Positions 1 through 64,000 of a stretch of 64,000 nucleotides of DNA are shown one piece after another. Each line of letters starts with the position of its first letter. The first letter of the stretch is position 1. Made by a program: the position numbers and the translations under genes. The stretch is from Anderseniella sp. Alg231-50 (lineage in GTDB: Bacteria; Pseudomonadota; Alphaproteobacteria; Rhizobiales; Aestuariivirgaceae), in NCBI RefSeq assembly GCF_900149695.1, contig NZ_LT703003.1, positions 124,001 through 188,000 of the forward strand, written 5' to 3'. The notes below the pieces were generated by a model, which saw only the letters and a list, made by a program, of their open reading frames with translations, did no database searches and was not told where the DNA came from.

Positions 1-251
1 TCCCTTACCGCCACCTCGACACCGGCGTTGATGCTTTCGGCGAATTCATGAATGTCCGCACCGGCTGAGAACGCCCGCTCTCCCGCACCTGTCAGGATGA
101 CGGCCCGGACGGCCGGATCGTTTTCAACGTCATCCAGCAGGGCCAGCAAAAGGTCGTTCGTTGCGTAATTCAACGCATTCAGCTTTTGCGGCCGGTTCAG
201 CGTCAACAGGGCAATGGCGTCGTGTTTTTCATATGTAATCAATTCAGGCAT
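1..251 (-). CDS. Enoyl-CoA hydratase/isomerase family protein (5' part only)
   Basis: The reverse strand encodes 83 N-terminal residues starting MPELITYEKHDAIALLTLNRP, and the rest lies outside the window. The stretch LNRPQKLNALN is the usual crotonase N-terminal signature. The later run FSAGADIHEFAES matches the CoA-binding and oxyanion-hole segment (A-G-A-D-I) of crotonases. Family members hydrate trans-2-enoyl-CoA or isomerise double bonds in beta-oxidation and related pathways; the substrate cannot be told from this fragment. The ATG at 251-249 is preceded by GGAGAG. The gene diverges from a TetR regulator, with about 78 bp between the start codons, so it may be that regulator's target (inference). 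Confidence 0.9.
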   Translation of the reverse strand, partial: MPELITYEKHDAIALLTLNRPQKLNALNYATNDLLLALLDDVENDPAVRAVILTGAGERAFSAGADIHEFAESINAGVEVAVR

Positions 252-295
252 TGGTCTCTCCAGGTTCGGTCCGGAGACGTTACTGCAGCTCGCAA

Positions 296-323
296 TTGAC
301 GTATACTCACTAGATAGTATACT
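296..323 (+). promoter_or_regulatory. Promoter of the TetR gene with overlapping palindromic operator
   Basis: A -35 box TTGACG (296-301) and a -10 box TATACT (318-323) are separated by 16 bp. The inverted repeat GTATACT...AGTATAC spans 301-322 (9 of 11 positions match in each arm), so it covers the spacer and most of the -10 box. This is a plausible self-binding site for the TetR protein. It would also affect the divergent hydratase gene. The expected transcription start is close to 330, the first base of the ATG, so the mRNA may have no leader. Confidence 0.6.
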
Positions 324-329
324 TGGTGA

Positions 330-902
330 ATGGCGCATGACTCTCCAGCAAAAGAACGCATCATCGATGCTGCCAACCGGTTGTTCTACGCCGAGGGCAT
401 TCGGGCGGTTAGCGTTGACGCGATCGCCGAAAAGGCAGGCCTCACCAAAAAGACGCTGTACTACCACTTCAAGAGCAAGGACGACCTGATCGAGGCCTAT
501 CTTGAGTCTCGCGACCAACCCAATCTGGCACTCTATCAGAAATGGTTTGAAGAGGCCGGCGGATCAGTTGCCGATAAGGTGGAGGCCATATTCCTGAAAG
601 TGGCAGACGCTGCCCGGCATCCCAAGTGGAAAGGATGCGGCTTTCTCAGGACAGCGGCAGAACTTGCCAACATGCCGGGACATCCGGCGATGAAAGTCGG
701 TGCTGATCACAAGAAGAAGTTCGAGCAATGGCTCTCAGAACGGTTTCAGGATGCGGGGTTTGCAAGCCATGCACAGCTTGCCAGGCATGTCGTTCTGCTG
801 ATGGACGGTGCCTTCTCCACCGTGCTGGTGCACCGGGATCCGGACTACATCGAGGCGGCGGGCGCGGCAGCAAGGTCTTTGGTGAATTCCGCCGGCAAGT
901 GA
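330..902 (+). CDS. TetR/AcrR family transcriptional regulator
   Basis: This 190-residue protein has a clear TetR DNA-binding domain at about residues 8-55: the run RIIDAANRLFYAEGIRAVSV, then AIAEKAGLTKKTLYYHFKSK as the helix-turn-helix and following helix. The C-terminal ligand-binding half is not recognisable to a specific effector. Length fits the family. The ATG at 330 lies only 6 bp after a good -10 box and has no Shine-Dalgarno sequence, which suggests leaderless translation. It probably represses itself and the divergent enoyl-CoA hydratase gene through the palindrome at 301-322 (inference). Confidence 0.9.
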   Translation: MAHDSPAKERIIDAANRLFYAEGIRAVSVDAIAEKAGLTKKTLYYHFKSKDDLIEAYLESRDQPNLALYQKWFEEAGGSVADKVEAIFLKVADAARHPKWKGCGFLRTAAELANMPGHPAMKVGADHKKKFEQWLSERFQDAGFASHAQLARHVVLLMDGAFSTVLVHRDPDYIEAAGAAARSLVNSAGK

Positions 903-915
903 CTTTGTGCAGCGA

Positions 916-2214
916 TCACCGGGTTTCCAGATAGTCGAGAAACCTCATGAGCCAGATCGCCGTGCCAAGGCCCTGCATCTTGGCCGGCCGGAACGGAATG
1001 ACCTTGATCGGCGAGGTGGGAAACGGCAAGGCATCGGCTTGTGAACCCAAAATACGTTCAGCCATGACACGGCCCATCACGTTCGACATGGCAACGCCGC
1101 GGCCATTGTAGCCGAGCCCCACCAGAATGCCCGGTTGCGGCTCATGCAGATGCGGAAGATGATCATCTGTAAGCGCGACACGCCCGCCCCATTTATAAGT
1201 CCAGCTTACCCCCTTGAGTTGGGGAAAGACGCGCTCTGCATCCTTGCGAAGCCAGTCGAAACCGCCGATCTCGCCGGAGCGCTCTGGCTTGCCGAGACCG
1301 CCATACACCATGCGGTTGTCGGGTTCCTTGCGCGAATACATGATAATCCGGCGGCTGTCCGAAATGGTGTGCCCTGCAGGCAGAATGCTGTCTATCACGT
1401 CGCCTGGAAGCGGATCGGTCGCCATTTGAATGGGGGTGAGCGGGAGAATGGTCCTGGACAGTTTGGGAACAAGATCGCCAGTGTATCCGTTGGTCGCCAC
1501 AACGACCCAGTCAGACCTCACGCTGCCGTGCGCCGTCTTTGCAACCCACTTCTGCCCGTCTTTTTCCAGGTCGATGACCGCACTGTTCCCGTGAATGGCG
1601 GCCCCGCGCTGCACCGCGGCTTTCGCGACACCGCGCGCCAGAGACATGGGCTGAACCGCGCCGCCTTTGGGCGTCATGATCCCGGCTCCATAGGCTTTCG
1701 TCCCTGCAAGCCTGTGAAGCTCTTCACCCTCCACCACCACCATCCCGGCGCCGTGGATGTTCCATTCCTCGACACTTTTTCTGGCCGCGCTCAATGCGCG
1801 TTTGCTGTGACAGACGCGCAGCCAGCCGTTCTGCCGGGCCTGGCAGTCAATCTGGTAGCTGTTGATGAGCGAAAACAGCTCATCGGCCGAGCCAAGCGAC
1901 GTTTCGGTCAGGCGTTCAAAATAAGTCTGTCCCAACAATTTCCTGAGCCGTTCAGGCGTGTTGAAGGGCAACATCGGGTTGACCTGGCCGCCAGTGCGGC
2001 CGGACGCGCCATAGCCGACATCACCGGCATCCAGCACAATGGCGCTGACGCCTGCTTCGGACAATTTCAACGCCGTGCGCAAGCCGGTAAACCCGGCGCC
2101 GATTATGGTGACGTCGGCTTCAATGTCTGCCTCCAGACGCGGATGAAGCTTGGCTTCAGGCGCTGTTGCGGCCCAAAGCGATGGGGGTTTGTCGACGGGG
2201 GCGAACATCTGCAT
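916..2214 (-). CDS. FAD-dependent amine/amino-acid oxidase (DAO family, PuuB-like)
   Basis: This 432-residue protein carries the FAD-binding Rossmann motif VTIIGAGFTGLRTALKLSEAG at about residues 35-55. The run ASGRTGGQVNPML and the C-terminal GILVGLGYNGRGVAM segment are typical of the gamma-glutamylputrescine oxidase/glycine oxidase group of the DAO superfamily. Such enzymes oxidise a C-N bond of an amine or N-substituted amino acid to an imine and make H2O2. The substrate is not identifiable from sequence. The gene ends 14 bp from the convergent TetR gene. An MFS carrier (2312-3478) lies upstream on the same strand, so uptake and oxidation of one substrate may be coupled (inference). Confidence 0.85.
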   Translation of the reverse strand: MQMFAPVDKPPSLWAATAPEAKLHPRLEADIEADVTIIGAGFTGLRTALKLSEAGVSAIVLDAGDVGYGASGRTGGQVNPMLPFNTPERLRKLLGQTYFERLTETSLGSADELFSLINSYQIDCQARQNGWLRVCHSKRALSAARKSVEEWNIHGAGMVVVEGEELHRLAGTKAYGAGIMTPKGGAVQPMSLARGVAKAAVQRGAAIHGNSAVIDLEKDGQKWVAKTAHGSVRSDWVVVATNGYTGDLVPKLSRTILPLTPIQMATDPLPGDVIDSILPAGHTISDSRRIIMYSRKEPDNRMVYGGLGKPERSGEIGGFDWLRKDAERVFPQLKGVSWTYKWGGRVALTDDHLPHLHEPQPGILVGLGYNGRGVAMSNVMGRVMAERILGSQADALPFPTSPIKVIPFRPAKMQGLGTAIWLMRFLDYLETR

Positions 2215-2311
2215 CTTCGGTCAAACCTCGTTGGAGAGAACTTTCAGCAGATCAAGTCTGATCAACAGTGTCGGAAAACACCAGCGGTTTGCGGGCAGGA
2301 CGCAATGTTTG

Positions 2312-3478
2312 TCAACTGGAGGGTTTGGGCAACGCCCTGAACACGAAAACTGCCGCAAAACAGATCGTCAACAATGCAGCACCCATATGAAACGCCACAC
2401 TTGCCGTGCCGCTTTGGTCGGCGAGGCGACCTGCGATTACAGGTGCAAACACCACACCGGCATAGAACAGCGTGAAGAAGATGCCCATACCGACCGCCCG
2501 CGTTCCAGCGCCGAGAACCACCGATGGCAAGGCCATGATCGGGCCAGCCGGCAATCCCGCACATAAGCCGAGCAGGATGAACACGAGATACACATTGCCG
2601 GCACCCGGAGCGACCATCAGCAATAACCCAAAGGCTACAAATCCAGCCAGCATCACGATATCCCGGTGACCCAGACGATCTGCCAGATAACCGCCCAACG
2701 GCACGGACACTGCCACGAGCCAAAGTGTGACGCTGGTTGTCGAACTCGCCGCCGCCAACGACCAGCCACGCTCGACCAGCATGGCCGGGCCAAAGCCAAA
2801 CACCATTGCAAGCGCGCCGTTGTAGGTGCCCCAGATACCACCGGCAATCACGATTGCGACGAACCTGACCCCCAGCAGCCGCTCCGAGGCAGCGGTTTCG
2901 GGAGTTTGCGCAGCACTTCCGCGGGTACCGACTACAAAAAGCAGCAAGCCGCACGCCGTGGCGACCGCGACGGCGGCCAGTGCCATTGGCAGGCTACCGG
3001 CGCCTGCGACGACGGGCAGGATCAAGAGCGCGGCTGCGATACCAACCGGCCAGGAGTTGATGAAAATCCCCATCGCCGTGGCGATTTCGCGCCCGGCAAA
3101 ATGATCTGTGACCACCTTGGACATCAAGACATTGAGCAATATCCCGCCGACGCCCGCGATCAACCGGCCAGCGATCTGGCCTTCCCAGCTCTGTGCGGCA
3201 AACATGATCGCGGCCCCAGCCAGCATCAGGACCATTCCGAATGCGATGACCCGCCGGTCGCCGAAACGGCGCCCTATGGCGCCACCGGGCAGCGCAAACA
3301 CCAACCCTGGCGCCAGGTACAGTCCGATCAGGAAGCCGATATCCGACAGCTCAACCCCGAACACCGTCATGTAGACCGGAGACAGGGCCGCGACGGCCTG
3401 GAACTGGAATGCCATTGTCACACGTGCCGCAAACAGTACGGCAAGCACAAACCAGCGATTGGAGGCGTGGTGTTCCAT
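2312..3478 (-). CDS. Major facilitator superfamily transporter
   Basis: The protein has 388 residues and about 12 hydrophobic segments. The loop motif GGAIGRRFGDRR lies between TM2 and TM3 and a second copy, GGYLADRLGHRD, lies between TM8 and TM9, as expected of MFS carriers. The open frame extends 39 codons further upstream, but I chose the ATG at 3478 because GAGAGA precedes it and the first membrane segment starts soon after it. The extra upstream residues are polar and do not look like protein. It lies upstream of the PuuB-like oxidase on the same strand, and an amine or organic anion substrate is possible but not shown. Confidence 0.85.
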   Translation of the reverse strand: MEHHASNRWFVLAVLFAARVTMAFQFQAVAALSPVYMTVFGVELSDIGFLIGLYLAPGLVFALPGGAIGRRFGDRRVIAFGMVLMLAGAAIMFAAQSWEGQIAGRLIAGVGGILLNVLMSKVVTDHFAGREIATAMGIFINSWPVGIAAALLILPVVAGAGSLPMALAAVAVATACGLLLFVVGTRGSAAQTPETAASERLLGVRFVAIVIAGGIWGTYNGALAMVFGFGPAMLVERGWSLAAASSTTSVTLWLVAVSVPLGGYLADRLGHRDIVMLAGFVAFGLLLMVAPGAGNVYLVFILLGLCAGLPAGPIMALPSVVLGAGTRAVGMGIFFTLFYAGVVFAPVIAGRLADQSGTASVAFHMGAALLTICFAAVFVFRALPKPSS

Positions 3479-3557
3479 GAACTGTCTCTCTATCCCAGGC
3501 GGCGGACGTGATAATCTGTGGGCAGCATGAGTTCGAAAGCAGCCTTTGGAGTTCAGA

Positions 3558-3971
3558 TCACGCCCAACCGAGTGCCTTGAGCGAATGATCGGCATTCCAG
3601 ATTTTGGTCATGTGAGCGATCCTGGGGCCGTTGAACTGCATGATATAGGCATAGTCCGCCGCAACGGTCTTGCCGGTTGGCGGCAGCGGACCGCCTTCGC
3701 CAGTGTGGGTGCCGTGAAACACGGCGGCCGCGATCACCGTGGCGCGATCCTCGTCGATCGCAAAAGCCTTCAGTTCATAGCGGCCATCGGGGATCGGACC
3801 CAGAAGCCCCTTCATCCAGTCCGTATAGGCTTCCAGACTGGTCACCTCTGCCAGTGCGTCAGACTGGCAGGAGAAGGTCGCTGCGTCATCACACCATGCC
3901 TTGCATGCATCCCAGCCCTTGCCCGTTTCACAGGCTTCAAAGAAATCTCTCGCGGTTTCGTAAGCTGTCAT
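3558..3971 (-). CDS. SnoaL-like / NTF2-fold protein
   Basis: This protein has 137 residues. The sequence ARDFFEACETGKGWDACKAW, the cluster AYTDWMKGLLG and the C-terminal IMQFNGPRIAHMTKIWN fit the cone-shaped NTF2/SnoaL fold used by small ester cyclases and stress-associated proteins. The reaction is unknown. The frame is open to 4283, but GTGGAGG sits 8-9 bp before the ATG at 3971, so I used that start. It diverges from the LuxR-HTH/GAF regulator at 4181, with about 210 bp between them containing repeated motifs. It may be controlled by that regulator (inference). Confidence 0.75.
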   Translation of the reverse strand: MTAYETARDFFEACETGKGWDACKAWCDDAATFSCQSDALAEVTSLEAYTDWMKGLLGPIPDGRYELKAFAIDEDRATVIAAAVFHGTHTGEGGPLPPTGKTVAADYAYIMQFNGPRIAHMTKIWNADHSLKALGWA

Positions 3972-4062
3972 TGTTTCATCCTCCACTTGTCGGCCAAGAT
4001 GTTTGCGCCTTGATCCGAGAAGCAAGTGTCGCCCATAAATGAGCGAAGAGGTATCAGGCATA

Positions 4063-4134
4063 TGCAGTATTTTTTGTGCGGCCTGCCGCAGGTGTCCTAC
4101 TGCACTTGCAGTATTGACGCCTGCCCCGGCAGGC
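4063..4134. promoter_or_regulatory. Repeat motifs between SnoaL and LuxR-GAF genes
   Basis: The 9-mer TGCAGTATT occurs twice in direct orientation at 4063-4071 and 4107-4115, 44 bp apart, close to four helical turns. A perfect inverted repeat GCCTGCC-CC-GGCAGGC follows at 4119-4134. These lie between two divergent genes and upstream of the regulator's TTG start, so they may be binding sites. No strong promoter hexamers could be assigned. Confidence 0.4.
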
Positions 4135-4180
4135 AACAGGCTCAACATGACCGGAAAGACCGCTTTGAAAGGAACCGGCG

Positions 4181-4993
4181 TTGCACGAGGATCGCCTAAG
4201 TCCCCGGGAGCTCGAAATTGCCAGAGCCTATGCGCTCGGAGATACCTATCATCGTATTGCCGAACGGTTATGCATCGCGCCATCCACGGTGCGTACCCAT
4301 CTCGCGGCGATCTACCGGAAACTTGAGGTGTCCTCGAAACTCGAACTGCACAGGATGCTGGACGGCGCTGCCCGGCACCGCAAGAGCCAGTCCGAGCAGT
4401 CGGAAATCATTTCAGAACTCGCATTGAGCCTGGAAGAGGCCATCAGCCGGGAGCGGGCGCTGAGTGAGATCCTGCGGATTATCAGCGGGTCCGAGGGCCA
4501 GATCAATGAGGTTATCGCGGCGCTGCTTGGTTACGCGCTGGAGCTGTGTGATGCAGAATTCGGGCTCCTGCTGGAGTACAAGCCACAAAAAGGCTTTAGT
4601 GCCTCATACACCAAGGGCATCCCCCGGGCCTTTCACGAATGGTGGGTCGAGAAGGGTGATTATCAACCCAGCCCGCAAACTGCGATCGGCCGCCTCGAGG
4701 CCGGCCACGACGTTGTAAACATTATCGATATTCGTGCCGAAGAGATTTTTCAGACAGATGATCCATTGCGATATGCAACAGCAACCCTGGGGGGCGCACG
4801 GTCATTTACGGCAATTCCGATGCTGGCGGGAAAACGCCTCATTGGCGCCTTCACGATTTACCGCCAGCAATTGCGGCCGTTCGATGAAAAAACCGTGCAG
4901 CTGGCGCGGATGTTCGCGGATCAGAGCGTCATAGCAATCGAGAACGCCCGCCTGATGAGCGAATTGCGCTCGGAAATCGGGGAGCCGGAGTGA
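4181..4993 (+). CDS. LuxR-type HTH protein with GAF sensor domain
   Basis: The 270-residue product starts with a LuxR/NarL helix-turn-helix at residues 6-58 (SPRELEIARAYALGD, then IAPSTVRTHLAAIYRKLEV). A predicted helical linker covers about residues 65-100. A GAF domain occupies about 105-262, ending FADQSVIAIENARLMSEL, the usual GAF C-terminal helix. Most LuxR proteins have the HTH at the C-terminus, so this order is inverted. The N-terminal arrangement is known in some alphaproteobacterial proteins that continue into cyclase or kinase domains; here the frame stops right after GAF. The TTG start follows AAAGGA by 7 bp and no in-frame ATG lies nearby upstream. Confidence 0.8.
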   Translation: MHEDRLSPRELEIARAYALGDTYHRIAERLCIAPSTVRTHLAAIYRKLEVSSKLELHRMLDGAARHRKSQSEQSEIISELALSLEEAISRERALSEILRIISGSEGQINEVIAALLGYALELCDAEFGLLLEYKPQKGFSASYTKGIPRAFHEWWVEKGDYQPSPQTAIGRLEAGHDVVNIIDIRAEEIFQTDDPLRYATATLGGARSFTAIPMLAGKRLIGAFTIYRQQLRPFDEKTVQLARMFADQSVIAIENARLMSELRSEIGEPE

Positions 4994-5017
4994 CATTCAA
5001 CTAAAGTCCGACGGGCA

Positions 5018-5037
5018 GCCGGCATCCGCAGGCCGGC
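5018..5037. terminator. Possible bidirectional hairpin between convergent genes
   Basis: GCCGGC at 5018-5023 and GCCGGC at 5032-5037 form a 6-bp stem with an 8-base loop. It lies in the 46-bp gap between the convergent LuxR-GAF and Rieske genes. There is no T-tract, so intrinsic termination is uncertain. Confidence 0.35.
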
Positions 5038-5039
5038 CC

Positions 5040-6203
5040 CTACTCTGCCGCCACTTTCGCGGCGCCGGCATTGCCTGGACACAGCTTCGCCGCCAGGTAT
5101 TTCTGGAAGTCATGGATTTCCCGCTCCAGATAGCTCAGCGGACCGGCTTTCGCCAGCGCACCGTGGGCGCCCTTGAAAATGCCCTCCACCACGAAACGGT
5201 CTTCCTCGTTGACATGGTCAAAAAACGACACGAGGTCCTTCAGAGCTGCTTGCTTGCTGGGGAATGCCGCCAGTCGTTCCGGAGCCAGTGCAACGCCAAA
5301 ACGGACATGCACTTCGCCAACACCTTTGGGACGCAGTGACAGATACCAGACATGGTCGGGCGCGAGAATGTACATATGGGCCGGAAACACGGTCGGCATG
5401 ATGGTCGTGTAACGCCAGCGGCCTTCGAGATAATCATTGCCGTGTGCTGCGCGTCCATAGGTTGCGGTTTCGCTCTTGGTGAAGGTCTGCCAGGTGAAAT
5501 GCGGGCTAGTCTCGTCTGGAAACACAGTGTCATCCAGTCCGATCCACTGGCCAACGGTCGCCTTGTGCGCAACCGGCAGATGATAGCCTTCCATGAAATT
5601 TTCGGCCAGCAGCTTCCAGTTGGTCTGCCAGACATGATCCTGGGTCTCGCACGGAATATACCTGTCCATGCGGTATTGCGCGACCAGGTCATTCATCGGC
5701 GCCAGCAGTTCCGCCACCGGTGTCGCATCCTGGTTCAGCGTGATGTAAATCCAGCCGTTCCAGAGCTCGGTACGGATTTCAGGGAGGCAGAAATCCTTCT
5801 TTTTGAAGGTTTTCGACTTTTCCATCTGCGATGCGCCGCGCAACGAGCCGTCATGGCCATAGGTCCAGGCGTGATAGGGGCAGACAATGGTTCTGGTGCT
5901 GCCGGAGCCTTCCAGCAGCTGCATCATCCGGTGCCGGCACACATTGGAAAAAGACCGGATCGATCCGTCTTTCTGGCGAATGCAGAACACCGGCTGATCG
6001 CCAATGGAGAAGGTCACATAGTCGCCGGGTTCGGCTATATCCGCAGCCAGTCCCGGGCAGTGCCATTCGCGTTCGAAGATTTCACACCGTTCAAGCTCTA
6101 ACATGTCCGGGTTGGTGTAAATCTCCGGCGGTGAGCTGTATGCCTCGTCAAGCGGGCTTGCCGCTGTGTCCTGCAGCTTCCCAAGTGCGTCGTGAAGAGC
6201 CAT
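5040..6203 (-). CDS. Rieske non-heme iron oxygenase, quaternary-amine type
   Basis: This 387-residue oxygenase subunit has Rieske [2Fe-2S] ligands C89/H91 in CRHRM and C108/H111 in CPYHAW. The mononuclear iron ligands are probably H208, H213 and D335. In ENFMEGYHLPVAH the residue three before the first histidine is E205, where aromatic dioxygenases have aspartate. Glutamate there is a known feature of carnitine monooxygenase CntA, so a betaine-type substrate that is N-demethylated or cleaved is likely. No ferredoxin-reductase partner (CntB/GbcB type) is in the window. The next genes upstream are RidA (same strand) and a DadA-like dehydrogenase (divergent), which suggests later oxidation of the demethylated amino acid (inference). 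Confidence 0.85.
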   Translation of the reverse strand: MALHDALGKLQDTAASPLDEAYSSPPEIYTNPDMLELERCEIFEREWHCPGLAADIAEPGDYVTFSIGDQPVFCIRQKDGSIRSFSNVCRHRMMQLLEGSGSTRTIVCPYHAWTYGHDGSLRGASQMEKSKTFKKKDFCLPEIRTELWNGWIYITLNQDATPVAELLAPMNDLVAQYRMDRYIPCETQDHVWQTNWKLLAENFMEGYHLPVAHKATVGQWIGLDDTVFPDETSPHFTWQTFTKSETATYGRAAHGNDYLEGRWRYTTIMPTVFPAHMYILAPDHVWYLSLRPKGVGEVHVRFGVALAPERLAAFPSKQAALKDLVSFFDHVNEEDRFVVEGIFKGAHGALAKAGPLSYLEREIHDFQKYLAAKLCPGNAGAAKVAAE

Positions 6204-6218
6204 CTGAACATCCTTCCA

Positions 6219-6635
6219 TCAATCCGGAATGACTGCCGTTACCTCGATTTCAACTACCCATTCAGGCCGTGCCAGTGCAGGCACCACCAGACCGGTGGAG
6301 CAGGGAAACACGCCCGCCAGCCACTTGCCCATTTCCTGATATACGGCCTCGCGATAACGGATGTCTGTCACATAAACGACAATCCGGCAGATATGCGCGA
6401 GCTCGGAACCAGCCTCTTCGAGCAGCATCTTGATATTTTCCATGGCTTTTGCCGTCTGCTTGCCGGCGTCTCCGGCATGCAGGCTCTCGCGACTGTCCAG
6501 GTCCTGGGCCACCTGGCCACGCAGAAACACCGTGGTGCCGCGGGCCACGACGCCCTGCGACAGATCGTTGGACAAGTTCTGCTCGGGATACGTATCCTTG
6601 GTGTTGAATGGTCTGATGCGCTGGTGCACTGGCAT
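6219..6635 (-). CDS. RidA/YjgF family imine deaminase-like protein
   Basis: The protein has 138 residues in the RidA (YER057c/UK114) fold. Recognisable parts are GTTVFLRGQVAQDL, the helix KQTAKAMENIKMLLEEAG, then IVVYVTDIRYREAV and the C-terminal PEWVVEIEVTAVI. RidA proteins hydrolyse reactive imines or enamines made by amino-acid oxidases and PLP enzymes. I chose the ATG at 6635 because AGGAGAA precedes it; the longer frame to 6743 has no such signal. It diverges from a D-amino-acid-dehydrogenase-like gene 89 bp away, which would supply imine products. The usual catalytic arginine of canonical RidA could not be placed with certainty, so it may belong to a Rid subfamily. Confidence 0.85.
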   Translation of the reverse strand: MPVHQRIRPFNTKDTYPEQNLSNDLSQGVVARGTTVFLRGQVAQDLDSRESLHAGDAGKQTAKAMENIKMLLEEAGSELAHICRIVVYVTDIRYREAVYQEMGKWLAGVFPCSTGLVVPALARPEWVVEIEVTAVIPD

Positions 6636-6724
6636 TGGCTGGTTCTCCTGGTTCGTCTTTCGGTGTATTAATTCCACAAACGAGGCGTTCCACAAGCAGG
6701 TTTTGCCGAAGCAGAAAGAATACT

Positions 6725-7993
6725 GTGACGAAGCTGAAAACATCCCCGCCCCACGTCACCATTATCGGCGCAGGCATCATCGGAATGTCCGCTGCGCTGT
6801 TCCTGCAGCGCGACGGCTATAAAGTCACCGTGATCGACAAGGTACCGCCTGGTGAAGGCGCATCTTTCGGCAATGCCGGCGGTGTTGTGGTATCCAATAT
6901 CGTGCCGCCCATTCATCCGGGCATGCTGCTGAAAGTACCCGGCTGGCTGCTCGATCCGAAAGGCCCGGTCACCGTACACTGGCGTCATTTGCCTGTCGCG
7001 ATGCCATGGCTGCTGGCTGTTGCCCGGAACGCAATGCCGGACAAGGTGCGGAAGATCACTGACGCACGCGCGCAACTCGGCATGCGGGCATTGCAGGATC
7101 ATCGCTCCATTCTTTCCCACGCCGGGGCGTCCGACCTGCTGGCGATGGAAGACGGACTGCATCTGTACAGCACCCGCAAACAGTATGATGACGATGCCGG
7201 CTGGCGCACCAGGCGGGCCGAATACGGGTTTGCCGGCCAGGAACTCAGTGGTGATGAGGCCCGTGAGATTGAGCCTGACCTTACGCCCGACATCTACAAG
7301 GCGGTGTTCTGGGACGGCTGGCACCGGATTGTCGATCCGTATGCGATGGTGCAGAAACTGGCCGAGCAAGTTGTTCGCGACGGCGGCAGCATCGTGCAGG
7401 ACGAAGTCATAACCATAGACCAGGACGGGTCCCGCGCCACCCGGCTGCACCTGATGAAAGGCGGGGAACAGACGGTGCAGAACCTGTGCATCTGTGCCGG
7501 AGCCTGGTCACACGAACTGGCCCGCATGCTGGGGTCGAAAGTGTTGCTGCAGGCAGAGCGCGGCTACCATGTGATCATGAAGGATCCCGGTGTCGGGCTT
7601 GGCAGGGCTGTAACCCACGCAGCGCAACCCGGGGCCGTGACCCCGCATCATGACGGCGTCAAGATCGCCGGTTCCGACGAGATTGCCGCGAACGATGCGC
7701 CTGCGGACTGGCGCCGTGCCGACCAGATGTACGTCTATGGAAAGCGTATATTGCCGGAATTGCGGGATATGAACGGATCCGAAACGAAATGGATGGGGCG
7801 CAGGCCGAGCACACCGGATTCATTGCCGGTGATTTCGCCGTCTCCAAACCTTGTCAATGTGTGGTATGGATTCGGCCATGGCCATATGGGGCTGAGCTGG
7901 GGCCCGACGACGGGCCGGATGATCGCCGACATGATGACCGCACGTAACAGCAATACCGACCCTGCCCCCTTCCATATCAACAGGCCCATGTAG
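6725..7993 (+). CDS. D-amino acid dehydrogenase-like FAD oxidoreductase (DadA family)
   Basis: From the GTG at 6725 the protein has 422 residues, the usual DadA length. It has the FAD motif VTIIGAGIIGMSAALFLQRDG near the N-terminus, then GASFGNAGGVV, typical of DadA and hydroxyproline dehydrogenases. The C-terminal VWYGFGHGHMGLSWGPTTGR closes the FAD site. Such enzymes oxidise D-amino acids, or N-substituted amino acids such as hydroxyproline, to imino acids and pass electrons to the respiratory chain. Upstream frame extends to a TTG at 6635, but that overlaps the divergent RidA start, and AGAAAGA precedes 6725. Together with RidA and the Rieske oxygenase it may degrade an N-methylated amino acid (inference). 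Confidence 0.8.
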   Translation: MTKLKTSPPHVTIIGAGIIGMSAALFLQRDGYKVTVIDKVPPGEGASFGNAGGVVVSNIVPPIHPGMLLKVPGWLLDPKGPVTVHWRHLPVAMPWLLAVARNAMPDKVRKITDARAQLGMRALQDHRSILSHAGASDLLAMEDGLHLYSTRKQYDDDAGWRTRRAEYGFAGQELSGDEAREIEPDLTPDIYKAVFWDGWHRIVDPYAMVQKLAEQVVRDGGSIVQDEVITIDQDGSRATRLHLMKGGEQTVQNLCICAGAWSHELARMLGSKVLLQAERGYHVIMKDPGVGLGRAVTHAAQPGAVTPHHDGVKIAGSDEIAANDAPADWRRADQMYVYGKRILPELRDMNGSETKWMGRRPSTPDSLPVISPSPNLVNVWYGFGHGHMGLSWGPTTGRMIADMMTARNSNTDPAPFHINRPM

Positions 7994-8011
7994 CCACGCC
8001 CAGGACCCACG

Positions 8012-10654
8012 ATGCGCACCGAAACCCCACCGACCATTCGCCTGAAAGACTACAAGCCCTCTGACTACCTGATTGACCATGTGTCTCTGGACGTTGCCCT
8101 GCAGCCGACGGCAACCGGCGTAGTCTCGATCCTGAAGATGCGGCCCAATCCGGCCTCCAGGACCGTCAACGCGCCGGTTCGCCTGGATGGAGAGGCGCTG
8201 GAACTCAAATCCGTCGCCATCAATGGCGAGACAATCGGCGACAACCGGTACACTTTAACGGAAAACCAGCTGATCATCGACGATGTACCGGAAGGCCAGT
8301 TCGAACTGACCATCGAAACGCAATGCAATCCGGATGCAAATACGGCACTGTCGGGTCTGTACCGCTCCAATGACGTGTACTGTACCCAGTGTGAGGCGGA
8401 AGGTTTTCGCCGCATCACCTATTTCCTCGACCGGCCGGATGTGCTGGCTACCTATCAGGTTCGTGTCGAAGCTGACCGGGACACCGTTCCGGTGCTGCTG
8501 GCCAATGGCAATCCGGTCGAAACAGGTGAACTGGCCGATGGCCGCCATTTTGCGGTCTGGCAGGACCCGTGGCCGAAACCTTCCTACCTGTTTGCCCTGG
8601 TGGCAGGCGACCTGGCTTGCGTCACGGATCATTTCACCACCGTGTCAGGACGCAAGGTGGAACTGAGGATTTATGTCGAACAGGGCAAGCAGGACCGCTG
8701 CGACTGGGCAATGCAGAGTCTCAAGGCGTCGATGGCCTGGGACGAAACGGCGTTCGGCCGCGAATATGACCTTGATATTTTCATGATCGTCGCCGTGTCC
8801 GACTTCAATATGGGCGCCATGGAGAACAAGGGCCTCAATGTTTTCAACGACAAGTACATACTGGCGCGCGCCGACACGGCCACCGACCAGGATTACGTGA
8901 ATATCGAGGCGATTATCGCGCACGAGTATTTTCACAACTGGACAGGCAACCGGATCACCTGCCGCGACTGGTTTCAGCTGTGCCTCAAGGAAGGCCTGAC
9001 GGTATTCCGAGACCAGGAGTTCACCTCGGACATGCGCTCGCGCGCCGTCAAACGCATCCAGGACGTGCGTACGTTGAGATCACATCAGTTTCCGGAAGAT
9101 GCCGGGCCACTGGCACATCCGGTCAGGCCCCAGTCCTACATCGAGATCAACAATTTCTATACTGCCACGGTGTATGAAAAAGGCGCTGAAGTCGTGCGCA
9201 TGTTCAAGACTTTGCTGGGTGCGGAAAAGTTTGCAAAAGCGCTGAATATCTACTTTGACAGGCATGACGGCGATGCGGCCACGGTGGAAGATTTCGTCAC
9301 CTGCATGGAAGAGGCCTCCGGGCGTGATCTCGCGCAGTTTTTCAACTGGTACAATCATGCCGGCACGCCGTCAGTGAATACCCGGCTCGACTGGGACCAG
9401 GCGGCGGCTACCGCCACGCTCACCGTCAGCCAATCACTGTCTGCAACCCCCGGCCAGTCGGAAAAGCCGGACATGCACATTCCGCTTGCAACCGGGCTGA
9501 TCGGGCCGGACGGCGCCGACATGGAGCTGGTTCTCAGTGACGGGCAGCGTATCGACAGCGGTATTCTGGAATTGCGCTCGGCGAAGCAGAGCTGGACCTT
9601 CTCCGGCATTACGGATCGTCCGGTGCTGTCCATCAACCGTGGATTTTCCTCCCCGGTCAACCTGACCACCGGACAACGCGACGAAGACCTGCTGTTCCTT
9701 ATGGCAAACGACCATGACGCATTCAATCGCTGGGAAGCCGGTCAGACCCTGTCGCGTTCGATCATCATGTCCGCCATGCAGGCAATAAAGGACGGCGATG
9801 AGCCCGATGTGATCGATGACTATGCCGATGCACTGGCCAGTGTATTGGCCTCGCAGGAACTCGAACCAGCCTTCAAGGCCCAGATGCTTGCGCTGCCAAG
9901 CGAGGCTGATATCGCCAACATGCAGGGACGCAATGTCAATCCGGACCTGATTCAATCAGCGCGCGATCAAGTCCGCAAGGCGGTCGGCGGCAGGCTGGCG
10001 GAGCAGCTGGAAAGCCTGGCTGGCGACCTGCCTGCCGGCGATTACTCGCCAAGTGCGACAGCTGCCGGGCAACGGGCCCTGGCTTATGCGGCACTTTCAC
10101 TGCTGGGCGCAGCGGAACCGGCCAAGACGGCAGCCGCAGCGCTGAGCCGGTTCGAAGCCGCCCGGCACATGTCCGACATGATGGGACCTCTGAACATGCT
10201 CGCCGGTCTTGATGTTGCAGAACGGGACCAGGCGCTCGACATGTTTCACCAGAGGTTCACCGACGACCACCTGATTGTCGACAAATGGTTCTCCCTGCAT
10301 GCCATGCGTAAAGGCCCCGACGCTGCCGCTCATATACGCGCGCTGATGCAGCATGATGACTTCAGCATCACGCGGCCGAACCGGGTCCGGGCGCTGATCG
10401 GCACGTTTGCCGGCATGAACCAGACCGGTTTCAACAGCGCGTCCGGCGACGGCTATGACGTTCTGGCAGAAGTGGTCATGGCACTGGATGAACGCAACCC
10501 GCAGGTTGCAGCGCGCATGGTCTCGGCGTTCAGGTCCTATCAATTGATGGACCGGGTCCGGCAGGACAAGGCTCGAACGGCACTCGGCTTAATCCGCGAC
10601 AAGCAGAACCTGTCTGCCGATACGCTGGAAATGGTGTCGAGAATGCTGGACTAG
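8012..10654 (+). CDS. pepN: Aminopeptidase N (M1 family)
   Basis: This 880-residue protein is full length for proteobacterial PepN. The exopeptidase motif GAMENKGLNVFN is followed by the zinc site HEYFHNWTGNRI with the downstream glutamate in LKEGLTVFRDQEF (H-E-x-x-H-x18-E). The N-terminal beta domain (about 1-200) and C-terminal helical domain (about 540-880) match the E. coli type. It removes N-terminal residues from peptides in the cytoplasm. It starts 18 bp after the DadA-like gene, so the two may share a transcript, although their jobs are probably unrelated. A small hairpin follows the stop codon. Confidence 0.95.
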   Translation: MRTETPPTIRLKDYKPSDYLIDHVSLDVALQPTATGVVSILKMRPNPASRTVNAPVRLDGEALELKSVAINGETIGDNRYTLTENQLIIDDVPEGQFELTIETQCNPDANTALSGLYRSNDVYCTQCEAEGFRRITYFLDRPDVLATYQVRVEADRDTVPVLLANGNPVETGELADGRHFAVWQDPWPKPSYLFALVAGDLACVTDHFTTVSGRKVELRIYVEQGKQDRCDWAMQSLKASMAWDETAFGREYDLDIFMIVAVSDFNMGAMENKGLNVFNDKYILARADTATDQDYVNIEAIIAHEYFHNWTGNRITCRDWFQLCLKEGLTVFRDQEFTSDMRSRAVKRIQDVRTLRSHQFPEDAGPLAHPVRPQSYIEINNFYTATVYEKGAEVVRMFKTLLGAEKFAKALNIYFDRHDGDAATVEDFVTCMEEASGRDLAQFFNWYNHAGTPSVNTRLDWDQAAATATLTVSQSLSATPGQSEKPDMHIPLATGLIGPDGADMELVLSDGQRIDSGILELRSAKQSWTFSGITDRPVLSINRGFSSPVNLTTGQRDEDLLFLMANDHDAFNRWEAGQTLSRSIIMSAMQAIKDGDEPDVIDDYADALASVLASQELEPAFKAQMLALPSEADIANMQGRNVNPDLIQSARDQVRKAVGGRLAEQLESLAGDLPAGDYSPSATAAGQRALAYAALSLLGAAEPAKTAAAALSRFEAARHMSDMMGPLNMLAGLDVAERDQALDMFHQRFTDDHLIVDKWFSLHAMRKGPDAAAHIRALMQHDDFSITRPNRVRALIGTFAGMNQTGFNSASGDGYDVLAEVVMALDERNPQVAARMVSAFRSYQLMDRVRQDKARTALGLIRDKQNLSADTLEMVSRMLD

Positions 10655-10665
10655 AACAAGCCGTA

Positions 10666-10682
10666 GGCAGGTTCACCCTGCC
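10666..10682 (+). terminator. Weak hairpin downstream of pepN
   Basis: GGCAGG and CCTGCC form a 6-bp stem with a 5-base loop, 11 bp after the pepN stop. There is no run of T after it, so it may only stabilise the 3' end. Confidence 0.35.
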
Positions 10683-11065
10683 CGCTTGAAGCCTACCAGT
10701 TCTCCTGTTGTTTCGGATGCGAAACATTACTTTCACAGCCCTGCGCTTCACTTCCTCGCGGCGAGCGCAAAACGGCAGGTATTTGGCCCACCAGACGGGA
10801 CTCCATCGCGCAACGTAAGAATTTTGTCCCAATTCATTTGAAATTGCTGTATTTTAAAGCCGTTTCGGGTCCGGAAGTATCCTTCAAGCTTGCCAAATCA
10901 GGTGCATTTCGAATCAATGGCCTGAACTGATTCGACAGGGTTGGGGGGCGGTGTATCAGCCCAAGCGTGAGTACTGTCAGGGGGCGGCAGACCATCACAG
11001 TCTTGAAGGGTGTTGCCTGTACGGGTCGCTGCATTTAGGCAGCTGGCCGCAATGGGGATGATTAC
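10683..11065. other. Non-coding stretch between pepN and pleC-like gene
   Basis: About 380 bp hold no convincing gene. Short minus-strand frames here have no ribosome-binding sites or family features. The right part is locally AT-rich (about 10818-10862), then GC-rich with a G-run near 10941-10950. It presumably carries the promoter of the kinase gene, but I could not assign hexamers with confidence. Confidence 0.5.
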
Positions 11066-13450
11066 GTGTCCAAGGCAAAACTTGGAGAACTGTTTTTCAA
11101 GGAGCGGGCGCTGAAGGTCAGCGTCGGCTCCAAACGTGTACCGTCAATTGCAATCTCCGAACGCATCCTGCGCAACCTGATCACCGGGCTGATCCTCTTG
11201 TTCCTGATGACGCTGGCGACAGCCCTGTTCCTGCAATTGTCGGCCAGTCGCGAGCGCTCCATCGTTGCCTCAACCAAGCATACCGCACTGGTGCTGCGGG
11301 CTGCCGCCAGCGACCTGAGCGCGACCCTTGGCGCGGGCTTTGCCGGCGGCCGGACAGTGCGCGCACTGATCCCTGAGGATCTGGCGGAAGTGTTGCCGCA
11401 AGATACCGGTGTGCGTGGCCGGTTGTTCATTGCAACCGACGAGAAGGGTTATGTGCAAACCAGCTACCCGGAAGACCTGGGGCTGAAGGGCGCGAACCTC
11501 TCAACCGTGTTCGGCCAGGAAGGCATCCTTGGCGCCGCGCAGCAACTCGGCGCGCCGGTGCTTGCCATCACGCCAGCCAACGAGGAAGTCTATATCGGCC
11601 TGCGCTCGCTCAGCCCCTATCTGGGCCAGATCGTTGTTATCCACCCGAAAGCCCAGGTGCTGCAGGACTGGCGTTCTGATGTGACCCAGATAGCAACCCT
11701 GTTCGTCGTCACACTGGGAGTGCTGGTGCTGCTGGGAACAGCCTTCCACTGGCAGGCATCACGCGCCGCCGAAGCTGACCAGACGCTCGCCGTCGCGACC
11801 GAACGCATGGACAAGGCGCTGGATCGCGGACATTGCGGGTTGTGGGACTGGGATATCGCACGCGGCAGGATTTTCTGGTCGAAGTCCATGTATGACATTT
11901 TGGGCCTGGAGACCAAGGGCGAGTTCCTGTCCTATGGCGAGGTTGCCGAGCGCCTGCACCCGGACGACGATCCGATTGACCAGCTTGTCGATGTCATGCT
12001 GCGCGGCGGACGACCCGCCATCGACCAGGAATTCCGCATGAAGCATTGCGACGGCCACTGGGTGTGGCTGCGCGCACGCGCAGAACTTTCGGAAGCGCCG
12101 GGCCAGGATTCTCCGAACCTGGTTGGCATCGCCATCGACATTACCGAACAGAAGCGGCTCGACAAGCTGAACCAGGAGGCGGAACTGCGCCTCAAGGATG
12201 CCATCGAGAACGTATCGGAAGCATTCGTGCTGTGGGACTCAGACAATCACCTGGTTATGTGCAATTCCAAGTACCAGCAGCTTCACAACCTTCCAGCCAG
12301 CGTATGCAGGCCCGGTTCGTCATATGAGGACGTCACCCGGGTTGCGCGCGAACCGGTAATCCGGCAGCGCTCGGCGGCGTCAACCGAAACCGCCCTGCCG
12401 ACCAGTATTCCCGAAGGCAGTGACGGCAACACATTTGAAGTGCAACTGGAAGACGGACGCTGGCTGCAGATCAACGAACGGCGCACCAAGGACGGTGGCT
12501 TCGTGTCGGTTGGCACTGATATCTCCAACCTGAAAATGCATGAGGAAAAACTGCTGGAGTCAGAACGCGAACTGATGAACACGGTGCGTGACCTGCAGAA
12601 ATCCCGCATGGAGCTTGAACAGCAGTCGCAGCGGCTCGCCGACCTGGCTGAGAAATACTCCCGCGAAAAGACCCGTGCGGAAGCGGCCAACCGGTCAAAA
12701 TCCGAATTCCTAGCAAACATGAGCCACGAACTGCGCACGCCGCTCAATGCAATCATCGGATTTTCGGAAGTCATCGAGCAGCAATTGTTCGGCAAGGTCG
12801 AAATCCCGAAATACCTGGACTATGCCCATGACATCCACAGTTCCGGGCAATACCTGCTCGATGTCATCAATGACATCCTCGACATGTCGAAAATCGAGGC
12901 CGGCCGGATTACCCTGGAAGTCGAGAAATGCTCGGTGCCGGCCGTTATAGAAGAAGCATTGCGGATCGTGTCCGGACGCGCCCAGGAAGGCGGCGTCACC
13001 CTGCGCAAGGACCTGCCCGACTCGCTGCACGCCATGGCAGACGTGCGTTCGCTCAAGCAGGTGCTGATTAATGTCATCGCCAATGGCGTCAAATTCACCC
13101 CTGACAGCGGCAGCCTCACCATTTCGGCGCGCCGGGTCAAGAAAATGGCGGAAATCGTCATTGCCGATACCGGTATCGGCATTCCACCCGATCAGATCTC
13201 CAAGCTGGGGCGTCCGTTCGAACAGGTGGAAAACCAGCTTACCAAGACCCGTTCCGGCTCCGGCCTCGGTCTTGCCATCTCAAACTCGCTGATCCGGCTC
13301 AATGACGGCTCGCTGCATATTGCCAGCGAGAAAGGCAAAGGCACCACAGTGACCATAACCTTGCCAATCGCCCAGAAAGGCAAGCAGCCGAAGCGCATCG
13401 TCGAATCCGACGCGGTCATTGAGCCGATTGCCACAGGTACACAGGCGTAA
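11066..13450 (+). CDS. pleC: PleC-like membrane sensor histidine kinase with PAS domains
   Basis: The product has 794 residues. It has a membrane segment at about 39-58, a periplasmic region to about 208, a second membrane segment at about 209-229, and a PAS domain at 250-365 (GLWDWDIARGRIFWS...HPDD). A second PAS-like region follows at 375-490, then a coiled coil at 490-545. HisKA has FLANMSHELRTPLNAIIGF with H554, and HATPase_c has DTGIGIPPDQ and SGSGLGLAIS. The layout and the GLWDWDI region match PleC, the kinase/phosphatase that acts on DivK and PleD in cell-cycle and polarity control of alphaproteobacteria. Its position near glnE agrees with the rhizobial gene order. The start is GTG. 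Another PdhS-family member is possible. Confidence 0.75.
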   Translation: MSKAKLGELFFKERALKVSVGSKRVPSIAISERILRNLITGLILLFLMTLATALFLQLSASRERSIVASTKHTALVLRAAASDLSATLGAGFAGGRTVRALIPEDLAEVLPQDTGVRGRLFIATDEKGYVQTSYPEDLGLKGANLSTVFGQEGILGAAQQLGAPVLAITPANEEVYIGLRSLSPYLGQIVVIHPKAQVLQDWRSDVTQIATLFVVTLGVLVLLGTAFHWQASRAAEADQTLAVATERMDKALDRGHCGLWDWDIARGRIFWSKSMYDILGLETKGEFLSYGEVAERLHPDDDPIDQLVDVMLRGGRPAIDQEFRMKHCDGHWVWLRARAELSEAPGQDSPNLVGIAIDITEQKRLDKLNQEAELRLKDAIENVSEAFVLWDSDNHLVMCNSKYQQLHNLPASVCRPGSSYEDVTRVAREPVIRQRSAASTETALPTSIPEGSDGNTFEVQLEDGRWLQINERRTKDGGFVSVGTDISNLKMHEEKLLESERELMNTVRDLQKSRMELEQQSQRLADLAEKYSREKTRAEAANRSKSEFLANMSHELRTPLNAIIGFSEVIEQQLFGKVEIPKYLDYAHDIHSSGQYLLDVINDILDMSKIEAGRITLEVEKCSVPAVIEEALRIVSGRAQEGGVTLRKDLPDSLHAMADVRSLKQVLINVIANGVKFTPDSGSLTISARRVKKMAEIVIADTGIGIPPDQISKLGRPFEQVENQLTKTRSGSGLGLAISNSLIRLNDGSLHIASEKGKGTTVTITLPIAQKGKQPKRIVESDAVIEPIATGTQA

Positions 13451-13617
13451 AATCGCCTCAACATCGTCTTGCGATCAATCCGGTCTGCAATGAGCCGTAC
13501 CCTCAACCGGACATCATCAGGTGTTGACCGGGCAGCCGCGCAGAGTCCAATTTGACAACGCCCGCATGCACAGCAAAGGATCAGCAATGAGCTCGTTCGA
13601 AGGAAGGCTGATTGAAA

Positions 13618-14448
13618 ATGCCTGAAAACCTGGAAATGCCGCAAGAATGGACACCAGAGCAGAAACTGTTTCCACACCAGGTTGGCTTTACCTGCCCGCC
13701 ATTTGACTTTGACGCAGCACCGACGGATTTCCTTCGCATTGCGCCCCCAACGGTGGGTGTACACGGGTGGATGTTGCATGTGCCGGACTACCAACATGGT
13801 CTTGACCAGCGAAAACGAAATTTTGGCATGCTCAAGGATTTCGCTCATTGTATGGGGAGAAACGGTGTGGATGCGTGTGGCCAGGTCGGCTCCAACTGGG
13901 TGCATGCCTCCGGTCTCGGCGTGGACGGCATTCGAGAGTTCTGCGAAAAACTGAGCGACGAGCATGGCCTAGCGTTTCACATGGCGGGCTATGCGATGGT
14001 TGAAGCCCTGCGGGCCATGAATGTCGAGAAAATTGCGCTGAATGCTGTCTATCATTGGCCTGACTGGTGGCAAGGCACAGCCGGGTTTTTAGAAGAGGCA
14101 GGCTTCGACGTCTTGTGGGCGGGTAATTTCGTCGACCAGGGCTGGTTTGCTGACCAGAGTGCCGTAAACGAGCAACGCTGGATATTTGACGGCGATCTGG
14201 CGGACAAAAGCTTTCAGTATGTTGCTGAAAAGGCACCAGCAGCAGATGCCTACATTGTCAACGGAATGTGCAATTTTCGCACCGGGCAGAACGGGCAGCC
14301 GGAGCGCATGCTGCATCAGACTCCACGTCTTGAAACCATGCTGGGAAAACCTGTCATTGCTCATGACACGGCATTGTACTGGAGAATGTTCAAATCGCTG
14401 TCTGTTAAACCTCAAGGTCGGCACGGTCAGTTGCTGGAGTCATTGTAA
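13618..14448 (+). CDS. Asp/Glu racemase superfamily (maleate isomerase/arylmalonate decarboxylase-like)
   Basis: The 276-residue product resembles the maleate cis-trans isomerase branch. The N-terminal part has RIAPPTVGVHGWMLHV, the middle has EEAGFDVLW, and near the C-terminus NGMCNFRT holds the likely second catalytic cysteine, followed by PVIAHDTALYWRMFKSL. The first catalytic cysteine could be the one in GVDACGQVGSNW, although the context is not canonical. The substrate is unknown. A TTG at 13612 in the same frame is an alternative start, with AAGGAAGG upstream of both. Its stop overlaps the ATG of the sulfotransferase gene (TAATG), so the two are probably translationally coupled. Confidence 0.65.
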   Translation: MPENLEMPQEWTPEQKLFPHQVGFTCPPFDFDAAPTDFLRIAPPTVGVHGWMLHVPDYQHGLDQRKRNFGMLKDFAHCMGRNGVDACGQVGSNWVHASGLGVDGIREFCEKLSDEHGLAFHMAGYAMVEALRAMNVEKIALNAVYHWPDWWQGTAGFLEEAGFDVLWAGNFVDQGWFADQSAVNEQRWIFDGDLADKSFQYVAEKAPAADAYIVNGMCNFRTGQNGQPERMLHQTPRLETMLGKPVIAHDTALYWRMFKSLSVKPQGRHGQLLESL

Positions 14449-15194
14449 TGCACAAGATAGTCGCATTGTGGGCGGTGCCACGTTCAACTTCTACCGCTTT
14501 TGAATGGATGATGCGTCAACGCGGCGACCTTGATTGCCTGCATGAACCTTTCGGTGAAGCGTGGTATCAGGGCGAGGAGCCGTTTTGGCCCAGATTTACA
14601 CCAGACCAGAAAACAACACCGGGACTAACCCTTGACAGCGTATGGGCGGACATTTGCGCCCGTGCGACAGAGGGGCCGGTCTTCATCAAGGATTTTCCAC
14701 ACTACATAAATCACATGTGGGATGAGGCGTTTCTCAGCAATTTCACCCATTCGTTTCTGATACGTGACCCGGCCAAGACCATATCCTCCATGTACGACAA
14801 ATGGCCCGACTTCGATGCTGCAGAAGTCGGGTTTCCGGAACAGCGGGCCTTGTTCGATTTGCTCACCGCCCTGAATGGCAAATCACCTGTGGTTATCGAT
14901 AGTGACGACCTGCTTGCAGACCCTCACAGCATGACCGCGGCCTATTGCGAAGCCGTGGGCATTGACTTCATTGAGAAGGCGCTGACATGGGACCCCGGCG
15001 CCGACACGGGGGACTACAGCTGGTGGGATGGTGGTTCATTTCATGCCAACCTGAAAAACTCCACAGGACTGAAACCACAAAAACGCAAATACGTATCCAT
15101 TGAAAACGCTGCACCACGGGTGCAACAGGTTCATCGGCGCATGAAGCCTCACTATGACCGCTTACATGACCATCGTCTCACTGTTGCTACATGA
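14448..15194 (+). CDS. Sulfotransferase-like protein
   Basis: The protein has 248 residues. Its N-terminal ALWAVPRSTSTAFEWMM contains the phosphate-binding loop (R-S-x-S-T) that holds PAPS in sulfotransferases. The segment FLIRDPAKTISSMYDKWP matches the 3'-phosphate-binding region (R-D-P...S). A YVSIENAAP stretch lies near the C-terminus. Sulfotransferases move a sulfuryl group from PAPS to small molecules or glycans; the acceptor is unknown. It overlaps the racemase-like gene by one base, an uncommon pair that suggests a small two-step pathway or a modified metabolite (inference). The next gene is convergent, 63 bp away. Confidence 0.75.
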   Translation: MHKIVALWAVPRSTSTAFEWMMRQRGDLDCLHEPFGEAWYQGEEPFWPRFTPDQKTTPGLTLDSVWADICARATEGPVFIKDFPHYINHMWDEAFLSNFTHSFLIRDPAKTISSMYDKWPDFDAAEVGFPEQRALFDLLTALNGKSPVVIDSDDLLADPHSMTAAYCEAVGIDFIEKALTWDPGADTGDYSWWDGGSFHANLKNSTGLKPQKRKYVSIENAAPRVQQVHRRMKPHYDRLHDHRLTVAT

Positions 15195-15257
15195 GCGAAC
15201 CCGACCGATTGTCATCGCATTGTGGAAAAAGTGCCGCCGGCAAGCCAGTATCCCGGC

Positions 15258-15773
15258 CTATTCCTTACGCTCGTGCTTCCAGCGTTTCCAGCGCCGTTTC
15301 GACATGGTCTTGCGCTCGATCTGGTCGGCGATCTGCTTGCGCTCGTCCGGTGTCAGGCGCCTGAAGAAATTTTCGGCAATGTTGCGGCCACGGCCCACCA
15401 TGGTTTGCGCCTCGGTCTCGTAAACCGCCAGCGCTTTTGCAACCTCAGCTTCGTCATATGGCTCTGCACGCAAGGCGGAGGCGACATCTCGTGCCTTTTC
15501 ACGCAAGGCCTTGCGCAGGGCGCGAAATCCCTTGCGATGCCCACGCAGTTCACCGACCAGTTCATCGCGCCGGTCACGGTCAAGCTCGCGGAAAAACGCC
15601 CGCGGCAATATCTGGGTGAAACCGGGCCCGGTAATGGAGCGATGCCGGTGCGGGCCGACGGCGTTGTGGGCAACAATGGCTGCAACCACCGCCAGGTTGA
15701 TGGCCAGGGACGCAATCAGGGCTATCCACAACCACGACCAGCGGCGAGCCTTGGGGGTTTGCGCATCGCTCAT
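15258..15773 (-). CDS. Periplasmic metal-sensor-like protein (CnrX/CpxP type), membrane-anchored
   Basis: The 171-residue protein has one N-terminal membrane segment (about 14-36, WLWIALIASLAINLAVVAAI) and a helical periplasmic domain rich in Arg, Glu and Ala. The segment ENFFRRLTPDERKQIADQI resembles the LTxxQ-type helix of CpxP/CnrX proteins. It is the last gene of the ECF sigma operon and overlaps the anti-sigma candidate by 4 bp (ATGA). Family members sense metals or envelope stress and feed the signal to an anti-sigma factor. The His-rich patch VGPHRHRS just after the membrane segment could bind metal. The signal is not known. Confidence 0.7.
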   Translation of the reverse strand: MSDAQTPKARRWSWLWIALIASLAINLAVVAAIVAHNAVGPHRHRSITGPGFTQILPRAFFRELDRDRRDELVGELRGHRKGFRALRKALREKARDVASALRAEPYDEAEVAKALAVYETEAQTMVGRGRNIAENFFRRLTPDERKQIADQIERKTMSKRRWKRWKHERKE

Positions 15774-16282
15774 AGCAAACTCCCGTCATCACCGTCGTCG
15801 AGCAGCACAACGTCCAGCACATCATCTGTTGCAGCCGGCAATTGCAGGCTGTCGGCCAGAATTGTGCCGACATCCGTCCCTGCTCCCACAAAAACGCCCA
15901 GCATGACGCTTGCCGCCAGGGTACCGGCCACCAGCAGTTGCTGCGGCCGGAAACCGGACTGCCAGCGGGACTTCCCACCGTGCATCAGGGCAGTCCCGGA
16001 TGCGTCCGGTTCCGCCGCAACAGCTGAAAGCAGCCGATCACGAGCACCTTCGGGTTCTGCAATGGCCACCGCGGTGGCGGTATCCAGCAACTTGTCCAAC
16101 TGATCAGCGCCAGCGCTCAGGTCGCCGGGCAGCAACTCAGGTTCACGCAACAGGTTGGCAAACCGCACCCGGTCAGCTTCAGGCCAGCGCAGCGGATTAC
16201 GGCCATAGGCCGCCAGCACTTCAGCCAGGCGCGCATCGCCGGCGCCGCCCTGCTCCTTGCCGTTATTGTTGCGTGCCGTCAT
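15770..16282 (-). CDS. Putative anti-sigma factor (single-pass membrane protein)
   Basis: The 170-residue product has an acidic, helical cytoplasmic N-terminal part (about 1-110) with LAEVLAAYGRNPLRWPEADR, then one membrane segment at about 118-138 (LLVAGTLAASVMLGVFVGAG). A short acidic periplasmic tail ends DVVLLDDGDDGSLL. There is no classical zinc-binding H-x3-C-x2-C motif. Position supports the call: its start overlaps the sigma gene stop by 4 bp and its stop overlaps the periplasmic sensor start by 4 bp. It probably holds the sigma factor inactive until the periplasmic partner signals (inference). Confidence 0.65.
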   Translation of the reverse strand: MTARNNNGKEQGGAGDARLAEVLAAYGRNPLRWPEADRVRFANLLREPELLPGDLSAGADQLDKLLDTATAVAIAEPEGARDRLLSAVAAEPDASGTALMHGGKSRWQSGFRPQQLLVAGTLAASVMLGVFVGAGTDVGTILADSLQLPAATDDVLDVVLLDDGDDGSLL

Positions 16283-16929
16283 TTCAGTTGCTCCAGTTCA
16301 TCAATCAGGTCCGTCCACACCGGGTTGAGCAGTGTTCGCAAGGACCGCCGGGCCCGCGACAACAGCGATTCCACCGCCTCGACGCTGACCTCCATGATCG
16401 ATGCAGTCTCCTGATTGCCCAATGCTTCGAAATAGGTCAACTGCAGGGCCGTGCGCTGGCGCTCGGGCAATTGCGCCATGGCGGCGGACACTTCGTCTGC
16501 TGCCTGACCGTGGCGCAGGTGCCCGTCAGGCGCCGTCGACGGATCAACCAGCAATTCCAGCTCACTGTCAGACGTGTTGCGCGCGCGTCGCAACCGATCA
16601 ATGGCAAGATTGCGCGCCACTCTGACAATCCATCCCTTCAAGGCCGCCTGATTGCGTAAAACCGGCGGATCACGCCACAGTTTGACGAACGCCTCCTGGG
16701 TCACGTCTTCAGCGTCTGCGGCATTACCCAACACCCGGGCGGACAGCCTGAAGACCAGTGAATAGTGCCGGTCAACCAGCGTGGCAAAGGCGCTTTCATC
16801 ACCGGCAACAACCCCTTCAAGCAACACGGCATCGACTGCCGGAGATGCATCTCCGGCAGTCGAACTGTCTGCTGTGTTTTCACTATATCCTGCCATTCCC
16901 CAAGCCGGACGCGCTACTTGCCAGTTCAT
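16279..16929 (-). CDS. ECF-family RNA polymerase sigma factor
   Basis: The protein has 216 residues. Region 2 covers about 40-110 (FATLVDRHYSLVFRLSARVL, then DAEDVTQEAFVKLWR and GWIVRVARNLAIDRLRR). Region 4 covers about 145-200 (AMAQLPERQRTALQLTYFE, then SIMEVSVEAVESLLSRARR). The spacing is that of an ECF (group 4) factor. The ATG at 16929 follows GGAGGG, which overlaps the end of the upstream EF-hand gene region. It directs RNA polymerase to a small stress regulon, often including its own operon. The order EF-hand, sigma, anti-sigma, periplasmic sensor suggests a metal or envelope signal. Confidence 0.93.
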   Translation of the reverse strand: MNWQVARPAWGMAGYSENTADSSTAGDASPAVDAVLLEGVVAGDESAFATLVDRHYSLVFRLSARVLGNAADAEDVTQEAFVKLWRDPPVLRNQAALKGWIVRVARNLAIDRLRRARNTSDSELELLVDPSTAPDGHLRHGQAADEVSAAMAQLPERQRTALQLTYFEALGNQETASIMEVSVEAVESLLSRARRSLRTLLNPVWTDLIDELEQLK

Positions 16930-16937
16930 CAGCCCTC

Positions 16938-17408
16938 CTATTGCCGGGCCTGTGACCTTGCCTTGCGAGCCTCGGTCCGTTTCTTGCGTGCGGTCACATG
17001 ATAGGCACGCGATTCCTGCAAAGTCACGCCGCCTGACTTGTCGCTGTCAGCCAACACAAAAAGTCCGCCAATGTAACCGCGCAGTTCGGCGCGGGTAACC
17101 GCGGCATCCTTGTCCGCATCCATGCGTCTCAGAATGCGGTCAATGCGGCGTTGAGACAGCCGGTTGAGCCAGTTTTCAAGCTCGACCCTGGTAACCTTGT
17201 CATTCTTGTCGGCATCAAGCCGCATGAACCGGCGAACCGATTTTGCTTCCAGTTCTTCTATTGCAAGTGCGCCGTCCTTGTTCTTGTCGAGGCGCTCAAA
17301 AGTGCGTTCGCCACGCGGCATGCCTGGTTCACGGGCCAATGCGCTGCTTGCGGACATGCCTGCGATGACCAACGCGGCAGACAAGGCGGCTGAAAAATGA
17401 ATGCTCAT
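16938..17408 (-). CDS. Secreted EF-hand calcium-binding protein
   Basis: The product has 156 residues with a signal peptide (about 1-25, cut after SSALA). Four EF-hand loops are visible at about 41-52 (DKNKDGALAIEE), 65-76 (DADKNDKVTRVE), 97-108 (DADKDAAVTRAE) and 121-132 (DSDKSGGVTLQE). The first is the most canonical, with D-x-N-x-D-G. Loops 2 and 3 lack the usual central glycine. It is the first gene of the ECF sigma operon, 8 bp before the sigma start, and has AAGGAG upstream. It should act in the periplasm, perhaps as a Ca2+ buffer or sensor tied to the sigma pathway (inference). Confidence 0.85.
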   Translation of the reverse strand: MSIHFSAALSAALVIAGMSASSALAREPGMPRGERTFERLDKNKDGALAIEELEAKSVRRFMRLDADKNDKVTRVELENWLNRLSQRRIDRILRRMDADKDAAVTRAELRGYIGGLFVLADSDKSGGVTLQESRAYHVTARKKRTEARKARSQARQ

Positions 17409-17441
17409 AACGGATCAATCTCCTTAGCTGTGTTTGTTGCC

Positions 17442-17471
17442 GGAACCTCAGGCTTGCAAACCTCCGGTCCC
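17442..17471 (-). promoter_or_regulatory. Imperfect inverted repeat upstream of the ECF operon
   Basis: The + strand holds GGAACCTCAGG (17442-17452) and CCTCCGGTCCC (17461-17471), matching at 8 of 11 positions as inverted arms. It lies 34 bp upstream of the EF-hand start. An ECF-type -35 (GGAAC-like) could sit here, but no matching -10 was clear. Confidence 0.3.
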
Positions 17472-17547
17472 ACGGAGTGAGTTGGCCAACGCACATGAAC
17501 AAGACGAGAACACCGGAAGTAATCCGTCGCTCGGCCCGAAAAAAATT

Positions 17548-20463
17548 CTACAGATCTTGCGGGACGCCTATCAAGCGGTCGAAAATCGCAGAAACCTGCC
17601 GGTTTGCGTCAATCAACATGGCCTCCATGGTTGCAACATCCGGCGCCGCACTTGCCCGCAGCAATAGTTCGATGAGGCCGGATGGTGTGCTTTCCAGCTC
17701 AAACCTGCCGGTAGAACACAGACGCAGCATATGGGTCAGGCCCTGATACAGTGTCGCTGCTGCAACCAGCGCATCATGGTCTGCGGCTGCCAGATGACCG
17801 GCATCACGCAAGGCATGAAGGGCAGCAATCGTATTGCGTTGCAGCACATCCGGCGTTTCGTGAGCATGGATCAATTGCAGTGCCTGGGCGATGAACTCAA
17901 CCTCGACCAGACCACCACGGACATGCTTGATGTCCCAGTGGCTGGCAGTGTCGGCGCCCTGCAGCATTCGCTGCCGCATGTCCTTCACATCAACCAGGGT
18001 CTGCTCCCGGTCACGGCTGGCGCACAGCACCGTTCGGACAGTTTTTTCCACACGCTGCTGCAGACCTGTGTCGCCGGCCACGACACGCGCCCGGGTCAGC
18101 GCCAGCTTTTCCCAGGTCCAGGCCTGGGTTGCCTGATAGTTTTCAAACGACTCGATATGACTGGCAACCGGCCCCTTGTTGCCGGACGGCCGCAACCGCA
18201 TGTCCACTTCATAGAGATCGCCTTCATCGGTCTGGGACGTCAGCGAGGTTGTAAAGCGCCGCGTCAGCCGGGAGAAATACTGTGATGCCGGCAGCGGCCG
18301 GTCGCCGTCGGAGGCATCGACGTCGTCGGGAAAATCATACAGCATGATCAAATCCAGGTCAGATGCCGCCGTCATTTCGCAGCCACCCAGCTTGCCCAGG
18401 GCAACAACAACCATTGCACCGTCCTGAATATGCCCGTGCCGCAAACTCACATCGGCGGTAGTGACCTGGAGCATATGGGCGGTCACAGCATCCGCGAGTT
18501 TTGAATAAGCGAGGCCAGCCTGCTCCGCACTGACCGTTTCAGACAAAATACGCATGCCTATGCGAAGCAACAATTCATGGGCGGTGACGCGCGTGGTGCT
18601 CAAAACCTCCTCGTAGGTGGCGTCTGCCGTGCGCAAGGCGGCGAAGCAATCAGCCAATTCGACCTCATCGGGCATGGCGCCGAAAAATCCCGGATCCAGC
18701 ACCGCTTCAAGCTGGCGCGGGCGGCGTGACAGGCTTTGCGCCAGACGCGGTGCGGATCCCAACACCGTCGTCATCAGCTCGAGCAGGAAGGGGTTGGCCT
18801 TGAACATCGAAAACAGCTGAACACCAGCCGGCAGTCCGGCAACGAACCGGTCGAAGGCGATAAGCGCCTGATCCGGCTGGCCGGACCGTGACAGGGCCAT
18901 CAGCAAAGCCGGCATCAGTTCGGTGAGCAGTTCGCGCGCGGTGGAGGATCGCATTGCCGGGTAGCGCCCGAAGTGCCAGCCGCGAATGGTGGCGGATACT
19001 TCAGAGGCCTGCGCAAATCCCATACCGGCAAGCGTGTTAAGGGTTTCAGGATCATCGTCGCCGCCGGTAAACACCAGGCTGCCCAGCTCACTGCCGAGTT
19101 CAGGCGCGTCCTCGAACAGGCCGGCATAGTGCCCCTGCACTGTCTTGAAGGTGTCAGTAAGCCGTTCAGCCAGCACAACCGGGTCGTCATACCCGCAAAA
19201 CCGGGCAAACCCGGCAAATGCCTCGTCGGTTGCCGGCAAGATCTGGGTCTGCTCGTCGGCGACCATCTGCAACCGGTGTTCGATGGTGCGCAAGAACACA
19301 TATGCCTCATTGAGCTCATCACTGGCTACCTGCTCTATCCAGCCGGCCTGCACCAGCTTGTCCAGCATGACCTGGGTGCGGTTGTCCCTGAGTTCCGGGT
19401 TCTTGCCGCCTGCGATTAACTGCTGGGTCTGCACGAAAAACTCGATCTCGCGAATACCGCCGCGTCCCAGCTTGATGTTATGGCCCAGTACCACGATGGA
19501 ATCATAACCCTTGTGGGCATGCATCTGCCGTTTCAGCGACTGGACGTCGGCGATGGCGGCAAAGTCCAGGTACTTGCGCCAGACAAACGGCGTCAGGCTT
19601 TTGAGAAACGCCGCGCCCAGTTCCAGGTCACCTGCCACTGCCCGCGCCTTGATCATGGCGGCCCGTTCCCAGTTCTGACCCATCGATGCATAGTAGTTTT
19701 CAGCCGCACCGATGGCGATGGCGATCTGGGTTGCCCGCGGGTCCGGACGCAGCCGCAGATCGATGCGGAACACATAGCCGTCCTCGGTACGGTCCTGCAG
19801 CACGCTGGCCAGTGTCCGGGTTATGCGAACATAGACCTGTGCAGCATTATCTCTTTGTTCCAAAGGTATTTTTTCAGGATCATAGAGCACGATCAGATCA
19901 ATGTCAGACGAGTAATTCAGTTCGCCCGCGCCGTGCTTTCCCATGGCCAGAACCGTATATCCGTCTGATGGGGCCTGGCCGTTTTCGGGCGTCAGCTTGC
20001 CGGCTTCCACGGCCTCGTCCAGTAACCAGTTCACCGCGCCTGCCACCGCCACATCGGCAAACCGGGTCAGAGCATCCGTGACCTGTTCGCAGGACCAGCA
20101 CCCGGCAATATCCGCCAGCGCAACCAGCAGCGCGACATGGTTTCTCGCGACACGCAGATGCCGCATCAGATCGGCTTGCGACGGCGCAGCCGTCGTCTCC
20201 GCCTCAAGGCGTGTGCAAAGAGTAGCGAACACCTGATCCGGTGGCGTGGCCAGCGCCTCGACCGCGAACTCCGGATAACGCCGCACCAGCCCGGACAGAA
20301 ACGGAGACCCGGCGGCTATGTGAGCCAGGAGTGCTCGAACGGCCGGGGAGGTCTCGCACAAGGGCTGCAGCACGCCTGCATGCTCCAAGATTGCGGCACG
20401 CAACTCCTGTTCATCAGGTTGCGCAGGCAACGTTACTTGTGCTTCAGCCAAAGCCTTGTTCAT
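17548..20463 (-). CDS. glnE: Bifunctional glutamine synthetase adenylyltransferase/deadenylase
   Basis: This 971-residue protein is full length for GlnE. The N-terminal nucleotidyltransferase domain has GKHGAGELNYSSDIDLIVLY (the G-S-x-D-x-D site, deadenylylation half). The C-terminal domain has LGGCEMTAASDLDLIMLYDF (adenylylation half). The regulatory linker lies between them. GlnE adds and removes AMP on glutamine synthetase in response to PII and glutamine. I placed the start at the ATG 20463 because the longer frame begins with TTG and adds eight residues without a ribosome site. In rhizobia it lies near degP and a two-component pair, as here. Transcription runs away from the HK gene 81 bp upstream on the same strand. 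Confidence 0.97.
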   Translation of the reverse strand: MNKALAEAQVTLPAQPDEQELRAAILEHAGVLQPLCETSPAVRALLAHIAAGSPFLSGLVRRYPEFAVEALATPPDQVFATLCTRLEAETTAAPSQADLMRHLRVARNHVALLVALADIAGCWSCEQVTDALTRFADVAVAGAVNWLLDEAVEAGKLTPENGQAPSDGYTVLAMGKHGAGELNYSSDIDLIVLYDPEKIPLEQRDNAAQVYVRITRTLASVLQDRTEDGYVFRIDLRLRPDPRATQIAIAIGAAENYYASMGQNWERAAMIKARAVAGDLELGAAFLKSLTPFVWRKYLDFAAIADVQSLKRQMHAHKGYDSIVVLGHNIKLGRGGIREIEFFVQTQQLIAGGKNPELRDNRTQVMLDKLVQAGWIEQVASDELNEAYVFLRTIEHRLQMVADEQTQILPATDEAFAGFARFCGYDDPVVLAERLTDTFKTVQGHYAGLFEDAPELGSELGSLVFTGGDDDPETLNTLAGMGFAQASEVSATIRGWHFGRYPAMRSSTARELLTELMPALLMALSRSGQPDQALIAFDRFVAGLPAGVQLFSMFKANPFLLELMTTVLGSAPRLAQSLSRRPRQLEAVLDPGFFGAMPDEVELADCFAALRTADATYEEVLSTTRVTAHELLLRIGMRILSETVSAEQAGLAYSKLADAVTAHMLQVTTADVSLRHGHIQDGAMVVVALGKLGGCEMTAASDLDLIMLYDFPDDVDASDGDRPLPASQYFSRLTRRFTTSLTSQTDEGDLYEVDMRLRPSGNKGPVASHIESFENYQATQAWTWEKLALTRARVVAGDTGLQQRVEKTVRTVLCASRDREQTLVDVKDMRQRMLQGADTASHWDIKHVRGGLVEVEFIAQALQLIHAHETPDVLQRNTIAALHALRDAGHLAAADHDALVAAATLYQGLTHMLRLCSTGRFELESTPSGLIELLLRASAAPDVATMEAMLIDANRQVSAIFDRLIGVPQDL

Positions 20464-20544
20464 GGATACCAACCGCAAAACAACCAAATCAATGCTCTGA
20501 ACCTAACCTCTGGAACGGGATTAGCAAAAGTGTTGTGCTGTGTT

Positions 20545-21951
20545 TTATGCCCGGATCGGAAAATGCAGCCTGGCGGTGAGCCCGGGATCAGCCCCTTCGA
20601 TTTCGAAATCGCCTCCGTGCAGTTTCATGACACTGTCAACCAGTGCCAGGCCCAGCCCACTTCCCGGTTCACTGCGGCTTTTGTCCAACCTGACAAAGCG
20701 GCCCTTGACCCGCTCCCTGTCGGTTGCATCCACACCGGGCCCGGTGTCACTGACACAGACGGTCCAGCCGTCGCCTTTCGAGCGGGCAATCTGCAATTGT
20801 ATGGCCGGGACCCCGGTTTTTGCATCGCGGCCATACTTGATCGCATTGTCGAGCAGGTTTGTCATTGCCTGGGCCACAAGCTGCCGGTCGGCCCTGACCA
20901 GCGCAGTTTCCGGCGCCTCCAGAACCAGCGTGCCGCCGGCGTCTTCCGCAATGGGACCATAAAGCTCCACCAGATCATCCAGCAACGCCACAAGATCGGT
21001 ATCCTGGAACCCTTCGCGCATCTGGCCAGCCTCGGCACGTGCGATGGACAGCAAGGCGTTGAATGTGGTGAGCAGGCCGTCTGCTTCTGCGATATTGGCT
21101 TCCAGCGCGGCCTTGTGATCTTCTGCCGAGCTCGAGCGCAATGCATCTTCCGCGCGCGCGCGCAGCCGCGTCAGCGGCGTGCGCAAGTCATGAGCGACAT
21201 TGGAAGACACCTCCTTCATGCCGGTCATCAGGCGATTGATCTGGTCCAGCATGTCATTGAGGCTTTCCGACAGGCGGTCGATTTCGTCACCGGTGCCGGA
21301 TACCGGCATGCGCTCACCCAGATCACCGGCCATGATGGCGCGACTTGCGCCATTGATCTCGTCGACCCGGCGCAGGAAGTTTCGACTCATCAGCAGGCCG
21401 CCGCCAACACCGAGCACCAATGTCAGGCCCAGTGCCCAGAACAGAGATGTCCTGATGATGCGGTTGAACTGGCGGCGTTCCTCCACATCCCGGCCGACCA
21501 CAAGCTGAAAACCGCCTTCCAGGCGAATGAAAAACGCCCGTGCCGTGTGGTCAACCAACCCGCGACCGGTTTCATAGGGGAACTTGAAATCTATGGTGCC
21601 GCGTTCACCCACCGCTTCGACGGGCAGAGATTGCAGGTTGCCGGCAAGCCTGCGTCCCACGGCATTGGTCAGGATGTAAACCGCCCCGTCAGCTTCCGCG
21701 CTGCGCGCCTTGATGATTTCAAGCAATCCGCGGGGCCCGCGAATTCTGTACTGCTCGGCCAGGCCCTGCACTTCCGCCTCGACCGTGTCTTCGGTCTGGC
21801 GTTCCAGCAAAATAGCGGTGTTCCAGTAAATGTAAGCGAGAATCGCCCCCACCGAAATGGCAAACACAGTCAGATAGACAGTCGCCAGCCGGAAGGTGGA
21901 CGTTTGCAGGAGTTTAAGAGCGGCCCGCACGAATACTGTATCCGGCGCCAC
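20545..21951 (-). CDS. Sensor histidine kinase (OmpR-type partner)
   Basis: The protein has 468 residues with membrane segments at about 22-43 and 165-187 flanking a periplasmic domain. HAMP follows at about 188-240 (LRRVDEINGASRAIMAGDLG). HisKA has SSNVAHDLRTPLTRLRARAE with the phosphorylatable histidine. HATPase_c has NLLDNAIKYG, VSDTGPGV and SGLGLALVDSV. Its start overlaps the response regulator gene by 38 bp, so they form an operon. A GTG at 21933 is a possible alternative start. The place downstream of degP on the same strand agrees with a conserved rhizobial order, but the signal is unknown; periplasmic stress is likely. Confidence 0.92.
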   Translation of the reverse strand: MAPDTVFVRAALKLLQTSTFRLATVYLTVFAISVGAILAYIYWNTAILLERQTEDTVEAEVQGLAEQYRIRGPRGLLEIIKARSAEADGAVYILTNAVGRRLAGNLQSLPVEAVGERGTIDFKFPYETGRGLVDHTARAFFIRLEGGFQLVVGRDVEERRQFNRIIRTSLFWALGLTLVLGVGGGLLMSRNFLRRVDEINGASRAIMAGDLGERMPVSGTGDEIDRLSESLNDMLDQINRLMTGMKEVSSNVAHDLRTPLTRLRARAEDALRSSSAEDHKAALEANIAEADGLLTTFNALLSIARAEAGQMREGFQDTDLVALLDDLVELYGPIAEDAGGTLVLEAPETALVRADRQLVAQAMTNLLDNAIKYGRDAKTGVPAIQLQIARSKGDGWTVCVSDTGPGVDATDRERVKGRFVRLDKSRSEPGSGLGLALVDSVMKLHGGDFEIEGADPGLTARLHFPIRA

Positions 21952-22594
21952 GAACTGTGTGCAGTAGCGGTTCGCCGAATTCCTTGTCTACCTTGGCCCG
22001 CAATCTGGAAATGTGGACGTCAATCACATTGGTCTGCGGATCAAAATGATAGTTCCACACGTTTTCCAGCAGCATGGTGCGGGTCACCACACTGCCGGCA
22101 TTGCGCATCAGGTACTCCAGCAGCTTGAATTCCCGCGGTTGCAGCAGAATGTCCTCGCCTGCCCGGGTTGCCGTGCGGGCCAGCAGGTCAATTTCAAGGT
22201 CTGCGACCTTCAGTTTGGTTGTGTGCGGGGTTGCGTCCTGGCGCCGCCGCAAGGTTTCCACACGCGCCAGCAGTTCCGTGAATGCATATGGTTTTGCCAG
22301 ATAATCATCACCACCGGCCCGCAAGCCCAGCACCTTGTCGTCCACTTCGCCGAGCGCCGACAATATCAGCACCGGCGTGCTGACGTCTTCGCCGCGCAGT
22401 GTCTTGACCACTTCCAGGCCATCCATGCCCGGCAGCATCCGGTCCATGATAATCACATCATGGGTCTGTTCCCGGGCCAGCGCCAGGCCATCGGTTCCGT
22501 TGGCCGCAAGATCAACCACGTGACCTTCCTCGACCAGGCCTTTTTCAAGCCAGCTGGCTGCTTCGCGGTCATCTTCTACGACAAGAATTTTCAT
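21914..22594 (-). CDS. OmpR/PhoB-family response regulator
   Basis: The protein has 226 residues. The receiver domain (1-115) has the acidic pair in VVEDD, the phospho-acceptor in DVIIMDRMLPGMDG and the lysine in DDYLAKPYAF. The winged-helix domain (about 125-222) has REFKLLEYLMRNAG, then NVIDVHISRLRAKVD and TVRGAGYSIR. I chose the ATG at 22594; a GTG five codons upstream is the alternative. Two tandem-repeat boxes lie at 22658-22674 and 22731-22747 upstream, so it may control its own operon (inference). degP lies upstream, transcribed in the same direction. Confidence 0.95.
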   Translation of the reverse strand: MKILVVEDDREAASWLEKGLVEEGHVVDLAANGTDGLALAREQTHDVIIMDRMLPGMDGLEVVKTLRGEDVSTPVLILSALGEVDDKVLGLRAGGDDYLAKPYAFTELLARVETLRRRQDATPHTTKLKVADLEIDLLARTATRAGEDILLQPREFKLLEYLMRNAGSVVTRTMLLENVWNYHFDPQTNVIDVHISRLRAKVDKEFGEPLLHTVRGAGYSIRAGRS

Positions 22595-22657
22595 GCAATT
22601 TGAGTCCACAACCTGATCACCCGTTGTTGGTGCCTATTTTACGAGGAAAATGCAAGT

Positions 22658-22747
22658 GTGCCTCCGTACACCTCGTGTTTCAGAAGACCGTTGGCAGGGG
22701 GGGCGGGAGGTCTACCCGAAACAGCATTGTGAGGCACACGGAGGCAC
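22658..22747. promoter_or_regulatory. Two inverted tandem-repeat boxes upstream of the response regulator
   Basis: On the + strand, GAGGCAC-ACG-GAGGCAC occupies 22731-22747. On the - strand, GAGGTGT-ACG-GAGGCAC occupies 22674-22658. Each is a direct repeat with 10-bp period, the usual form of OmpR-family sites, and the two boxes are inverted 56 bp apart. They fall in the 211-bp gap between degP and the regulator gene. Confidence 0.5.
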
Positions 22748-22805
22748 GATGGCGGCGTTGGTACAGAGGGGGCAGAGGTCACGCCGCCGTTCTTCCTATA
22801 TAGTA

Positions 22806-24311
22806 TCAGCCTTTTGCAATTTTAAGTGCAACAAAACGCTGTCCACGATCATTTTTTACCAGCAACAGCACTGGGGACTTGCCGGACTTGGCGGAAGACT
22901 GGCGAATTGCAGCCACTGCGGCCTCCGGTTGATCAACAAATGCTCCGTCGACTTCAAGGATCACATCGCCGCGACGAATGCCCTGTTCGGCAGCCGGTGA
23001 ACCTGGCATGACGTCCGCAACGACGACACCATCACCGTCTTCTGCCGGCGCCAGCGCGAGACCAAGCTTCTCATCTGCAGCGGGCCCACTGTCATGTCCG
23101 GGGTTGAGAGATGCCTGTTTTTCTCCCGGCATTTCGCCAATCGACACCTTGATATCACGCTGTTTTCCATCGCGAAAAACGGTCATGTCCACAGCTGTTC
23201 CGGGCTTGAGCCTGGCAACGGCACGTGACAACTCCTTGGGACCCTTTATGTCTGCGCCGTTCACTTTCAAGATTGTGTCGCCGGTGCGCAGGCCCGACTT
23301 TTCAGCCGGTGATCCGTCGGTTACCGCAGCGACCAATGTGCCTGACGGCTTGTCCAGGCCGATGCTGGATGCAATATCTTCCGACACCTTCTGGATCTGA
23401 ACGCCGAGCCAGCCGCGTGTTACGTTACCGTCGTCCTGCAGATCGGCAATAATGTCTTCCGCAGTTGATGCCGGAATGGCAAATCCTATGCCGACGCTGC
23501 CGCCTGACGGTGAGAAGATGGCAGTGTTGACGCCAACGACCTCACCTTTCAGGTTGAATGCCGGACCGCCGGAATTACCGCGATTGATCGGTGCATCGAT
23601 CTGCAGGAAGTTGTCATAGGGCCCGGCGCCGATATCGCGCCCGGCGGCCGAAATAATACCGGTCGTAACCGTACCACCAAGGCCGAACGGGTTGCCGACT
23701 GCAACCACCCAGTCACCGACGCGCGGCTTTTCAGAGGCAAACTTTACCGGGGTGAACTTGTCTCCGCTGTCGATTTTTAACAGGGCAAGATCGGTCTTTG
23801 GATCGGTTCCGATCACCTTTGCGTCCAGTTCGCGGCCATCTGCGAATTTCACCGTAACTTCACTGGCGCCCTTGATCACGTGATTGTTGGTGACCGCGAA
23901 ACCGTCCTCGGAAATGATGAAACCGGAGCCTTGCGAGGTGCCGTTGCGACGATGCGGCTGGGGCATTGCTCCGCCGTTGCGGCCGGGCTGATTGCGGAAA
24001 AACCGCTCAAACGGCGAACCCTGCGGGAAGCCGAACTGGAATTGCCGGCGCTGGCCGCGCGCACCATCTTCGCCGCGAGAAGCAGCAGGAGTATACTTGC
24101 TCTGCACCGACACAACCGACGGCATCACGTTTTCCACCAGGTCGGCAAAACCCGATGCCGGCGCGGTATTGAGGGAAATCTGGGTTTTCGTTGCTTGCGT
24201 ACCGGCATGGCTGATCGTACCGGTCAGGGCGGTTGCGCCGAGCAAGCCGGCAATCATCACGGCGTAGACAGCCTTGCGGTTCATGGAACCAGGTTTTGAG
24301 TGAGTAGGCAT
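22806..24311 (-). CDS. degP: Periplasmic serine protease/chaperone DegP (Do family)
   Basis: The protein has 501 residues with an N-terminal signal segment (AVMIAGLLGATALTG). The protease domain shows the triad: His in VTNNHVIKG, Asp in DPKTDLALLKI and Ser in RGNSGGPAFN. Two PDZ domains follow (about 290-380 and 400-495), the second ending LLLVKNDRGQRFVALKI. It degrades or refolds damaged envelope proteins. GGAGAG precedes the ATG at 24311 by 9 bases; an internal ATG at 24284 is a second possible start. It lies between the ccm genes and the two-component operon, matching the rhizobial cycHJKL-degP order except for one inserted gene. Confidence 0.95.
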   Translation of the reverse strand: MPTHSKPGSMNRKAVYAVMIAGLLGATALTGTISHAGTQATKTQISLNTAPASGFADLVENVMPSVVSVQSKYTPAASRGEDGARGQRRQFQFGFPQGSPFERFFRNQPGRNGGAMPQPHRRNGTSQGSGFIISEDGFAVTNNHVIKGASEVTVKFADGRELDAKVIGTDPKTDLALLKIDSGDKFTPVKFASEKPRVGDWVVAVGNPFGLGGTVTTGIISAAGRDIGAGPYDNFLQIDAPINRGNSGGPAFNLKGEVVGVNTAIFSPSGGSVGIGFAIPASTAEDIIADLQDDGNVTRGWLGVQIQKVSEDIASSIGLDKPSGTLVAAVTDGSPAEKSGLRTGDTILKVNGADIKGPKELSRAVARLKPGTAVDMTVFRDGKQRDIKVSIGEMPGEKQASLNPGHDSGPAADEKLGLALAPAEDGDGVVVADVMPGSPAAEQGIRRGDVILEVDGAFVDQPEAAVAAIRQSSAKSGKSPVLLLVKNDRGQRFVALKIAKG

Positions 24312-24424
24312 TTAGGTAAACTCTCCGTTGCAGGGATTCAGAGGAATCTGATGCATGGAGGTTTAGTGGATGTCACATTACACGACCGTGTCCGGCAGGT
24401 TAAAACACGTTAATGTAGCAAAAC

Positions 24425-25645
24425 TCACTCGATAACCTTGGTCACCACTGCAGCTTCGGCCTCAAGCGTGCGGTGAACCGGGCATTTACCGGCGATTTCT
24501 TCCAGTTTACCGCGCAGTTCAGGCGAAACCTCGCCATCTACTGATATCGTGCGCTCGAACCGGTCAATCTTGCCGGTTTTGCCTTCACCACAGTCCTTGC
24601 AGTCATCCGCGTGAACCTTGCCGTGCGAAACATCGACCGTCACACGGCCCAATTCCAGCTTCTTGAAGTCCGCATACATGCGCAGCGTCATGGAGGTACA
24701 GGTACCCAGCGCAATCGACAGATAGTCGTAGGGCGACGGTCCGGTACCGTCACCGCCCACCGAGGACGGCTCATCCGCCAGCAGGTGATGGTCATCGACC
24801 AGCACATCCTGCTGGAACTTGCCCTGGCGCGTCTCGCGCACCCTGACCACGCCTGCCGGTGCCGACTTGGGCCGTTCAACAGATGGCAGAAACCGGTTGG
24901 CCCACCCGGCCAGCACATCAGCCACGAACACGGCGTCCTGGCGGCGCGACAGCAAATGGTCGGCGCCGTCCAGCGAGACAAAGCTCTTCGGGTGCCTGGC
25001 GGCAGAGAAAATGGCCGACGCGTTTTCGATACCAACCGTCTGGTCAAGCGGGGCGTGAAACACGATCAAAGCCGGCTTCAGCGCCGCAATGCGGTCTTTC
25101 AGGCTGGTGCCGCGCACGTCATCCAAAAATTGCTTCTTGATGGTGAACTCGCGGCCTGCCAGGGATACGGTAGCCTCGCCGTCGGCCTCAATCGTGTCCA
25201 GACTGGCCTGGAAATTATGCACCACATGATCCGCATCGGCAGGTGCGCCAATAGTGGCCACCGCTTTCAGCTCCGCAATGTGACCGGCGCCGGCCAGCAC
25301 CGCCGCACCACCCAGGCTGTGGCCGATCAGCAATTCAGGCGCTGCATGGTTGTCACGCAACCAGTCAGCGGCGGCTATCAGGTCAGCCACGTTCGACGAG
25401 AAGTTCGTGTTGGCAAATTCGCCCTCACTGGCCCCGAGGCCGGTAAAGTCGAACCGCAAGGTGGCGACGCCGTGAGATGCCAGGGCCGAAGCTATCCGGC
25501 TGGCCGCAAACACATCCTTTGAACATGTGAAACAGTGTGCAAACAGCGCATAGCCGCGCACGGTACCGCTCGGCGCGTCCAGCCGGGCTGCAAGCTTGCC
25601 GCCTTGCGAACCCGGAAATTCGATCCGCGTGGACTTGATTGCCAT
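24425..25645 (-). CDS. Alpha/beta hydrolase fused to OsmC-like peroxidase domain
   Basis: The 406-residue protein joins two domains. Residues 1-255 are an alpha/beta hydrolase with nucleophile S110 in LLIGHSLGGAA, an aspartate in FHAPLDQTVG and a histidine in LDGADHLLS. Residues about 265-406 are OsmC-like with a first cysteine in ALGTCTSMTLRMYA and a second in AGKCPVHRTLE, the usual peroxidatic pair. OsmC/Ohr enzymes reduce organic hydroperoxides. Such bifunctional fusions are a known family of unclear substrate. A Cys-rich patch DDCKDCGEGK is extra. The ATG at 25645 follows GGGAG; the longer frame adds 31 unconvincing residues. It sits between degP and ccmH. Confidence 0.88.
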   Translation of the reverse strand: MAIKSTRIEFPGSQGGKLAARLDAPSGTVRGYALFAHCFTCSKDVFAASRIASALASHGVATLRFDFTGLGASEGEFANTNFSSNVADLIAAADWLRDNHAAPELLIGHSLGGAAVLAGAGHIAELKAVATIGAPADADHVVHNFQASLDTIEADGEATVSLAGREFTIKKQFLDDVRGTSLKDRIAALKPALIVFHAPLDQTVGIENASAIFSAARHPKSFVSLDGADHLLSRRQDAVFVADVLAGWANRFLPSVERPKSAPAGVVRVRETRQGKFQQDVLVDDHHLLADEPSSVGGDGTGPSPYDYLSIALGTCTSMTLRMYADFKKLELGRVTVDVSHGKVHADDCKDCGEGKTGKIDRFERTISVDGEVSPELRGKLEEIAGKCPVHRTLEAEAAVVTKVIE

Positions 25646-25661
25646 CCCGCTACTCCCTTGA

Positions 25662-26132
25662 TTATTGAGTCTTGTCCCTGAGAATGTCATCCAGACGGGC
25701 CTGCTCGTCGGCAGACAGGGCCTGTTCCGGCACAGCAAGGCCAGAGCCCTTGCGCCTGCGCATGAAGATTACCAGTGATCCGATCAGCAGGATTGCAAAC
25801 GGGCCACCCCACAACAACAGCGTGCGCGAGTTGACGCGCGGTTTCAAAAGCACGAACTCACCATATCTCGATACAAGGTAGTCAACCACCTGCGCATTGC
25901 TCTCGCCCTGGACCAGGCGTTCACGGATCAGCACCCGCAAATCCTTGGCCAGAGGTGCATCGCTGTCGTCAATGGACTGGTTCTGGCAAACCAGGCAGCG
26001 CATCTGCGCCGACAGTACGCGCGCGCGCGCCTCAAGTTCCGGATCACTCAACACTTCGTCCGGTTGCACCGCGAACGCGGCAGGCAGCGTGGTCAGCACG
26101 AAAACAAGAGCAAGGGCCAGGCGACGCAGCAT
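25662..26132 (-). CDS. ccmH: Cytochrome c maturation protein CcmH (CycL)
   Basis: The 156-residue protein has a signal sequence, the redox motif LRCLVCQNQ-like segment ([14 protein letters not shown]) with the two cysteines, and one C-terminal membrane segment (about 105-125, [19 protein letters not shown]). CcmH/CycL keeps apocytochrome cysteines reduced for haem attachment in the periplasm. It is the last gene of ccmIEFH and starts 6 bp after ccmF ends. Confidence 0.95.
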
Positions 26133-26138
26133 TTTATG

Positions 26139-28118
26139 TCACTCCGCAGGTTGAATGATTGGGGTTTTGGCCTTTTTCGGCGCACCGACCCGGTAGCGCC
26201 GGTCGAACAGCGAACAGCATCCGCCGAGGAACATCAATGCGGTCCCAAGCCAGATCATCCAGACCAGCGGATGAAAATAGAACCGGATGGTGCGCGCATT
26301 GTCCGGTGCCCGATCACCCAGAACAACGTAGAGATCACCATCGATGAACGGTTCGATCCCCACTTCGGTAGTGGGTTGGTTGGACGGCTTGAAGACACGC
26401 TTTTCCGACCAGATTTCAGACACTTCGACACCGCCGGAGGAAATCGAGAAACGCCCGCGGTCCGCTGTGTAGTTCGGACCCGTGATGGGGCTTTCGCCAA
26501 GGAACGTCACGCTTCTGTTGCCGACCTGCATGACTTCGCCCGGCTTCATCACCGTGACTATTTCCTGCTTCCATGAGGTGATGGCAACAACGCCGATGAC
26601 CATGACGCCGACGCCAGCATGGGCAATCATCATGCCCCAGGCAGCACCAGGCAGACCCTTGAGGCGCGCCCAGGCAACATTGAGCGGCACCGATGTAAAC
26701 TTGGTGCGGGCCACCATTTCCTGAACGCTGGCGGCAATCAGCCAGCCCCCGAGCGCTGCGCCAAACGGCGCCAGCCAGGGACCGCGCCACTGCCAGGCCA
26801 TGGCGGCCACTCCGACCACCAGCGCAACCACGGCTGCTGCCCAAAGGCGTTGGGTCGCGGCCCACATGTCGGCGCGTTTCCACGACATTATCGGGCCTAT
26901 CGGCACCAGCAGCAGAAGCGGCAGGATCAGCGGTCCGAAGGTCAGGTTGAAGTATGGCGGGCCGACTGAAATCTTGTCGCCGGTAATGGATTCCAGCACC
27001 AGCGGATAAAGCGTACCGATAAACACCGCGGCGCAGGCCGCCGTCAGCAGCAGATTGTTCACGACCAGAGCGCCCTCACGGCTGATCGGTGCAAACAGGC
27101 CACCGGTCTTGATAGTCGGGGCACGCCAGGCATAAAGCGCCAGCGCGCCGCCGATGAAGACGCACAGGATACCCAGCACATACACGCCACGCGCCGGATC
27201 AACGGCGAAGGCGTGAACCGAGGTCAGCACACCGGAGCGCACCAGGAAGGTGCCGACCAGCGACAGCGAAAATGCCAGGATGGCCAACAGGATCGTCCAG
27301 ACTTTCAGGGCGTTGCGCTTTTCCACCACAATGGCCGAGTGCAGCAGGGCCGTGGCAATCAGCCATGGCATGAACGATGCATTTTCCACCGGGTCCCAGA
27401 ACCACCATCCGCCCCAGCCAAGCTCATAATAGGCCCACCAGGACCCGAGCATGATGCCGGCAGTCAGGAACATCCACGCAGCCAGTGTCCATGGCCGGAC
27501 CCAGCGGGCCCAGGCCGCGTCGACCTTGCCTTCGATAAGCGCTGCAACCGCGAACGAAAATGCGATGGACAGGCCTACATAGCCGCAATACAGAAGCGGC
27601 GGATGGATGGCCAGCGCCGGGTCTTGCAGGATCGGGTTCAGCCCCTGCCCTTCGATCGGTGCCGGATCGAGCCGGTTGAACGGATTGGAGGTCAACAGGA
27701 TAAAGGACAGGAATGCCACCGAGATGGAGCCCTGGACCGAAATCACGCGGGCTTTCAGGCTGGGCGGCAGATTGCCGCCAAAGGCCGCAACGGCGGAGCC
27801 GAACAGGGCCAGCACCATGACCCATAACAACATGGATCCCTCATGGTTTCCCCACACGCCGGAAATCTTGTAGATCAGCGGCTTGTCGGAATGCGAGTTC
27901 TGAAACACATTCTGGACCGAGAAATCCGACGCGATATAGGACATGGTCAGGCAGGTGAACGACAGCGTAATCAACCCGAACTGCAGGAGAGCTGCGGGAG
28001 GGGCGACCGCCATCAGGCGGCTGTCACCGCGCCAGGCGCCGTACATCGGAACGCTGAACTGATAAATCGCCGTGACAAATGCAAGGATAAGCGCGAACTG
28101 GCCAATCTCGGGGATCAT
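26139..28118 (-). CDS. ccmF: Haem lyase CcmF (CycK)
   Basis: The 659-residue membrane protein has about 14-15 hydrophobic segments. The haem-binding tryptophan-rich motif is present as [20 protein letters not shown], and conserved histidines are seen nearby in [11 protein letters not shown]. CcmF joins haem from CcmE to apocytochrome c in the inner membrane. Its ATG overlaps the ccmE stop by 4 bp (ATGA). Length is usual. Confidence 0.97.
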
Positions 28119-28582
28119 TGGGTACCTTCTTTTGCTGCGCCGTCACCATGTTTCCACATGCCTTTTTCCTTGAGCGCGTCGGCTACTTCGCGCGGCATGT
28201 AATTTTCATCATGCTTGGCCAGGACCGTATCGGCCTTGAAACTGCCGCCGGCGTCCAGCATGCCTTCCGCAATGACGCCCTGACCTTCCCGGAACAGGTC
28301 CGGCAGGATGCCGACATAGGTCACCGGCAAGGTGCCGGCGGTATCGGTCACCTTGAACGATACGGTTTTACCCTGGCCACGAATAATCGAGCCGTCTTCC
28401 ACCAGGCCGCCCAGCCGGAACCGGGTTCCGGGCTGCACGCCCTTTTCGACAACATCGCTCGGGGTGTAGAAAAACGTAATCGTGTCGGACAAGGCGTAGA
28501 GCACCAGCCCTGCTGCCAGACCAAGAGCCCCGAGACCTGCTCCGATCAGTGCGCCGCGCTGCTGTTTTCGTGTCATCGCCAT
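28115..28582 (-). CDS. ccmE: Haem chaperone CcmE (CycJ)
   Basis: The 155-residue protein has one N-terminal membrane anchor (about 10-30) and a beta-barrel domain with [12 protein letters not shown]. The haem-binding histidine lies in [14 protein letters not shown], the family's H-D-E-x-Y site. CcmE carries haem covalently to CcmF. It overlaps ccmF by 4 bp and follows ccmI by 18 bp. Confidence 0.97.
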
Positions 28583-28600
28583 ATCACATCATTCCTGTCA

Positions 28601-29776
28601 TCAAAGCCCGAGGGCCTTGCGGGTTTCCTCCAGCCGGGCAACAGCCTGCTGGTTATCCTTGAGAGCTTCAGCCGCCCGGCTGAGAGCGTCGGCTGCCTTG
28701 TCCTTTTCGCCCAGCACCATGCGCGCGCGAATAAGCCGCAACCAGGCATCAATATCCGCACCGTCTTCGGTCAGACGTTCGTCGAGGCCTTCAACCATGG
28801 ACCGGATCATTGCCGTGCGATCGGTGGCATCCATCTGCTGGCCCTCCCGTATCTGCTCTTCGGTAAGCACCGGGCCCTTGGGCATCTGGCCTCCAGCTAC
28901 AGCCGGAGCTTCGGGTTTCTGTCCCGCGGCCAAAGCCGGCGTTTTGGGAACCTGACCGCCGGCGGACGAAATCTGCTGTTCGACGGCAGTCCGCCACGGC
29001 GCATCCGGCGCGCTTTCGGCCAGCATGGCGGTCCAGCGGGCAATGGCGTCAGCCGTCCTGCCCTCCTGGCGGTGGGCAAGCGCTATATAAAAACGGGCCT
29101 TCATATGCTTTGGCGCGGCCGTTTGAACCGCTTCAAAAACCTCCCGGGCTTCCTTGGAGACCAGACCTTTGTTGGCCAGCACCAGACTTTCACCCATGTC
29201 GGTCATCACGTCGGCATCCGGGCCGGACAGTGCCAGGGCTTTCCGGTATGCGTTGGCCGCGTCATAATACCTGCCGATACGCTTGTAGGCCGGTGCCAGC
29301 ACCATCCAGCCGCGCGCGTCATTGGGTTTCTGTTCCAGATGCTGTTCCACCTGGCGCACCATCGCCGCCATGTCCTGATTGTTGACCGCATCATCGATGC
29401 GGGCCTGCAGGGGCTGGGCCGGCAGGTCCGGGCGGCCGATCTGCAAATAGGCGCCAAGCGCGATCACCGGCACAGCGACAACGGTCGCGATCGACAGCCA
29501 GGCCGGAACCGGACGGGCGGCCTTTGTTTCCGACGCTAGGTCTGCCTGGGCAGCCAGAATACGGCGCGACACTTCGTTGCGCGCGGCATCGGCTTCCGTA
29601 TCCGGAATCAGGCCGGCTTTCTGGTCGCGTTCCAGTTCGGCCAACTGGTCCCGGTATACGGCAAGATCAAAGGAGGCACGTTCAACATCCCCGCTCGTAG
29701 CACGTGGACGCAATGGCGATAGCAGCGCTATCAAAACCAGGGCCGTCAAGACGGCAAATGAAATCCATAACAACAT
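28601..29776 (-). CDS. ccmI: Cytochrome c biogenesis protein CcmI (CycH)
   Basis: From the ATG at 29776 the protein has 391 residues. It has two membrane segments near the N-terminus (about 2-22 and 90-108), between them a cytoplasmic coiled region (DLAVYRDQLAELERDQKAG), and a TPR-type periplasmic domain (about 130-290; GWMVLAPAYKRIGRYYDAANAYRKAL). CcmI binds the C-terminus of apocytochromes. A TTG at 29806 in frame is an alternative start. A proline/alanine-rich segment with repeated K-x-P-x-L and E-A-P motifs covers about 255-300 and looks like a flexible linker. It heads the ccmIEFH operon and diverges from soxB. Confidence 0.92.
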   Translation of the reverse strand: MLLWISFAVLTALVLIALLSPLRPRATSGDVERASFDLAVYRDQLAELERDQKAGLIPDTEADAARNEVSRRILAAQADLASETKAARPVPAWLSIATVVAVPVIALGAYLQIGRPDLPAQPLQARIDDAVNNQDMAAMVRQVEQHLEQKPNDARGWMVLAPAYKRIGRYYDAANAYRKALALSGPDADVMTDMGESLVLANKGLVSKEAREVFEAVQTAAPKHMKARFYIALAHRQEGRTADAIARWTAMLAESAPDAPWRTAVEQQISSAGGQVPKTPALAAGQKPEAPAVAGGQMPKGPVLTEEQIREGQQMDATDRTAMIRSMVEGLDERLTEDGADIDAWLRLIRARMVLGEKDKAADALSRAAEALKDNQQAVARLEETRKALGL

Positions 29777-29979
29777 AATACCACTTAGCAATCGCACGAA
29801 GAGCAATACAACTCACGAAACAGCGAGTTTAGCGTCACCAGCGCAGCCATGTGATGCACCAGTGTCGCACTTCCCGGTCTGAATGTCGCAATCATTTGGT
29901 GATAATTAAGGCGGTTTGCTAGATTGCACGAAGTTAATCTGGCTCACCCTATGTTGAGAGTCGCTTCGGAAGACCGCCC
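29777..29979. promoter_or_regulatory. Divergent promoter region between ccmI and soxB
   Basis: This 203-bp gap must hold promoters for both operons. For soxB a weak candidate is TTGGTG (29895-29900) with TAGATT 18 bp further on. No clear palindrome was seen. Confidence 0.3.
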
Positions 29980-31230
29980 ATGAAACGTTATTCGATATTT
30001 TCGCTGGCCAAAAACGCCCTGAACTATCACAAGGACTGGGAACGCGCATGGCGCAGCCCCGACCCCAAGGAAGAGTACGATGTGGTGATCGTGGGCGCCG
30101 GCGGCCATGGCCTGGCGACGGCCTACTACCTTGCCAAAAACCATGGCATCACCAACATGGCGATCATTGAAAAGGGCTGGCTTGGCGGCGGCAATACCGG
30201 GCGCAACACCACCATCATCCGGTCCAATTACCTGCGGGACCCGTCCATCGCCATCTACGAACTGGCGCGTTCCCTGTATGAGACACTGTCCCAGGAACTC
30301 AACTACAACATGATGTTCTCGCCGCGCGGGGTTCTGATGCTGTGCCAGACCGAGCATGAACTCAGGGCGTTCCGGCGCACCGCCCATGCCAACCGGTTGG
30401 CGGGTCTCGACTGCCGGATGGTTGATGCAGCAGAAGTCAAGCGCATCGTGCCGATCATCAATGACAGCCCGGATGCGCGCTACCCGATCCTTGGCGCCTA
30501 TTACCAGCCACGCGGCGGCACCGGCCGCCATGACGCGCTGGCCTGGGGATATGCACGCGCCATCGACGATATGGGTGTCGACGTGATCCAGAACTGCGAA
30601 GTGACTGGCATGCTGCGCTCAGGCGGGAAGATTACCGGCGTTGCGACCAAGCGCGGCACCATCCGCGCCAAGAAGGTTGCCGTCGTCACCTCCGGCCACA
30701 CATCGAATATCATGGAAATGGCCGGCGTGCGCATGCCGGTGGAAAGCGTCTGCCTGCAGGCACTGGTGTCTGAACCGATCAAGCCGGTGATCGACTGTGT
30801 GGTCATGGCCAATACCGTGCACGGCTATATGAGCCAGTCCGACAAGGGCGAACTGGTGATCGGCGGCGGTGCGGACCCCTATAACAATTATTCGCAGCGC
30901 GGCTCATTTCCAGCCGTTGAACACACCGTGTCGGCACTGGTGGAAACCTTCCCGATCATCTCGCGCCTGCGCATGTTGCGCCAGTGGGGCGGTATCGTGG
31001 ACATGACCGGAGATCGTTCACCGATCATCAGCATGACCGATGTCGGCGGGTTGTATGTCAACTGCGGCTGGGGAACCGGCGGCTGGAAATCAATTCCCGG
31101 CTCCGGTTTCGTATTTGCAGACACCATCGCCAATGACCGGCCGCATCCGATCGCCGAACCATTTGGACTCAACCGCTTCACCGAGGGCCGCTTCATCGAT
31201 GAAAGCGTCGCCGCGGCCGTAGCGCACTAG
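29980..31230 (+). CDS. soxB: Sarcosine oxidase beta subunit
   Basis: The 416-residue protein matches SoxB of heterotetrameric sarcosine oxidase. It has the FAD motif VVIVGAGGHGLATAYYLAKN near residue 27 and the flavin region GGGNTGRNTTIIRSNYLRDP just after. It covalently binds FMN through a conserved histidine and holds non-covalent FAD. The C-terminal segment has GGLYVNCGWGTGGWKSIPGSG. The enzyme demethylates sarcosine to glycine, giving H2O2 and 5,10-methylene-THF. It is the first gene of soxBDAG, and its stop lies 10 bp before soxD. Confidence 0.97.
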   Translation: MKRYSIFSLAKNALNYHKDWERAWRSPDPKEEYDVVIVGAGGHGLATAYYLAKNHGITNMAIIEKGWLGGGNTGRNTTIIRSNYLRDPSIAIYELARSLYETLSQELNYNMMFSPRGVLMLCQTEHELRAFRRTAHANRLAGLDCRMVDAAEVKRIVPIINDSPDARYPILGAYYQPRGGTGRHDALAWGYARAIDDMGVDVIQNCEVTGMLRSGGKITGVATKRGTIRAKKVAVVTSGHTSNIMEMAGVRMPVESVCLQALVSEPIKPVIDCVVMANTVHGYMSQSDKGELVIGGGADPYNNYSQRGSFPAVEHTVSALVETFPIISRLRMLRQWGGIVDMTGDRSPIISMTDVGGLYVNCGWGTGGWKSIPGSGFVFADTIANDRPHPIAEPFGLNRFTEGRFIDESVAAAVAH

Positions 31231-31240
31231 GAATGATGAC

Positions 31241-31669
31241 ATGCTGATTATCCAGTGCCCCGTGTGCGGGGCTGAAGGCGATGAGACCGACTTCCACTGC
31301 GGCGGGCAGGCTCATATCGCACGCCCGGCAACGTCCGACCCCCACAACATCGCAGACGGCGAACAGCGCGATTACCTGTTCATGCGGTTCAATCCCAAGG
31401 GCCTGCATTTTGAACGCTGGCGCTGCGACCGCGGCTGCGGCAAGTGGTTTCATGCCGCGCGCGATACGATGTCGCTGGAGTTCAAGGCCTATTACGGCAT
31501 TACCGAACTGCCGCCCGCCGACGTGATGAAGCAGGCAACCGGCCAGTGGGCCGACTTCTTCAGGCAGGCCACGGCAAGCAAGCCTGCTGCCAAAAAGGCG
31601 GCTGCGAAGAAAACTGCCAAAAAGCCTGCCGCGCGCAAAACCGTCACAGCAAAGGCGAAGAAGTCATGA
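31241..31669 (+). CDS. soxD: Sarcosine oxidase delta subunit with Lys/Ala-rich tail
   Basis: SoxD is a small zinc-binding subunit, usually about 90-110 residues. Here it has 142. The zinc cysteines are C6 and C9 (CPVCG) and C62 and C66 (CDRGCGKWF), with a histidine nearby. After about residue 110 comes a tail dominated by Lys and Ala with K-K-A-A-A-K-K and K-K-P-A-A-R-K units, like histone H1 tails. The tail is probably disordered and may bind nucleic acid or another acidic partner (inference). Its stop overlaps the soxA ATG by 4 bp. Confidence 0.93.
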   Translation: MLIIQCPVCGAEGDETDFHCGGQAHIARPATSDPHNIADGEQRDYLFMRFNPKGLHFERWRCDRGCGKWFHAARDTMSLEFKAYYGITELPPADVMKQATGQWADFFRQATASKPAAKKAAAKKTAKKPAARKTVTAKAKKS

Positions 31670-34600
31670 CCGGCAAACCCTACAGACTGCCCGAGACCGC
31701 CGCCAAAGGCTCGCGCATTGACCGTTCAAAGCAAGTCTCGTTCAGCTTTGACGGCGCCAGGATGACCGGATTTGCCGGCGACACGGTTGCGTCTGCTGTT
31801 CTGGCGAGCGGGCGCAAGGTGATGGGCCGCAGCTTCAAGTACCATCGTCCACGCGGCCTGATCGGGCTGGGCTCGGAAGAGATGAACGCGCTGATCGGTG
31901 TCGGCGAAGACGGCCGCAGGGAACCGAACCTCAGGGCAACCCAGGTCGAGCTTTATGACGGCCTGACTGCGACCAGTCAGAACCGCTGGCCAAGCCTGGA
32001 TTTTGATATCGGCATCATCAACAACAAGTTCTCCCGGTTTCTGCCCGGCGGTTTCTACTACAAGACCTTCATGTGGCCGCGCAGTTTCTGGGAAAAGATC
32101 TACGAACCGTTTATCCGCAATGCGGCCGGCCTCGGCGAAGCAGCGCGCGAGCACGATCCCGACACTTACGAGCAAATGCATGTTCATGTGGATGTGCTGG
32201 TCGTCGGTGGCGGTGTGTCCGGCATTGCCGCAGCTTATGCAGCCGCTGCATCCGGCAAGCGGGTCATGCTGGCAGACGAGAACCCGGTGCTCGGCGGTGT
32301 GGCGGACATCTCCGCCGGCGACATTGACGGCACCAGCCAGACCGACTGGGTTGCTGCACGCCAGGCGGAGTTTGAGGCATCCGGAAATTGCCATGTGCTG
32401 ACACGCACTACCGTGGTCGGGCATTATCACCACAATTACGTGCTGGCGGCAGAACGGGTGTGTGACCACAATCCTGACCTTTTGGCCCAGGGCGCCCCGC
32501 GCCACCGGCTCTGGAAAATCCGCGCCGGCCAGATCATCGTGGCGTCCGGCGCACTGGAGCGTCCGATTGCCTTTGCCAACAATGACCGTCCGGGCATCAT
32601 GATGGCGTCAGCCGCGCGTGCCATGGTGGAACGCTATGCGACATCGCCCGGCATGAACGGCGTCATCTTCACCAATAATGACGATGGTTATCTCACCGCC
32701 CTGAAACTGCATGACGCCGGTGTCGGCGTCAGCCGCATCATCGATGTGCGCCAGGACATACCTTCTGCCAAGGCAGATGCCGCGCGTGATGCGGGCCTCA
32801 ACGTGCAGGTCGGATCGGCCATCGCCGGTGTTGAAACCACGTCCGGCGGCAAGCAGGTCACTGCGGTCAAGGTGGCGCCCTACTCCGCCGGCCGTGGCAG
32901 GGTGGTCAATGAAGAACGGGTCGAGTGTGATTTTGTCGCCGTATCCGGCGGCTATAATCCGGTGGTGCATCTGTGGTGCCACAATGGCGGCAAACTCAGT
33001 TTCGATGACGACATCCAGAGTTTCCGGCCCGACCGGCATGGCGACCCGATCACGGTGGTTGGCAGTGCCAATGGCTCGTTTGACCTGAAGGCCTGCGTCG
33101 AGGAAGGCTTCGCCGGTGGTGAAGCAGCCTCCAGGGCGCTCGGCGGCAAAGCTCCAAAAGCCCCCAAGAAGCCGCTGGTCAAAGCCCAAAAATCAGCCCC
33201 CCTCCAGCCAATCTGGTTTGCGCCTGCCACCGGCAAATACAATGAAGGCAACAAGCACTTCATTGATTTCCAGAATGATGTGACGGCGGCCGACCTGGAG
33301 CTTGCGCAGCGCGAAGGCTATGAGTCTGTCGAGCACACCAAGCGCTACACGACCCTCGGCATGGCAACCGACCAGGGCAAGACCTCCAACATCAACGGGC
33401 TCGGCATCATCTCCGATGCGACCGGCAAGCGGATTCCCGAAATCGGCACCACCACCTTCCGCCCGCCCTATACGCCCTACTCGTTTGGCGCCATCGCCGG
33501 CACCAAGAAAGGCGAGCTGTTTCTGCCGGTTCGCCGTACTGCCATCTATGACTGGCACAAACAGCGCGGCGCAACCTGGGAGCCGGTTGGACAATGGCGG
33601 CGGGCCTATTGCTATCCGCAACACGACGAAACCAAACAGGATGCCATCAACCGCGAGATACTTGCGGTTCGGGAAAAGGTCGGCCTGCTTGATGCCTCCA
33701 CTCTCGGCAAGATCGAGATCAAGGGGCCGGACGCCGCGAAACTGCTCGACCTCGTCTACACCAACATGTTCTCGACCCTCAAAGTCGGCAAGGCACGCTA
33801 CGGCCTGATGATGAGTGAAATGGGCTTCCTGATGGACGACGGTGTGACAGTTCGCCTGGGCGATGATCACTACTTAATGCACACAACCTCGGGCGGTGCC
33901 GACAACATCGTGGCGTGGCTGGAAGAGTGGCTGCAGACGGAATGGACATCACTGAAGGTCTTCGTGACCGCAGTGACCGAGCAATGGTCACAGTTTGCCA
34001 TTGCCGGACCCAGGGCCCGCGCAGTGCTCGACAAGCTGGACTGCGATATCGACCTGTCGCCCGAGGCGTTCGAGTTCATGAGTTATCGCGAAGGCACGCT
34101 GGCCGGATACCCTGTGCGGGTTTTCCGGATCAGTTTTTCCGGTGAGCTGTCCTACGAAATCGCCACGCCATCAGGATATGGTCGCGGGTTGTGGGATGCG
34201 CTGATGCAGGCCGGCGAGAACGAAGGCATCACCGCCTACGGTACAGAAGCACTGCATGTGCTGCGCGCTGAAAAGGGCTTTATCGTTATCGGTGATGAAA
34301 CCGACGGCACGGTCACGCCGCATGATGTCGGCATGAGCTGGGCGGTATCGAAAAAGAAGGATGACTTCATTGGCAAGCGCTCGCTGGAGCAGGCTTTCCT
34401 GGCGTCTGAAGGCCGCAAGCAACTGGTCGGGTTGCTGACCACGGACCCGCAGGAAGTGCTGCCGGACGGTGCCTATGCCGTTGAGGCCGTCAAATCCGCA
34501 CCGCCGATGAAGATGATAGGGCATGTGACGTCGAGCTATTTCAGCCCGACACTGCAACGCTCCATCGCCATGGCCCTGATCGAAGGCGGCCAGGGCAAAA

Positions 34601-34704
34601 TGGGTGAAACGGTTTCATTTCCGCTGGAGGGCGGCAAGACCGTCGAGGCAGTGATTGCGTCTCCAGTGTTCCTCGATGCAGAAGGAAAACGCCAGAATGT
34701 CTGA
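31666..34704 (+). CDS. soxA: Sarcosine oxidase alpha subunit
   Basis: From the ATG at 31666 the protein has 1012 residues, the normal SoxA length. The N-terminal ferredoxin-like region (about 15-100) has the run FAGDTVASAVLASGRKVMGRS. The NAD-binding domain has VLVVGGGVSGIAAAYAAAAS. The C-terminal 380 residues are a GcvT-type folate-binding domain (KIEIKGPDAAKLLDLVYTN, then GELSYEIATPS and GTEALHVLRAEKGF). The frame is open upstream to 31444, but that part overlaps soxD and I rejected it. It takes the methyl group of sarcosine to tetrahydrofolate. Confidence 0.97.
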   Translation: MTGKPYRLPETAAKGSRIDRSKQVSFSFDGARMTGFAGDTVASAVLASGRKVMGRSFKYHRPRGLIGLGSEEMNALIGVGEDGRREPNLRATQVELYDGLTATSQNRWPSLDFDIGIINNKFSRFLPGGFYYKTFMWPRSFWEKIYEPFIRNAAGLGEAAREHDPDTYEQMHVHVDVLVVGGGVSGIAAAYAAAASGKRVMLADENPVLGGVADISAGDIDGTSQTDWVAARQAEFEASGNCHVLTRTTVVGHYHHNYVLAAERVCDHNPDLLAQGAPRHRLWKIRAGQIIVASGALERPIAFANNDRPGIMMASAARAMVERYATSPGMNGVIFTNNDDGYLTALKLHDAGVGVSRIIDVRQDIPSAKADAARDAGLNVQVGSAIAGVETTSGGKQVTAVKVAPYSAGRGRVVNEERVECDFVAVSGGYNPVVHLWCHNGGKLSFDDDIQSFRPDRHGDPITVVGSANGSFDLKACVEEGFAGGEAASRALGGKAPKAPKKPLVKAQKSAPLQPIWFAPATGKYNEGNKHFIDFQNDVTAADLELAQREGYESVEHTKRYTTLGMATDQGKTSNINGLGIISDATGKRIPEIGTTTFRPPYTPYSFGAIAGTKKGELFLPVRRTAIYDWHKQRGATWEPVGQWRRAYCYPQHDETKQDAINREILAVREKVGLLDASTLGKIEIKGPDAAKLLDLVYTNMFSTLKVGKARYGLMMSEMGFLMDDGVTVRLGDDHYLMHTTSGGADNIVAWLEEWLQTEWTSLKVFVTAVTEQWSQFAIAGPRARAVLDKLDCDIDLSPEAFEFMSYREGTLAGYPVRVFRISFSGELSYEIATPSGYGRGLWDALMQAGENEGITAYGTEALHVLRAEKGFIVIGDETDGTVTPHDVGMSWAVSKKKDDFIGKRSLEQAFLASEGRKQLVGLLTTDPQEVLPDGAYAVEAVKSAPPMKMIGHVTSSYFSPTLQRSIAMALIEGGQGKMGETVSFPLEGGKTVEAVIASPVFLDAEGKRQNV

Positions 34705-35308
34705 AGCAGTCCATACAAGCCCGCTCGCACATCTTGACGGCAGTCATGACGCTGCGGAGTTGAGTATTTCCATCTCTGAGGTTGCCGATCGCGGCATGAT
34801 AGACCTGAGGGGTGAAGCCGGTTCGGTCAAGTTCCGTCAGGCCGCCAAGACAGCTCTCGGTATCGACCTGCCGCTGAAACCACGCAGCACAGCCGTCAAA
34901 GGCGACGTGACGGTGTTGTGGTTGTCGGTTGACCAGTGGCTGGTCTGCTGCCCGCGCAACAAGGCGGCCGGCCTGGTCGACAAGCTGCGCAAGAACCTTG
35001 ATACACTTCATTCGCTGGTCGTGGACGTAAGCGACGCGCGCGCCATTATCCGGCTTGAAGGCGACAATGCACGTGAAGTCATGATGAAGGGCTCATCGAT
35101 CGACTTCACACTGCCGGACTACAAGACCGGACTGGTGCGCCGACTGGTGTTCGCTGAAATCGCCGCCCTTGCCCACATCGTAACGGACAAGCCGTGCACG
35201 ATCGACATCTACGTCTTCCGGTCTTTTGCGGACTACACGTGGAAATGGATCGAGGCGACGGCCAAGCCTGCTGCGACCATCGGGTTGTTTGGTGCACGGT
35301 CGGAATAG
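34697..35308 (+). CDS. soxG: Sarcosine oxidase gamma subunit
   Basis: The 203-residue protein matches SoxG: SEVADRGMIDLRGEAGSVKF, VLWLSVDQWLVCCP and the C-terminal YVFRSFADYTWKWIE are family features. SoxG is a GcvT-like small subunit that helps to assemble the enzyme. The ATG at 34697 follows GAAGGAAAA and overlaps soxA by 8 bp. It is the last gene of the operon and ends 12 bp from the convergent ddl gene. Confidence 0.95.
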   Translation: MSEAVHTSPLAHLDGSHDAAELSISISEVADRGMIDLRGEAGSVKFRQAAKTALGIDLPLKPRSTAVKGDVTVLWLSVDQWLVCCPRNKAAGLVDKLRKNLDTLHSLVVDVSDARAIIRLEGDNAREVMMKGSSIDFTLPDYKTGLVRRLVFAEIAALAHIVTDKPCTIDIYVFRSFADYTWKWIEATAKPAATIGLFGARSE

Positions 35309-35320
35309 GGGCAAACCACC

Positions 35321-36415
35321 TTAAAACGACGTCTTCAGTTTCTGTTCCCGCTCAAAGCGTTCCAGGCCCAGTTCGATCAGCCTGGTGATCAGTTCCGGGT
35401 AGGAAATACCACTTGCCTCCCACAGCCGCGGATACATGCTGATTTTGGTGAAGCCCGGCATGGTGTTTATCTCGTTCACGATTATCTCGCCGTCACTCTT
35501 GAGGAAACAGTCCACCCTGCCGAGGCCTTCGCATTCAAGCGTTTGAAATGTTTTCACGGCAAGGTCACGAATTGTGCCGCTGACGGTGTCGGGTATGTTG
35601 GCCGGAATTTCCAAGGCTGCGCCATGCTCATCCAGATACTTGGCTTCGTAGGAATAGAAGTCGTGGCTGGGCTTGATCTCACCGACAACCGAGGCTTCCG
35701 GTTGCAGGTTGCCGAGCACCGCACACTCAAGCTCCCGGCCATCGATGAACTCCTCAACCAGGATTTTCGTGTCGTAGGCAAAGGCATCTGCAACCGCCTC
35801 GTCGAACGTAGTCTGGTCGGAGACTTTGTGAACACCGACGGACGATCCCATGTTGGCCGGTTTGACGAACAGCGGCAGGCCGATTTCCGCCGAGATGGCT
35901 TCGAAACTCAGAATGTCCCCGTGCCTGAAGGTCAGGGATCTGGCAATCGGTATACCCGCATCGCGCAGCAGACGCTTCATGACATCCTTGTCCATGCCGG
36001 CGGCCGAGCCAATCACCCCGGAACCGACGAAAGGCACACCGGCAAGTTTCAACAGCCCCTGCACCGTGCCGTCTTCGCCAAAAGGGCCGTGGAGAATAGG
36101 AAAGGCCACATCGATTGAAGAGTGAGCGCCGCCACTGGACAGATTGCTCAATTGTCCGCCGCTTTGAGGCACCAGCGCCACACTCTCAGGGTTTTCGCTG
36201 TTGAGTTTTATCAGTTTCGGATCAGCGGCATTGAGCAGAAACCGGGATTGATCCGGCAGCAGCCATTCGCCGGACTTGTCAATGCCTATGAGAGCAACAT
36301 CGTATTTGCTCCTGTCGATTGCGTCGGCTACATTTTGGGCCGATTGAAGCGACACTTCATGCTCTGCGGATTTACCGCCGAACAGAATGCCCACCTTTAG
36401 TTTTCTATTCGCCAT
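35321..36415 (-). CDS. ddl: D-alanine-D-alanine ligase
   Basis: The 364-residue protein is an ATP-grasp ligase. Key parts are ILFGGKSAEHEVSLQSA at the N-terminus, FPILHGPFGEDGTVQGLL, and the metal/substrate site GLGRVDCFLKSDGEIIVNEINTMPGFT. It joins two D-alanines for peptidoglycan precursors in the cytoplasm. Length matches the DdlA type. It is convergent with soxG and stands apart from the mur cluster, so it may be a second ddl copy. Confidence 0.95.
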   Translation of the reverse strand: MANRKLKVGILFGGKSAEHEVSLQSAQNVADAIDRSKYDVALIGIDKSGEWLLPDQSRFLLNAADPKLIKLNSENPESVALVPQSGGQLSNLSSGGAHSSIDVAFPILHGPFGEDGTVQGLLKLAGVPFVGSGVIGSAAGMDKDVMKRLLRDAGIPIARSLTFRHGDILSFEAISAEIGLPLFVKPANMGSSVGVHKVSDQTTFDEAVADAFAYDTKILVEEFIDGRELECAVLGNLQPEASVVGEIKPSHDFYSYEAKYLDEHGAALEIPANIPDTVSGTIRDLAVKTFQTLECEGLGRVDCFLKSDGEIIVNEINTMPGFTKISMYPRLWEASGISYPELITRLIELGLERFEREQKLKTSF

Positions 36416-36562
36416 ATGTCCTGTGCCCTGGAATCAGTATCGCAGTCCTGACCGCAAACGTATCAGGTGCAATACTGACAATCCAACTCGCTTTGCCGGG
36501 TTGTTCGCCAGGGGTGTTTTCGTACTCTGAGTTGATGCGGGCTACACCAAAAAGCCGACTTT

Positions 36563-37456
36563 CTAGCGCGGCAAAGTCGACAGCCAGTCGAACAGCTTGT
36601 CGAAACCACCGAACGGATACATGTGCGGGCCCATGACCTTGAGTTCAGGGTTTGTGGCGTGAATGGCTGCCAGGTCCTCGATGAACTTGTCCGGTGTCGA
36701 TACAGTCAAAAGCTTGGTGATATTGAGCGCCTGCTTGCGAATGAAGCGGGCCGAATTGCCGACACCGCAAACCGCTGCATATTTCGCAAGCGTCTTGATG
36801 GAAGCAGGACCGGGAATACCGATGAAGGCAGGCAGATCGATGCCGTTTTCACGCAGCATCTTCGCCCAGCCCGCAACCGGGGCTGCTTCAAACAGGAATT
36901 GCGTCGAGATAAAGCCTTCCAGGCCGGCGTCACGGATATACGCCTGTTTTTCACTCAGAGCCTGCATCAGCATGGCGTCACCGTGCAGCTTGGCGATGTC
37001 GGCATTACCTTCAGGGTGGCCGGCCACGCCAAGCGCCTTTGCGCCATTGGCTTCGAACACACCGGTTTCCATCAGTTGCAGGGCGCAGTGATAGTCGCCT
37101 ATCGGTTCCGGCGCACCGCCGCCGAGAACCAGGTAGCGCGTGACGCCACCGGATGCGGCCAGCCGCTCGACACGGCGCTTCAGGTCATCCTCGTTCTGGA
37201 CGAACCGGGCCGGAACATGAGGCACCGGTTCAAGGCCCAGCTTCCTGATTTCCGCCACTGCTGCAATCTGATCTTCAAGATGTGAAGGATCGACAAGGGC
37301 CACGAAAATGTGGGTTCCCGGTGCCACATGCTGCGCAATCAACGGCAGTTTCTCTGCCTGTCGCGGGGTAATCTCCAGCGTCATGTTTTGCAGGAACGCC
37401 GCGGTTGCGGTTTGGTTGCCGGCAGCCGGAATAATAGTTGTTGATGCGATACCCAT
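36563..37456 (-). CDS. Methylenetetrahydrofolate reductase family protein (MetF-like)
   Basis: The 297-residue TIM-barrel protein fits the MetF family at low similarity: LEITPRQAEKLPLIAQ at the N-terminal strand, RYLVLGGGAPEPIGDYHCALQLM and KALGVAGHPEGN in the middle, and FIGIPGPASIKTLAKYAAVCGVG near the C-terminus. MetF reduces 5,10-methylene-THF to 5-methyl-THF. These divergent MetF proteins occur with C1 or methylamine genes; here soxBDAG lies 1.3 kb away, which would make methylene-THF. GAGGA precedes the ATG at 37456; the longer frame adds 12 residues. It diverges from the GlxA-type regulator. Confidence 0.8.
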   Translation of the reverse strand: MGIASTTIIPAAGNQTATAAFLQNMTLEITPRQAEKLPLIAQHVAPGTHIFVALVDPSHLEDQIAAVAEIRKLGLEPVPHVPARFVQNEDDLKRRVERLAASGGVTRYLVLGGGAPEPIGDYHCALQLMETGVFEANGAKALGVAGHPEGNADIAKLHGDAMLMQALSEKQAYIRDAGLEGFISTQFLFEAAPVAGWAKMLRENGIDLPAFIGIPGPASIKTLAKYAAVCGVGNSARFIRKQALNITKLLTVSTPDKFIEDLAAIHATNPELKVMGPHMYPFGGFDKLFDWLSTLPR

Positions 37457-37582
37457 TGACGAAGTCCTCATAAGCAGATAGCTGCAGATCATGCGTTATT
37501 TGTCTACAGGCAGGCATGGTTTTTGCGACTTGGCAGTGACAGATGCGACGCGTTTCCACACAATGTGGTCGGCGTCCGGCGC

Positions 37583-37604
37583 CAATAGTGGTTCGGGACT
37601 ATTG
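37583..37604. promoter_or_regulatory. Inverted repeat upstream of GlxA-type regulator
   Basis: CAATAGT (37583-37589) and ACTATTG (37598-37604) are perfect 7-bp inverted arms with an 8-base centre. The site lies 60 bp before the regulator's ATG in the gap divergent from the MetF-like gene. It could be an operator or a leader hairpin. Confidence 0.4.
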
Positions 37605-37663
37605 CGGGGGGTTTGCGAAACTCCTCCCGCTCTCACCCGCAGCTTGAGGAAAGTCTGAAGCCA

Positions 37664-38656
37664 ATGTTTGGTGACAAATCCAGAGACTTGCCGATGCCGA
37701 TCGCCCTGGTCCTGGTGCCGGAGTTCACGCTATTGCCGGTGACCTCGGTAATTGACCCGTTGCGGCTTTCCAACAGACTGTCCGAAAAGGACCTGTACAA
37801 ATGGTCGATCCATTCAACTGACGGATCACCCATCACTTCATCAAGCGGCATCACACTGGTTCCAGACGGCAATCTGGACACCATACCTGAACATGCGACC
37901 GTCATTGTCTGTGGCGGCACCAACGTTCACCGCTACGGTGAAAAGACACTGTTCAACTGGCTGCGCAAGCAGGCCCGGCGCGGCACCGATATCGGGGCCA
38001 TCTGTACCGGCGCGCAATTGCTGGCGATGGCCGGATTGCTGGACGGGTATACCTGCACGATCCACTGGGAGAACCAACCGGGGTTCATCGAGGAGTTTCC
38101 GGACATAAATGTAACCTCCGGCCTGTTCGAAGTGGACCGTGACCGGTTTACCGGTGCCGGCGGGACTGCGGCCCTCGACCTGATCCTGTCGCTGATTTCG
38201 GCCCAGCACGGAGCGGTGCTGGCATCCAGTGTTGCCGAAAACATCCTGCATTCGCCGATCCGGCAGCCGGGTGAGCATCAGCGCATGTCACTGCCGGCAC
38301 GCATCGGCGCACGCCACCCGAAGATGGTCGGTATCATCGAGCAGATGGAAAACAATCTTGAAGACCCGCTGTCGCCCAGCCTGCTGGCGCGCCAGGCCGG
38401 CCTGTCAACACGGCAACTCGAAAGGCTGTTCCGGCGCTACCTGGACCGCTCGCCAAAACGCTATTATCTGGAGCTGCGCCTGAAGAAAGCCCGCTCCCTG
38501 CTGCTGCAAACCAGCATGTCGGTGATCAATGTGGCCCTGGCGTGCGGGTTTTCCTCACCATCGCATTTTTCCAAATGCTATCGCGCCTATTATTCGCGCA
38601 CACCCTATCGAGAGCGCGGCCTGCCGAACAGTTCAGTGCCGGACGAACAGCTTTAA
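37664..38656 (+). CDS. GlxA/GbdR-type AraC-family regulator (DJ-1 domain + HTH)
   Basis: The 330-residue protein has a DJ-1/PfpI-like N-terminal domain (about 10-200, with DIGAICTGAQLLAMAGLLDG) and an AraC helix-turn-helix pair at the C-terminus (about 225-318; SLLARQAGLSTRQLERLFRR and VINVALACGFSSPSHFSKCYR). GbdR, which responds to glycine betaine and dimethylglycine, and ArgR belong to this group. Near the sarcosine oxidase and MetF-like genes, a role in betaine catabolism is likely (inference). GAGGAAA lies about 14 bp upstream of the ATG, rather far, so a nearby non-ATG start is possible. It ends overlapping feuQ by 3 bp. Confidence 0.88.
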   Translation: MFGDKSRDLPMPIALVLVPEFTLLPVTSVIDPLRLSNRLSEKDLYKWSIHSTDGSPITSSSGITLVPDGNLDTIPEHATVIVCGGTNVHRYGEKTLFNWLRKQARRGTDIGAICTGAQLLAMAGLLDGYTCTIHWENQPGFIEEFPDINVTSGLFEVDRDRFTGAGGTAALDLILSLISAQHGAVLASSVAENILHSPIRQPGEHQRMSLPARIGARHPKMVGIIEQMENNLEDPLSPSLLARQAGLSTRQLERLFRRYLDRSPKRYYLELRLKKARSLLLQTSMSVINVALACGFSSPSHFSKCYRAYYSRTPYRERGLPNSSVPDEQL

Positions 38657-40044
38657 CCGTCGCCGCGACGCGCTGCCGGCAAGGTCAGGATTGCGTGCAG
38701 ACCGCCAAGCCCGCTCTTGTCGAGATGCAGTTTGCCACCGTACATGGCGGCGGTCTCACTGACGATCGACAGACCCAGACCGGACCCGGGCTTGGTTTCA
38801 TCAAGCCGCTTGCCGCGTTCCATGGCAATGGCCGCGCCGCCGTCAGGCAGACCAGGCCCGTTGTCTTCCACACACACGTCGATCCAGGCAATCCGCTTGT
38901 CGACAGGAGAGGCTGACGGGCGAACGCCGACGGCGACCTTGCCATTGGTCCACTTGAAGGCATTGTCCAGCAGGTTGCCGACCATTTCCTCCAGGTCCTG
39001 GCGTTCACCGCGGAAGCGAACCTTGGTGTCATATTTGGACTTGACCGAGATTTTCCGGTCAACGTGTATCCGTTCCAGCGTGCGTACGATCGACTTCACC
39101 ACATCGCTGGCGTCCGTTGAAGACCCGATTGTCTTGGCGCGCGCGGCGCGTCGTGCACGATCCAGGTACATGGACACCTGGTCACGCATGACGCCGGTCT
39201 GTTCGGACACTTTCTTGCCCAGGGTGCCGCCGTGAATGCCGGCCTCATTGGTCAAAACGCTTAATGGTGTCTTCAGCGCATGAGCCAGATTTCCCACCTG
39301 GGTACGGGCGCGATCGATCACTTCGGTATTGGCCTTCAGCAGCAGGTTGAGTTCATCGGTCACCGTTTGAATCTCGTCTGGATAGCTGCCGGCAATGCCC
39401 TCCTGCTCACCCTCCCGGATTTCCGCCAGTTCGCCCTGCAGGTCCGACAGCGGCCGCAGGCCATACCTGACCTGCAGCAGGATCGCGGCCACAAGGCCCA
39501 CACCGAGCAGCCCGAGGACGGCGATCAGCGCATTGTTGAAGGCGGACACCTCGGTTTGCAGTTCGTCGAAGTTTCCGGCCACCAGAAAGGAATACTGCTC
39601 CTTGCTGCCGAACAGGGTAAAGCGCTGTTCGATGACCCGCAAAGTGTTGCCGGACTGGTCCTCGAGATATCCGCTCATGCGGTTTCCGGGCCGCCGATCC
39701 GGTTTCATGAACTGTGTCAGCGGCAGCCGTTCGTCGAGCAATGATGCAGATGCAACCTGCCGCGTGGGATCGCCGTCCAGTGACGAAATCTGCCAGTACC
39801 AGCCGGCCAGCGGGATTTCAAACCGCGTGTCAGCCAGGACGTTATTGATTTTCGGCACTTCCTGCTGAAGCTCCACCGAAGCCAGCAAACCGTCCATGAC
39901 GGCCTGCAGGCGGGCATCGAGACTGCGCTCGACCGCGGCGGTAAACAGTGAACTCAACAGAATACCGGCGGCAATCAGCAGGACCACACTGACAACCGAG
40001 GCAGCTGCGATCAGCCGGAAGGCAAGTGATTTACGACTGATCAT
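38653..40044 (-). CDS. feuQ: FeuQ/PhoQ-like sensor histidine kinase
   Basis: From the ATG at 40044 the protein has 463 residues. It has membrane segments at about 9-31 and 180-200 enclosing a periplasmic sensor, HAMP, and the kinase site NLAHALKTPLSVLTNEAG with its histidine. HATPase_c has NLLDNAFKWTNG, VEDNGPGLPDG and SGLGLSIVSETA. The H-A-L-K-T-P form is that of the PhoQ/FeuQ group. In rhizobia, FeuPQ lies next to cycHJKL and controls cyclic glucan export under osmotic change. Here feuQ is about 9 kb from the ccm operon with the sox genes in between. It overlaps feuP by 14 bp. Confidence 0.8.
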   Translation of the reverse strand: MISRKSLAFRLIAAASVVSVVLLIAAGILLSSLFTAAVERSLDARLQAVMDGLLASVELQQEVPKINNVLADTRFEIPLAGWYWQISSLDGDPTRQVASASLLDERLPLTQFMKPDRRPGNRMSGYLEDQSGNTLRVIEQRFTLFGSKEQYSFLVAGNFDELQTEVSAFNNALIAVLGLLGVGLVAAILLQVRYGLRPLSDLQGELAEIREGEQEGIAGSYPDEIQTVTDELNLLLKANTEVIDRARTQVGNLAHALKTPLSVLTNEAGIHGGTLGKKVSEQTGVMRDQVSMYLDRARRAARAKTIGSSTDASDVVKSIVRTLERIHVDRKISVKSKYDTKVRFRGERQDLEEMVGNLLDNAFKWTNGKVAVGVRPSASPVDKRIAWIDVCVEDNGPGLPDGGAAIAMERGKRLDETKPGSGLGLSIVSETAAMYGGKLHLDKSGLGGLHAILTLPAARRGDG

Positions 40045-40702
40045 CCGGCTCGGACAGGCAATAGCCAAGACCACGAACGGTTTTCAGCACGTCAATGCCA
40101 AGCTTCTTGCGGAGCCTGCCGACAAACACTTCGATGGTGTTGGAGTCACGATCAAAATCCTGATCATAGAGATGCTCAACCAGCTCGGTGCGGGAAATCA
40201 CCTTGCCCTTGTGGTGCATCATGTAGCTGAGCAGGCGGAATTCAAGCGAGGTCAGCTTGATCGCTCCGCCATCGACCGTGACCCGTGCGCTGCTGGTATC
40301 GAGCGCCAGTTCGCCGCAGGTCATCTCGGATGAGGCATTGCCGGATGCCCGGCGCAGCAGGGCGCGAACCCGGGCGAGCACTTCTTCCATGTGAAACGGC
40401 TTTGCAACATAGTCATCCGCACCGGCGTCAAATCCGGCGACCTTGTCGCTCCAGCGATCACGGGCGGTCAGGATGAGCACGGGCATCTTGCGGCCGTCGC
40501 GACGCCAGTTTTCCAGCACGCTGACCCCGTCCATGACAGGCAGGCCGATGTCGAGAATGACGGCATCATATGGTTCGGTGTCACCGAGAAAATGGCCTTC
40601 TTCGCCATCAGTTGCAGTGTCTACGGCATAGCCTGCGTCACCAAGCGCCGTCACCAATTGCCGGTTCAAGTCCGGATCATCTTCAACTACCAGTAAACGC
40701 AC
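40031..40702 (-). CDS. feuP: FeuP/PhoP-like response regulator
   Basis: The 223-residue protein has a receiver domain (VVEDDPDLNRQL, the acceptor in DAVILDIGLPVMDG, and the lysine in DDYVAKPFHM) and an OmpR-type winged helix (SLEFRLLSYMMHHKG, then SNTIEVFVGRLRKKLG and TVRGLGYCLSE). It is the PhoP-like partner of the next gene. The name FeuP rests on the partner, the preceding small periplasmic gene and the neighbourhood. A perfect direct-repeat box at 41242-41260 in front of the operon is its likely binding site. Confidence 0.85.
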   Translation of the reverse strand: MRLLVVEDDPDLNRQLVTALGDAGYAVDTATDGEEGHFLGDTEPYDAVILDIGLPVMDGVSVLENWRRDGRKMPVLILTARDRWSDKVAGFDAGADDYVAKPFHMEEVLARVRALLRRASGNASSEMTCGELALDTSSARVTVDGGAIKLTSLEFRLLSYMMHHKGKVISRTELVEHLYDQDFDRDSNTIEVFVGRLRKKLGIDVLKTVRGLGYCLSEPDDQS

Positions 40703-40739
40703 ACCATCCTCGCTTGTTCAGATCATTGAGCCATTTGAT

Positions 40740-41198
40740 CTAGCGGCATCCCAGAACCCGGCCGCTTTTTGCGTCCACGACGCAACGCCTGGCACTGCCG
40801 CCCGAAACCACGGTGACTATAAACCTGCCACCTTTTTTGACCACTCTAACCGCACGCCCGCCAGCAGCGCGCTCGGCTGCGCGCTTTGCACTGGATGCGC
40901 CGGCTACACGGATGAGAGGCGCAGTGGCCGCAAGACCACCCTGCCTTCCAATACCACGTCGCGGCCGGAGAGCGCGATCAGCACGCCTGCCAATAGCCCG
41001 TTTCAATCTGAAACCGCCAGTTGCGTCCATGAGGGGCAAAGTGTCCATTGAACCTGCCACCGCGCCGTCGGTTATGCTTTCCACGGCGGAGGCTTGCGTC
41101 ATAGACGTCACAGGCACCGCGGACGCTGAAACGCCTGCAATGCCGGTGCCTATCACAAGGCAAATCAATGTTATAAATAGCTTTTTCAATTTGCTCAC
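40740..41198 (-). CDS. Secreted PepSY-like protein, FeuN-like candidate
   Basis: From the GTG at 41198 the protein has 152 residues with a signal peptide (KKLFITLICLVIGTGIAGV, cut near SASA). A middle part is Arg/Gly-rich (RAIGRRADRALRPRRGIGRQ). The C-terminal 40 residues look PepSY-like: VKKGGRFIVTVVSG, then RRCVVDAKSGRVLGC, with two cysteines that could pair. It is 37 bp upstream of feuP on the same strand. In Sinorhizobium a small periplasmic inhibitor, FeuN, works with FeuPQ, so a similar role is plausible, but similarity is by position and type only. The longer frame to 41270 has no ribosome site. Confidence 0.6.
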   Translation of the reverse strand: MSKLKKLFITLICLVIGTGIAGVSASAVPVTSMTQASAVESITDGAVAGSMDTLPLMDATGGFRLKRAIGRRADRALRPRRGIGRQGGLAATAPLIRVAGASSAKRAAERAAGGRAVRVVKKGGRFIVTVVSGGSARRCVVDAKSGRVLGCR

Positions 41199-41231
41199 TT
41201 CATGGGGTGCCGATTTCGAGCCGGACCATGC

Positions 41232-41260
41232 ATTATTGCACATGAACACGTGATGAACAC
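41232..41260 (-). promoter_or_regulatory. Direct-repeat box and -10 of the PepSY-feuPQ operon
   Basis: ATGAACAC occurs twice at 41242-41249 and 41253-41260 with an 11-bp period, the usual form of PhoP/OmpR boxes. On the minus strand the box is followed within 4 bp by the -10-like AATAAT (41237-41232). This would place the transcription start near 41225, about 27 bases before the GTG at 41198. Confidence 0.55.
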
Positions 41261-41273
41261 TTAAATACACCCT

Positions 41274-41948
41274 TCAAAAGCCAGTGAAACGCGCGACCTC
41301 CGATAGCGGTGCCCTGTCTGTTTTCAGGGAGTTTACCGGCGCTTCCGGATCAGGAAAGCCAAGCGCTATGCCGCAAAACAACATCCAGTCATCCGGCGGA
41401 TGTGTGTGGCGGGCAACCGATTTGTGCCACATGGCCCAGAACTCCTGACCGCATGTTGCCAGCCCGCGCGCCGTTGCAGCCAGCATCAGTGTCTGGATAA
41501 ACATGCCGGCGTCGGACCACTGGCCAGGTTGCATCTGGCGGTCGAGATAGACAAACAGGCCAACCGGCGCAGAGAACAATTCGATGTTGCGGCGAAACTG
41601 CTTCATCCGGCCAGGCTTGTCCTCGCGCCCGACTCCAATGGTGGCATACAGGTCTTCACCACACTTGTGACGCCTGGCGAAGTACGGCTCCTTCAGGTCT
41701 TGCGGGTAAATGCGGTACTCGCTGCCCTCGCCACGCGGCAGATCGCCCACCTGTGCCTGCACATCACCAATCAGAGCCGCAAGCGGTTCGCCGCTCAGCG
41801 CAATGATGTTCCAGGGTTGAAGATTGCCGCCTGACGGCGCGGTGGCTGCAACGGCGAGAAGCTCTTCAACAGCTTTACGATCTACAGGTTTGCCTGCCAG
41901 AAATGCGCGGCAACTGTATCGCGCACGTGCTGCGTCTTCAACGTTCAT
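41274..41948 (-). CDS. Nitroreductase family protein
   Basis: The 224-residue protein has the FMN-binding N-terminal YSCRAFLAGKPVDRKAVEELL, the AATAPSGGNLQPWNII loop and the C-terminal GIALGFPDPEAPVNSLKTDR. These are features of the NfnB/NfsB-like group, which reduces nitro compounds, quinones or flavins with NAD(P)H. The frame runs on to 42362 but that part overlaps panE in antisense-free same-strand frame and lacks protein features, so I used ATG 41948. It has no strong Shine-Dalgarno sequence. The real substrate is unknown. Confidence 0.88.
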   Translation of the reverse strand: MNVEDAARARYSCRAFLAGKPVDRKAVEELLAVAATAPSGGNLQPWNIIALSGEPLAALIGDVQAQVGDLPRGEGSEYRIYPQDLKEPYFARRHKCGEDLYATIGVGREDKPGRMKQFRRNIELFSAPVGLFVYLDRQMQPGQWSDAGMFIQTLMLAATARGLATCGQEFWAMWHKSVARHTHPPDDWMLFCGIALGFPDPEAPVNSLKTDRAPLSEVARFTGF

Positions 41949-41991
41949 GAGCGTACCACCAGCCAGAGAAACATCAGTTGACCGGCAGACT

Positions 41992-42011
41992 AGAGCATGA
42001 CTTGTCATTCT
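41992..42011. repeat. Short palindromic element
   Basis: AGAGCATGAC-TT-GTCATTCT is an imperfect inverted repeat beginning with AGAGCA, like the elements at 47402 and 48786. It lies between panE and the nitroreductase gene. Confidence 0.4.
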
Positions 42012-42054
42012 GGAAGCAGTCAGGCCGCATTGCGGTAAACGCCTCTCTCCTGCA

Positions 42055-42975
42055 TCAGTCACGTGACCCGGCGGCCAGCAGGTGCAGCCCGCATTTTGCT
42101 GCCCAGTTGGCGGGTGTGGCGATGGCATGCAACTCGCCGAGTTCGCACACCCGGGCCGACAGCCATGGCAGCTCGAGACGATTGCCGCGCTCGACATCTT
42201 CCAGCATGGAAGATTTAAACTGCTCAGGCAGCCCGTCATAGAATGCCATGCCGTCTGCCACCTGGTCACCCGCAAACCCGTGCCCTTCAGCTTTGGCGAC
42301 ACTGACAAGCTCTTCCAGCAGCGATTGCAGGAATTTGCGTGTGGTGGCATCGCTGCGCACATCTCCCACAGATTTGCGTGTCAGTGCAGTGGCCGCAGAC
42401 AGCGGTACCAGGCGAATGTATTTCTGCCAGATGACCTGGCTGACATCATCGCTGCGCACACCATCAATGCCTGGCGCACGTTCCAGCGCATCAGACAATT
42501 GGCCCATCACCGAATTTCCGTTGTCCGCTCCGAAGATCATTTTATGCACGCCACCTGAATTGCGGATCACACCGGGGCGGTCAATGACGGCAAACAGGTA
42601 GATCGTGCCGCCGACGACCTGATCGCCTGCAACGTGTTTTGAAATGGTTGCGACACTGTCGATGCCGTTCTGCAGGGTAACGACCCTGGTATGCGGCCCA
42701 ATCAGTGGCTTCATGGCTTGTGCGGCGGCCTCCGTATCCCACAGCTTGACCGTGAAGACCACCAGATCGACTATGCCGATATCTGCAGGGTCGTCGGTCG
42801 CGGTCAAATCGAGCCCGCTGACCTCGCCCAGCGGGCTTTCGACAGACAGCCCGTCGTTCCGGATAGCATCAAGGTGCTGTCCACGGGCAATCAGTGCGAC
42901 GTCAAGACCAGCCTGGGCGAGCCTGGCTCCGACATAGGCACCGATAGCGCCGGCACCCATAATGGCAACTTTCAT
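42055..42975 (-). CDS. 2-dehydropantoate 2-reductase-like protein (PanE/ApbA family)
   Basis: The 306-residue protein starts MKVAIMGAGAIGAYVGARLA, the NADP Rossmann motif of ketopantoate reductases. The run VVTLQNGIDSVATISKHV with its N-G and the lysine in SQVIWQKYIRLVPLSA match the active-site region. It would reduce ketopantoate to pantoate for CoA synthesis, but many paralogues act on other keto acids. It starts 39 bp after the globin gene on the same strand. Confidence 0.88.
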   Translation of the reverse strand: MKVAIMGAGAIGAYVGARLAQAGLDVALIARGQHLDAIRNDGLSVESPLGEVSGLDLTATDDPADIGIVDLVVFTVKLWDTEAAAQAMKPLIGPHTRVVTLQNGIDSVATISKHVAGDQVVGGTIYLFAVIDRPGVIRNSGGVHKMIFGADNGNSVMGQLSDALERAPGIDGVRSDDVSQVIWQKYIRLVPLSAATALTRKSVGDVRSDATTRKFLQSLLEELVSVAKAEGHGFAGDQVADGMAFYDGLPEQFKSSMLEDVERGNRLELPWLSARVCELGELHAIATPANWAAKCGLHLLAAGSRD

Positions 42976-43014
42976 GTCTGCCTCCTGTTTCTGCTCAATT
43001 CGGTTTTCAAAAAA

Positions 43015-43431
43015 TCATGCACCGTCTGCTACTGCCTGACGCATCGGACCCGACACCAGCGCATAAGCCACCGTCCAGGCAGCACGAGCCTGATCCGTAA
43101 AACCCTCCCCCAGTCCCTGACCCAGCGTCCACAACAGCGCCGATCCGACTGAATCGTAATGCCGGTCCTCGACACCGTACGTCAGATGCTTGCGACCGAG
43201 TTCCTGCAATACCGGAACGATGGTGTCGAGTTGATCCGCCTTCCCGACAACCAGTGATAGCGTATCGACCAGTTTTTCATTCTGCGCCGACATGTCGGTA
43301 TTTGCGAACAGTGATTTTGCATCCGGATCTATCTCAAACAGCCGCTGATAAAACAATTGTGCCGCGGCGTCCGCGATGGGGACAACCTGAGCCCAGGTTT
43401 CCCGGATCAGTTCAATTTCGCTCTTATTCAT
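43015..43431 (-). CDS. Single-domain bacterial globin
   Basis: The 138-residue product is a full globin fold of the Vitreoscilla haemoglobin type. The proximal histidine is H82 in ELGRKHLTYGV. The E-helix has AQNEKLVDTLSLVV, with Q50 a likely distal (E7) residue. The usual first helix is IRETWAQVVPIADAAAQLFY. Such globins bind O2 and detoxify NO. A LysR gene diverges from it, and panE follows closely on the same strand, which may be one operon. Confidence 0.93.
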   Translation of the reverse strand: MNKSEIELIRETWAQVVPIADAAAQLFYQRLFEIDPDAKSLFANTDMSAQNEKLVDTLSLVVGKADQLDTIVPVLQELGRKHLTYGVEDRHYDSVGSALLWTLGQGLGEGFTDQARAAWTVAYALVSGPMRQAVADGA

Positions 43432-43503
43432 GGCATCTCTCCGTTGTTTCCAATGTCATGCGATTGCTCGTCCGAGCCACACCGGGGTGACAGATCACCG
43501 TGG

Positions 43504-43530
43504 TTTACGTTTTTCATTTCATCACGTAAA
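43504..43530. promoter_or_regulatory. Palindromic site between globin and LysR genes
   Basis: TTTACGT (43504-43510) and ACGTAAA (43524-43530) are perfect arms around 13 bp. A second small palindrome TTCTC-T-GAGAA lies at 43553-43563 just before the LysR start. The first is a plausible LysR-type binding site for control of both genes. Confidence 0.45.
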
Positions 43531-43568
43531 ATGAGTAATTAAGATCAAATCATTCTCTGAGAAAGATA

Positions 43569-44465
43569 ATGGAATTAAGCGATCTTCGGATTTTCCGCGC
43601 TGTTGTCGATGAAGGCGGGATCACGCGTGCAGCTGAAAAACTGCTGCGGGTGCAATCAAGCGTCACCACGCGGATCAAACAGCTGGAGGAAGATCTCGGC
43701 ACACCGCTGTTTCTGCGGCAAGGCAAGAAGCTGCACCTGACGCCTGCCGGCCACACGCTATTGGACTATGCCAGGCGCCTGCAGGCGCTGGCCGATGAGG
43801 CCCGCGATGCTGTACAGGATCCGCACCCGAAAGGATTGTTCAGGCTTGGCGCAATGGAAAGCACGGCTGCCGTGCGGCTGCCGGTGCCGCTGTCAGAGTA
43901 CTACCGGCGTTTTCCAGACGTTGACCTGCAACTGCGCACCGGCAATCCGGTGCAGCTTGCGACCGCCATACTGGCAGGTGAGATTGACGCGGCTTTGGTG
44001 GCCGAGCCTGTCGCCGAAGGGCGCTTCGACCATGTAAGCGCCTTTGAGGAAGACCTGATCCTGGTGGCAAAGAAAGACCATCCGCCCATCGGCAAGAGCA
44101 AGCCGCTGCCGTCCACGATTATCGCGTTTGAACAAGGCTGCCCGCACAGGAAACGTCTAGAGACCTGGTATGAACGGCGCGGCGACATGCCGAAACATAC
44201 CATCCAGCTATCATCCTATCATGCCATGCTGGGCTGTGTGGTGGTTGGCATGGGCGTCGCCCTCATACCCGGCAGTGTGCTCGACACCTTTCCCGACAGC
44301 CATCTGCTGAGCCGGCATCAGCCGCCGTCAGGACTGGACAGGGCGGCAACGCTGCTGATCTGGCGAAAAGGCGCGGTTTCACCAAAAATCAACGCCCTTA
44401 TCGAGGTTCTCGGCGATCAGGGCCAGTCGCATATGCGCGACGGCAGGTCTTCCAGCGCCACCTGA
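43569..44465 (+). CDS. LysR-family transcriptional regulator
   Basis: The 298-residue protein has the N-terminal LysR winged helix ([20 protein letters not shown], then [20 protein letters not shown]) and a periplasmic-binding-fold effector domain from about 90. It diverges from the globin gene with a 27-bp palindromic site between them. Its 3' end overlaps the convergent YcgN-type gene by 49 bp. The effector is unknown. Confidence 0.93.
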
Positions 44466-44860
44466 TCTTCGCTGGTCACCTTACCGCGCACCGAAATGCC
44501 CGCCGCGTGCACGCTTTCCGGTGTCCCTGAAATCAGGGGATGCCAGTCGTGAAGCGGTTTTTCCTCCCAGATCAGCCGATAGGCGCAGGTATCCGGCAAC
44601 CAGCCAAGTTCAGTGACATTACCCGGATCCAGCTTGATGCAATCATCCACGATATCATGGCGGTTTGCGTAGCTCTTGCATCTGCAGGTGTCACAATTGA
44701 GCAGCTTGCAGCTCACGTCGGTAGTATATATATCTCCGGTGTCTTCATCTTCCAGCTTGACGAGGCAGCAGCGGCCGCATCCATCGCACAGAGATTCCCA
44801 TTCCCTGCGCGACATATCCTTGAGTTTCTTGACCTCCCAAAACGGGGCTGAGGATTTCAT
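44417..44860 (-). CDS. YcgN/YkgJ-type cysteine-cluster protein (UPF0260)
   Basis: The 147-residue protein has the Cys-rich pattern of this family: [14 protein letters not shown], then [14 protein letters not shown] and later DDCIKL, likely binding Zn or Fe-S. The C-terminal half has [22 protein letters not shown]. Its function is not established. The last 49 bp overlap the LysR gene. Confidence 0.9.
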
Positions 44861-45055
44861 GTTTCGGTGCTCAAGATCATGTGAAGTTGGAAAGTTGTTC
44901 GAATATCTGTTTTAAGTTAGGTTCATAGCGGGATCCGGACCATGTATCCATATCAGCGGGCTCGGCTGGCGTAACACACACATGAGCATGAATCGACTGA
45001 CAATACTGGTTGACGACGGCTCATCACAGCACCTGATAATACCGGAAGCAAGAGA

Positions 45056-47341
45056 TTGATTGACAATTCGATACTCAGGAAATTGTTCCAGTTCTTCATG
45101 AAGCTGGACGAGTTGTTTTCCCACTATGCCTTCGAACTGTACGATGGTCTGCGACGCTATTGGGTTGCGTATTCCCAGTTTCTAATGCGCTTCAGGGTGA
45201 CCGGCATCAAGCGGGTCATCGTCGATCTTTTCGATGATGCTGCGACATTTGGCACCGTCTTTGCCCTCGGCGTTATCACCGTCGCCCTGCCGACACTGAA
45301 TGAAACCGATGATATCTGGAATTCCGGGCGCCAGTATGCGGTCACCTTCACCGACATCAATGGCGAGATAATCGGCAAGCGCGGCGTCCTGCAGGATGAT
45401 GCCATTCCGCTGGAAGAAGTTCCGCCGCATCTGGTCAAGGCGGTGCTGGCGACCGAAGACGTGCGTTTTTTCCAGCATTTCGGCGTTGATGTAGTCGGCA
45501 CCTTCCGCGCCATGGTTGCCAATGCCAAGGCACAGGATGTTGTGCAGGGCGGTTCAACACTGACCCAGCAGCTTGCCAAGAACCTGTTTCTGTCGCCTGA
45601 ACGTTCCCTGCGCCGGAAAGTGCATGAAGCTTTCCTGGCACTGTGGATCGAGGCCCGGCTGACCAAGGCAGAAATTCTCAAACTGTATCTCGACCGCACC
45701 TATCTCGGCGGCGGCACCTACGGGATGGAGGCAGCAACCCAGTTTTACTTCGGCAAGTCGGTTCGGGATGTGAACCTGCCTGAAGCCGCCATCCTGGCCG
45801 GCCTGTTCAAGGCCCCGTCAAGCTATGCGCCGCATGTCAATCGCGAAGCCGCGATCGCACGGGCAAATGTGGTTCTGGGCCGTATGCTGGATGTCGGATA
45901 CATCACACAGGGCCAGTTCCTTGAAGCCAGCCAGAACCCGGCCAAAGCAATCGAAAACGATATCTTTGCAAGCCCCAATTACTTTCTTGACTGGGCCTAC
46001 AAGGAAACGCTCACCGTCATGGAAGAACAAAACCTGACGGATGACTATGTTGTGGAAGTGAAAACCACAATCGATCTGGCAATGCAGAAAGCGGCCAAGC
46101 TGGAGACAGCCAACATGCTGACAACAGAGGGTCCGCGTTACAACGCAACCCAGGCAGCGCTTGTGTCGATGACCCCGAGCGGTGCTGTCAAAGCCATCGT
46201 CGGCGGCCACAATTATGAAGAAAGCCAGTTCAACCGGGCTACGGACGCACTGCGCCAACCAGGATCCGCGTTCAAACCGTTCGTTTACCTTGCTGCGCTG
46301 CTCGACGGCATGTCACCTGAAACGTCCATTGTCGATGCACCGATATCCATTGGCAGGTGGTCACCGAGAAACTATTCACACCGCTATGCAGGGCGCACAA
46401 ACCTGATCACGGCGCTGGCCAAGTCCTACAACACCGTCCCGGTCCGTATCATGGCCCAGATCGGACGCAAGAAAATTATCGAAGCCGCAAAGCGCGTCGG
46501 TGTCCAGGCCGAGTTGTTATCGGTGCCGTCCATGGTTCTGGGTGCAAACGGCATGACTGTCCTGGACATCACCAGGGGATATGCAACATTTGCCAATGGC
46601 GGCAGGTTGTCCAACCCGCACACGGTGCTGGAAATCCGCCGCGCATCTGGCGAAATCATATACAACCGCAGACGTCATGCACCGCCTGAACGCCAGGTCA
46701 TTCCCGCATCTGTTGCCGGCGACCTTACCCGCATGATGGGTCAGGTGATAAAATCCGGCACCGCCCGGCGGGCCGACCTGGGATACACGCCTGCAGCCGG
46801 CAAAACCGGTACGACGCAGAGTTATCGTGATGCCTGGTTCGTCGGCTTCACGGGCAAGTACGTCACCGGTGTCTGGTACGGCAATGACGACTACACGCCG
46901 ACCCGCAGGGCCACAGGCGGGTCGATCCCCGCACGCACCTGGAAAGCCTACATGCTGCGGGCCGACAGGGCCAAGAGACCGGTGTCACTTATCGGCCTGC
47001 CCGCTGAAGAGGCACACTTTGCCTTCCTGGAGAGCAACCGCAATACGCTGGACAATATCGGCGGTCCTGAAGTTGAGGTGGCAGCCGTTCAGACCGACGA
47101 GGAAATCCAGACAGACAGCGTCGGCGACGGTTCAGGCGAGGATGCCGTTGTCAACGTGCTCAGAGACATGTTCACTCTCTTCAAGAACGAGGACAGCAAG
47201 CTCAAGGTTGTCAAGAAGAAGAGGAAAAAGAAGGCGCGCCGTTCGGCGAGAAGCCGTCGCGCCGAAAAACGATATCGGCGGCGCGGAACCGTTCGCAAAC
47301 GCAATTCCAGAAGATTGCGTCAGCTACTTCAGACACGCTAG
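45056..47341 (+). CDS. Class A penicillin-binding protein with basic C-terminal tail
   Basis: The 761-residue protein has one membrane segment (about 63-80), a glycosyltransferase-51 domain with catalytic E134 in LATEDVRFFQH and QGGSTLTQQLAKNL, and a transpeptidase domain with SxxK at S404 (GSAFKP), SYN at 457-459 and KTGTT at 583-587. It polymerises and cross-links peptidoglycan. Residues 716-761 are unusual: about 24 of the last 42 are Lys or Arg. The start may be TTG 45056 or ATG 45098; the TTG has a weak purine-rich site. The TAG stop is part of a palindromic repeat. Confidence 0.94.
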   Translation: MIDNSILRKLFQFFMKLDELFSHYAFELYDGLRRYWVAYSQFLMRFRVTGIKRVIVDLFDDAATFGTVFALGVITVALPTLNETDDIWNSGRQYAVTFTDINGEIIGKRGVLQDDAIPLEEVPPHLVKAVLATEDVRFFQHFGVDVVGTFRAMVANAKAQDVVQGGSTLTQQLAKNLFLSPERSLRRKVHEAFLALWIEARLTKAEILKLYLDRTYLGGGTYGMEAATQFYFGKSVRDVNLPEAAILAGLFKAPSSYAPHVNREAAIARANVVLGRMLDVGYITQGQFLEASQNPAKAIENDIFASPNYFLDWAYKETLTVMEEQNLTDDYVVEVKTTIDLAMQKAAKLETANMLTTEGPRYNATQAALVSMTPSGAVKAIVGGHNYEESQFNRATDALRQPGSAFKPFVYLAALLDGMSPETSIVDAPISIGRWSPRNYSHRYAGRTNLITALAKSYNTVPVRIMAQIGRKKIIEAAKRVGVQAELLSVPSMVLGANGMTVLDITRGYATFANGGRLSNPHTVLEIRRASGEIIYNRRRHAPPERQVIPASVAGDLTRMMGQVIKSGTARRADLGYTPAAGKTGTTQSYRDAWFVGFTGKYVTGVWYGNDDYTPTRRATGGSIPARTWKAYMLRADRAKRPVSLIGLPAEEAHFAFLESNRNTLDNIGGPEVEVAAVQTDEEIQTDSVGDGSGEDAVVNVLRDMFTLFKNEDSKLKVVKKKRKKKARRSARSRRAEKRYRRRGTVRKRNSRRLRQLLQTR

Positions 47342-47389
47342 ATCAGGATGATTTCTGATTGAATCGACCAGAAATCATGAGCCTGACAG
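47339..47389. repeat. Palindromic element at the PBP stop codon
   Basis: It begins CTAGATCAGG, where TAG is the stop codon of the PBP gene. Arms ATGATTTCTG (47348-47357) and CAGAAATCAT (47369-47378) form a perfect 10-bp stem with an 11-base loop. Outer bases TCAGG and CCTGA add weak pairing. No T-tract follows. Confidence 0.55.
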
Positions 47390-47401
47390 CTTTCATAGTG
47401 A

Positions 47402-47489
47402 TAGAGCAGGTTTTCGGGTTCACGTGATCCTGTGTTGCTTCAGAAAAATCCCCTGTGGATCAGGTTGATTCTTGTCACAACTTGCTCCG
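47402..47489. repeat. Degenerate palindromic element
   Basis: GAGCAGGTT (47404-47412) and AACTTGCTC (47479-47487) are outer arms matching at 8 of 9 positions, with inner GTGATCC and GGATCAGG also partly inverted. It looks like an older copy of the same repeat family. The remaining gap to 47583 shows only AT-rich leader sequence. Confidence 0.4.
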
Positions 47490-47583
47490 CTATGGACTAT
47501 AAAGGTGTATTAGAATTTGAACCGGTTTCGGCAGTGGACGTGCTTTCACTTGAGAACCGGCCTTTTACCGGCGTTGTAAAGAT

Positions 47584-48144
47584 ATGAATCCATCAGTCAG
47601 ATTTGCAGTGAGTGTTCTGGTTGGTGTTACCGTGGGCATTGTCAGCGCCCGTTACATGACGACCGAGCAGAGCCCCCTGTTCACAGAGCAATACGGCAAC
47701 TGGTACAACTGGCCCGTTGCCGGAAACCCGGCAAACAACCCCTACACCCAGGCAAAATTCATTGCCAACGGCCAGTTGCCTGAACACTTCAGTGAAGTGC
47801 TGACCTTTTACCGGAGCCAGGACGACGAGGGAGACAAGTTGACGGAAGACTGCACCTATCGGCTGTCGATTGATCGGCCGACGGCGCGCCGATGGTCGAT
47901 TTCCCTGACGGGAAACGCCGGCGGCAGACCACAATTGCTGACCCAGGATGATGTGATTTCAATGGGCGAGAAGGTAATTGTCCTGTTTTCCAACCTGCCT
48001 CAGCCGGGCAATTGGCTGCGCATGTCGAACGCCGACGATCCGCGCGTCGTGTTCCGTTTGTATGACGGCGACACGATTACCGCACAGGGAACAGGCAGCG
48101 GTGCGCTTGGGCTGCCCAGTCTGACACGGGTGACCTGCTCATGA
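47584..48144 (+). CDS. DUF1214-type membrane-anchored protein
   Basis: The 186-residue protein has an N-terminal membrane anchor (about 6-24, FAVSVLVGVTVGIVSA). The domain has EHFSEVLTFYRSQDDEGDKL, then YRLSIDRPTARRWSISL and GNWLRMSNADDPRVVFRLYD, which resemble the C-terminal DUF1214 part of DUF1254/DUF1214 proteins. It overlaps the next gene by ATGA. The function is unknown; such pairs are common in Hyphomicrobiales envelopes. Confidence 0.8.
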   Translation: MNPSVRFAVSVLVGVTVGIVSARYMTTEQSPLFTEQYGNWYNWPVAGNPANNPYTQAKFIANGQLPEHFSEVLTFYRSQDDEGDKLTEDCTYRLSIDRPTARRWSISLTGNAGGRPQLLTQDDVISMGEKVIVLFSNLPQPGNWLRMSNADDPRVVFRLYDGDTITAQGTGSGALGLPSLTRVTCS

Positions 48145-48698
48145 CCTCGACCAGAACATTCTGGGCTGTGTTCACCGTACTGACGGCGATAGCTGCCCAT
48201 CTTTGCTACATTCTGTTTGTGCCGCCGCAGCAGTTTCAAACGAAACTGGACACGATCCTTACCGAAAACGGCATCAACAAGCTGACATTGGCGGTTCCGG
48301 GAACAGCCGCGGCCAGTATTGCAGAATATCCCGGTGAACTGACCTATGCGCTTTGCCTGTTTGACCTGTCCACCGGGCCGCTTCGCATCAATGCGCGGGT
48401 ACCTGACCAGTACTGGGCCCTGGAGGTCTATAATACACGTGGCGGAACCATCTACACCTTGAACGACAAGCAGGCGCCGCGCAAACAGTTCAGCCTGTAC
48501 CTGTATGACGACGACCCGGATCCAGAAGCCATTGTGAATGCGGCCAATTCAGTTGGAAGCAGCATCAATTCCATCACCGTACTCACAGGCACCCAGACAG
48601 GTATCGTGGTCATTCGCTCAGCAGCGGCAAACCGGCTTGAAGCTGCAAGATCTGCCGAAGCCCTGCAGAATACCTCGTGCACCCTGGCCAGCAGTTAG
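48141..48698 (+). CDS. DUF1254-type membrane-anchored protein
   Basis: The 185-residue protein has an N-terminal membrane segment (about 7-27, FWAVFTVLTAIAAHLCYILF). The domain has ALCLFDLSTGPLRINARV and DQYWALEVYNTRGGTIYTLND, matching the DUF1254 part. In many bacteria DUF1254 and DUF1214 are joined in one secreted protein; here they are two translationally coupled proteins. A hairpin (48788-48820) follows. The function is unknown. Confidence 0.8.
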   Translation: MTSTRTFWAVFTVLTAIAAHLCYILFVPPQQFQTKLDTILTENGINKLTLAVPGTAAASIAEYPGELTYALCLFDLSTGPLRINARVPDQYWALEVYNTRGGTIYTLNDKQAPRKQFSLYLYDDDPDPEAIVNAANSVGSSINSITVLTGTQTGIVVIRSAAANRLEAARSAEALQNTSCTLASS

Positions 48699-48787
48699 GA
48701 TATGCACCGGGTTGGGCAGCAAAGATTTGGCCGTCCGGTGAAAGTGCTCATGATGGCGCCCGAACAAGCATGCGTGAATAAAACTTA

Positions 48788-48820
48788 GAGCACGGTTTTG
48801 ATCTGATCAAAACCGTGCTC
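48788..48820. repeat. Perfect 16-bp palindromic element
   Basis: GAGCACGGTTTTGATC and its exact inverse GATCAAAACCGTGCTC flank a single T at 48804. It follows the DUF1254 gene by 90 bp. It could stop transcription from either side, although no T-run follows. It is the best-preserved copy of the local repeat family. Confidence 0.65.
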
Positions 48821-49163
48821 CGAATGTGATGTAAAATCCGAACTGATCTGGAAACAGACCATAGATCGGCGTCAGACCGATCGCTCCGTGCCGGATGCGC
48901 GAGTTGGATACTCAAACGAGTTTTCGCAACGTTCTCGCCGCACGCCGGGAAAAATAATGACCTCGCACTCGCCGTCCGGCGCCGGTTTTCGCGGCGCATT
49001 TTTCCTGTGCTGGGTCAACAAATCCAAAACATTTGTCATTGCGGTTGGCACCTTGAGGCCTCTGATTGCAACTACACATGCAATTAGGCAACCGGTTTGG
49101 TTAAAAATTGACTAACCTTGGCGGCAAGCAAGGCATTACGATGAATTTTGATCGCCGCCGGCA
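48821..49163. other. Non-coding stretch
   Basis: About 340 bp hold no supported gene. A plus-strand frame at 48888-49115 has no ribosome site or family features. The sequence around 49088-49118 (TTAAAAATTGAC) is AT-rich. I see no tRNA-like fold. Confidence 0.5.
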
Positions 49164-49490
49164 CTACCTCAAGAACGCCCGGCCATCCCGGTCTTCCACT
49201 TCCAAAACCCAGATATCCGGGTCATATCCGGCCTGTCTGGCCAGATACTCGTCAATCTGGCCCTGTGGCACCGGGGTTTCAAAACGAGGCTCAAAAATCC
49301 TGTCACCCCGGTCATCCAGCAGCGGTCCCGCCGGCGGGCCCATCAACCAGACCTCGTCATCGCTGATTCGAATGCAGACATAGATGCTGCCCGCATCCAG
49401 AGCGCCTTTGCGGACAATCACGCATGGCAATACTTCAAGATCGCAACGCCTGCGATAGGCGGAAACCCAGATATCGGATTTCACTGACAT
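49164..49490 (-). CDS. DUF1491 family protein
   Basis: The 108-residue protein has the family run WVSAYRRRCDLEVLPCVIVRKGALDAGSI split over the first strands, then WLMGPPAGP and the C-terminal DPDIWVLEVEDRDGRAFL. DUF1491 is a small alphaproteobacterial family of unknown function. It lies 30 bp after the peptidoglycan-binding protein gene on the same strand. Confidence 0.88.
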   Translation of the reverse strand: MSVKSDIWVSAYRRRCDLEVLPCVIVRKGALDAGSIYVCIRISDDEVWLMGPPAGPLLDDRGDRIFEPRFETPVPQGQIDEYLARQAGYDPDIWVLEVEDRDGRAFLR

Positions 49491-49520
49491 GCATGATTTC
49501 CTGACGGACGGGCGCCTGGT

Positions 49521-50285
49521 TCAGCGAACCGCAATACTGGCCTGCTCATTCGTGCCCTGAAGCTCCTGCAACAACTCGTGCGACACCTGTCCGGTGACCG
49601 GCCAGTCCCTGTCGGCCTCAAACGCGCGAATGGCGATTTTTGTCTGCTCGCCCAGCCGGCCGTCGATCTTGCCAGGCGAATAACCGAGCTTCGCCAGTGC
49701 AGATTGCACCTGGTGCACTGCTATACTGGTGTTTCCGGCATCGCTCAATCGGCTCGCAAACTGGATATGATCAAGCACCGGGCGCGTCACCGCACCGGTT
49801 ACAGCCAGGCCGTTCAGGGCCTGGTACTTGCGAACCGCGTCGCGCGTGTCGGCACCGGCCAATCCATCCACAACGCCCTCATAAAGCCCCAGCGAGGTCA
49901 GTTCACGTTGCGCCAAAAGCACAAGAGACGGTTCCGGCTCGATATCCGGCGGCAGCGGGATTTCAAGTTCACCGGTGTTTTCGGTTTGCATAATGAGTTG
50001 CGCCAGCGGATCTTCGGCGATCCGCCTGGACGATGAGGACTTGACCTCAACATTCACTCTGGCGGAAGGAAAGAAACCCGTACTGCGGCCAGCCGGAGCA
50101 TCATTGGAGATTTCTTCAATCACCGGCGCCGGGGCCGATGCGGTACGCTCGAATACGGCATGTTCGCCTGACAGCAAATTCATCCACACCGATCCGGCCA
50201 GAACGGCCGCCAAACCAGCTCCAACGATCAGGACGCCATTGCGCGGTTCGCGCATTTCGCCGGTATCGTCGTAGTCCTGGTTCAT
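49521..50285 (-). CDS. Membrane-anchored peptidoglycan-binding protein
   Basis: From the ATG at 50285 the protein has 254 residues. A membrane segment lies at about 20-38 (GVLIVGAGLAAVLAGSVWM), then a Pro-rich linker to about 110. Two peptidoglycan-binding domains follow (about 120-180, TSLGLYEGVVDGLAGADTRD; and about 195-245, KLGYSPGKIDGRLGEQTKIA). It probably tethers to the cell wall. AGGTGG precedes the start; ATG 50300 is an alternative. It diverges from the DUF5330 gene over an AT-rich gap. Confidence 0.88.
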   Translation of the reverse strand: MNQDYDDTGEMREPRNGVLIVGAGLAAVLAGSVWMNLLSGEHAVFERTASAPAPVIEEISNDAPAGRSTGFFPSARVNVEVKSSSSRRIAEDPLAQLIMQTENTGELEIPLPPDIEPEPSLVLLAQRELTSLGLYEGVVDGLAGADTRDAVRKYQALNGLAVTGAVTRPVLDHIQFASRLSDAGNTSIAVHQVQSALAKLGYSPGKIDGRLGEQTKIAIRAFEADRDWPVTGQVSHELLQELQGTNEQASIAVR

Positions 50286-50424
50286 CAAGCCACCTGTCAT
50301 GGGTTTCCGGTTTCGGTCCGGGTCGAATTTCAATTGATGCCACAACTGGGTTAACACAGCCTTGCCTGACAGCAATAATTTCACTGTCGAATGCGGCAAA
50401 AAACACCGAAAACTGCTGACTTTC

Positions 50425-50530
50425 GGGTTCATTGGTGCAATTTAATTAGAATTCTAATCAATTTTTATTAAAATATGATTCAAATACTTTTTATGTATTT
50501 TATCAGTACGAAATGAGCGACACCTATAGT
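50425..50530. promoter_or_regulatory. AT-rich divergent regulatory region with 14-bp palindrome
   Basis: ATTAGAATTCTAAT at 50445-50458 is a perfect 14-bp palindrome, followed by T/A-rich sequence to about 50510. It is far more AT-rich than its surroundings and lies between two divergent envelope genes. MucR-type proteins prefer AT-rich DNA with T-A steps, and mucR is 2.3 kb away, so it is a candidate MucR target (inference). Confidence 0.45.
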
Positions 50531-50574
50531 TGCACCATGAATATTTGGATCAACCGAATGTCATGGGGAACAAG

Positions 50575-51102
50575 ATGGGTATTACAAGAATTTTGATTGT
50601 GGGGATGGCAGTGCTGATACTGGCGCCAATGCCTCCTGAAAACACATCCGCGAACCAGCAACCGGCGGCGGAATTGCAAACACATCAACTGGTGTCCGTG
50701 GCTATCGGTACCTTTACCGATGTCAGCTCGTTCTGCGAGCGCCAGCCGCTGACATGCACGGCAATGAGTGATGTTGCATCCATTGCCCAGGCCAAAGCCA
50801 AGTATTCAATTCGGCTGGCCTATGAATGGGCCAATGGCGGCGGCACGTCTGCCTATACCGTTCAACCTGCCGCAGACGATGCATTGCCTGTTTCCGGCAC
50901 TCATCTTGAAACGGACCAGGAGTTCGAGCCGCACACTTCCGGCGGAAAAAGCATTTCGGACCTGCTCAATTCATCATCGGCCGATCCGCTGATCACAGGT
51001 TCGACCACAAAAATTGCCGACGCTGATACTGGCACCAATACGCTGCGTATTGAAGACATCCTGCCGGACTGGCGCGGCCCGGAATCAAGCCGTCAGGGCT
51101 AG
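50575..51102 (+). CDS. DUF5330 family secreted protein
   Basis: From the ATG at 50575 (GGGGAA 5 bp before it) the protein has 175 residues. It has a signal segment (RILIVGMAVLILAPMP), then the family core VSSFCERQPLTCTAMSDVAS with two cysteines and IRLAYEWANGGG. The C-terminal half is low in complexity and Ser/Thr/Asp-rich. The function is unknown. The frame extends upstream to 50530. A strong terminator at 51186-51232 follows. Confidence 0.8.
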   Translation: MGITRILIVGMAVLILAPMPPENTSANQQPAAELQTHQLVSVAIGTFTDVSSFCERQPLTCTAMSDVASIAQAKAKYSIRLAYEWANGGGTSAYTVQPAADDALPVSGTHLETDQEFEPHTSGGKSISDLLNSSSADPLITGSTTKIADADTGTNTLRIEDILPDWRGPESSRQG

Positions 51103-51185
51103 ACAGCAAAAGGTACATCCACTCGACAGCCACACTGCGACAGCAATCGACCAATAACCCCACCCGGCATCCCACCGGGCCACTC

Positions 51186-51232
51186 GGCCGCAAAGCACAC
51201 CTGCCCATTAGTGCTTTGCGGCCCTTTTTTTT
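51186..51232 (+). terminator. Rho-independent terminator
   Basis: GGCCGCAAAGCAC (51186-51198) pairs perfectly with GTGCTTTGCGGCC (51211-51223) around a 12-base loop, followed by C and eight T. It ends the DUF5330 transcript. The interval from 51233 to 51424 holds no other supported feature. Confidence 0.93.
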
Positions 51233-51424
51233 CGGAATTGCGCCCCACATATCAATCAATGCCGATGCCGGTTGGAAACGATCCGTTTATTAGGTTTGAT
51301 TGATGCAATCAAAGCCCATACGGATACGGCAAGTGCGATGCTTTGGCGGCTTGTTAACAGCGAGCCGAGCCGTTATCGAGTATACAAAGAGCCGAGTATT
51401 TCGGGCTTCAGGGAGTTCTGTGCA

Positions 51425-51850
51425 TTGAGCGAACCGAATTTTGACCAGCTACTTGATGATTTCGAGTTCCTCGATGATTGGGAGGAGCGCTACAAATACG
51501 TGATTGAGCTGGGCCGCGCACTTGAGCCTCTTGAAGACGAGGCCCGGACCCCGGGCAATAAGGTACAAGGCTGCGCAAGCCAGGTCTGGCTGGTGTCGGA
51601 AACGGACAATTCCGGTGCACGTCCGGTTCTGACGTTTCGCGGCGACAGCGACGCATTAATCGTCAAGGGATTGATTGCGATCTTGCACATCTTGCTGTCC
51701 GGACGTGCGCCCCGCGACATCATCGAGACCGATGTTCAGGCGGCACTGGGAAAACTGGGCTTGCACGAAGCGCTTACGCCCCAGAGATCCAACGGCCTGG
51801 CAGCCATGATTTCCCGGCTGAAGGCCGATGCTGCCCTGTTATCGGCCTAG
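51425..51850 (+). CDS. sufE: SufE-type cysteine desulfuration protein
   Basis: From the TTG at 51425 the protein has 141 residues. It matches SufE: DDFEFLDDWEERYKYVIELG, the sulfur-accepting cysteine in NKVQGCASQVWLVSE, and the C-terminal GLHEALTPQRSNGLAAMI. SufE takes sulfur from SufS for Fe-S cluster assembly. GGGAG lies 9 bp before TTG; the longer frame to 51272 adds 51 unrelated residues. Its TAG stop is part of a palindromic repeat. Confidence 0.93.
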   Translation: MSEPNFDQLLDDFEFLDDWEERYKYVIELGRALEPLEDEARTPGNKVQGCASQVWLVSETDNSGARPVLTFRGDSDALIVKGLIAILHILLSGRAPRDIIETDVQAALGKLGLHEALTPQRSNGLAAMISRLKADAALLSA

Positions 51851-51886
51851 ATCAGGTTCATGGATTCCGTCAAATCCATGCTGCTC
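51848..51886. repeat. Palindromic element at the sufE stop codon
   Basis: It begins CTAGATCAGG like the one at 47339, and TAG is the sufE stop. CATGGATT (51859-51866) and AATCCATG (51873-51880) form an 8-bp perfect stem with a 6-base loop. There is no T-tract. Confidence 0.55.
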
Positions 51887-51898
51887 CGCAATCAGCCT

Positions 51899-52480
51899 CT
51901 AGACTGCCAGTGAATCCGGTTCGCCCTGATCGCACTGCGAAAGATCGATTTGCAGGTCGGCTGCAGGAATACAGGCATCAAACCCCAATACCTGCGTGAC
52001 AGATCCGTCCTGTGCTGCAAACGGCAAACGCAGCCAGAACTGGACCAGATGGTCCTTGGTGATGCGCGGTGACTTTATCGCGCCCTGCATCGGCAGGCCC
52101 GTCTCGACAACCGACGAGCAGGCGCGCTGCCAGTATCCGGCGCTGGACATGCGCTCAAGTTCGCTTACCTGAAGTCCTGTAATCTCGCGATCGAACACAT
52201 CGCGCAGTTGCGTACCGGCCAGCCGGATACGAAAGCGACCGGCCTGATCCACGTCAATCAGGCTTATGTGCGGCAACAGCTGGGGAATTGCGACCGGCGT
52301 AAACACCTGGCGGGACGGTACGGCACCGTCGATGCTGCAGGAGAGCCAGTAGTCAAACAGCTCACACTGCGCAGGCACCACCAATTGCGCCCGAAAGGCA
52401 TCAAAATCGCCGACCAAAATCAATTCCGTCCTCAAAGCCGTGGCATGTCCGGTAAAACCGGATGCGGTCTTACAATGCAA
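51899..52480 (-). CDS. PAS_5-type PAS domain protein
   Basis: The 193-residue product has a single PAS_5-like domain at about 40-165: LFDYWLSCSIDGAVPSRQVF, then IPQLLPHISLIDVD, FRIRLAGTQLRDVFDREITG and LERMSSAGYW. It has no output domain. The family is common in Hyphomicrobiales, with no known role. The start is uncertain: TTG at 52480 is the longest, while TTG at 52423 has GAGGA 5 bp upstream. Confidence 0.78.
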   Translation of the reverse strand: MHCKTASGFTGHATALRTELILVGDFDAFRAQLVVPAQCELFDYWLSCSIDGAVPSRQVFTPVAIPQLLPHISLIDVDQAGRFRIRLAGTQLRDVFDREITGLQVSELERMSSAGYWQRACSSVVETGLPMQGAIKSPRITKDHLVQFWLRLPFAAQDGSVTQVLGFDACIPAADLQIDLSQCDQGEPDSLAV

Positions 52481-52501
52481 GACATGCAGTCACTAGTGTC
52501 C

Positions 52502-52542
52502 AGAGCACTGGTCTTGATGCAATCAGAACCAGAAGCACTCCT
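52502..52542. repeat. Degenerate palindromic element
   Basis: AGAGCACTGGTCTTGAT, then ATCAGAACCAGAAGCACTCC, is a decayed form of the element at 48788-48820. It lies in the gap between PAS_5 and mucR. Confidence 0.4.
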
Positions 52543-52608
52543 GTTCGCTCGTTGTGGATATTGGCCATCGGGCAACTGATCCGCAAGGGACACGATGGAG
52601 ATCAGGGG

Positions 52609-52651
52609 CAAATAAACGAAAACAGCATGCGTCCGCAAAGACGCATGCTGT
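52609..52651 (-). terminator. Terminator of the mucR gene
   Basis: ACAGCATGCGTC (52622-52633) and GACGCATGCTGT (52640-52651) form a perfect 12-bp stem with a 6-base loop. On the minus strand it is followed by TTTTCGTTTATTT. It lies downstream of mucR. Confidence 0.85.
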
Positions 52652-52658
52652 CATGAAA

Positions 52659-52708
52659 GGTTCAAAACGATCAGGATTTCGGAGCTTGACCAACCTGATC
52701 AGAAAACC
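52659..52708. repeat. Palindromic element after mucR
   Basis: GATCAGG (52669-52675) and CCTGATC (52694-52700), with outer GGTT and AACC at 52659-52662 and 52705-52708, form a hairpin with an 18-base loop. It shares the GATCAGG core of the elements at 47339 and 51848. Confidence 0.5.
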
Positions 52709-52716
52709 ATCCGGTC

Positions 52717-53136
52717 TTAGGCCCGCTTGCGGCGACCCTGCCCCAGGCCGATCTTCTTGGCCAGCTTGGAGCGTTCTGCCGCATAATTCGGCGCAACCAT
52801 CGGATAGTCCGACTTGAGGCCCCATTTCTCACGATACTCTTCCGGCGTCATGTCGTATGACGTGCGCAGATGCCGCTTGAGGGATTTGAACTTCTTGCCG
52901 TCTTCAAGACAAATCAGATAGTCGGCGGTAATGGAGCGGTTGATAGCGACCGCCGGCTCGGGTGCCGGACCATTGTTGGCAGCATTCTCCTCCGCTGCTT
53001 CAGCCAAGGCGCCGTGGACCTGTTTGATCAGTGTGGGTATATCTGCTGAAGGAACAGCGTTGTTGCCCACATAGGCGCAAACTATCTCTGCGGTCAGCTC
53101 AACATAAGTCGTATCATTTTCTTCGATTTCAGACAT
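52717..53136 (-). CDS. mucR: MucR/Ros-family transcriptional regulator
   Basis: From the ATG at 53136 (GAGAGGAC upstream) the protein has 139 residues. The N-terminal half covers oligomerisation (LTAEIVCAYVGNNAVPSADI, then LIKQVHGAL). The C-terminal DNA-binding part has LICLEDGKKFKSLKRHLRTS, then MTPEEYREKWGL and DYPMVAPNYA. Zinc ligands C76, D79 and H89 are present, but Ros has a second histidine where this protein has Y94. Known MucR-type homologues can act without zinc. MucR regulates exopolysaccharide, motility and symbiosis genes and binds AT-rich DNA. Confidence 0.95.
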   Translation of the reverse strand: MSEIEENDTTYVELTAEIVCAYVGNNAVPSADIPTLIKQVHGALAEAAEENAANNGPAPEPAVAINRSITADYLICLEDGKKFKSLKRHLRTSYDMTPEEYREKWGLKSDYPMVAPNYAAERSKLAKKIGLGQGRRKRA

Positions 53137-53382
53137 CTTTCGTCCTCTCCGGATTGTCGAATAAAATCTCTCCCCACCAGAGAACTTACACTCGAGTCCT
53201 CTTTCGAACACTCGAATGCGGTTGGATTTAAATGTGAAATCAGTTAAAAGCAAGAGATATTCAAAAAGTTCATGTTGTTCTGAGCACTATATTTCCAATA
53301 CCCACAACAGTTTCTGAATTCTTACGTAAGGATAACATTAATAATTCAGATTTGGATTTGGAAACTTGCAGTAGTCTGACTA
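53137..53382. promoter_or_regulatory. AT-rich region upstream of mucR
   Basis: This 246-bp gap, and especially 53220-53370, is AT-rich with many T-A steps, unlike the coding DNA around it. MucR proteins typically repress their own promoters at such DNA. No simple palindrome stands out. Confidence 0.45.
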
Positions 53383-54738
53383 TTAAGCTCTAAAAGGCCC
53401 GGTTTCACGGGTGGCCCAGTCCCAGTAAGCCAGCAACATCCGGGCCTTGTTGAACGACATCCCGTCAAACTGGGCATGCAGTTCCGCTATGCGCTTTTCG
53501 CCATTTATCGGGCATTTGTCGGATTCGACCCAGCGCTTCAGGGCCTGAGCCATTATTAGTCGCGGTTGGGCCAGGCACTTGAACACAACGGTAATGGGTT
53601 CACCACCGGCATCATTCACGATCTTCTTGGCGGTCTCGGAACTAATCCGACAGTAACCTGACAATGTATCGGCGGCTTTAGGGTCGCCTTTTTCAATTTG
53701 TGAAATCAGTGTTTCAATACTTTCCGGCGTTGGTTTGCTTCCAAAAGACGGAATGGCATTCACTTTCATGCCGATACTCATCACCCGCCCAAGCGCCGCT
53801 GATTCCGTCAGGAAGCGGGTCAGAAGATAGCGCCGCAAGTTCTGCCCGCCCTGCCAGAACATTTCCAGGCCAACCGCCTGTGGCAGGTCTTTCCGGTTGC
53901 ACAACGCAGATTCCAGGTCGTTGTTGCCGACAACGATCGGCATCAGCTTGACAAAGGCCGACGTGGACAACTGGCTTTCGGCATTTCGCAACAGCTCAAG
54001 AATCGCAGCCGCATTGCCTGTCTCGATGATCGCGTCACAGACAACCACATTCAACAGCCTGCGCCGTGCAATGAGCCGTAACTGCTGTTCGGATCCGGTT
54101 GGTATCACTTTCAACAGATCAACATCCGAGATGTAGTGAGCATCCTTCAGCATTCTGCAGGAAATGTCGCCGTCGGAATGGGTAACAAGGAACGTGCGCA
54201 ACCGTTCGGAGACGACATCAAGGCGGGCCACGGTTCTGGTCAGGCTGGTCAAATCGGCAGGTGGAAGGCTTGGCAGAATACCAAGCAATGCATCACCGGC
54301 GAAAAACCGCTCCTGCGGCTGAGCCTGACCGGACGGCAGTATCATAATCGCGACCAGATCGCGGCTTGCGTCCTCCAGAGCCTGAGCATCGGGTGGCGCA
54401 ACATCCTGTGACGCCTTTTTTGCCTTGCCCTTTTCTTTGCCTTTTTCTTTGCCGGCAGGTTGATCGGTGCTTGCCTCCTGGGCATCGCCCTCGTCGCCGG
54501 CCACGGCAACTTCCTCGTCGACCTGGGGCACATCGACAAGGCAACTTACGACGTTTTCTGCAAGTTTCAGGGATGCAGCTGACGTCAAAAGCCTGTCAAT
54601 CAGGCTGTTTCCGTCGCTGGCCAGCTCATCAACCTGCGGGATCACCCTTGCCGGATGGCAGCTCAGCAATGCTGCTGCAATCAACCCTTCATTGGGTTGA
54701 ACGCCCGCCGCCGCCTGTATATCGCCGTCAAAACTCAC
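53383..54738 (-). CDS. DUF2336 family protein
   Basis: The 451-residue protein is mostly helical. The family core is at about 175-260 (VVSERLRTFLVTHSDGDISC, then AHYISDVDLLKVIPTGSEQQ, LRLIARRRLLNVVVCDAIIE). DUF2336 proteins are alphaproteobacterial, of unclear function, with HEAT-like repeats. A low-complexity stretch with G-K-E-K-G-K-E-K-G-K lies at about 95-108 and looks like a flexible linker. It diverges from maoC by 77 bp. Confidence 0.82.
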   Translation of the reverse strand: MSFDGDIQAAAGVQPNEGLIAAALLSCHPARVIPQVDELASDGNSLIDRLLTSAASLKLAENVVSCLVDVPQVDEEVAVAGDEGDAQEASTDQPAGKEKGKEKGKAKKASQDVAPPDAQALEDASRDLVAIMILPSGQAQPQERFFAGDALLGILPSLPPADLTSLTRTVARLDVVSERLRTFLVTHSDGDISCRMLKDAHYISDVDLLKVIPTGSEQQLRLIARRRLLNVVVCDAIIETGNAAAILELLRNAESQLSTSAFVKLMPIVVGNNDLESALCNRKDLPQAVGLEMFWQGGQNLRRYLLTRFLTESAALGRVMSIGMKVNAIPSFGSKPTPESIETLISQIEKGDPKAADTLSGYCRISSETAKKIVNDAGGEPITVVFKCLAQPRLIMAQALKRWVESDKCPINGEKRIAELHAQFDGMSFNKARMLLAYWDWATRETGPFRA

Positions 54739-54815
54739 CTAATCCGCTCAATACTGTCTACGCATTGTCCCTATCAGTGGTGTAGATAACACCAGCAATA
54801 GTGTAAACCGGCTTA

Positions 54816-55337
54816 ATGAAATCGAAAAAAACTGCAAAAAATGAACTAGTTAACGGATCCCTGACAGTGCTTGAAATTGACACTCCGAAAGAGCTTTTAC
54901 GCCATGTCGGCGAAACCATCGGCCCCGGCAAATGGGTCGACATTCCGCAATCGCGCATTGATGCGTTTGCGGATGCCACCGATGACCGGCAGTGGATACA
55001 TCTGGATGCAGAACGCACACAAAACGAGCTGGGGCATGCGCCGGTTGCGCACGGGTACCTGACATTGTCCATGCTCGCCGTCATGATGTACGACCTGGTG
55101 CACATCGAAACTGCCGGCCGCATCGTCAATTACGGCATGAACAAAGTCCGCTTCATCGCCCCGGTGCTGGCCGGCGACAGGGCTCGTGCCGAGGTCACGA
55201 TCGGCAGGGTTACGTGCGAAGACAATTTTGTAAGAGCGATCTTTGATGTTTCAATTTTCGTTGAACGACTTGAAAAACCCGTAATGATTGCCCAATCGAT
55301 AATACTGTACTTCAACCAGGACGGATCAGGCCAATGA
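54816..55337 (+). CDS. MaoC-like (R)-hydratase
   Basis: The 173-residue protein has a hot-dog fold with the catalytic pair in [14 protein letters not shown] (D and H), the family's D-x4-H pattern, then [13 protein letters not shown]. It would hydrate (R)-enoyl-CoA to (R)-3-hydroxyacyl-CoA. It overlaps msrB by 4 bp. Confidence 0.93.
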
Positions 55338-55732
55338 TTGACGACAAGAGCAAGACCGACGCCGAGTGGCGCGAGCAACTGAACGACGAACAATATCATG
55401 TGCTGCGCAAGCACGGCACGGAGCGTGCCTTTTCGCATCCGTTCAACAACTACAAGGACGAAGGCACCTATGTGTGTGCCGGATGCGGTACGGATTTGTT
55501 CAAGTCGGATGCCAAGTTCGATTCAGGCACCGGGTGGCCGAGCTTCTTTCAGCCCAAGTCGTCCGAGGCCGTGAGCGAACACTCTGACCGGTCGCTTTTC
55601 ATGAAACGCACAGAGGTGCGATGCGCAGCGTGTGACGGTCATCTCGGTCACGTGTTCCCGGACGGCCCGGCACCCACCGGACAGCGTTACTGTATGAACG
55701 GTGCCGCCATGAAGTTCAGGCCGAAAGCCTGA
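55334..55732 (+). CDS. msrB: Peptide methionine-(R)-S-oxide reductase
   Basis: The 132-residue protein has zinc cysteines in YVCAGCG and [13 protein letters not shown], and the catalytic cysteine in [11 protein letters not shown]. The [10 protein letters not shown] substrate region is clear. It repairs methionine-R-sulfoxide. The start is coupled to maoC by ATGA. Confidence 0.97.
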
Positions 55733-55768
55733 ACAATTCTCCCTACCCTCACCTGAATCGGATTCTCG

Positions 55769-57862
55769 ATGACAACGACACCTCCACGCGCGGTAAAAAA
55801 ACCTGTTTCCCGCGATGTTCACGGCCATACGCTGACAGACAATTACGGCTGGCTTCGCGCTGACAACTGGCAGGAGGTGATGCGTGATCCGTCGGTTCTG
55901 GATGCGGACATCCGGGCCTACCTGGAATCCGAAAACGCCTGGGTTGAAAACACCATGGCGCCGACCGAAAGCCTCCAGGAAACGCTGTTCGACGAGATGA
56001 AAGGGCGCATCAAGGAAGACGATTCCAGCGTCCCATCGCGCGATGGCAACTATTCATACGGGGTCAAATACATCACCGGCGGCCAGCAACCTCTTTTCGT
56101 GCGCACCAGCCAGGACGGCAATCACGAGACTGTTCTGGTCGACGGCAACAAGGAAGCCGACGGCAAGGAATATTTTCGCATTGGCGGAGCGTCGCACTCG
56201 CCGGATCACAAGCTGGTAGCGTTTGCCTATGACGACAAGGGATCGGAGTTCTTCACCCTCGTTTTGCGCGAAGCCGGTTCGTCGGAAAACCTGACTGACG
56301 TAATTCCCGACACCGGCAGCGGTGGTGTCTGGTCTGCCGACAGCAAGTACGTATTCTATATCCGGCTGGACGAGAACCACCGGCCGTCAAAACTGTTTTG
56401 CCACAAGGTCGGCAGCCCGGTCACCGATGATGTCCTGGTGCATGAAGAAACCGATGCCGGCTTTTTCATGAATGTCAGCAAGAGCCAGTCCGGCGAGTGG
56501 ATCATTATCGACTGCCATGACCACCAATCGTCGGAAAGCTGGCTGATCCCCGCTGCCGCGCCCCTAACACCGCCGCGTATCGTCGAGCCCCGCGAGCCGA
56601 ACCATGAATACAGTGTCGATGAAGCGCACGGGATACTCTATATCCTGACCAATTCAGACGCCGCTGAAGACTTTCGCATTGTCACTGCCCCGGTCGGCGA
56701 GCCTGCCCGGAAAAACTGGCAGGACCTGGTGGCGCACACACCGGGCACACTGATCCTCGATCATACTGTGTTTGCCAACCACCTGGCGCGGCTGGAACGC
56801 CATGAAGGCCTGCCGCGCATCATCGTGCGGGAACTGGCCTCCGGTGAGGAACACACGGTCTCCTTCGATGAAGAAGCCTACTCGCTCGGCATGTCGTCCG
56901 GGTATGAATTCGACACCAGCATGATCCGGTTTTCCTACTCGTCCATGACCACGCCCTCACAGGTGTTCGACTACGATATGGCGAGCCGGCAACGCACCTT
57001 GCGCAAGCAGCAGGATGTGCCATCGGGCCATGACCCGACAAACTATGTGACGCGCCGTATCATGGCTACAGCAGATGACGGCGCCCTGGTGCCGATTTCC
57101 CTGCTCTATCACAAGGACACAAAACTCGACGGGTCGGCACCGGTGTGGCTTTACGGTTACGGCTCCTACGGTATCGCCATACCGGCAAGTTTCAACACCA
57201 ACATCCTGTCGCTGGCAAACCGCGGATTTGTCTACGCCATTGCCCATGTCAGGGGCGGCAAGGACAAGGGCTATGGCTGGTACAAGGCCGGCAAGATGAT
57301 GAACAAGAAGAACACGTTCTCCGACTTCATCACCGCCGCCCGGCATCTTTCGGCGGAAGGCTTCACCAGCGACGGAAACATCGTGGCGCAAGGCGGCAGC
57401 GCCGGCGGCATGCTGATGGGCACCATCGCCAACATGGCGCCGGAACTGTTCAGGGGCATCATCGCCGAAGTGCCGTTTGTCGACGTCCTCAACACCATGT
57501 TGGATGACACGCTGCCGCTGACCCCGCCGGAATGGCCGGAATGGGGCAACCCGGGTGCAAGCAGCGAAGCCTTCGACTACATGCGTTCCTACAGCCCGTA
57601 CGACAATGTAGCAGCGCAAGCTTATCCGAACCTGCTGGCGGTCGGTGGTTTGACCGACCCGCGCGTGACGTACTGGGAGCCGGCAAAATGGGTCGCCAAA
57701 CTTCGCGAGCTCAAGACCAATGACAACCTGTTGTTGTTCAAGACCCAGATGGGCGCCGGCCACGGCGGTTCGCCAGGCAGGTTTGACCGTCTGAAGGAAG
57801 TGGCACTGGTCTATGCGTTCGGGCTGATGGTGGCTGACCGGATGGAGATACCTGCGTCTTAG
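55769..57862 (+). CDS. ptrB: Oligopeptidase B (S9 family serine peptidase)
   Basis: The 697-residue protein has a seven-blade propeller N-terminal part (about 70-400) and a C-terminal alpha/beta hydrolase domain. The nucleophile lies in VAQGGSAGGMLMGTI, the aspartate in GLTDPRVTYWEP and the histidine in GAGHGGSPGRFDR. It cleaves short peptides after basic residues in the cytoplasm. It starts 36 bp after msrB. Confidence 0.94.
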   Translation: MTTTPPRAVKKPVSRDVHGHTLTDNYGWLRADNWQEVMRDPSVLDADIRAYLESENAWVENTMAPTESLQETLFDEMKGRIKEDDSSVPSRDGNYSYGVKYITGGQQPLFVRTSQDGNHETVLVDGNKEADGKEYFRIGGASHSPDHKLVAFAYDDKGSEFFTLVLREAGSSENLTDVIPDTGSGGVWSADSKYVFYIRLDENHRPSKLFCHKVGSPVTDDVLVHEETDAGFFMNVSKSQSGEWIIIDCHDHQSSESWLIPAAAPLTPPRIVEPREPNHEYSVDEAHGILYILTNSDAAEDFRIVTAPVGEPARKNWQDLVAHTPGTLILDHTVFANHLARLERHEGLPRIIVRELASGEEHTVSFDEEAYSLGMSSGYEFDTSMIRFSYSSMTTPSQVFDYDMASRQRTLRKQQDVPSGHDPTNYVTRRIMATADDGALVPISLLYHKDTKLDGSAPVWLYGYGSYGIAIPASFNTNILSLANRGFVYAIAHVRGGKDKGYGWYKAGKMMNKKNTFSDFITAARHLSAEGFTSDGNIVAQGGSAGGMLMGTIANMAPELFRGIIAEVPFVDVLNTMLDDTLPLTPPEWPEWGNPGASSEAFDYMRSYSPYDNVAAQAYPNLLAVGGLTDPRVTYWEPAKWVAKLRELKTNDNLLLFKTQMGAGHGGSPGRFDRLKEVALVYAFGLMVADRMEIPAS

Positions 57863-57928
57863 GGCTTGTCCTGTTTCCGAACATCACAACATCATTTGAC
57901 CCGACCATAGCGAGGCCGTGCAAATCGG

Positions 57929-58300
57929 TTAAACACAGTCAGCGGTTTCACGCAGCTCGGGCGAGGCCTTTAGGGCATCGATGACGCGCGCCTTTACGCC
58001 GGGGCCGAGTTGTCGAAGCGTGATCTCAGAACCACCGGCGAAGCGCACACCGTCGTGATAGGTTCCGGTCTCCAGATTTACGAACGTCACAACTTCATCG
58101 GCGGTTACGCCATAGGCGCTTTGGATCTGTCGGGGAATGCCCTCCAGCTTGAGCCGCATGTCACAGGCCATGCAGATGGCGGTCGACACGTTTCTCGGGT
58201 CGACAAAACCTATGCTGTGGCTTGGGAAACGACGGGTTTCGTAGCTGACGCCTTCCTGGGCGGGCTGGCTGCGATATGTTTCGAGCGAGTAGTCACACAT
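57929..58300 (-). CDS. Conserved hypothetical protein (MCDYSLE type)
   Basis: The 123-residue protein starts MCDYSLETYRSQPAQEG, a start I recognise from small alphaproteobacterial hypothetical proteins. It has four cysteines (C2, two in ICMACDMR, one near the end). The C-x-x-C type pair in ICMACD could bind metal. GGAGGAGA precedes the start. No function can be given. Confidence 0.7.
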   Translation of the reverse strand: MCDYSLETYRSQPAQEGVSYETRRFPSHSIGFVDPRNVSTAICMACDMRLKLEGIPRQIQSAYGVTADEVVTFVNLETGTYHDGVRFAGGSEITLRQLGPGVKARVIDALKASPELRETADCV

Positions 58301-58471
58301 GGTCTCCTCCTTTCAAAGGAACACAAATGCCCACCGGCCCGGACGATATGTCGTCGTAGCTTTTTATGTGTGCCGTGCACTGCATAAATTCAATATGATA
58401 ACGCCGGCCCGGCGATCACAATTTGCGGAAGCGGCCGCTCACAGGTATCAAACGGCTGATCGCATGATGCT
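58301..58471. other. Gap between hypothetical and HxlR genes
   Basis: This 171-bp gap holds only the leader of the hypothetical gene and an AT-rich stretch (58355-58400). I see no gene. Confidence 0.4.
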
Positions 58472-59002
58472 TTACGAGCTGATCGCGCGGCTGATTTCCG
58501 CACCAGTGTCCGTGGCCCGGTATCTGGCTCTGAGGGGCCTGCCCGAAGATTCCACGTCGCGTCGAAGCCATTGGTGTGTTTCCAGGAGCTTCAATGACTG
58601 GGACAACGCCCTGTCTGTGATGGGAAGTAACCGGGTTTTGATCTCGCCGAAGTAACGGGGATGCCGACTTGCGCTGAGAACGGGCAAACTCCAGGCCCGC
58701 CGCAGCAGTATTCGCTGGCAAGGTTGTTTCACAAGGGATTCGACCGTGCTTGCAATACCGGCAATTTGCGCACCTTCGGCTGACAACCGGAATTCGGAAC
58801 GCAGCGGATGACCGTGTCCGGGATTGCGTTCCATCAGTCCCAGATCGATCAGATGAGCAAGACTTTGATTGAATGCCGTGCGACCGGCGCCGGTCGCCGA
58901 GATCAACGTTGCCTGCCGTCCGGGCACGCCTCGATCCATTTGCGCCAGAATACTCAGGGACCAGGCCCTTGATGTCAGCTTGACAAGCAACTCAATGTCC
59001 AT
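58472..59002 (-). CDS. Tandem winged-helix regulator (HxlR-like)
   Basis: The 176-residue protein appears to hold two winged-helix units. The first (about 1-85) has SRAWSLSILAQMDRGVPGRQ, then ALSQSL-type partner FNQSLAHLIDLGLMERNPGH. The second (about 90-172) has LLRRAWSLPVLSAS, then RALSQSLKLLETHQWLRRDV. HxlR proteins usually have one unit and dimerise, so this may be a fused pseudo-dimer. It diverges from a VOC gene with only 39 bp between start codons. Confidence 0.75.
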   Translation of the reverse strand: MDIELLVKLTSRAWSLSILAQMDRGVPGRQATLISATGAGRTAFNQSLAHLIDLGLMERNPGHGHPLRSEFRLSAEGAQIAGIASTVESLVKQPCQRILLRRAWSLPVLSASRHPRYFGEIKTRLLPITDRALSQSLKLLETHQWLRRDVESSGRPLRARYRATDTGAEISRAISS

Positions 59003-59041
59003 AAAGTATAGTATATATATTTTATGTCTGGAGGAAAGCCC
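59003..59041. promoter_or_regulatory. Shared AT-rich control site of HxlR and VOC genes
   Basis: All of the divergent control must fit in this 39-bp gap. It holds an almost pure A/T run with TATAGTATATATA (59008-59020) and the VOC Shine-Dalgarno GGAGGA (59030-59035). The A/T run could be both the -10 element for either direction and the regulator's operator. Confidence 0.5.
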
Positions 59042-59413
59042 GTGCCCGTCGTTTCACTGGAAAACACCATTACGATTGCAATCTCCGTCAAGGATCGGCA
59101 TCTCAGTGCACACTGGTATGCAGAAAACCTTGGTTTTGAACTTCTGTATCACGCCGACGAAGCGGGCTGGAGCGAGTTGAAGACAATGACTGACGGCGTC
59201 ACCCTGGGACTGGGTGAGCAGGCTGAACCAAATCCGGGCAATTCGGTGCCGGTTTTCGGGATCGCAGACATCTCTTCCGCGCGAAGCGCCCTGGAGGCTG
59301 CCGATGTCAGGTTCGACGGTGAAACGATTACCATTGAGGGGATGGTCAGCACGGCGACGTTCTACGATCCGGACGGCAATGCGTTGATGCTGGCCCAGGA
59401 TCTCACAGGCTAA
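59042..59413 (+). CDS. VOC-superfamily (glyoxalase-like) protein
   Basis: From the GTG at 59042, six bases after GGAGGA, the protein has 123 residues. An upstream ATG at 59024 is in frame but lies before the Shine-Dalgarno. VOC features are TIAISVKDRHLSAHWYAENL, FELLYHADEAGWSELKT and the C-terminal ATFYDPDGNALMLAQD. Possible activities include glyoxalase, dioxygenase or resistance binding protein. The divergent HxlR-like regulator probably controls it. Confidence 0.82.
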   Translation: MPVVSLENTITIAISVKDRHLSAHWYAENLGFELLYHADEAGWSELKTMTDGVTLGLGEQAEPNPGNSVPVFGIADISSARSALEAADVRFDGETITIEGMVSTATFYDPDGNALMLAQDLTG

Positions 59414-59667
59414 GCCTACAAAGACAACTCGTACTGTAGTCGCCGCCTGAACGGACAGAGGCCATGCGTCAGCTGCGGGCTCCGGGCAACCAGTCGGAAA
59501 ACCCGGCACATGAGTGAAATCCGGAGCACCGGTTCACCGGTTGACGCACCCTTGCTGGTCGGCGTGCGACAAGTGACCGTCAGCCTGCTATCTCACAAAC
59601 CTTGCAACCGGTTCCAATCCGTCGCACATTGCGGCCAAATATTTTCGTAACAACAAGGAGGCCTCAG
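59414..59667. promoter_or_regulatory. Leader region of gcdH
   Basis: The 254-bp gap has ACCGGTT repeated three times (about 59531, 59539 and 59609), two of them 8 bp apart. The gcdH Shine-Dalgarno AAGGAGG is at 59655-59661. No gene is visible. Confidence 0.35.
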
Positions 59668-60882
59668 ATGTCAGATGCCGCCCACAATATTTCCGCAAAA
59701 CCTGCCGTGGTTGCCGACTTCAATTGGGAAGACCCGCTCGACCTGGAAGGCCAGCTGACCGAAGAAGAACGCATGATCCGTGACAGCGTGCGTGAGTTTG
59801 CCGAAGACAAGCTGGCAACCCGCGTCAAGTCCGCGTTCCGCGATGAACGGTTTGACCGCGAGATCATGACCGAAGCAGGCGAGCTTGGCCTGATGGGCAT
59901 CATGACCGACCCGGCCTATGGCGGCCAGGGGCTGGGTTATGTGGCCTACGGCCTGATCGCGCGCGAGATCGAACGGGTTGATTCAGGCTATCGTTCCGCC
60001 ATTTCGGTGCAGAACTCACTCGTCATGCACCCGATCGAGGCTTACGGCTCCGAAGCGCAGAAGAAGAAGTACCTGCCCAAGCTGGCCACCGGTGAAATGG
60101 TCGGCTGTTTTGGCCTCACCGAGCCTGATGCGGGCTCTGACCCCGGCGGCATGAAAACCCGCGCCAAGCGCACCTCATCCGGATACGTGCTCAACGGCTC
60201 GAAAATGTGGATCACCAATTCACCGATCGCCGATATCGCCGTGATCTGGGCCAAGCTGGAAGACGAAGGCATTCACGGCTTTATCGTTGAACGCGACATG
60301 AAGGGTTTTTCAACACCGAAGATCGAAGGCAAGTTTTCCCTGCGCGCATCGGTGACCGGCGAAATCGTACTCGACAATGTCGAAGTGCCCGAAGATGCCC
60401 TGATGCCCAACACACGCGGGCTGTCCGGCCCGTTCGGCTGCCTCAACAAGGCGCGTTACGGCATTGCCTGGGGCGTTATCGGCGCTGCTGAAGACTGCTG
60501 GCACCGGGCACGTCAATATACGCTCGACCGCAAGCAGTTCGGCCGCCCTCTTGCCGCCACGCAGCTGGTTCAGAAGAAACTGGCCGACATGCAGACCGAG
60601 ATTACGCTGGGCCTGCACGGCTGCCTCGCGCTGGGCCGCGGGCTTGAAGCTGGCCGGTTGTCACCCACATCCATTTCCATCCTGAAGCGCAACAATTGCG
60701 GCAAGGCGCTGGACATTGCGCGCATGGCGCGTGACATGCATGGTGGCAACGGTATTTCGGACGAGTATCACGTCATTCGCCACATGGTGAACCTTGAGAC
60801 GGTGAACACGTATGAAGGTGCACACGATGTTCACGCACTCATTCTGGGCCGGGCACAGACCGGTATTCAGGCATTCTTCTAA
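59668..60882 (+). CDS. gcdH: Glutaryl-CoA dehydrogenase
   Basis: From the ATG at 59668 (AAGGAGG before it) the protein has 404 residues. It is very close to known [22 protein letters not shown] carries the substrate-binding arginine, [17 protein letters not shown] is the FAD loop, and [20 protein letters not shown] holds the catalytic glutamate. It turns glutaryl-CoA into crotonyl-CoA in lysine and tryptophan breakdown. Confidence 0.97.
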
Positions 60883-60920
60883 AATCAACAACTCTAAAAA
60901 AGCTGGAGGCTTACCCCAAA

Positions 60921-61520
60921 ATGGCTCTCGAACTTCCTGATCTCCCCTATGCCTATGATGCGCTTGGTCCTTACATGTCCAAGGAAACCCTGGAGTTTCA
61001 CCACGACAAGCATCACCAGGCCTATGTTACCAACGGCGGCAACCTGCTGAAGGATTCCCCGCATGCGGGCAAGTCGCTGGAAGACATCTGCAAGGCAGCT
61101 TTTTCGGAAGGCAATGCAGGTCTCGTCAACAATGTCGGCCAGCACTACAACCACCTGCATTTCTGGAACTGGATGAAACCGAACGGCGGCGGCAAGAGCC
61201 TGCCCGGCGCACTTCAGGCAGCAGTGGACAGCGACCTTGGCGGTTATGACCAGATGCGCGCAGACTTCATCAATGCCGGCGTGACCCAGTTCGGCTCCGG
61301 CTGGGCGTGGCTTGCGGTTAAAGACGGCAAACTTGCCGTCATGAAGACCGCCAACGGCGAAAACCCGCTGATGCACGGTGCAACACCGATCCTCGGCTGC
61401 GATGTGTGGGAACATTCCTATTACATCGACTACCGCAATGCGCGCCCGAAATACCTGGAAGCCTGGTTCGACAACCTGGTGAACTGGGAATATGTCGAGC
61501 AGCTGCACTCTACCGCCTGA
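60921..61520 (+). CDS. sodB: Fe/Mn superoxide dismutase
   Basis: The 199-residue protein has metal ligands in FHHDKHHQAY, GQHYNHLHFWNWM and DVWEHSYYIDY. The C-terminal WEYVEQLH fits the family. It removes superoxide. Metal choice (Fe, Mn or either) cannot be settled by eye. It starts 38 bp after gcdH and is followed by two hairpins. Confidence 0.97.
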   Translation: MALELPDLPYAYDALGPYMSKETLEFHHDKHHQAYVTNGGNLLKDSPHAGKSLEDICKAAFSEGNAGLVNNVGQHYNHLHFWNWMKPNGGGKSLPGALQAAVDSDLGGYDQMRADFINAGVTQFGSGWAWLAVKDGKLAVMKTANGENPLMHGATPILGCDVWEHSYYIDYRNARPKYLEAWFDNLVNWEYVEQLHSTA

Positions 61521-61545
61521 CCGACAGCAGCCACCTTTCCAAAAG

Positions 61546-61617
61546 GGCTGCGGAGCCCTTGCAACGGCTCCGCAGCCTGCACGCAAACCCCGTCATTTTG
61601 GCGGGGTTTTGTCTTTC
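61546..61617 (+). terminator. Double-hairpin terminator after sodB
   Basis: GGCTGCGGAGCC (61546-61557) pairs perfectly with GGCTCCGCAGCC (61566-61577). A second stem AAACCCCG (61585-61592) with CGGGGTTT (61602-61609) is followed by T-rich sequence. The second is the intrinsic terminator. Confidence 0.88.
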
Positions 61618-61706
61618 CCAACTGAAATGTTGCCGTGCTCGGCGATTATGGTCAGCAGGCCCAAGAAACGGGTGGTCTGAATCAGGATTTCATGTAATCA
61701 GGCCTG

Positions 61707-62636
61707 ATGACCCAAAAAACCGCACCCACGATTGATCTCATGTCCGGCCTGCTGCTGCTGGCACTGGCCGCCGTCTGGGGCGGGTCATTCTTCTTTGCCG
61801 AAGTTGCACTGGCGGAAGTGCCGCCGCTGACCATAACGCTGCATCGGGTATTCTGGGCGGTGCCTGTGCTGCTGCTGGTCGTCTTGTGGCGCGGAACGAA
61901 AATCCCCACGTCGCCGCGAACCTGGGGCGCCTATCTGGTCATGGGTGCCTTGAACAATGCCATACCGTTTTCACTGATCTTCTGGGGCCAGAAGACAATC
62001 GAGAGCGGACTGGCCTCGATTCTGAACGGCACAACAGCGGTTTTCGGGGCCGTCGTCTCCGGTCTCATGCTGGTTGACGAACCGCTTACAGCGCGAAAAA
62101 TCATCGGCGCGGTATTTGGGGTTTTTGGTGTTGCCGTGATTATGGGGTTTGACGCTCTCACCAGTCTCGACCTCAGGAACCTGGCCCAGCTCGCCGTTCT
62201 GGGCGCTTCCCTGTCTTATGCGTTCGCAAGTGTGTGGGGCAAAGTCTCGCTGTCCGATAATGCGCCGGAGATGAATGCGCTTGGCATGCTCGTCGGCAGC
62301 ACCGTTTTGATGATCCCGATCGCCATCTGGTCGGACGGGCTGCCTGTCCTTAGTCTTTCGGCCAATGTTTGGGCGTCGCTGCTTTCAGTGGCGGTATTTT
62401 CGACCGCAATTGCGTATCTTTTGTATTTCGCCATTCTGGCGCGGGCCGGCGCCGCCAACCTAATGCTGGTCACCCTGCTGATCCCGCCCTTTGCCATCGG
62501 CCTGGGCGTCGCGTTTCTTGGTGAGCGGCTCGGGCTGGAGGCGTGGCTCGGCTTCGGGCTCATCGCAATTGGCCTGGCGATTACCGACGGGCGCTTGCTG
62601 GCTGGCGCCCGCAGATTGATGGGCGGCAAAACCTGA
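61707..62636 (+). CDS. EamA/DMT-family transporter
   Basis: The 309-residue protein has about ten membrane segments in two EamA halves: LLLLALAAVWGGSFFFAEVA at the start, VFGAVVSGLMLVDEPLTARK ending the first half, and LGVAFLGERLGLEAWLGFGL ending the second. DMT carriers export amino acids or metabolites; the substrate is unknown. It lies 92 bp before the HTH-ribB gene. Confidence 0.92.
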   Translation: MTQKTAPTIDLMSGLLLLALAAVWGGSFFFAEVALAEVPPLTITLHRVFWAVPVLLLVVLWRGTKIPTSPRTWGAYLVMGALNNAIPFSLIFWGQKTIESGLASILNGTTAVFGAVVSGLMLVDEPLTARKIIGAVFGVFGVAVIMGFDALTSLDLRNLAQLAVLGASLSYAFASVWGKVSLSDNAPEMNALGMLVGSTVLMIPIAIWSDGLPVLSLSANVWASLLSVAVFSTAIAYLLYFAILARAGAANLMLVTLLIPPFAIGLGVAFLGERLGLEAWLGFGLIAIGLAITDGRLLAGARRLMGGKT

Positions 62637-62702
62637 CGTCGCTCACCTGGTCCCAGGCTGCGGGTTTTGTATCCGGCATCGCATAATCTCCTTTCCCAAA
62701 CC

Positions 62703-62719
62703 CTTTAGCCCTGCTAAAG
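62703..62719 (+). promoter_or_regulatory. Perfect inverted repeat upstream of the HTH-ribB fusion
   Basis: CTTTAGC-CCT-GCTAAAG is an exact 7-bp inverted repeat with a 3-bp centre, ending 9 bp before the ATG at 62729. A -10-like CATAAT lies at 62682-62687, so the repeat would sit just after the transcription start, a repressor position. The fused HTH domain is a natural candidate to bind it. I saw no FMN riboswitch here. Confidence 0.5.
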
Positions 62720-62728
62720 CCTTAGCCT

Positions 62729-64000
62729 ATGAAACTCGATGAATGGCTAAAGCAGGCTGATACGACCAAGGCAAAATTTGCCCGCGCGCTGGACATTTCC
62801 GCCGGGCGAATTTCGCAGTTGCTGGCCGGCGACACGCCGTCACTGGACCTGGCCATCAAAATTCAGGTTTTGACCCGCGACAAGGTGAAACCGGTGGATT
62901 TCTCGTCCCACCTTGAAGGAGAACATGACATGACCAGTTCGCTGGATACCGTTGCAAGCGCCATCGCGGCCATCAAGGCCGGCGAGATGGTCGTGGTGGT
63001 CGACGATGACGACCGGGAAAACGAAGGCGACCTGATTGCGGCTGCCTCCAAGGTCACCAACGAACAGATGGCGATGATGGTGCGCCACGGCTCCGGCATT
63101 GTGTGCGCACCGATGACCCGGGAAGACGCACGCCGCCTCAAGCTGGACCCGATGGTATCGGACAATGACGCCCCGCTCGGCACTGCCTTCACGGTGTCCA
63201 TCGACTACAAGGAAGGCCTGACCACGGGCATTTCGGCCAAGGAACGCAGCGCCACGGTGCATGCGCTGGCCAACGCCAATGTACACGCGGAAGATTTCGT
63301 GCGGCCCGGCCACGTATTTCCGCTGATCGCCAAGCGCGGCGGCGTGCTGATGCGTTCCGGCCACACCGAAGCGGCCGTCGACCTGGCCCGGCTCGCCGGC
63401 GAACCGCCGGTCGGCGTGATCTGCGAACTGGTCAATGATGACGGCACGGTCAAGCGCGGCCAGCAGGTCATGGATTTTGCCCGCGAGCACGACTTCAAAA
63501 TCATATCGGTGGCCGATCTCATAGCCTACCGCCAACAGCGTGAACGCCTGGTGGAGCGCGACGGCGAGTTCCAGGTCGACACCCCGTCAGGACCGGCCAA
63601 CGGCATTGCCTACTCAACCTCGTTCGACCCGGTCCAGCATCTGGCTCTGGTCTATGGCGATACGTCATCCGGCACAGATATTCCGGTTCGCCTGCATCGG
63701 CAGGACCTGGTTGAAGACGTCCTGGGCAGCCGCGACACACTGAATGCGGTCTACGAGATTTTCCGCAAGGAAGGCTGCGGCATCCTGATCTATCTGCGCG
63801 AAGGCGTCGCTGGCGTGCCGGCCTCCAAGCTGGGCCAGCCGGACCTGGATGAAGACACCGCATCTTCGCGTGCCCGGGCTGAAAGCTGGCGCGATGTGGG
63901 GCTTGGCGCGCAAATCCTGCGTGACCTGTCGGTAACGTCAATCAGGCTGATTGCCAGTCGGTCGCGGCACTATGTCGGCCTGTCCGGTTTTGACATCGAG
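62729..64000 (+). CDS. ribB: HTH-DHBP synthase-degenerate GTP cyclohydrolase II fusion (RibB, 3' end missing)
   Basis: The open frame of 424 codons reaches the window edge. Residues 1-67 are a Cro/CI-type helix-turn-helix (KFARALDISAGRISQLLAG, then SLDLAIKIQVL). From residue 68 (ATG 62930) comes DHBP synthase with DDDDRENEGDLI, RHGSGIVCAPM, RPGHVFPLIAKRGGVLMRS and GHTEAAVDLARLAG, which makes the riboflavin precursor from ribulose-5-phosphate. From about residue 290 comes a GTP cyclohydrolase II-like domain in which the zinc cysteines are gone (VLGSRDTLNA instead of the G-S-x-R-C-D-C-G pattern), as in RibBX proteins. AAGGAG lies 8 bp before ATG 62930, so a shorter RibBX may also be made; ATG 62729 has no clear ribosome site. 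Confidence 0.9.
   Translation, partial: MKLDEWLKQADTTKAKFARALDISAGRISQLLAGDTPSLDLAIKIQVLTRDKVKPVDFSSHLEGEHDMTSSLDTVASAIAAIKAGEMVVVVDDDDRENEGDLIAAASKVTNEQMAMMVRHGSGIVCAPMTREDARRLKLDPMVSDNDAPLGTAFTVSIDYKEGLTTGISAKERSATVHALANANVHAEDFVRPGHVFPLIAKRGGVLMRSGHTEAAVDLARLAGEPPVGVICELVNDDGTVKRGQQVMDFAREHDFKIISVADLIAYRQQRERLVERDGEFQVDTPSGPANGIAYSTSFDPVQHLALVYGDTSSGTDIPVRLHRQDLVEDVLGSRDTLNAVYEIFRKEGCGILIYLREGVAGVPASKLGQPDLDEDTASSRARAESWRDVGLGAQILRDLSVTSIRLIASRSRHYVGLSGFDIE

Follow-up and report, generated by a model that had tools for sequence, protein, structure and literature searches.

Control of riboflavin synthesis in bacteria has mostly been described in terms of the FMN riboswitch (RF00050), which controls flavin synthesis and uptake genes. 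Fusions of enzyme and regulator are already a known kind, and BirA, NadR and PutA are metabolic enzymes that also bind DNA at their own pathway genes. Two described proteins come closer to the locus considered here. RbkR, which Rodionova et al. are said to have reported in 2017, is an archaeal HTH-riboflavin kinase thought to control flavin genes, and RibBX, reportedly described by Brutinel et al. in 2013, is RibB joined to an inactive GTP cyclohydrolase II (GCHII)-like domain. BzdR combines an N-terminal DNA-binding domain, a linker and a shikimate-kinase-like part that is now inactive and serves as a benzoyl-CoA sensor (PMC3602430). Two reviews name riboswitches and RibR for flavin control in Bacillus subtilis. 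We found no published description of an HTH-RibB fusion in the open-licence literature.

We analyzed a window of 64,000 nucleotides from Anderseniella sp. Alg231-50 (G000:C1:124001-188000), in which an open reading frame beginning at ATG 62729 continues without a stop through the RibB start at 62930 up to the window end. The complete protein has 433 amino acids and ends just past the window. We named it HTH-RibB-X for its Cro/CI-type HTH, its RibB domain and its GCHII-like domain (‘X’) – a Pfam search placed HTH_3 at residues 5–45, DHBP_synthase at 77–267 and GTP_cyclohydro2 at 280–424. Like RbkR, it unites a DNA-binding domain and a flavin-pathway enzyme in one protein, whereas RbkR is archaeal, contains a kinase rather than RibB and has a different DNA-binding domain. 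It shares with BzdR a DNA-binding domain linked to an enzyme-like domain, but the enzyme part of BzdR is inactive and the RibB considered here looks active and is the sole copy found. As in RibBX, RibB is followed by a cysteine-free GCHII-like domain, to which HTH-RibB-X adds the HTH and an operator. BirA, NadR and PutA are other enzymes with other DNA-binding domains, and the FMN riboswitch is RNA-based and absent at this ribBX. We interpret HTH-RibB-X as an autoregulatory enzyme-repressor that gives rise to two products, and assign this reading a probability of about 0.7; that it binds DNA, in which direction it acts and which ligand it senses are inferences.

An earlier note on this DNA had claimed that an HTH is fused in frame to RibB, and the open frame confirms this. 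Among 69 family genomes, 38 match from residue 1–3 without an internal stop; five encode RibB-X without the HTH, two give partial matches, in seven the sole match is a distant RibBA of about 40% identity, and the remaining 17 show none. Across the order, at least 72 of 397 genomes have a match starting at residue 1 or 2, and the fusion occurs in at least eight of 52 families (f1, f20, f27, f34, f35, f41, f42 and f50), with HTH-less RibB-X being the common form in other families among the matches listed. In a scan of named genomes, 34 of 36 loci were the fusion. Carriers include Anderseniella MAGs (the closest, at 96–98%), Aestuariivirga (including A. litoralis KCTC 52945), Thermopetrobacter, Taklimakanibacter and others; two actinobacterial loci of the scan lack RibB. 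Recurrence of the stop-free joined frame in the 38 family genomes and the 34 named loci rules out a frameshift or assembly artefact, and the proposed check for conservation in relatives thus came out in favor of the joined form: many genomes of the order carry the fusion, its HTH is conserved and no frameshift was seen. We also looked by eye, without a family search, for split HTH and RibB genes in six order matches (L166–L171) that began 5' of RibB with a nearby stop, or had been selected for that, and saw no HTH 5' of RibB. A plasmid-borne named fusion was sought as well; the 25 matches listed, out of 314 records, align only from residue 65 on. The sequences are related, so counts here and below are not independent.

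In a class-wide sample of 153 genomes, three matches began at residue 1 or 2: that of our own genome, a second from within the order and a third from outside it. The last (G479:C11:55633-56919) is a full-length fusion with 65% identity to that of L162, and was perhaps acquired by horizontal transfer. Five genomes of genus g10 (L040–L044), about 1.8–2.2 Mb in size, have kept RibB-X and have neither the HTH nor the upstream dyad described below.

The HTH domain of the long form (residues 1–58; 62729–62902, forward strand) is supported by profile match, structure prediction, start codon conservation and Shine-Dalgarno (SD) energy. HTH_3 (PF01381) matched the 67-residue part alone with 28.2 bits and within the whole protein with 24.1 bits, against a cut-off of 23. 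Structure prediction, which the note had called for, gave five helices (residues 3–9, 14–20, 25–32, 39–48 and 55–62) with a mean pLDDT of 87.8 over residues 1–66. The full-length model was mediocre (mean pLDDT 66.9); it agrees on the first four helices and leaves the linker at residues 60–70 with low confidence. The best structural matches in the PDB were HTH regulators (TM about 0.74), none with an E-value below 0.001. The HTH type proposed in the note therefore holds but its limits, which had been set at residues 14–33, do not: the domain extends over about residues 3–62, with residues 25–32 as the predicted recognition helix (62801–62824, forward strand). This helix is present in the model and coincides with residues G26, R27, S29 and Q30, which are invariant among 28 aligned sequences.

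The RibB domain (residues 73–268; 62945–63532, forward strand) scored 281.8 bits against PF00926 (cut-off 26.4) and 247 bits against TIGR00506 (cut-off 177). It contains the catalytic motifs RENEGD and GHTE, neither of which varies among the aligned sequences. This part of the protein thus looks active, though catalysis is inferred from motifs and profile match only. The note's two-part view of the protein was right about both parts but incomplete, as a third domain, X, begins at 63566 and runs on the forward strand beyond the window end at 64000. X passes the Pfam cut-off for PF00925, yet reaches only 29 bits against an NCBIfam RibA equivalog cut-off of 205.85. C-x10-C-x-C, the zinc-cysteine motif of GTP cyclohydrolase II, is missing in 72/72 fusion proteins and 17/17 HTH-less relatives and is found in 6/6 distant RibBA proteins. 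X is conserved despite lacking these cysteines, and the protein fits the definition of RibBX, in which a GCHII-like domain without the cysteines comes after RibB.

HTH-RibB-X is both the sole RibB match and the sole PF00925 match found in its genome (99.4% complete). The latter match being X, which lacks the cysteines, the genome yielded no canonical GTP cyclohydrolase II, and genomes of this kind may open GTP with an unknown enzyme. The genome encodes three creatininase-family proteins. That such proteins explain life without a canonical GCHII is an inference; the formamidase BrbF belongs to the creatininase family (PMC9478397).

Two translation starts are predicted for the gene. An internal ATG (62930–62932, forward strand), the predicted start of a short RibB-X form, is preceded at 8 nt by AAGGAG (62916–62921, forward strand). 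An in-frame start codon is kept in the linker of 69 of 71 anchored genes (36/38 in the family, 33/33 in others; L179 could not be anchored, L028 contains Ns and L008 has no internal start). The best-scoring internal codon is ATG in 34, GTG in one and TTG in one of the family genes, and ATG in 15 and GTG in 18 of the others. For the internal start, the mean anti-SD energy is −6.1 kcal/mol in the family and −7.2 kcal/mol in the others; for the HTH start it is −1.0 and −1.7, respectively. Selecting the best-scoring codon biases the internal values; a fair comparison is with start-like codons inside RibB and X, which average −2.6 in the family and −2.7 in the others. Energies of −5 or better occur at 27/36 (family) and 31/33 (others) internal starts, and at 2/38 and 2/33 HTH starts. 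Differing amino acids encode the internal SD among genes, and synonymous resampling of the linker often yields an equally strong SD in several genes. L008 has its SD at the HTH start, and L017–L020 and L024 have weak internal ones. The internal start usually has a good SD and the HTH start usually none, which makes two products likely. We know of no internal second start that separates enzyme from regulator in BirA, NadR or PutA.

That the sole good SD usually belongs to the internal start could also mean that only the short form is made, the HTH-coding part being a relic that escapes translation. This is very hard to maintain, since purifying selection acts on the HTH (median dN/dS of 0.098, against 0.047 for RibB, in 49 pairs from four groups), its start codon, as counted from DNA, is kept in 72/72 genes (ATG in 37/38 and GTG in 1/38 of our own family), and a −10-like hexamer lies just upstream of it in other families. 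Using a scoring devised for this analysis, we found that the best such hexamer ends 6 nt 5' of the HTH start in 17 and 5–8 nt in 24 of 34 other-family genes. This spacing suggests leaderless mRNAs, and ATG 62729, which has no Shine-Dalgarno, is probably leaderless or nearly so. Within our own genus, the HTH evolves faster than RibB.

Just 5' of the HTH start lies a perfect dyad, CTTTAGC-CCT-GCTAAAG (62703–62719, not assigned to a strand), which we predict to be an operator. Its strict core, TTAGC-N3-GCTAA, occurs at most 110 nt upstream in 23/38 family genes, and a looser dyad scoring at least 10/12 is centred at −19 to −14 in 34/38 (all except L009, L010, L011 and L035), compared with 15/409 control stretches further upstream. 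The 4.6-Mb genome contains a single copy of this strict core; the same pattern read in reverse, as a control, occurs twice per strand. A genome-wide search limited to this strict core, and leaving degenerate sites aside, revealed neither a second target nor a large regulon. The looser pattern TTAGYNNNGCTAA is found in 48/69 family genomes, some of them fusion-free, and directly 5' of the fusion gene in 31/38 fusion genomes; by itself it is not diagnostic.

We compared 34 fusion genes from seven other families, where the palindrome takes the form TTTCAGT-N3-ACTGAAA. A dyad of at least 10/12 precedes 32 of them – the exceptions being L179 and L173, which has a perfect copy at −61. In 30/34 genes such a site has its centre between −31 and −34, and in 22/34 a perfect second copy has its centre between −50 and −70. 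Among control stretches 37/374 reach 10/12, with the perfect scores among them being these 22 second copies. TTTCAGYNNNRCTGAAA is present in 18/26 fusion genomes (21 sites, at the fusion gene in 17 genomes) and in 0/12 fusion-free genomes; its backward control matched in 1/38 genomes. Within 300 nt upstream of 17 HTH-less ribBX genes, no dyad reached 11/12 and one reached 10/12. Sequence-specific DNA binding by the HTH is an inference that rests solely on the conservation of these dyads and on their presence together with the HTH.

In the absence of binding data, and with the genome's other HTH proteins outside our survey, the dyad might instead be the site of a different, unlinked regulator, leaving the fused HTH another role. 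We consider this improbable, as the dyad is absent where the HTH is absent and operator position 4 follows HTH residue 30. Among 66 sites of at least 10/12, Gln30 pairs with T at position 4 on both sides in 35/38; in the exceptions, C replaces T on one side (L194, L195) or on both (L187). All 27 sites with Ala30 have C on one or both sides, and a single Gly30 gene has C on both sides. Residue 30 thus tracks operator position 4, with L187 breaking the rule and few independent events underlying the pairing.

An autoregulatory enzyme-repressor should have a conserved operator at its own gene, and HTH-RibB-X has one, as a prediction only. We are confident, lacking binding or expression data, that HTH-RibB-X controls its own gene through the dyad; the direction of this control is inferred. 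The second copies near −60 would suit an activator of ribBX. Activation is nonetheless unlikely, since the near copy, at −31 to −34 (30/34 other-family genes) or about −15 to −18 (own family), overlaps the likely core promoter, whose position is itself inferred. From this overlap we propose that binding turns ribBX off.

Under the enzyme-repressor reading, the long form would be made from 62729 on a leaderless or near-leaderless mRNA and would dimerize, probably via RibB. The dimer, its geometry being inferred, would set two HTHs on the dyad at 62703–62719 and repress its own promoter when flavin suffices. The internal start at 62930 would yield HTH-less RibB-X from the same mRNA, so that enzyme supply would be separate from repressor supply. 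Two further suggestions of the earlier note gained computational support in this way: for two products with the better SD at the internal start, an internal codon and SD kept in most relatives; for an enzyme reporting to its own promoter, the operator evidence, with DNA binding, signal and direction inferred.

Possible targets beyond ribBX came from four strict TTTCAGYNNNRCTGAAA sites away from a fusion gene. Three of these lie just 5' of an FMN riboswitch preceding an EamA transporter gene. The fourth (L207), inside a coding stretch that appears phage-like from its translation, was taken as chance. At the three loci (L206, L208 and L209, family f41), dyad, riboswitch and transporter gene follow in succession, with an adjoining HAD-hydrolase gene, so that one gene is possibly subject to flavin control at two levels. 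We then read 12 riboswitch loci from the 38 genomes searched for TTTCAGYNNNRCTGAAA, four from our own genus and 30 of the 40 matches listed from 61 f41 genomes. Among the matches listed, from several families, a dyad of at least 11/12 lies upstream of 27/29 EamA riboswitch genes vs 0/13 ribH2 genes (Fisher p 4e-9; double counts removed, no correction for kinship). Since f41 supplied every one of the 29 EamA cases, this contrast is partly one between families; within f41 alone, among the matches listed, the counts are 27/29 and 0/2. These classes rest on reading and a sequence signature, with Pfam EamA run on three genes, and that the f41 EamA genes are RibN-like importers is inferred. At least seven f41 genomes with a riboswitch-linked dyad also encode the fusion (G181, G329, G357, G383, G395, G406 and G438). 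The palindrome at its own promoter and at a probable importer gene of some relatives suggests that the enzyme probably controls its own supply – a prediction from sequence – and the f41 importer promoter would likewise be repressed.

A protein that binds no ligand could also keep RibB constant by sensing its own concentration and repressing itself. No ligand site in X has been shown, and the operator core is unique in its own genome, as such simple autorepression would allow; the f41 dyads before RibN-like FMN-riboswitch genes suggest a flavin signal instead, and X is conserved though it lacks the zinc cysteines. We regard ligand-free autorepression as doubtful. For the enzyme-repressor, the likeliest signal would be flavin status, sensed by X or by the RibB site, but without ligand data we put flavin signaling through either at roughly even odds. 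It is plausible, at slightly less than an even chance, that HTH-RibB-X represents an undescribed class of bacterial flavin regulator, in which one gene would supply both a RibB enzyme (short form) and a flavin-sensing repressor (long form) with X as sensor. Such a regulator would act on ribB, and in some families on flavin import too, either together with the FMN riboswitch or instead of it. Protein-based, self-encoded riboflavin control would then be a prediction for no fewer than eight families of a single order, its operators being at hand for testing, and a possible role would be suggested for the cysteine-free GCHII-like domain of RibBX. The locus would also offer a natural example in which a biosynthetic enzyme present as a single copy has acquired a DNA-binding domain and, through a second start, remains available in its plain form.

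Under stricter filters, RF00050 was found in 19/69 family genomes. In genus g2 it occurs in 0/16 fusion genomes vs 15/21 others (Fisher p 6e-6, kinship not corrected). In genus g1, fusion and riboswitch occur together in 4/6 genomes, with the riboswitch 5' of ribH2. The single match in our own genome (L062:5024-5482, G000:C2) precedes a ribH2-like gene, not ribBX, and this riboswitch-linked gene has no dyad (best score 8/12). The six distant RibBA proteins with zinc cysteines come from riboswitch genomes. We infer from this distribution that, where RibB is not under the riboswitch, the fusion takes its place.

Directly 5' of ribBX in our own genome lies an EamA transporter gene (61707–62636). 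We rejected it as a conserved partner, as it adjoins ribBX only in genus g1 (4/6 genomes, two at a contig edge). A superoxide-dismutase-like gene (60921–61520, labeled from reading its sequence) is found near ribBX in many loci of the family.
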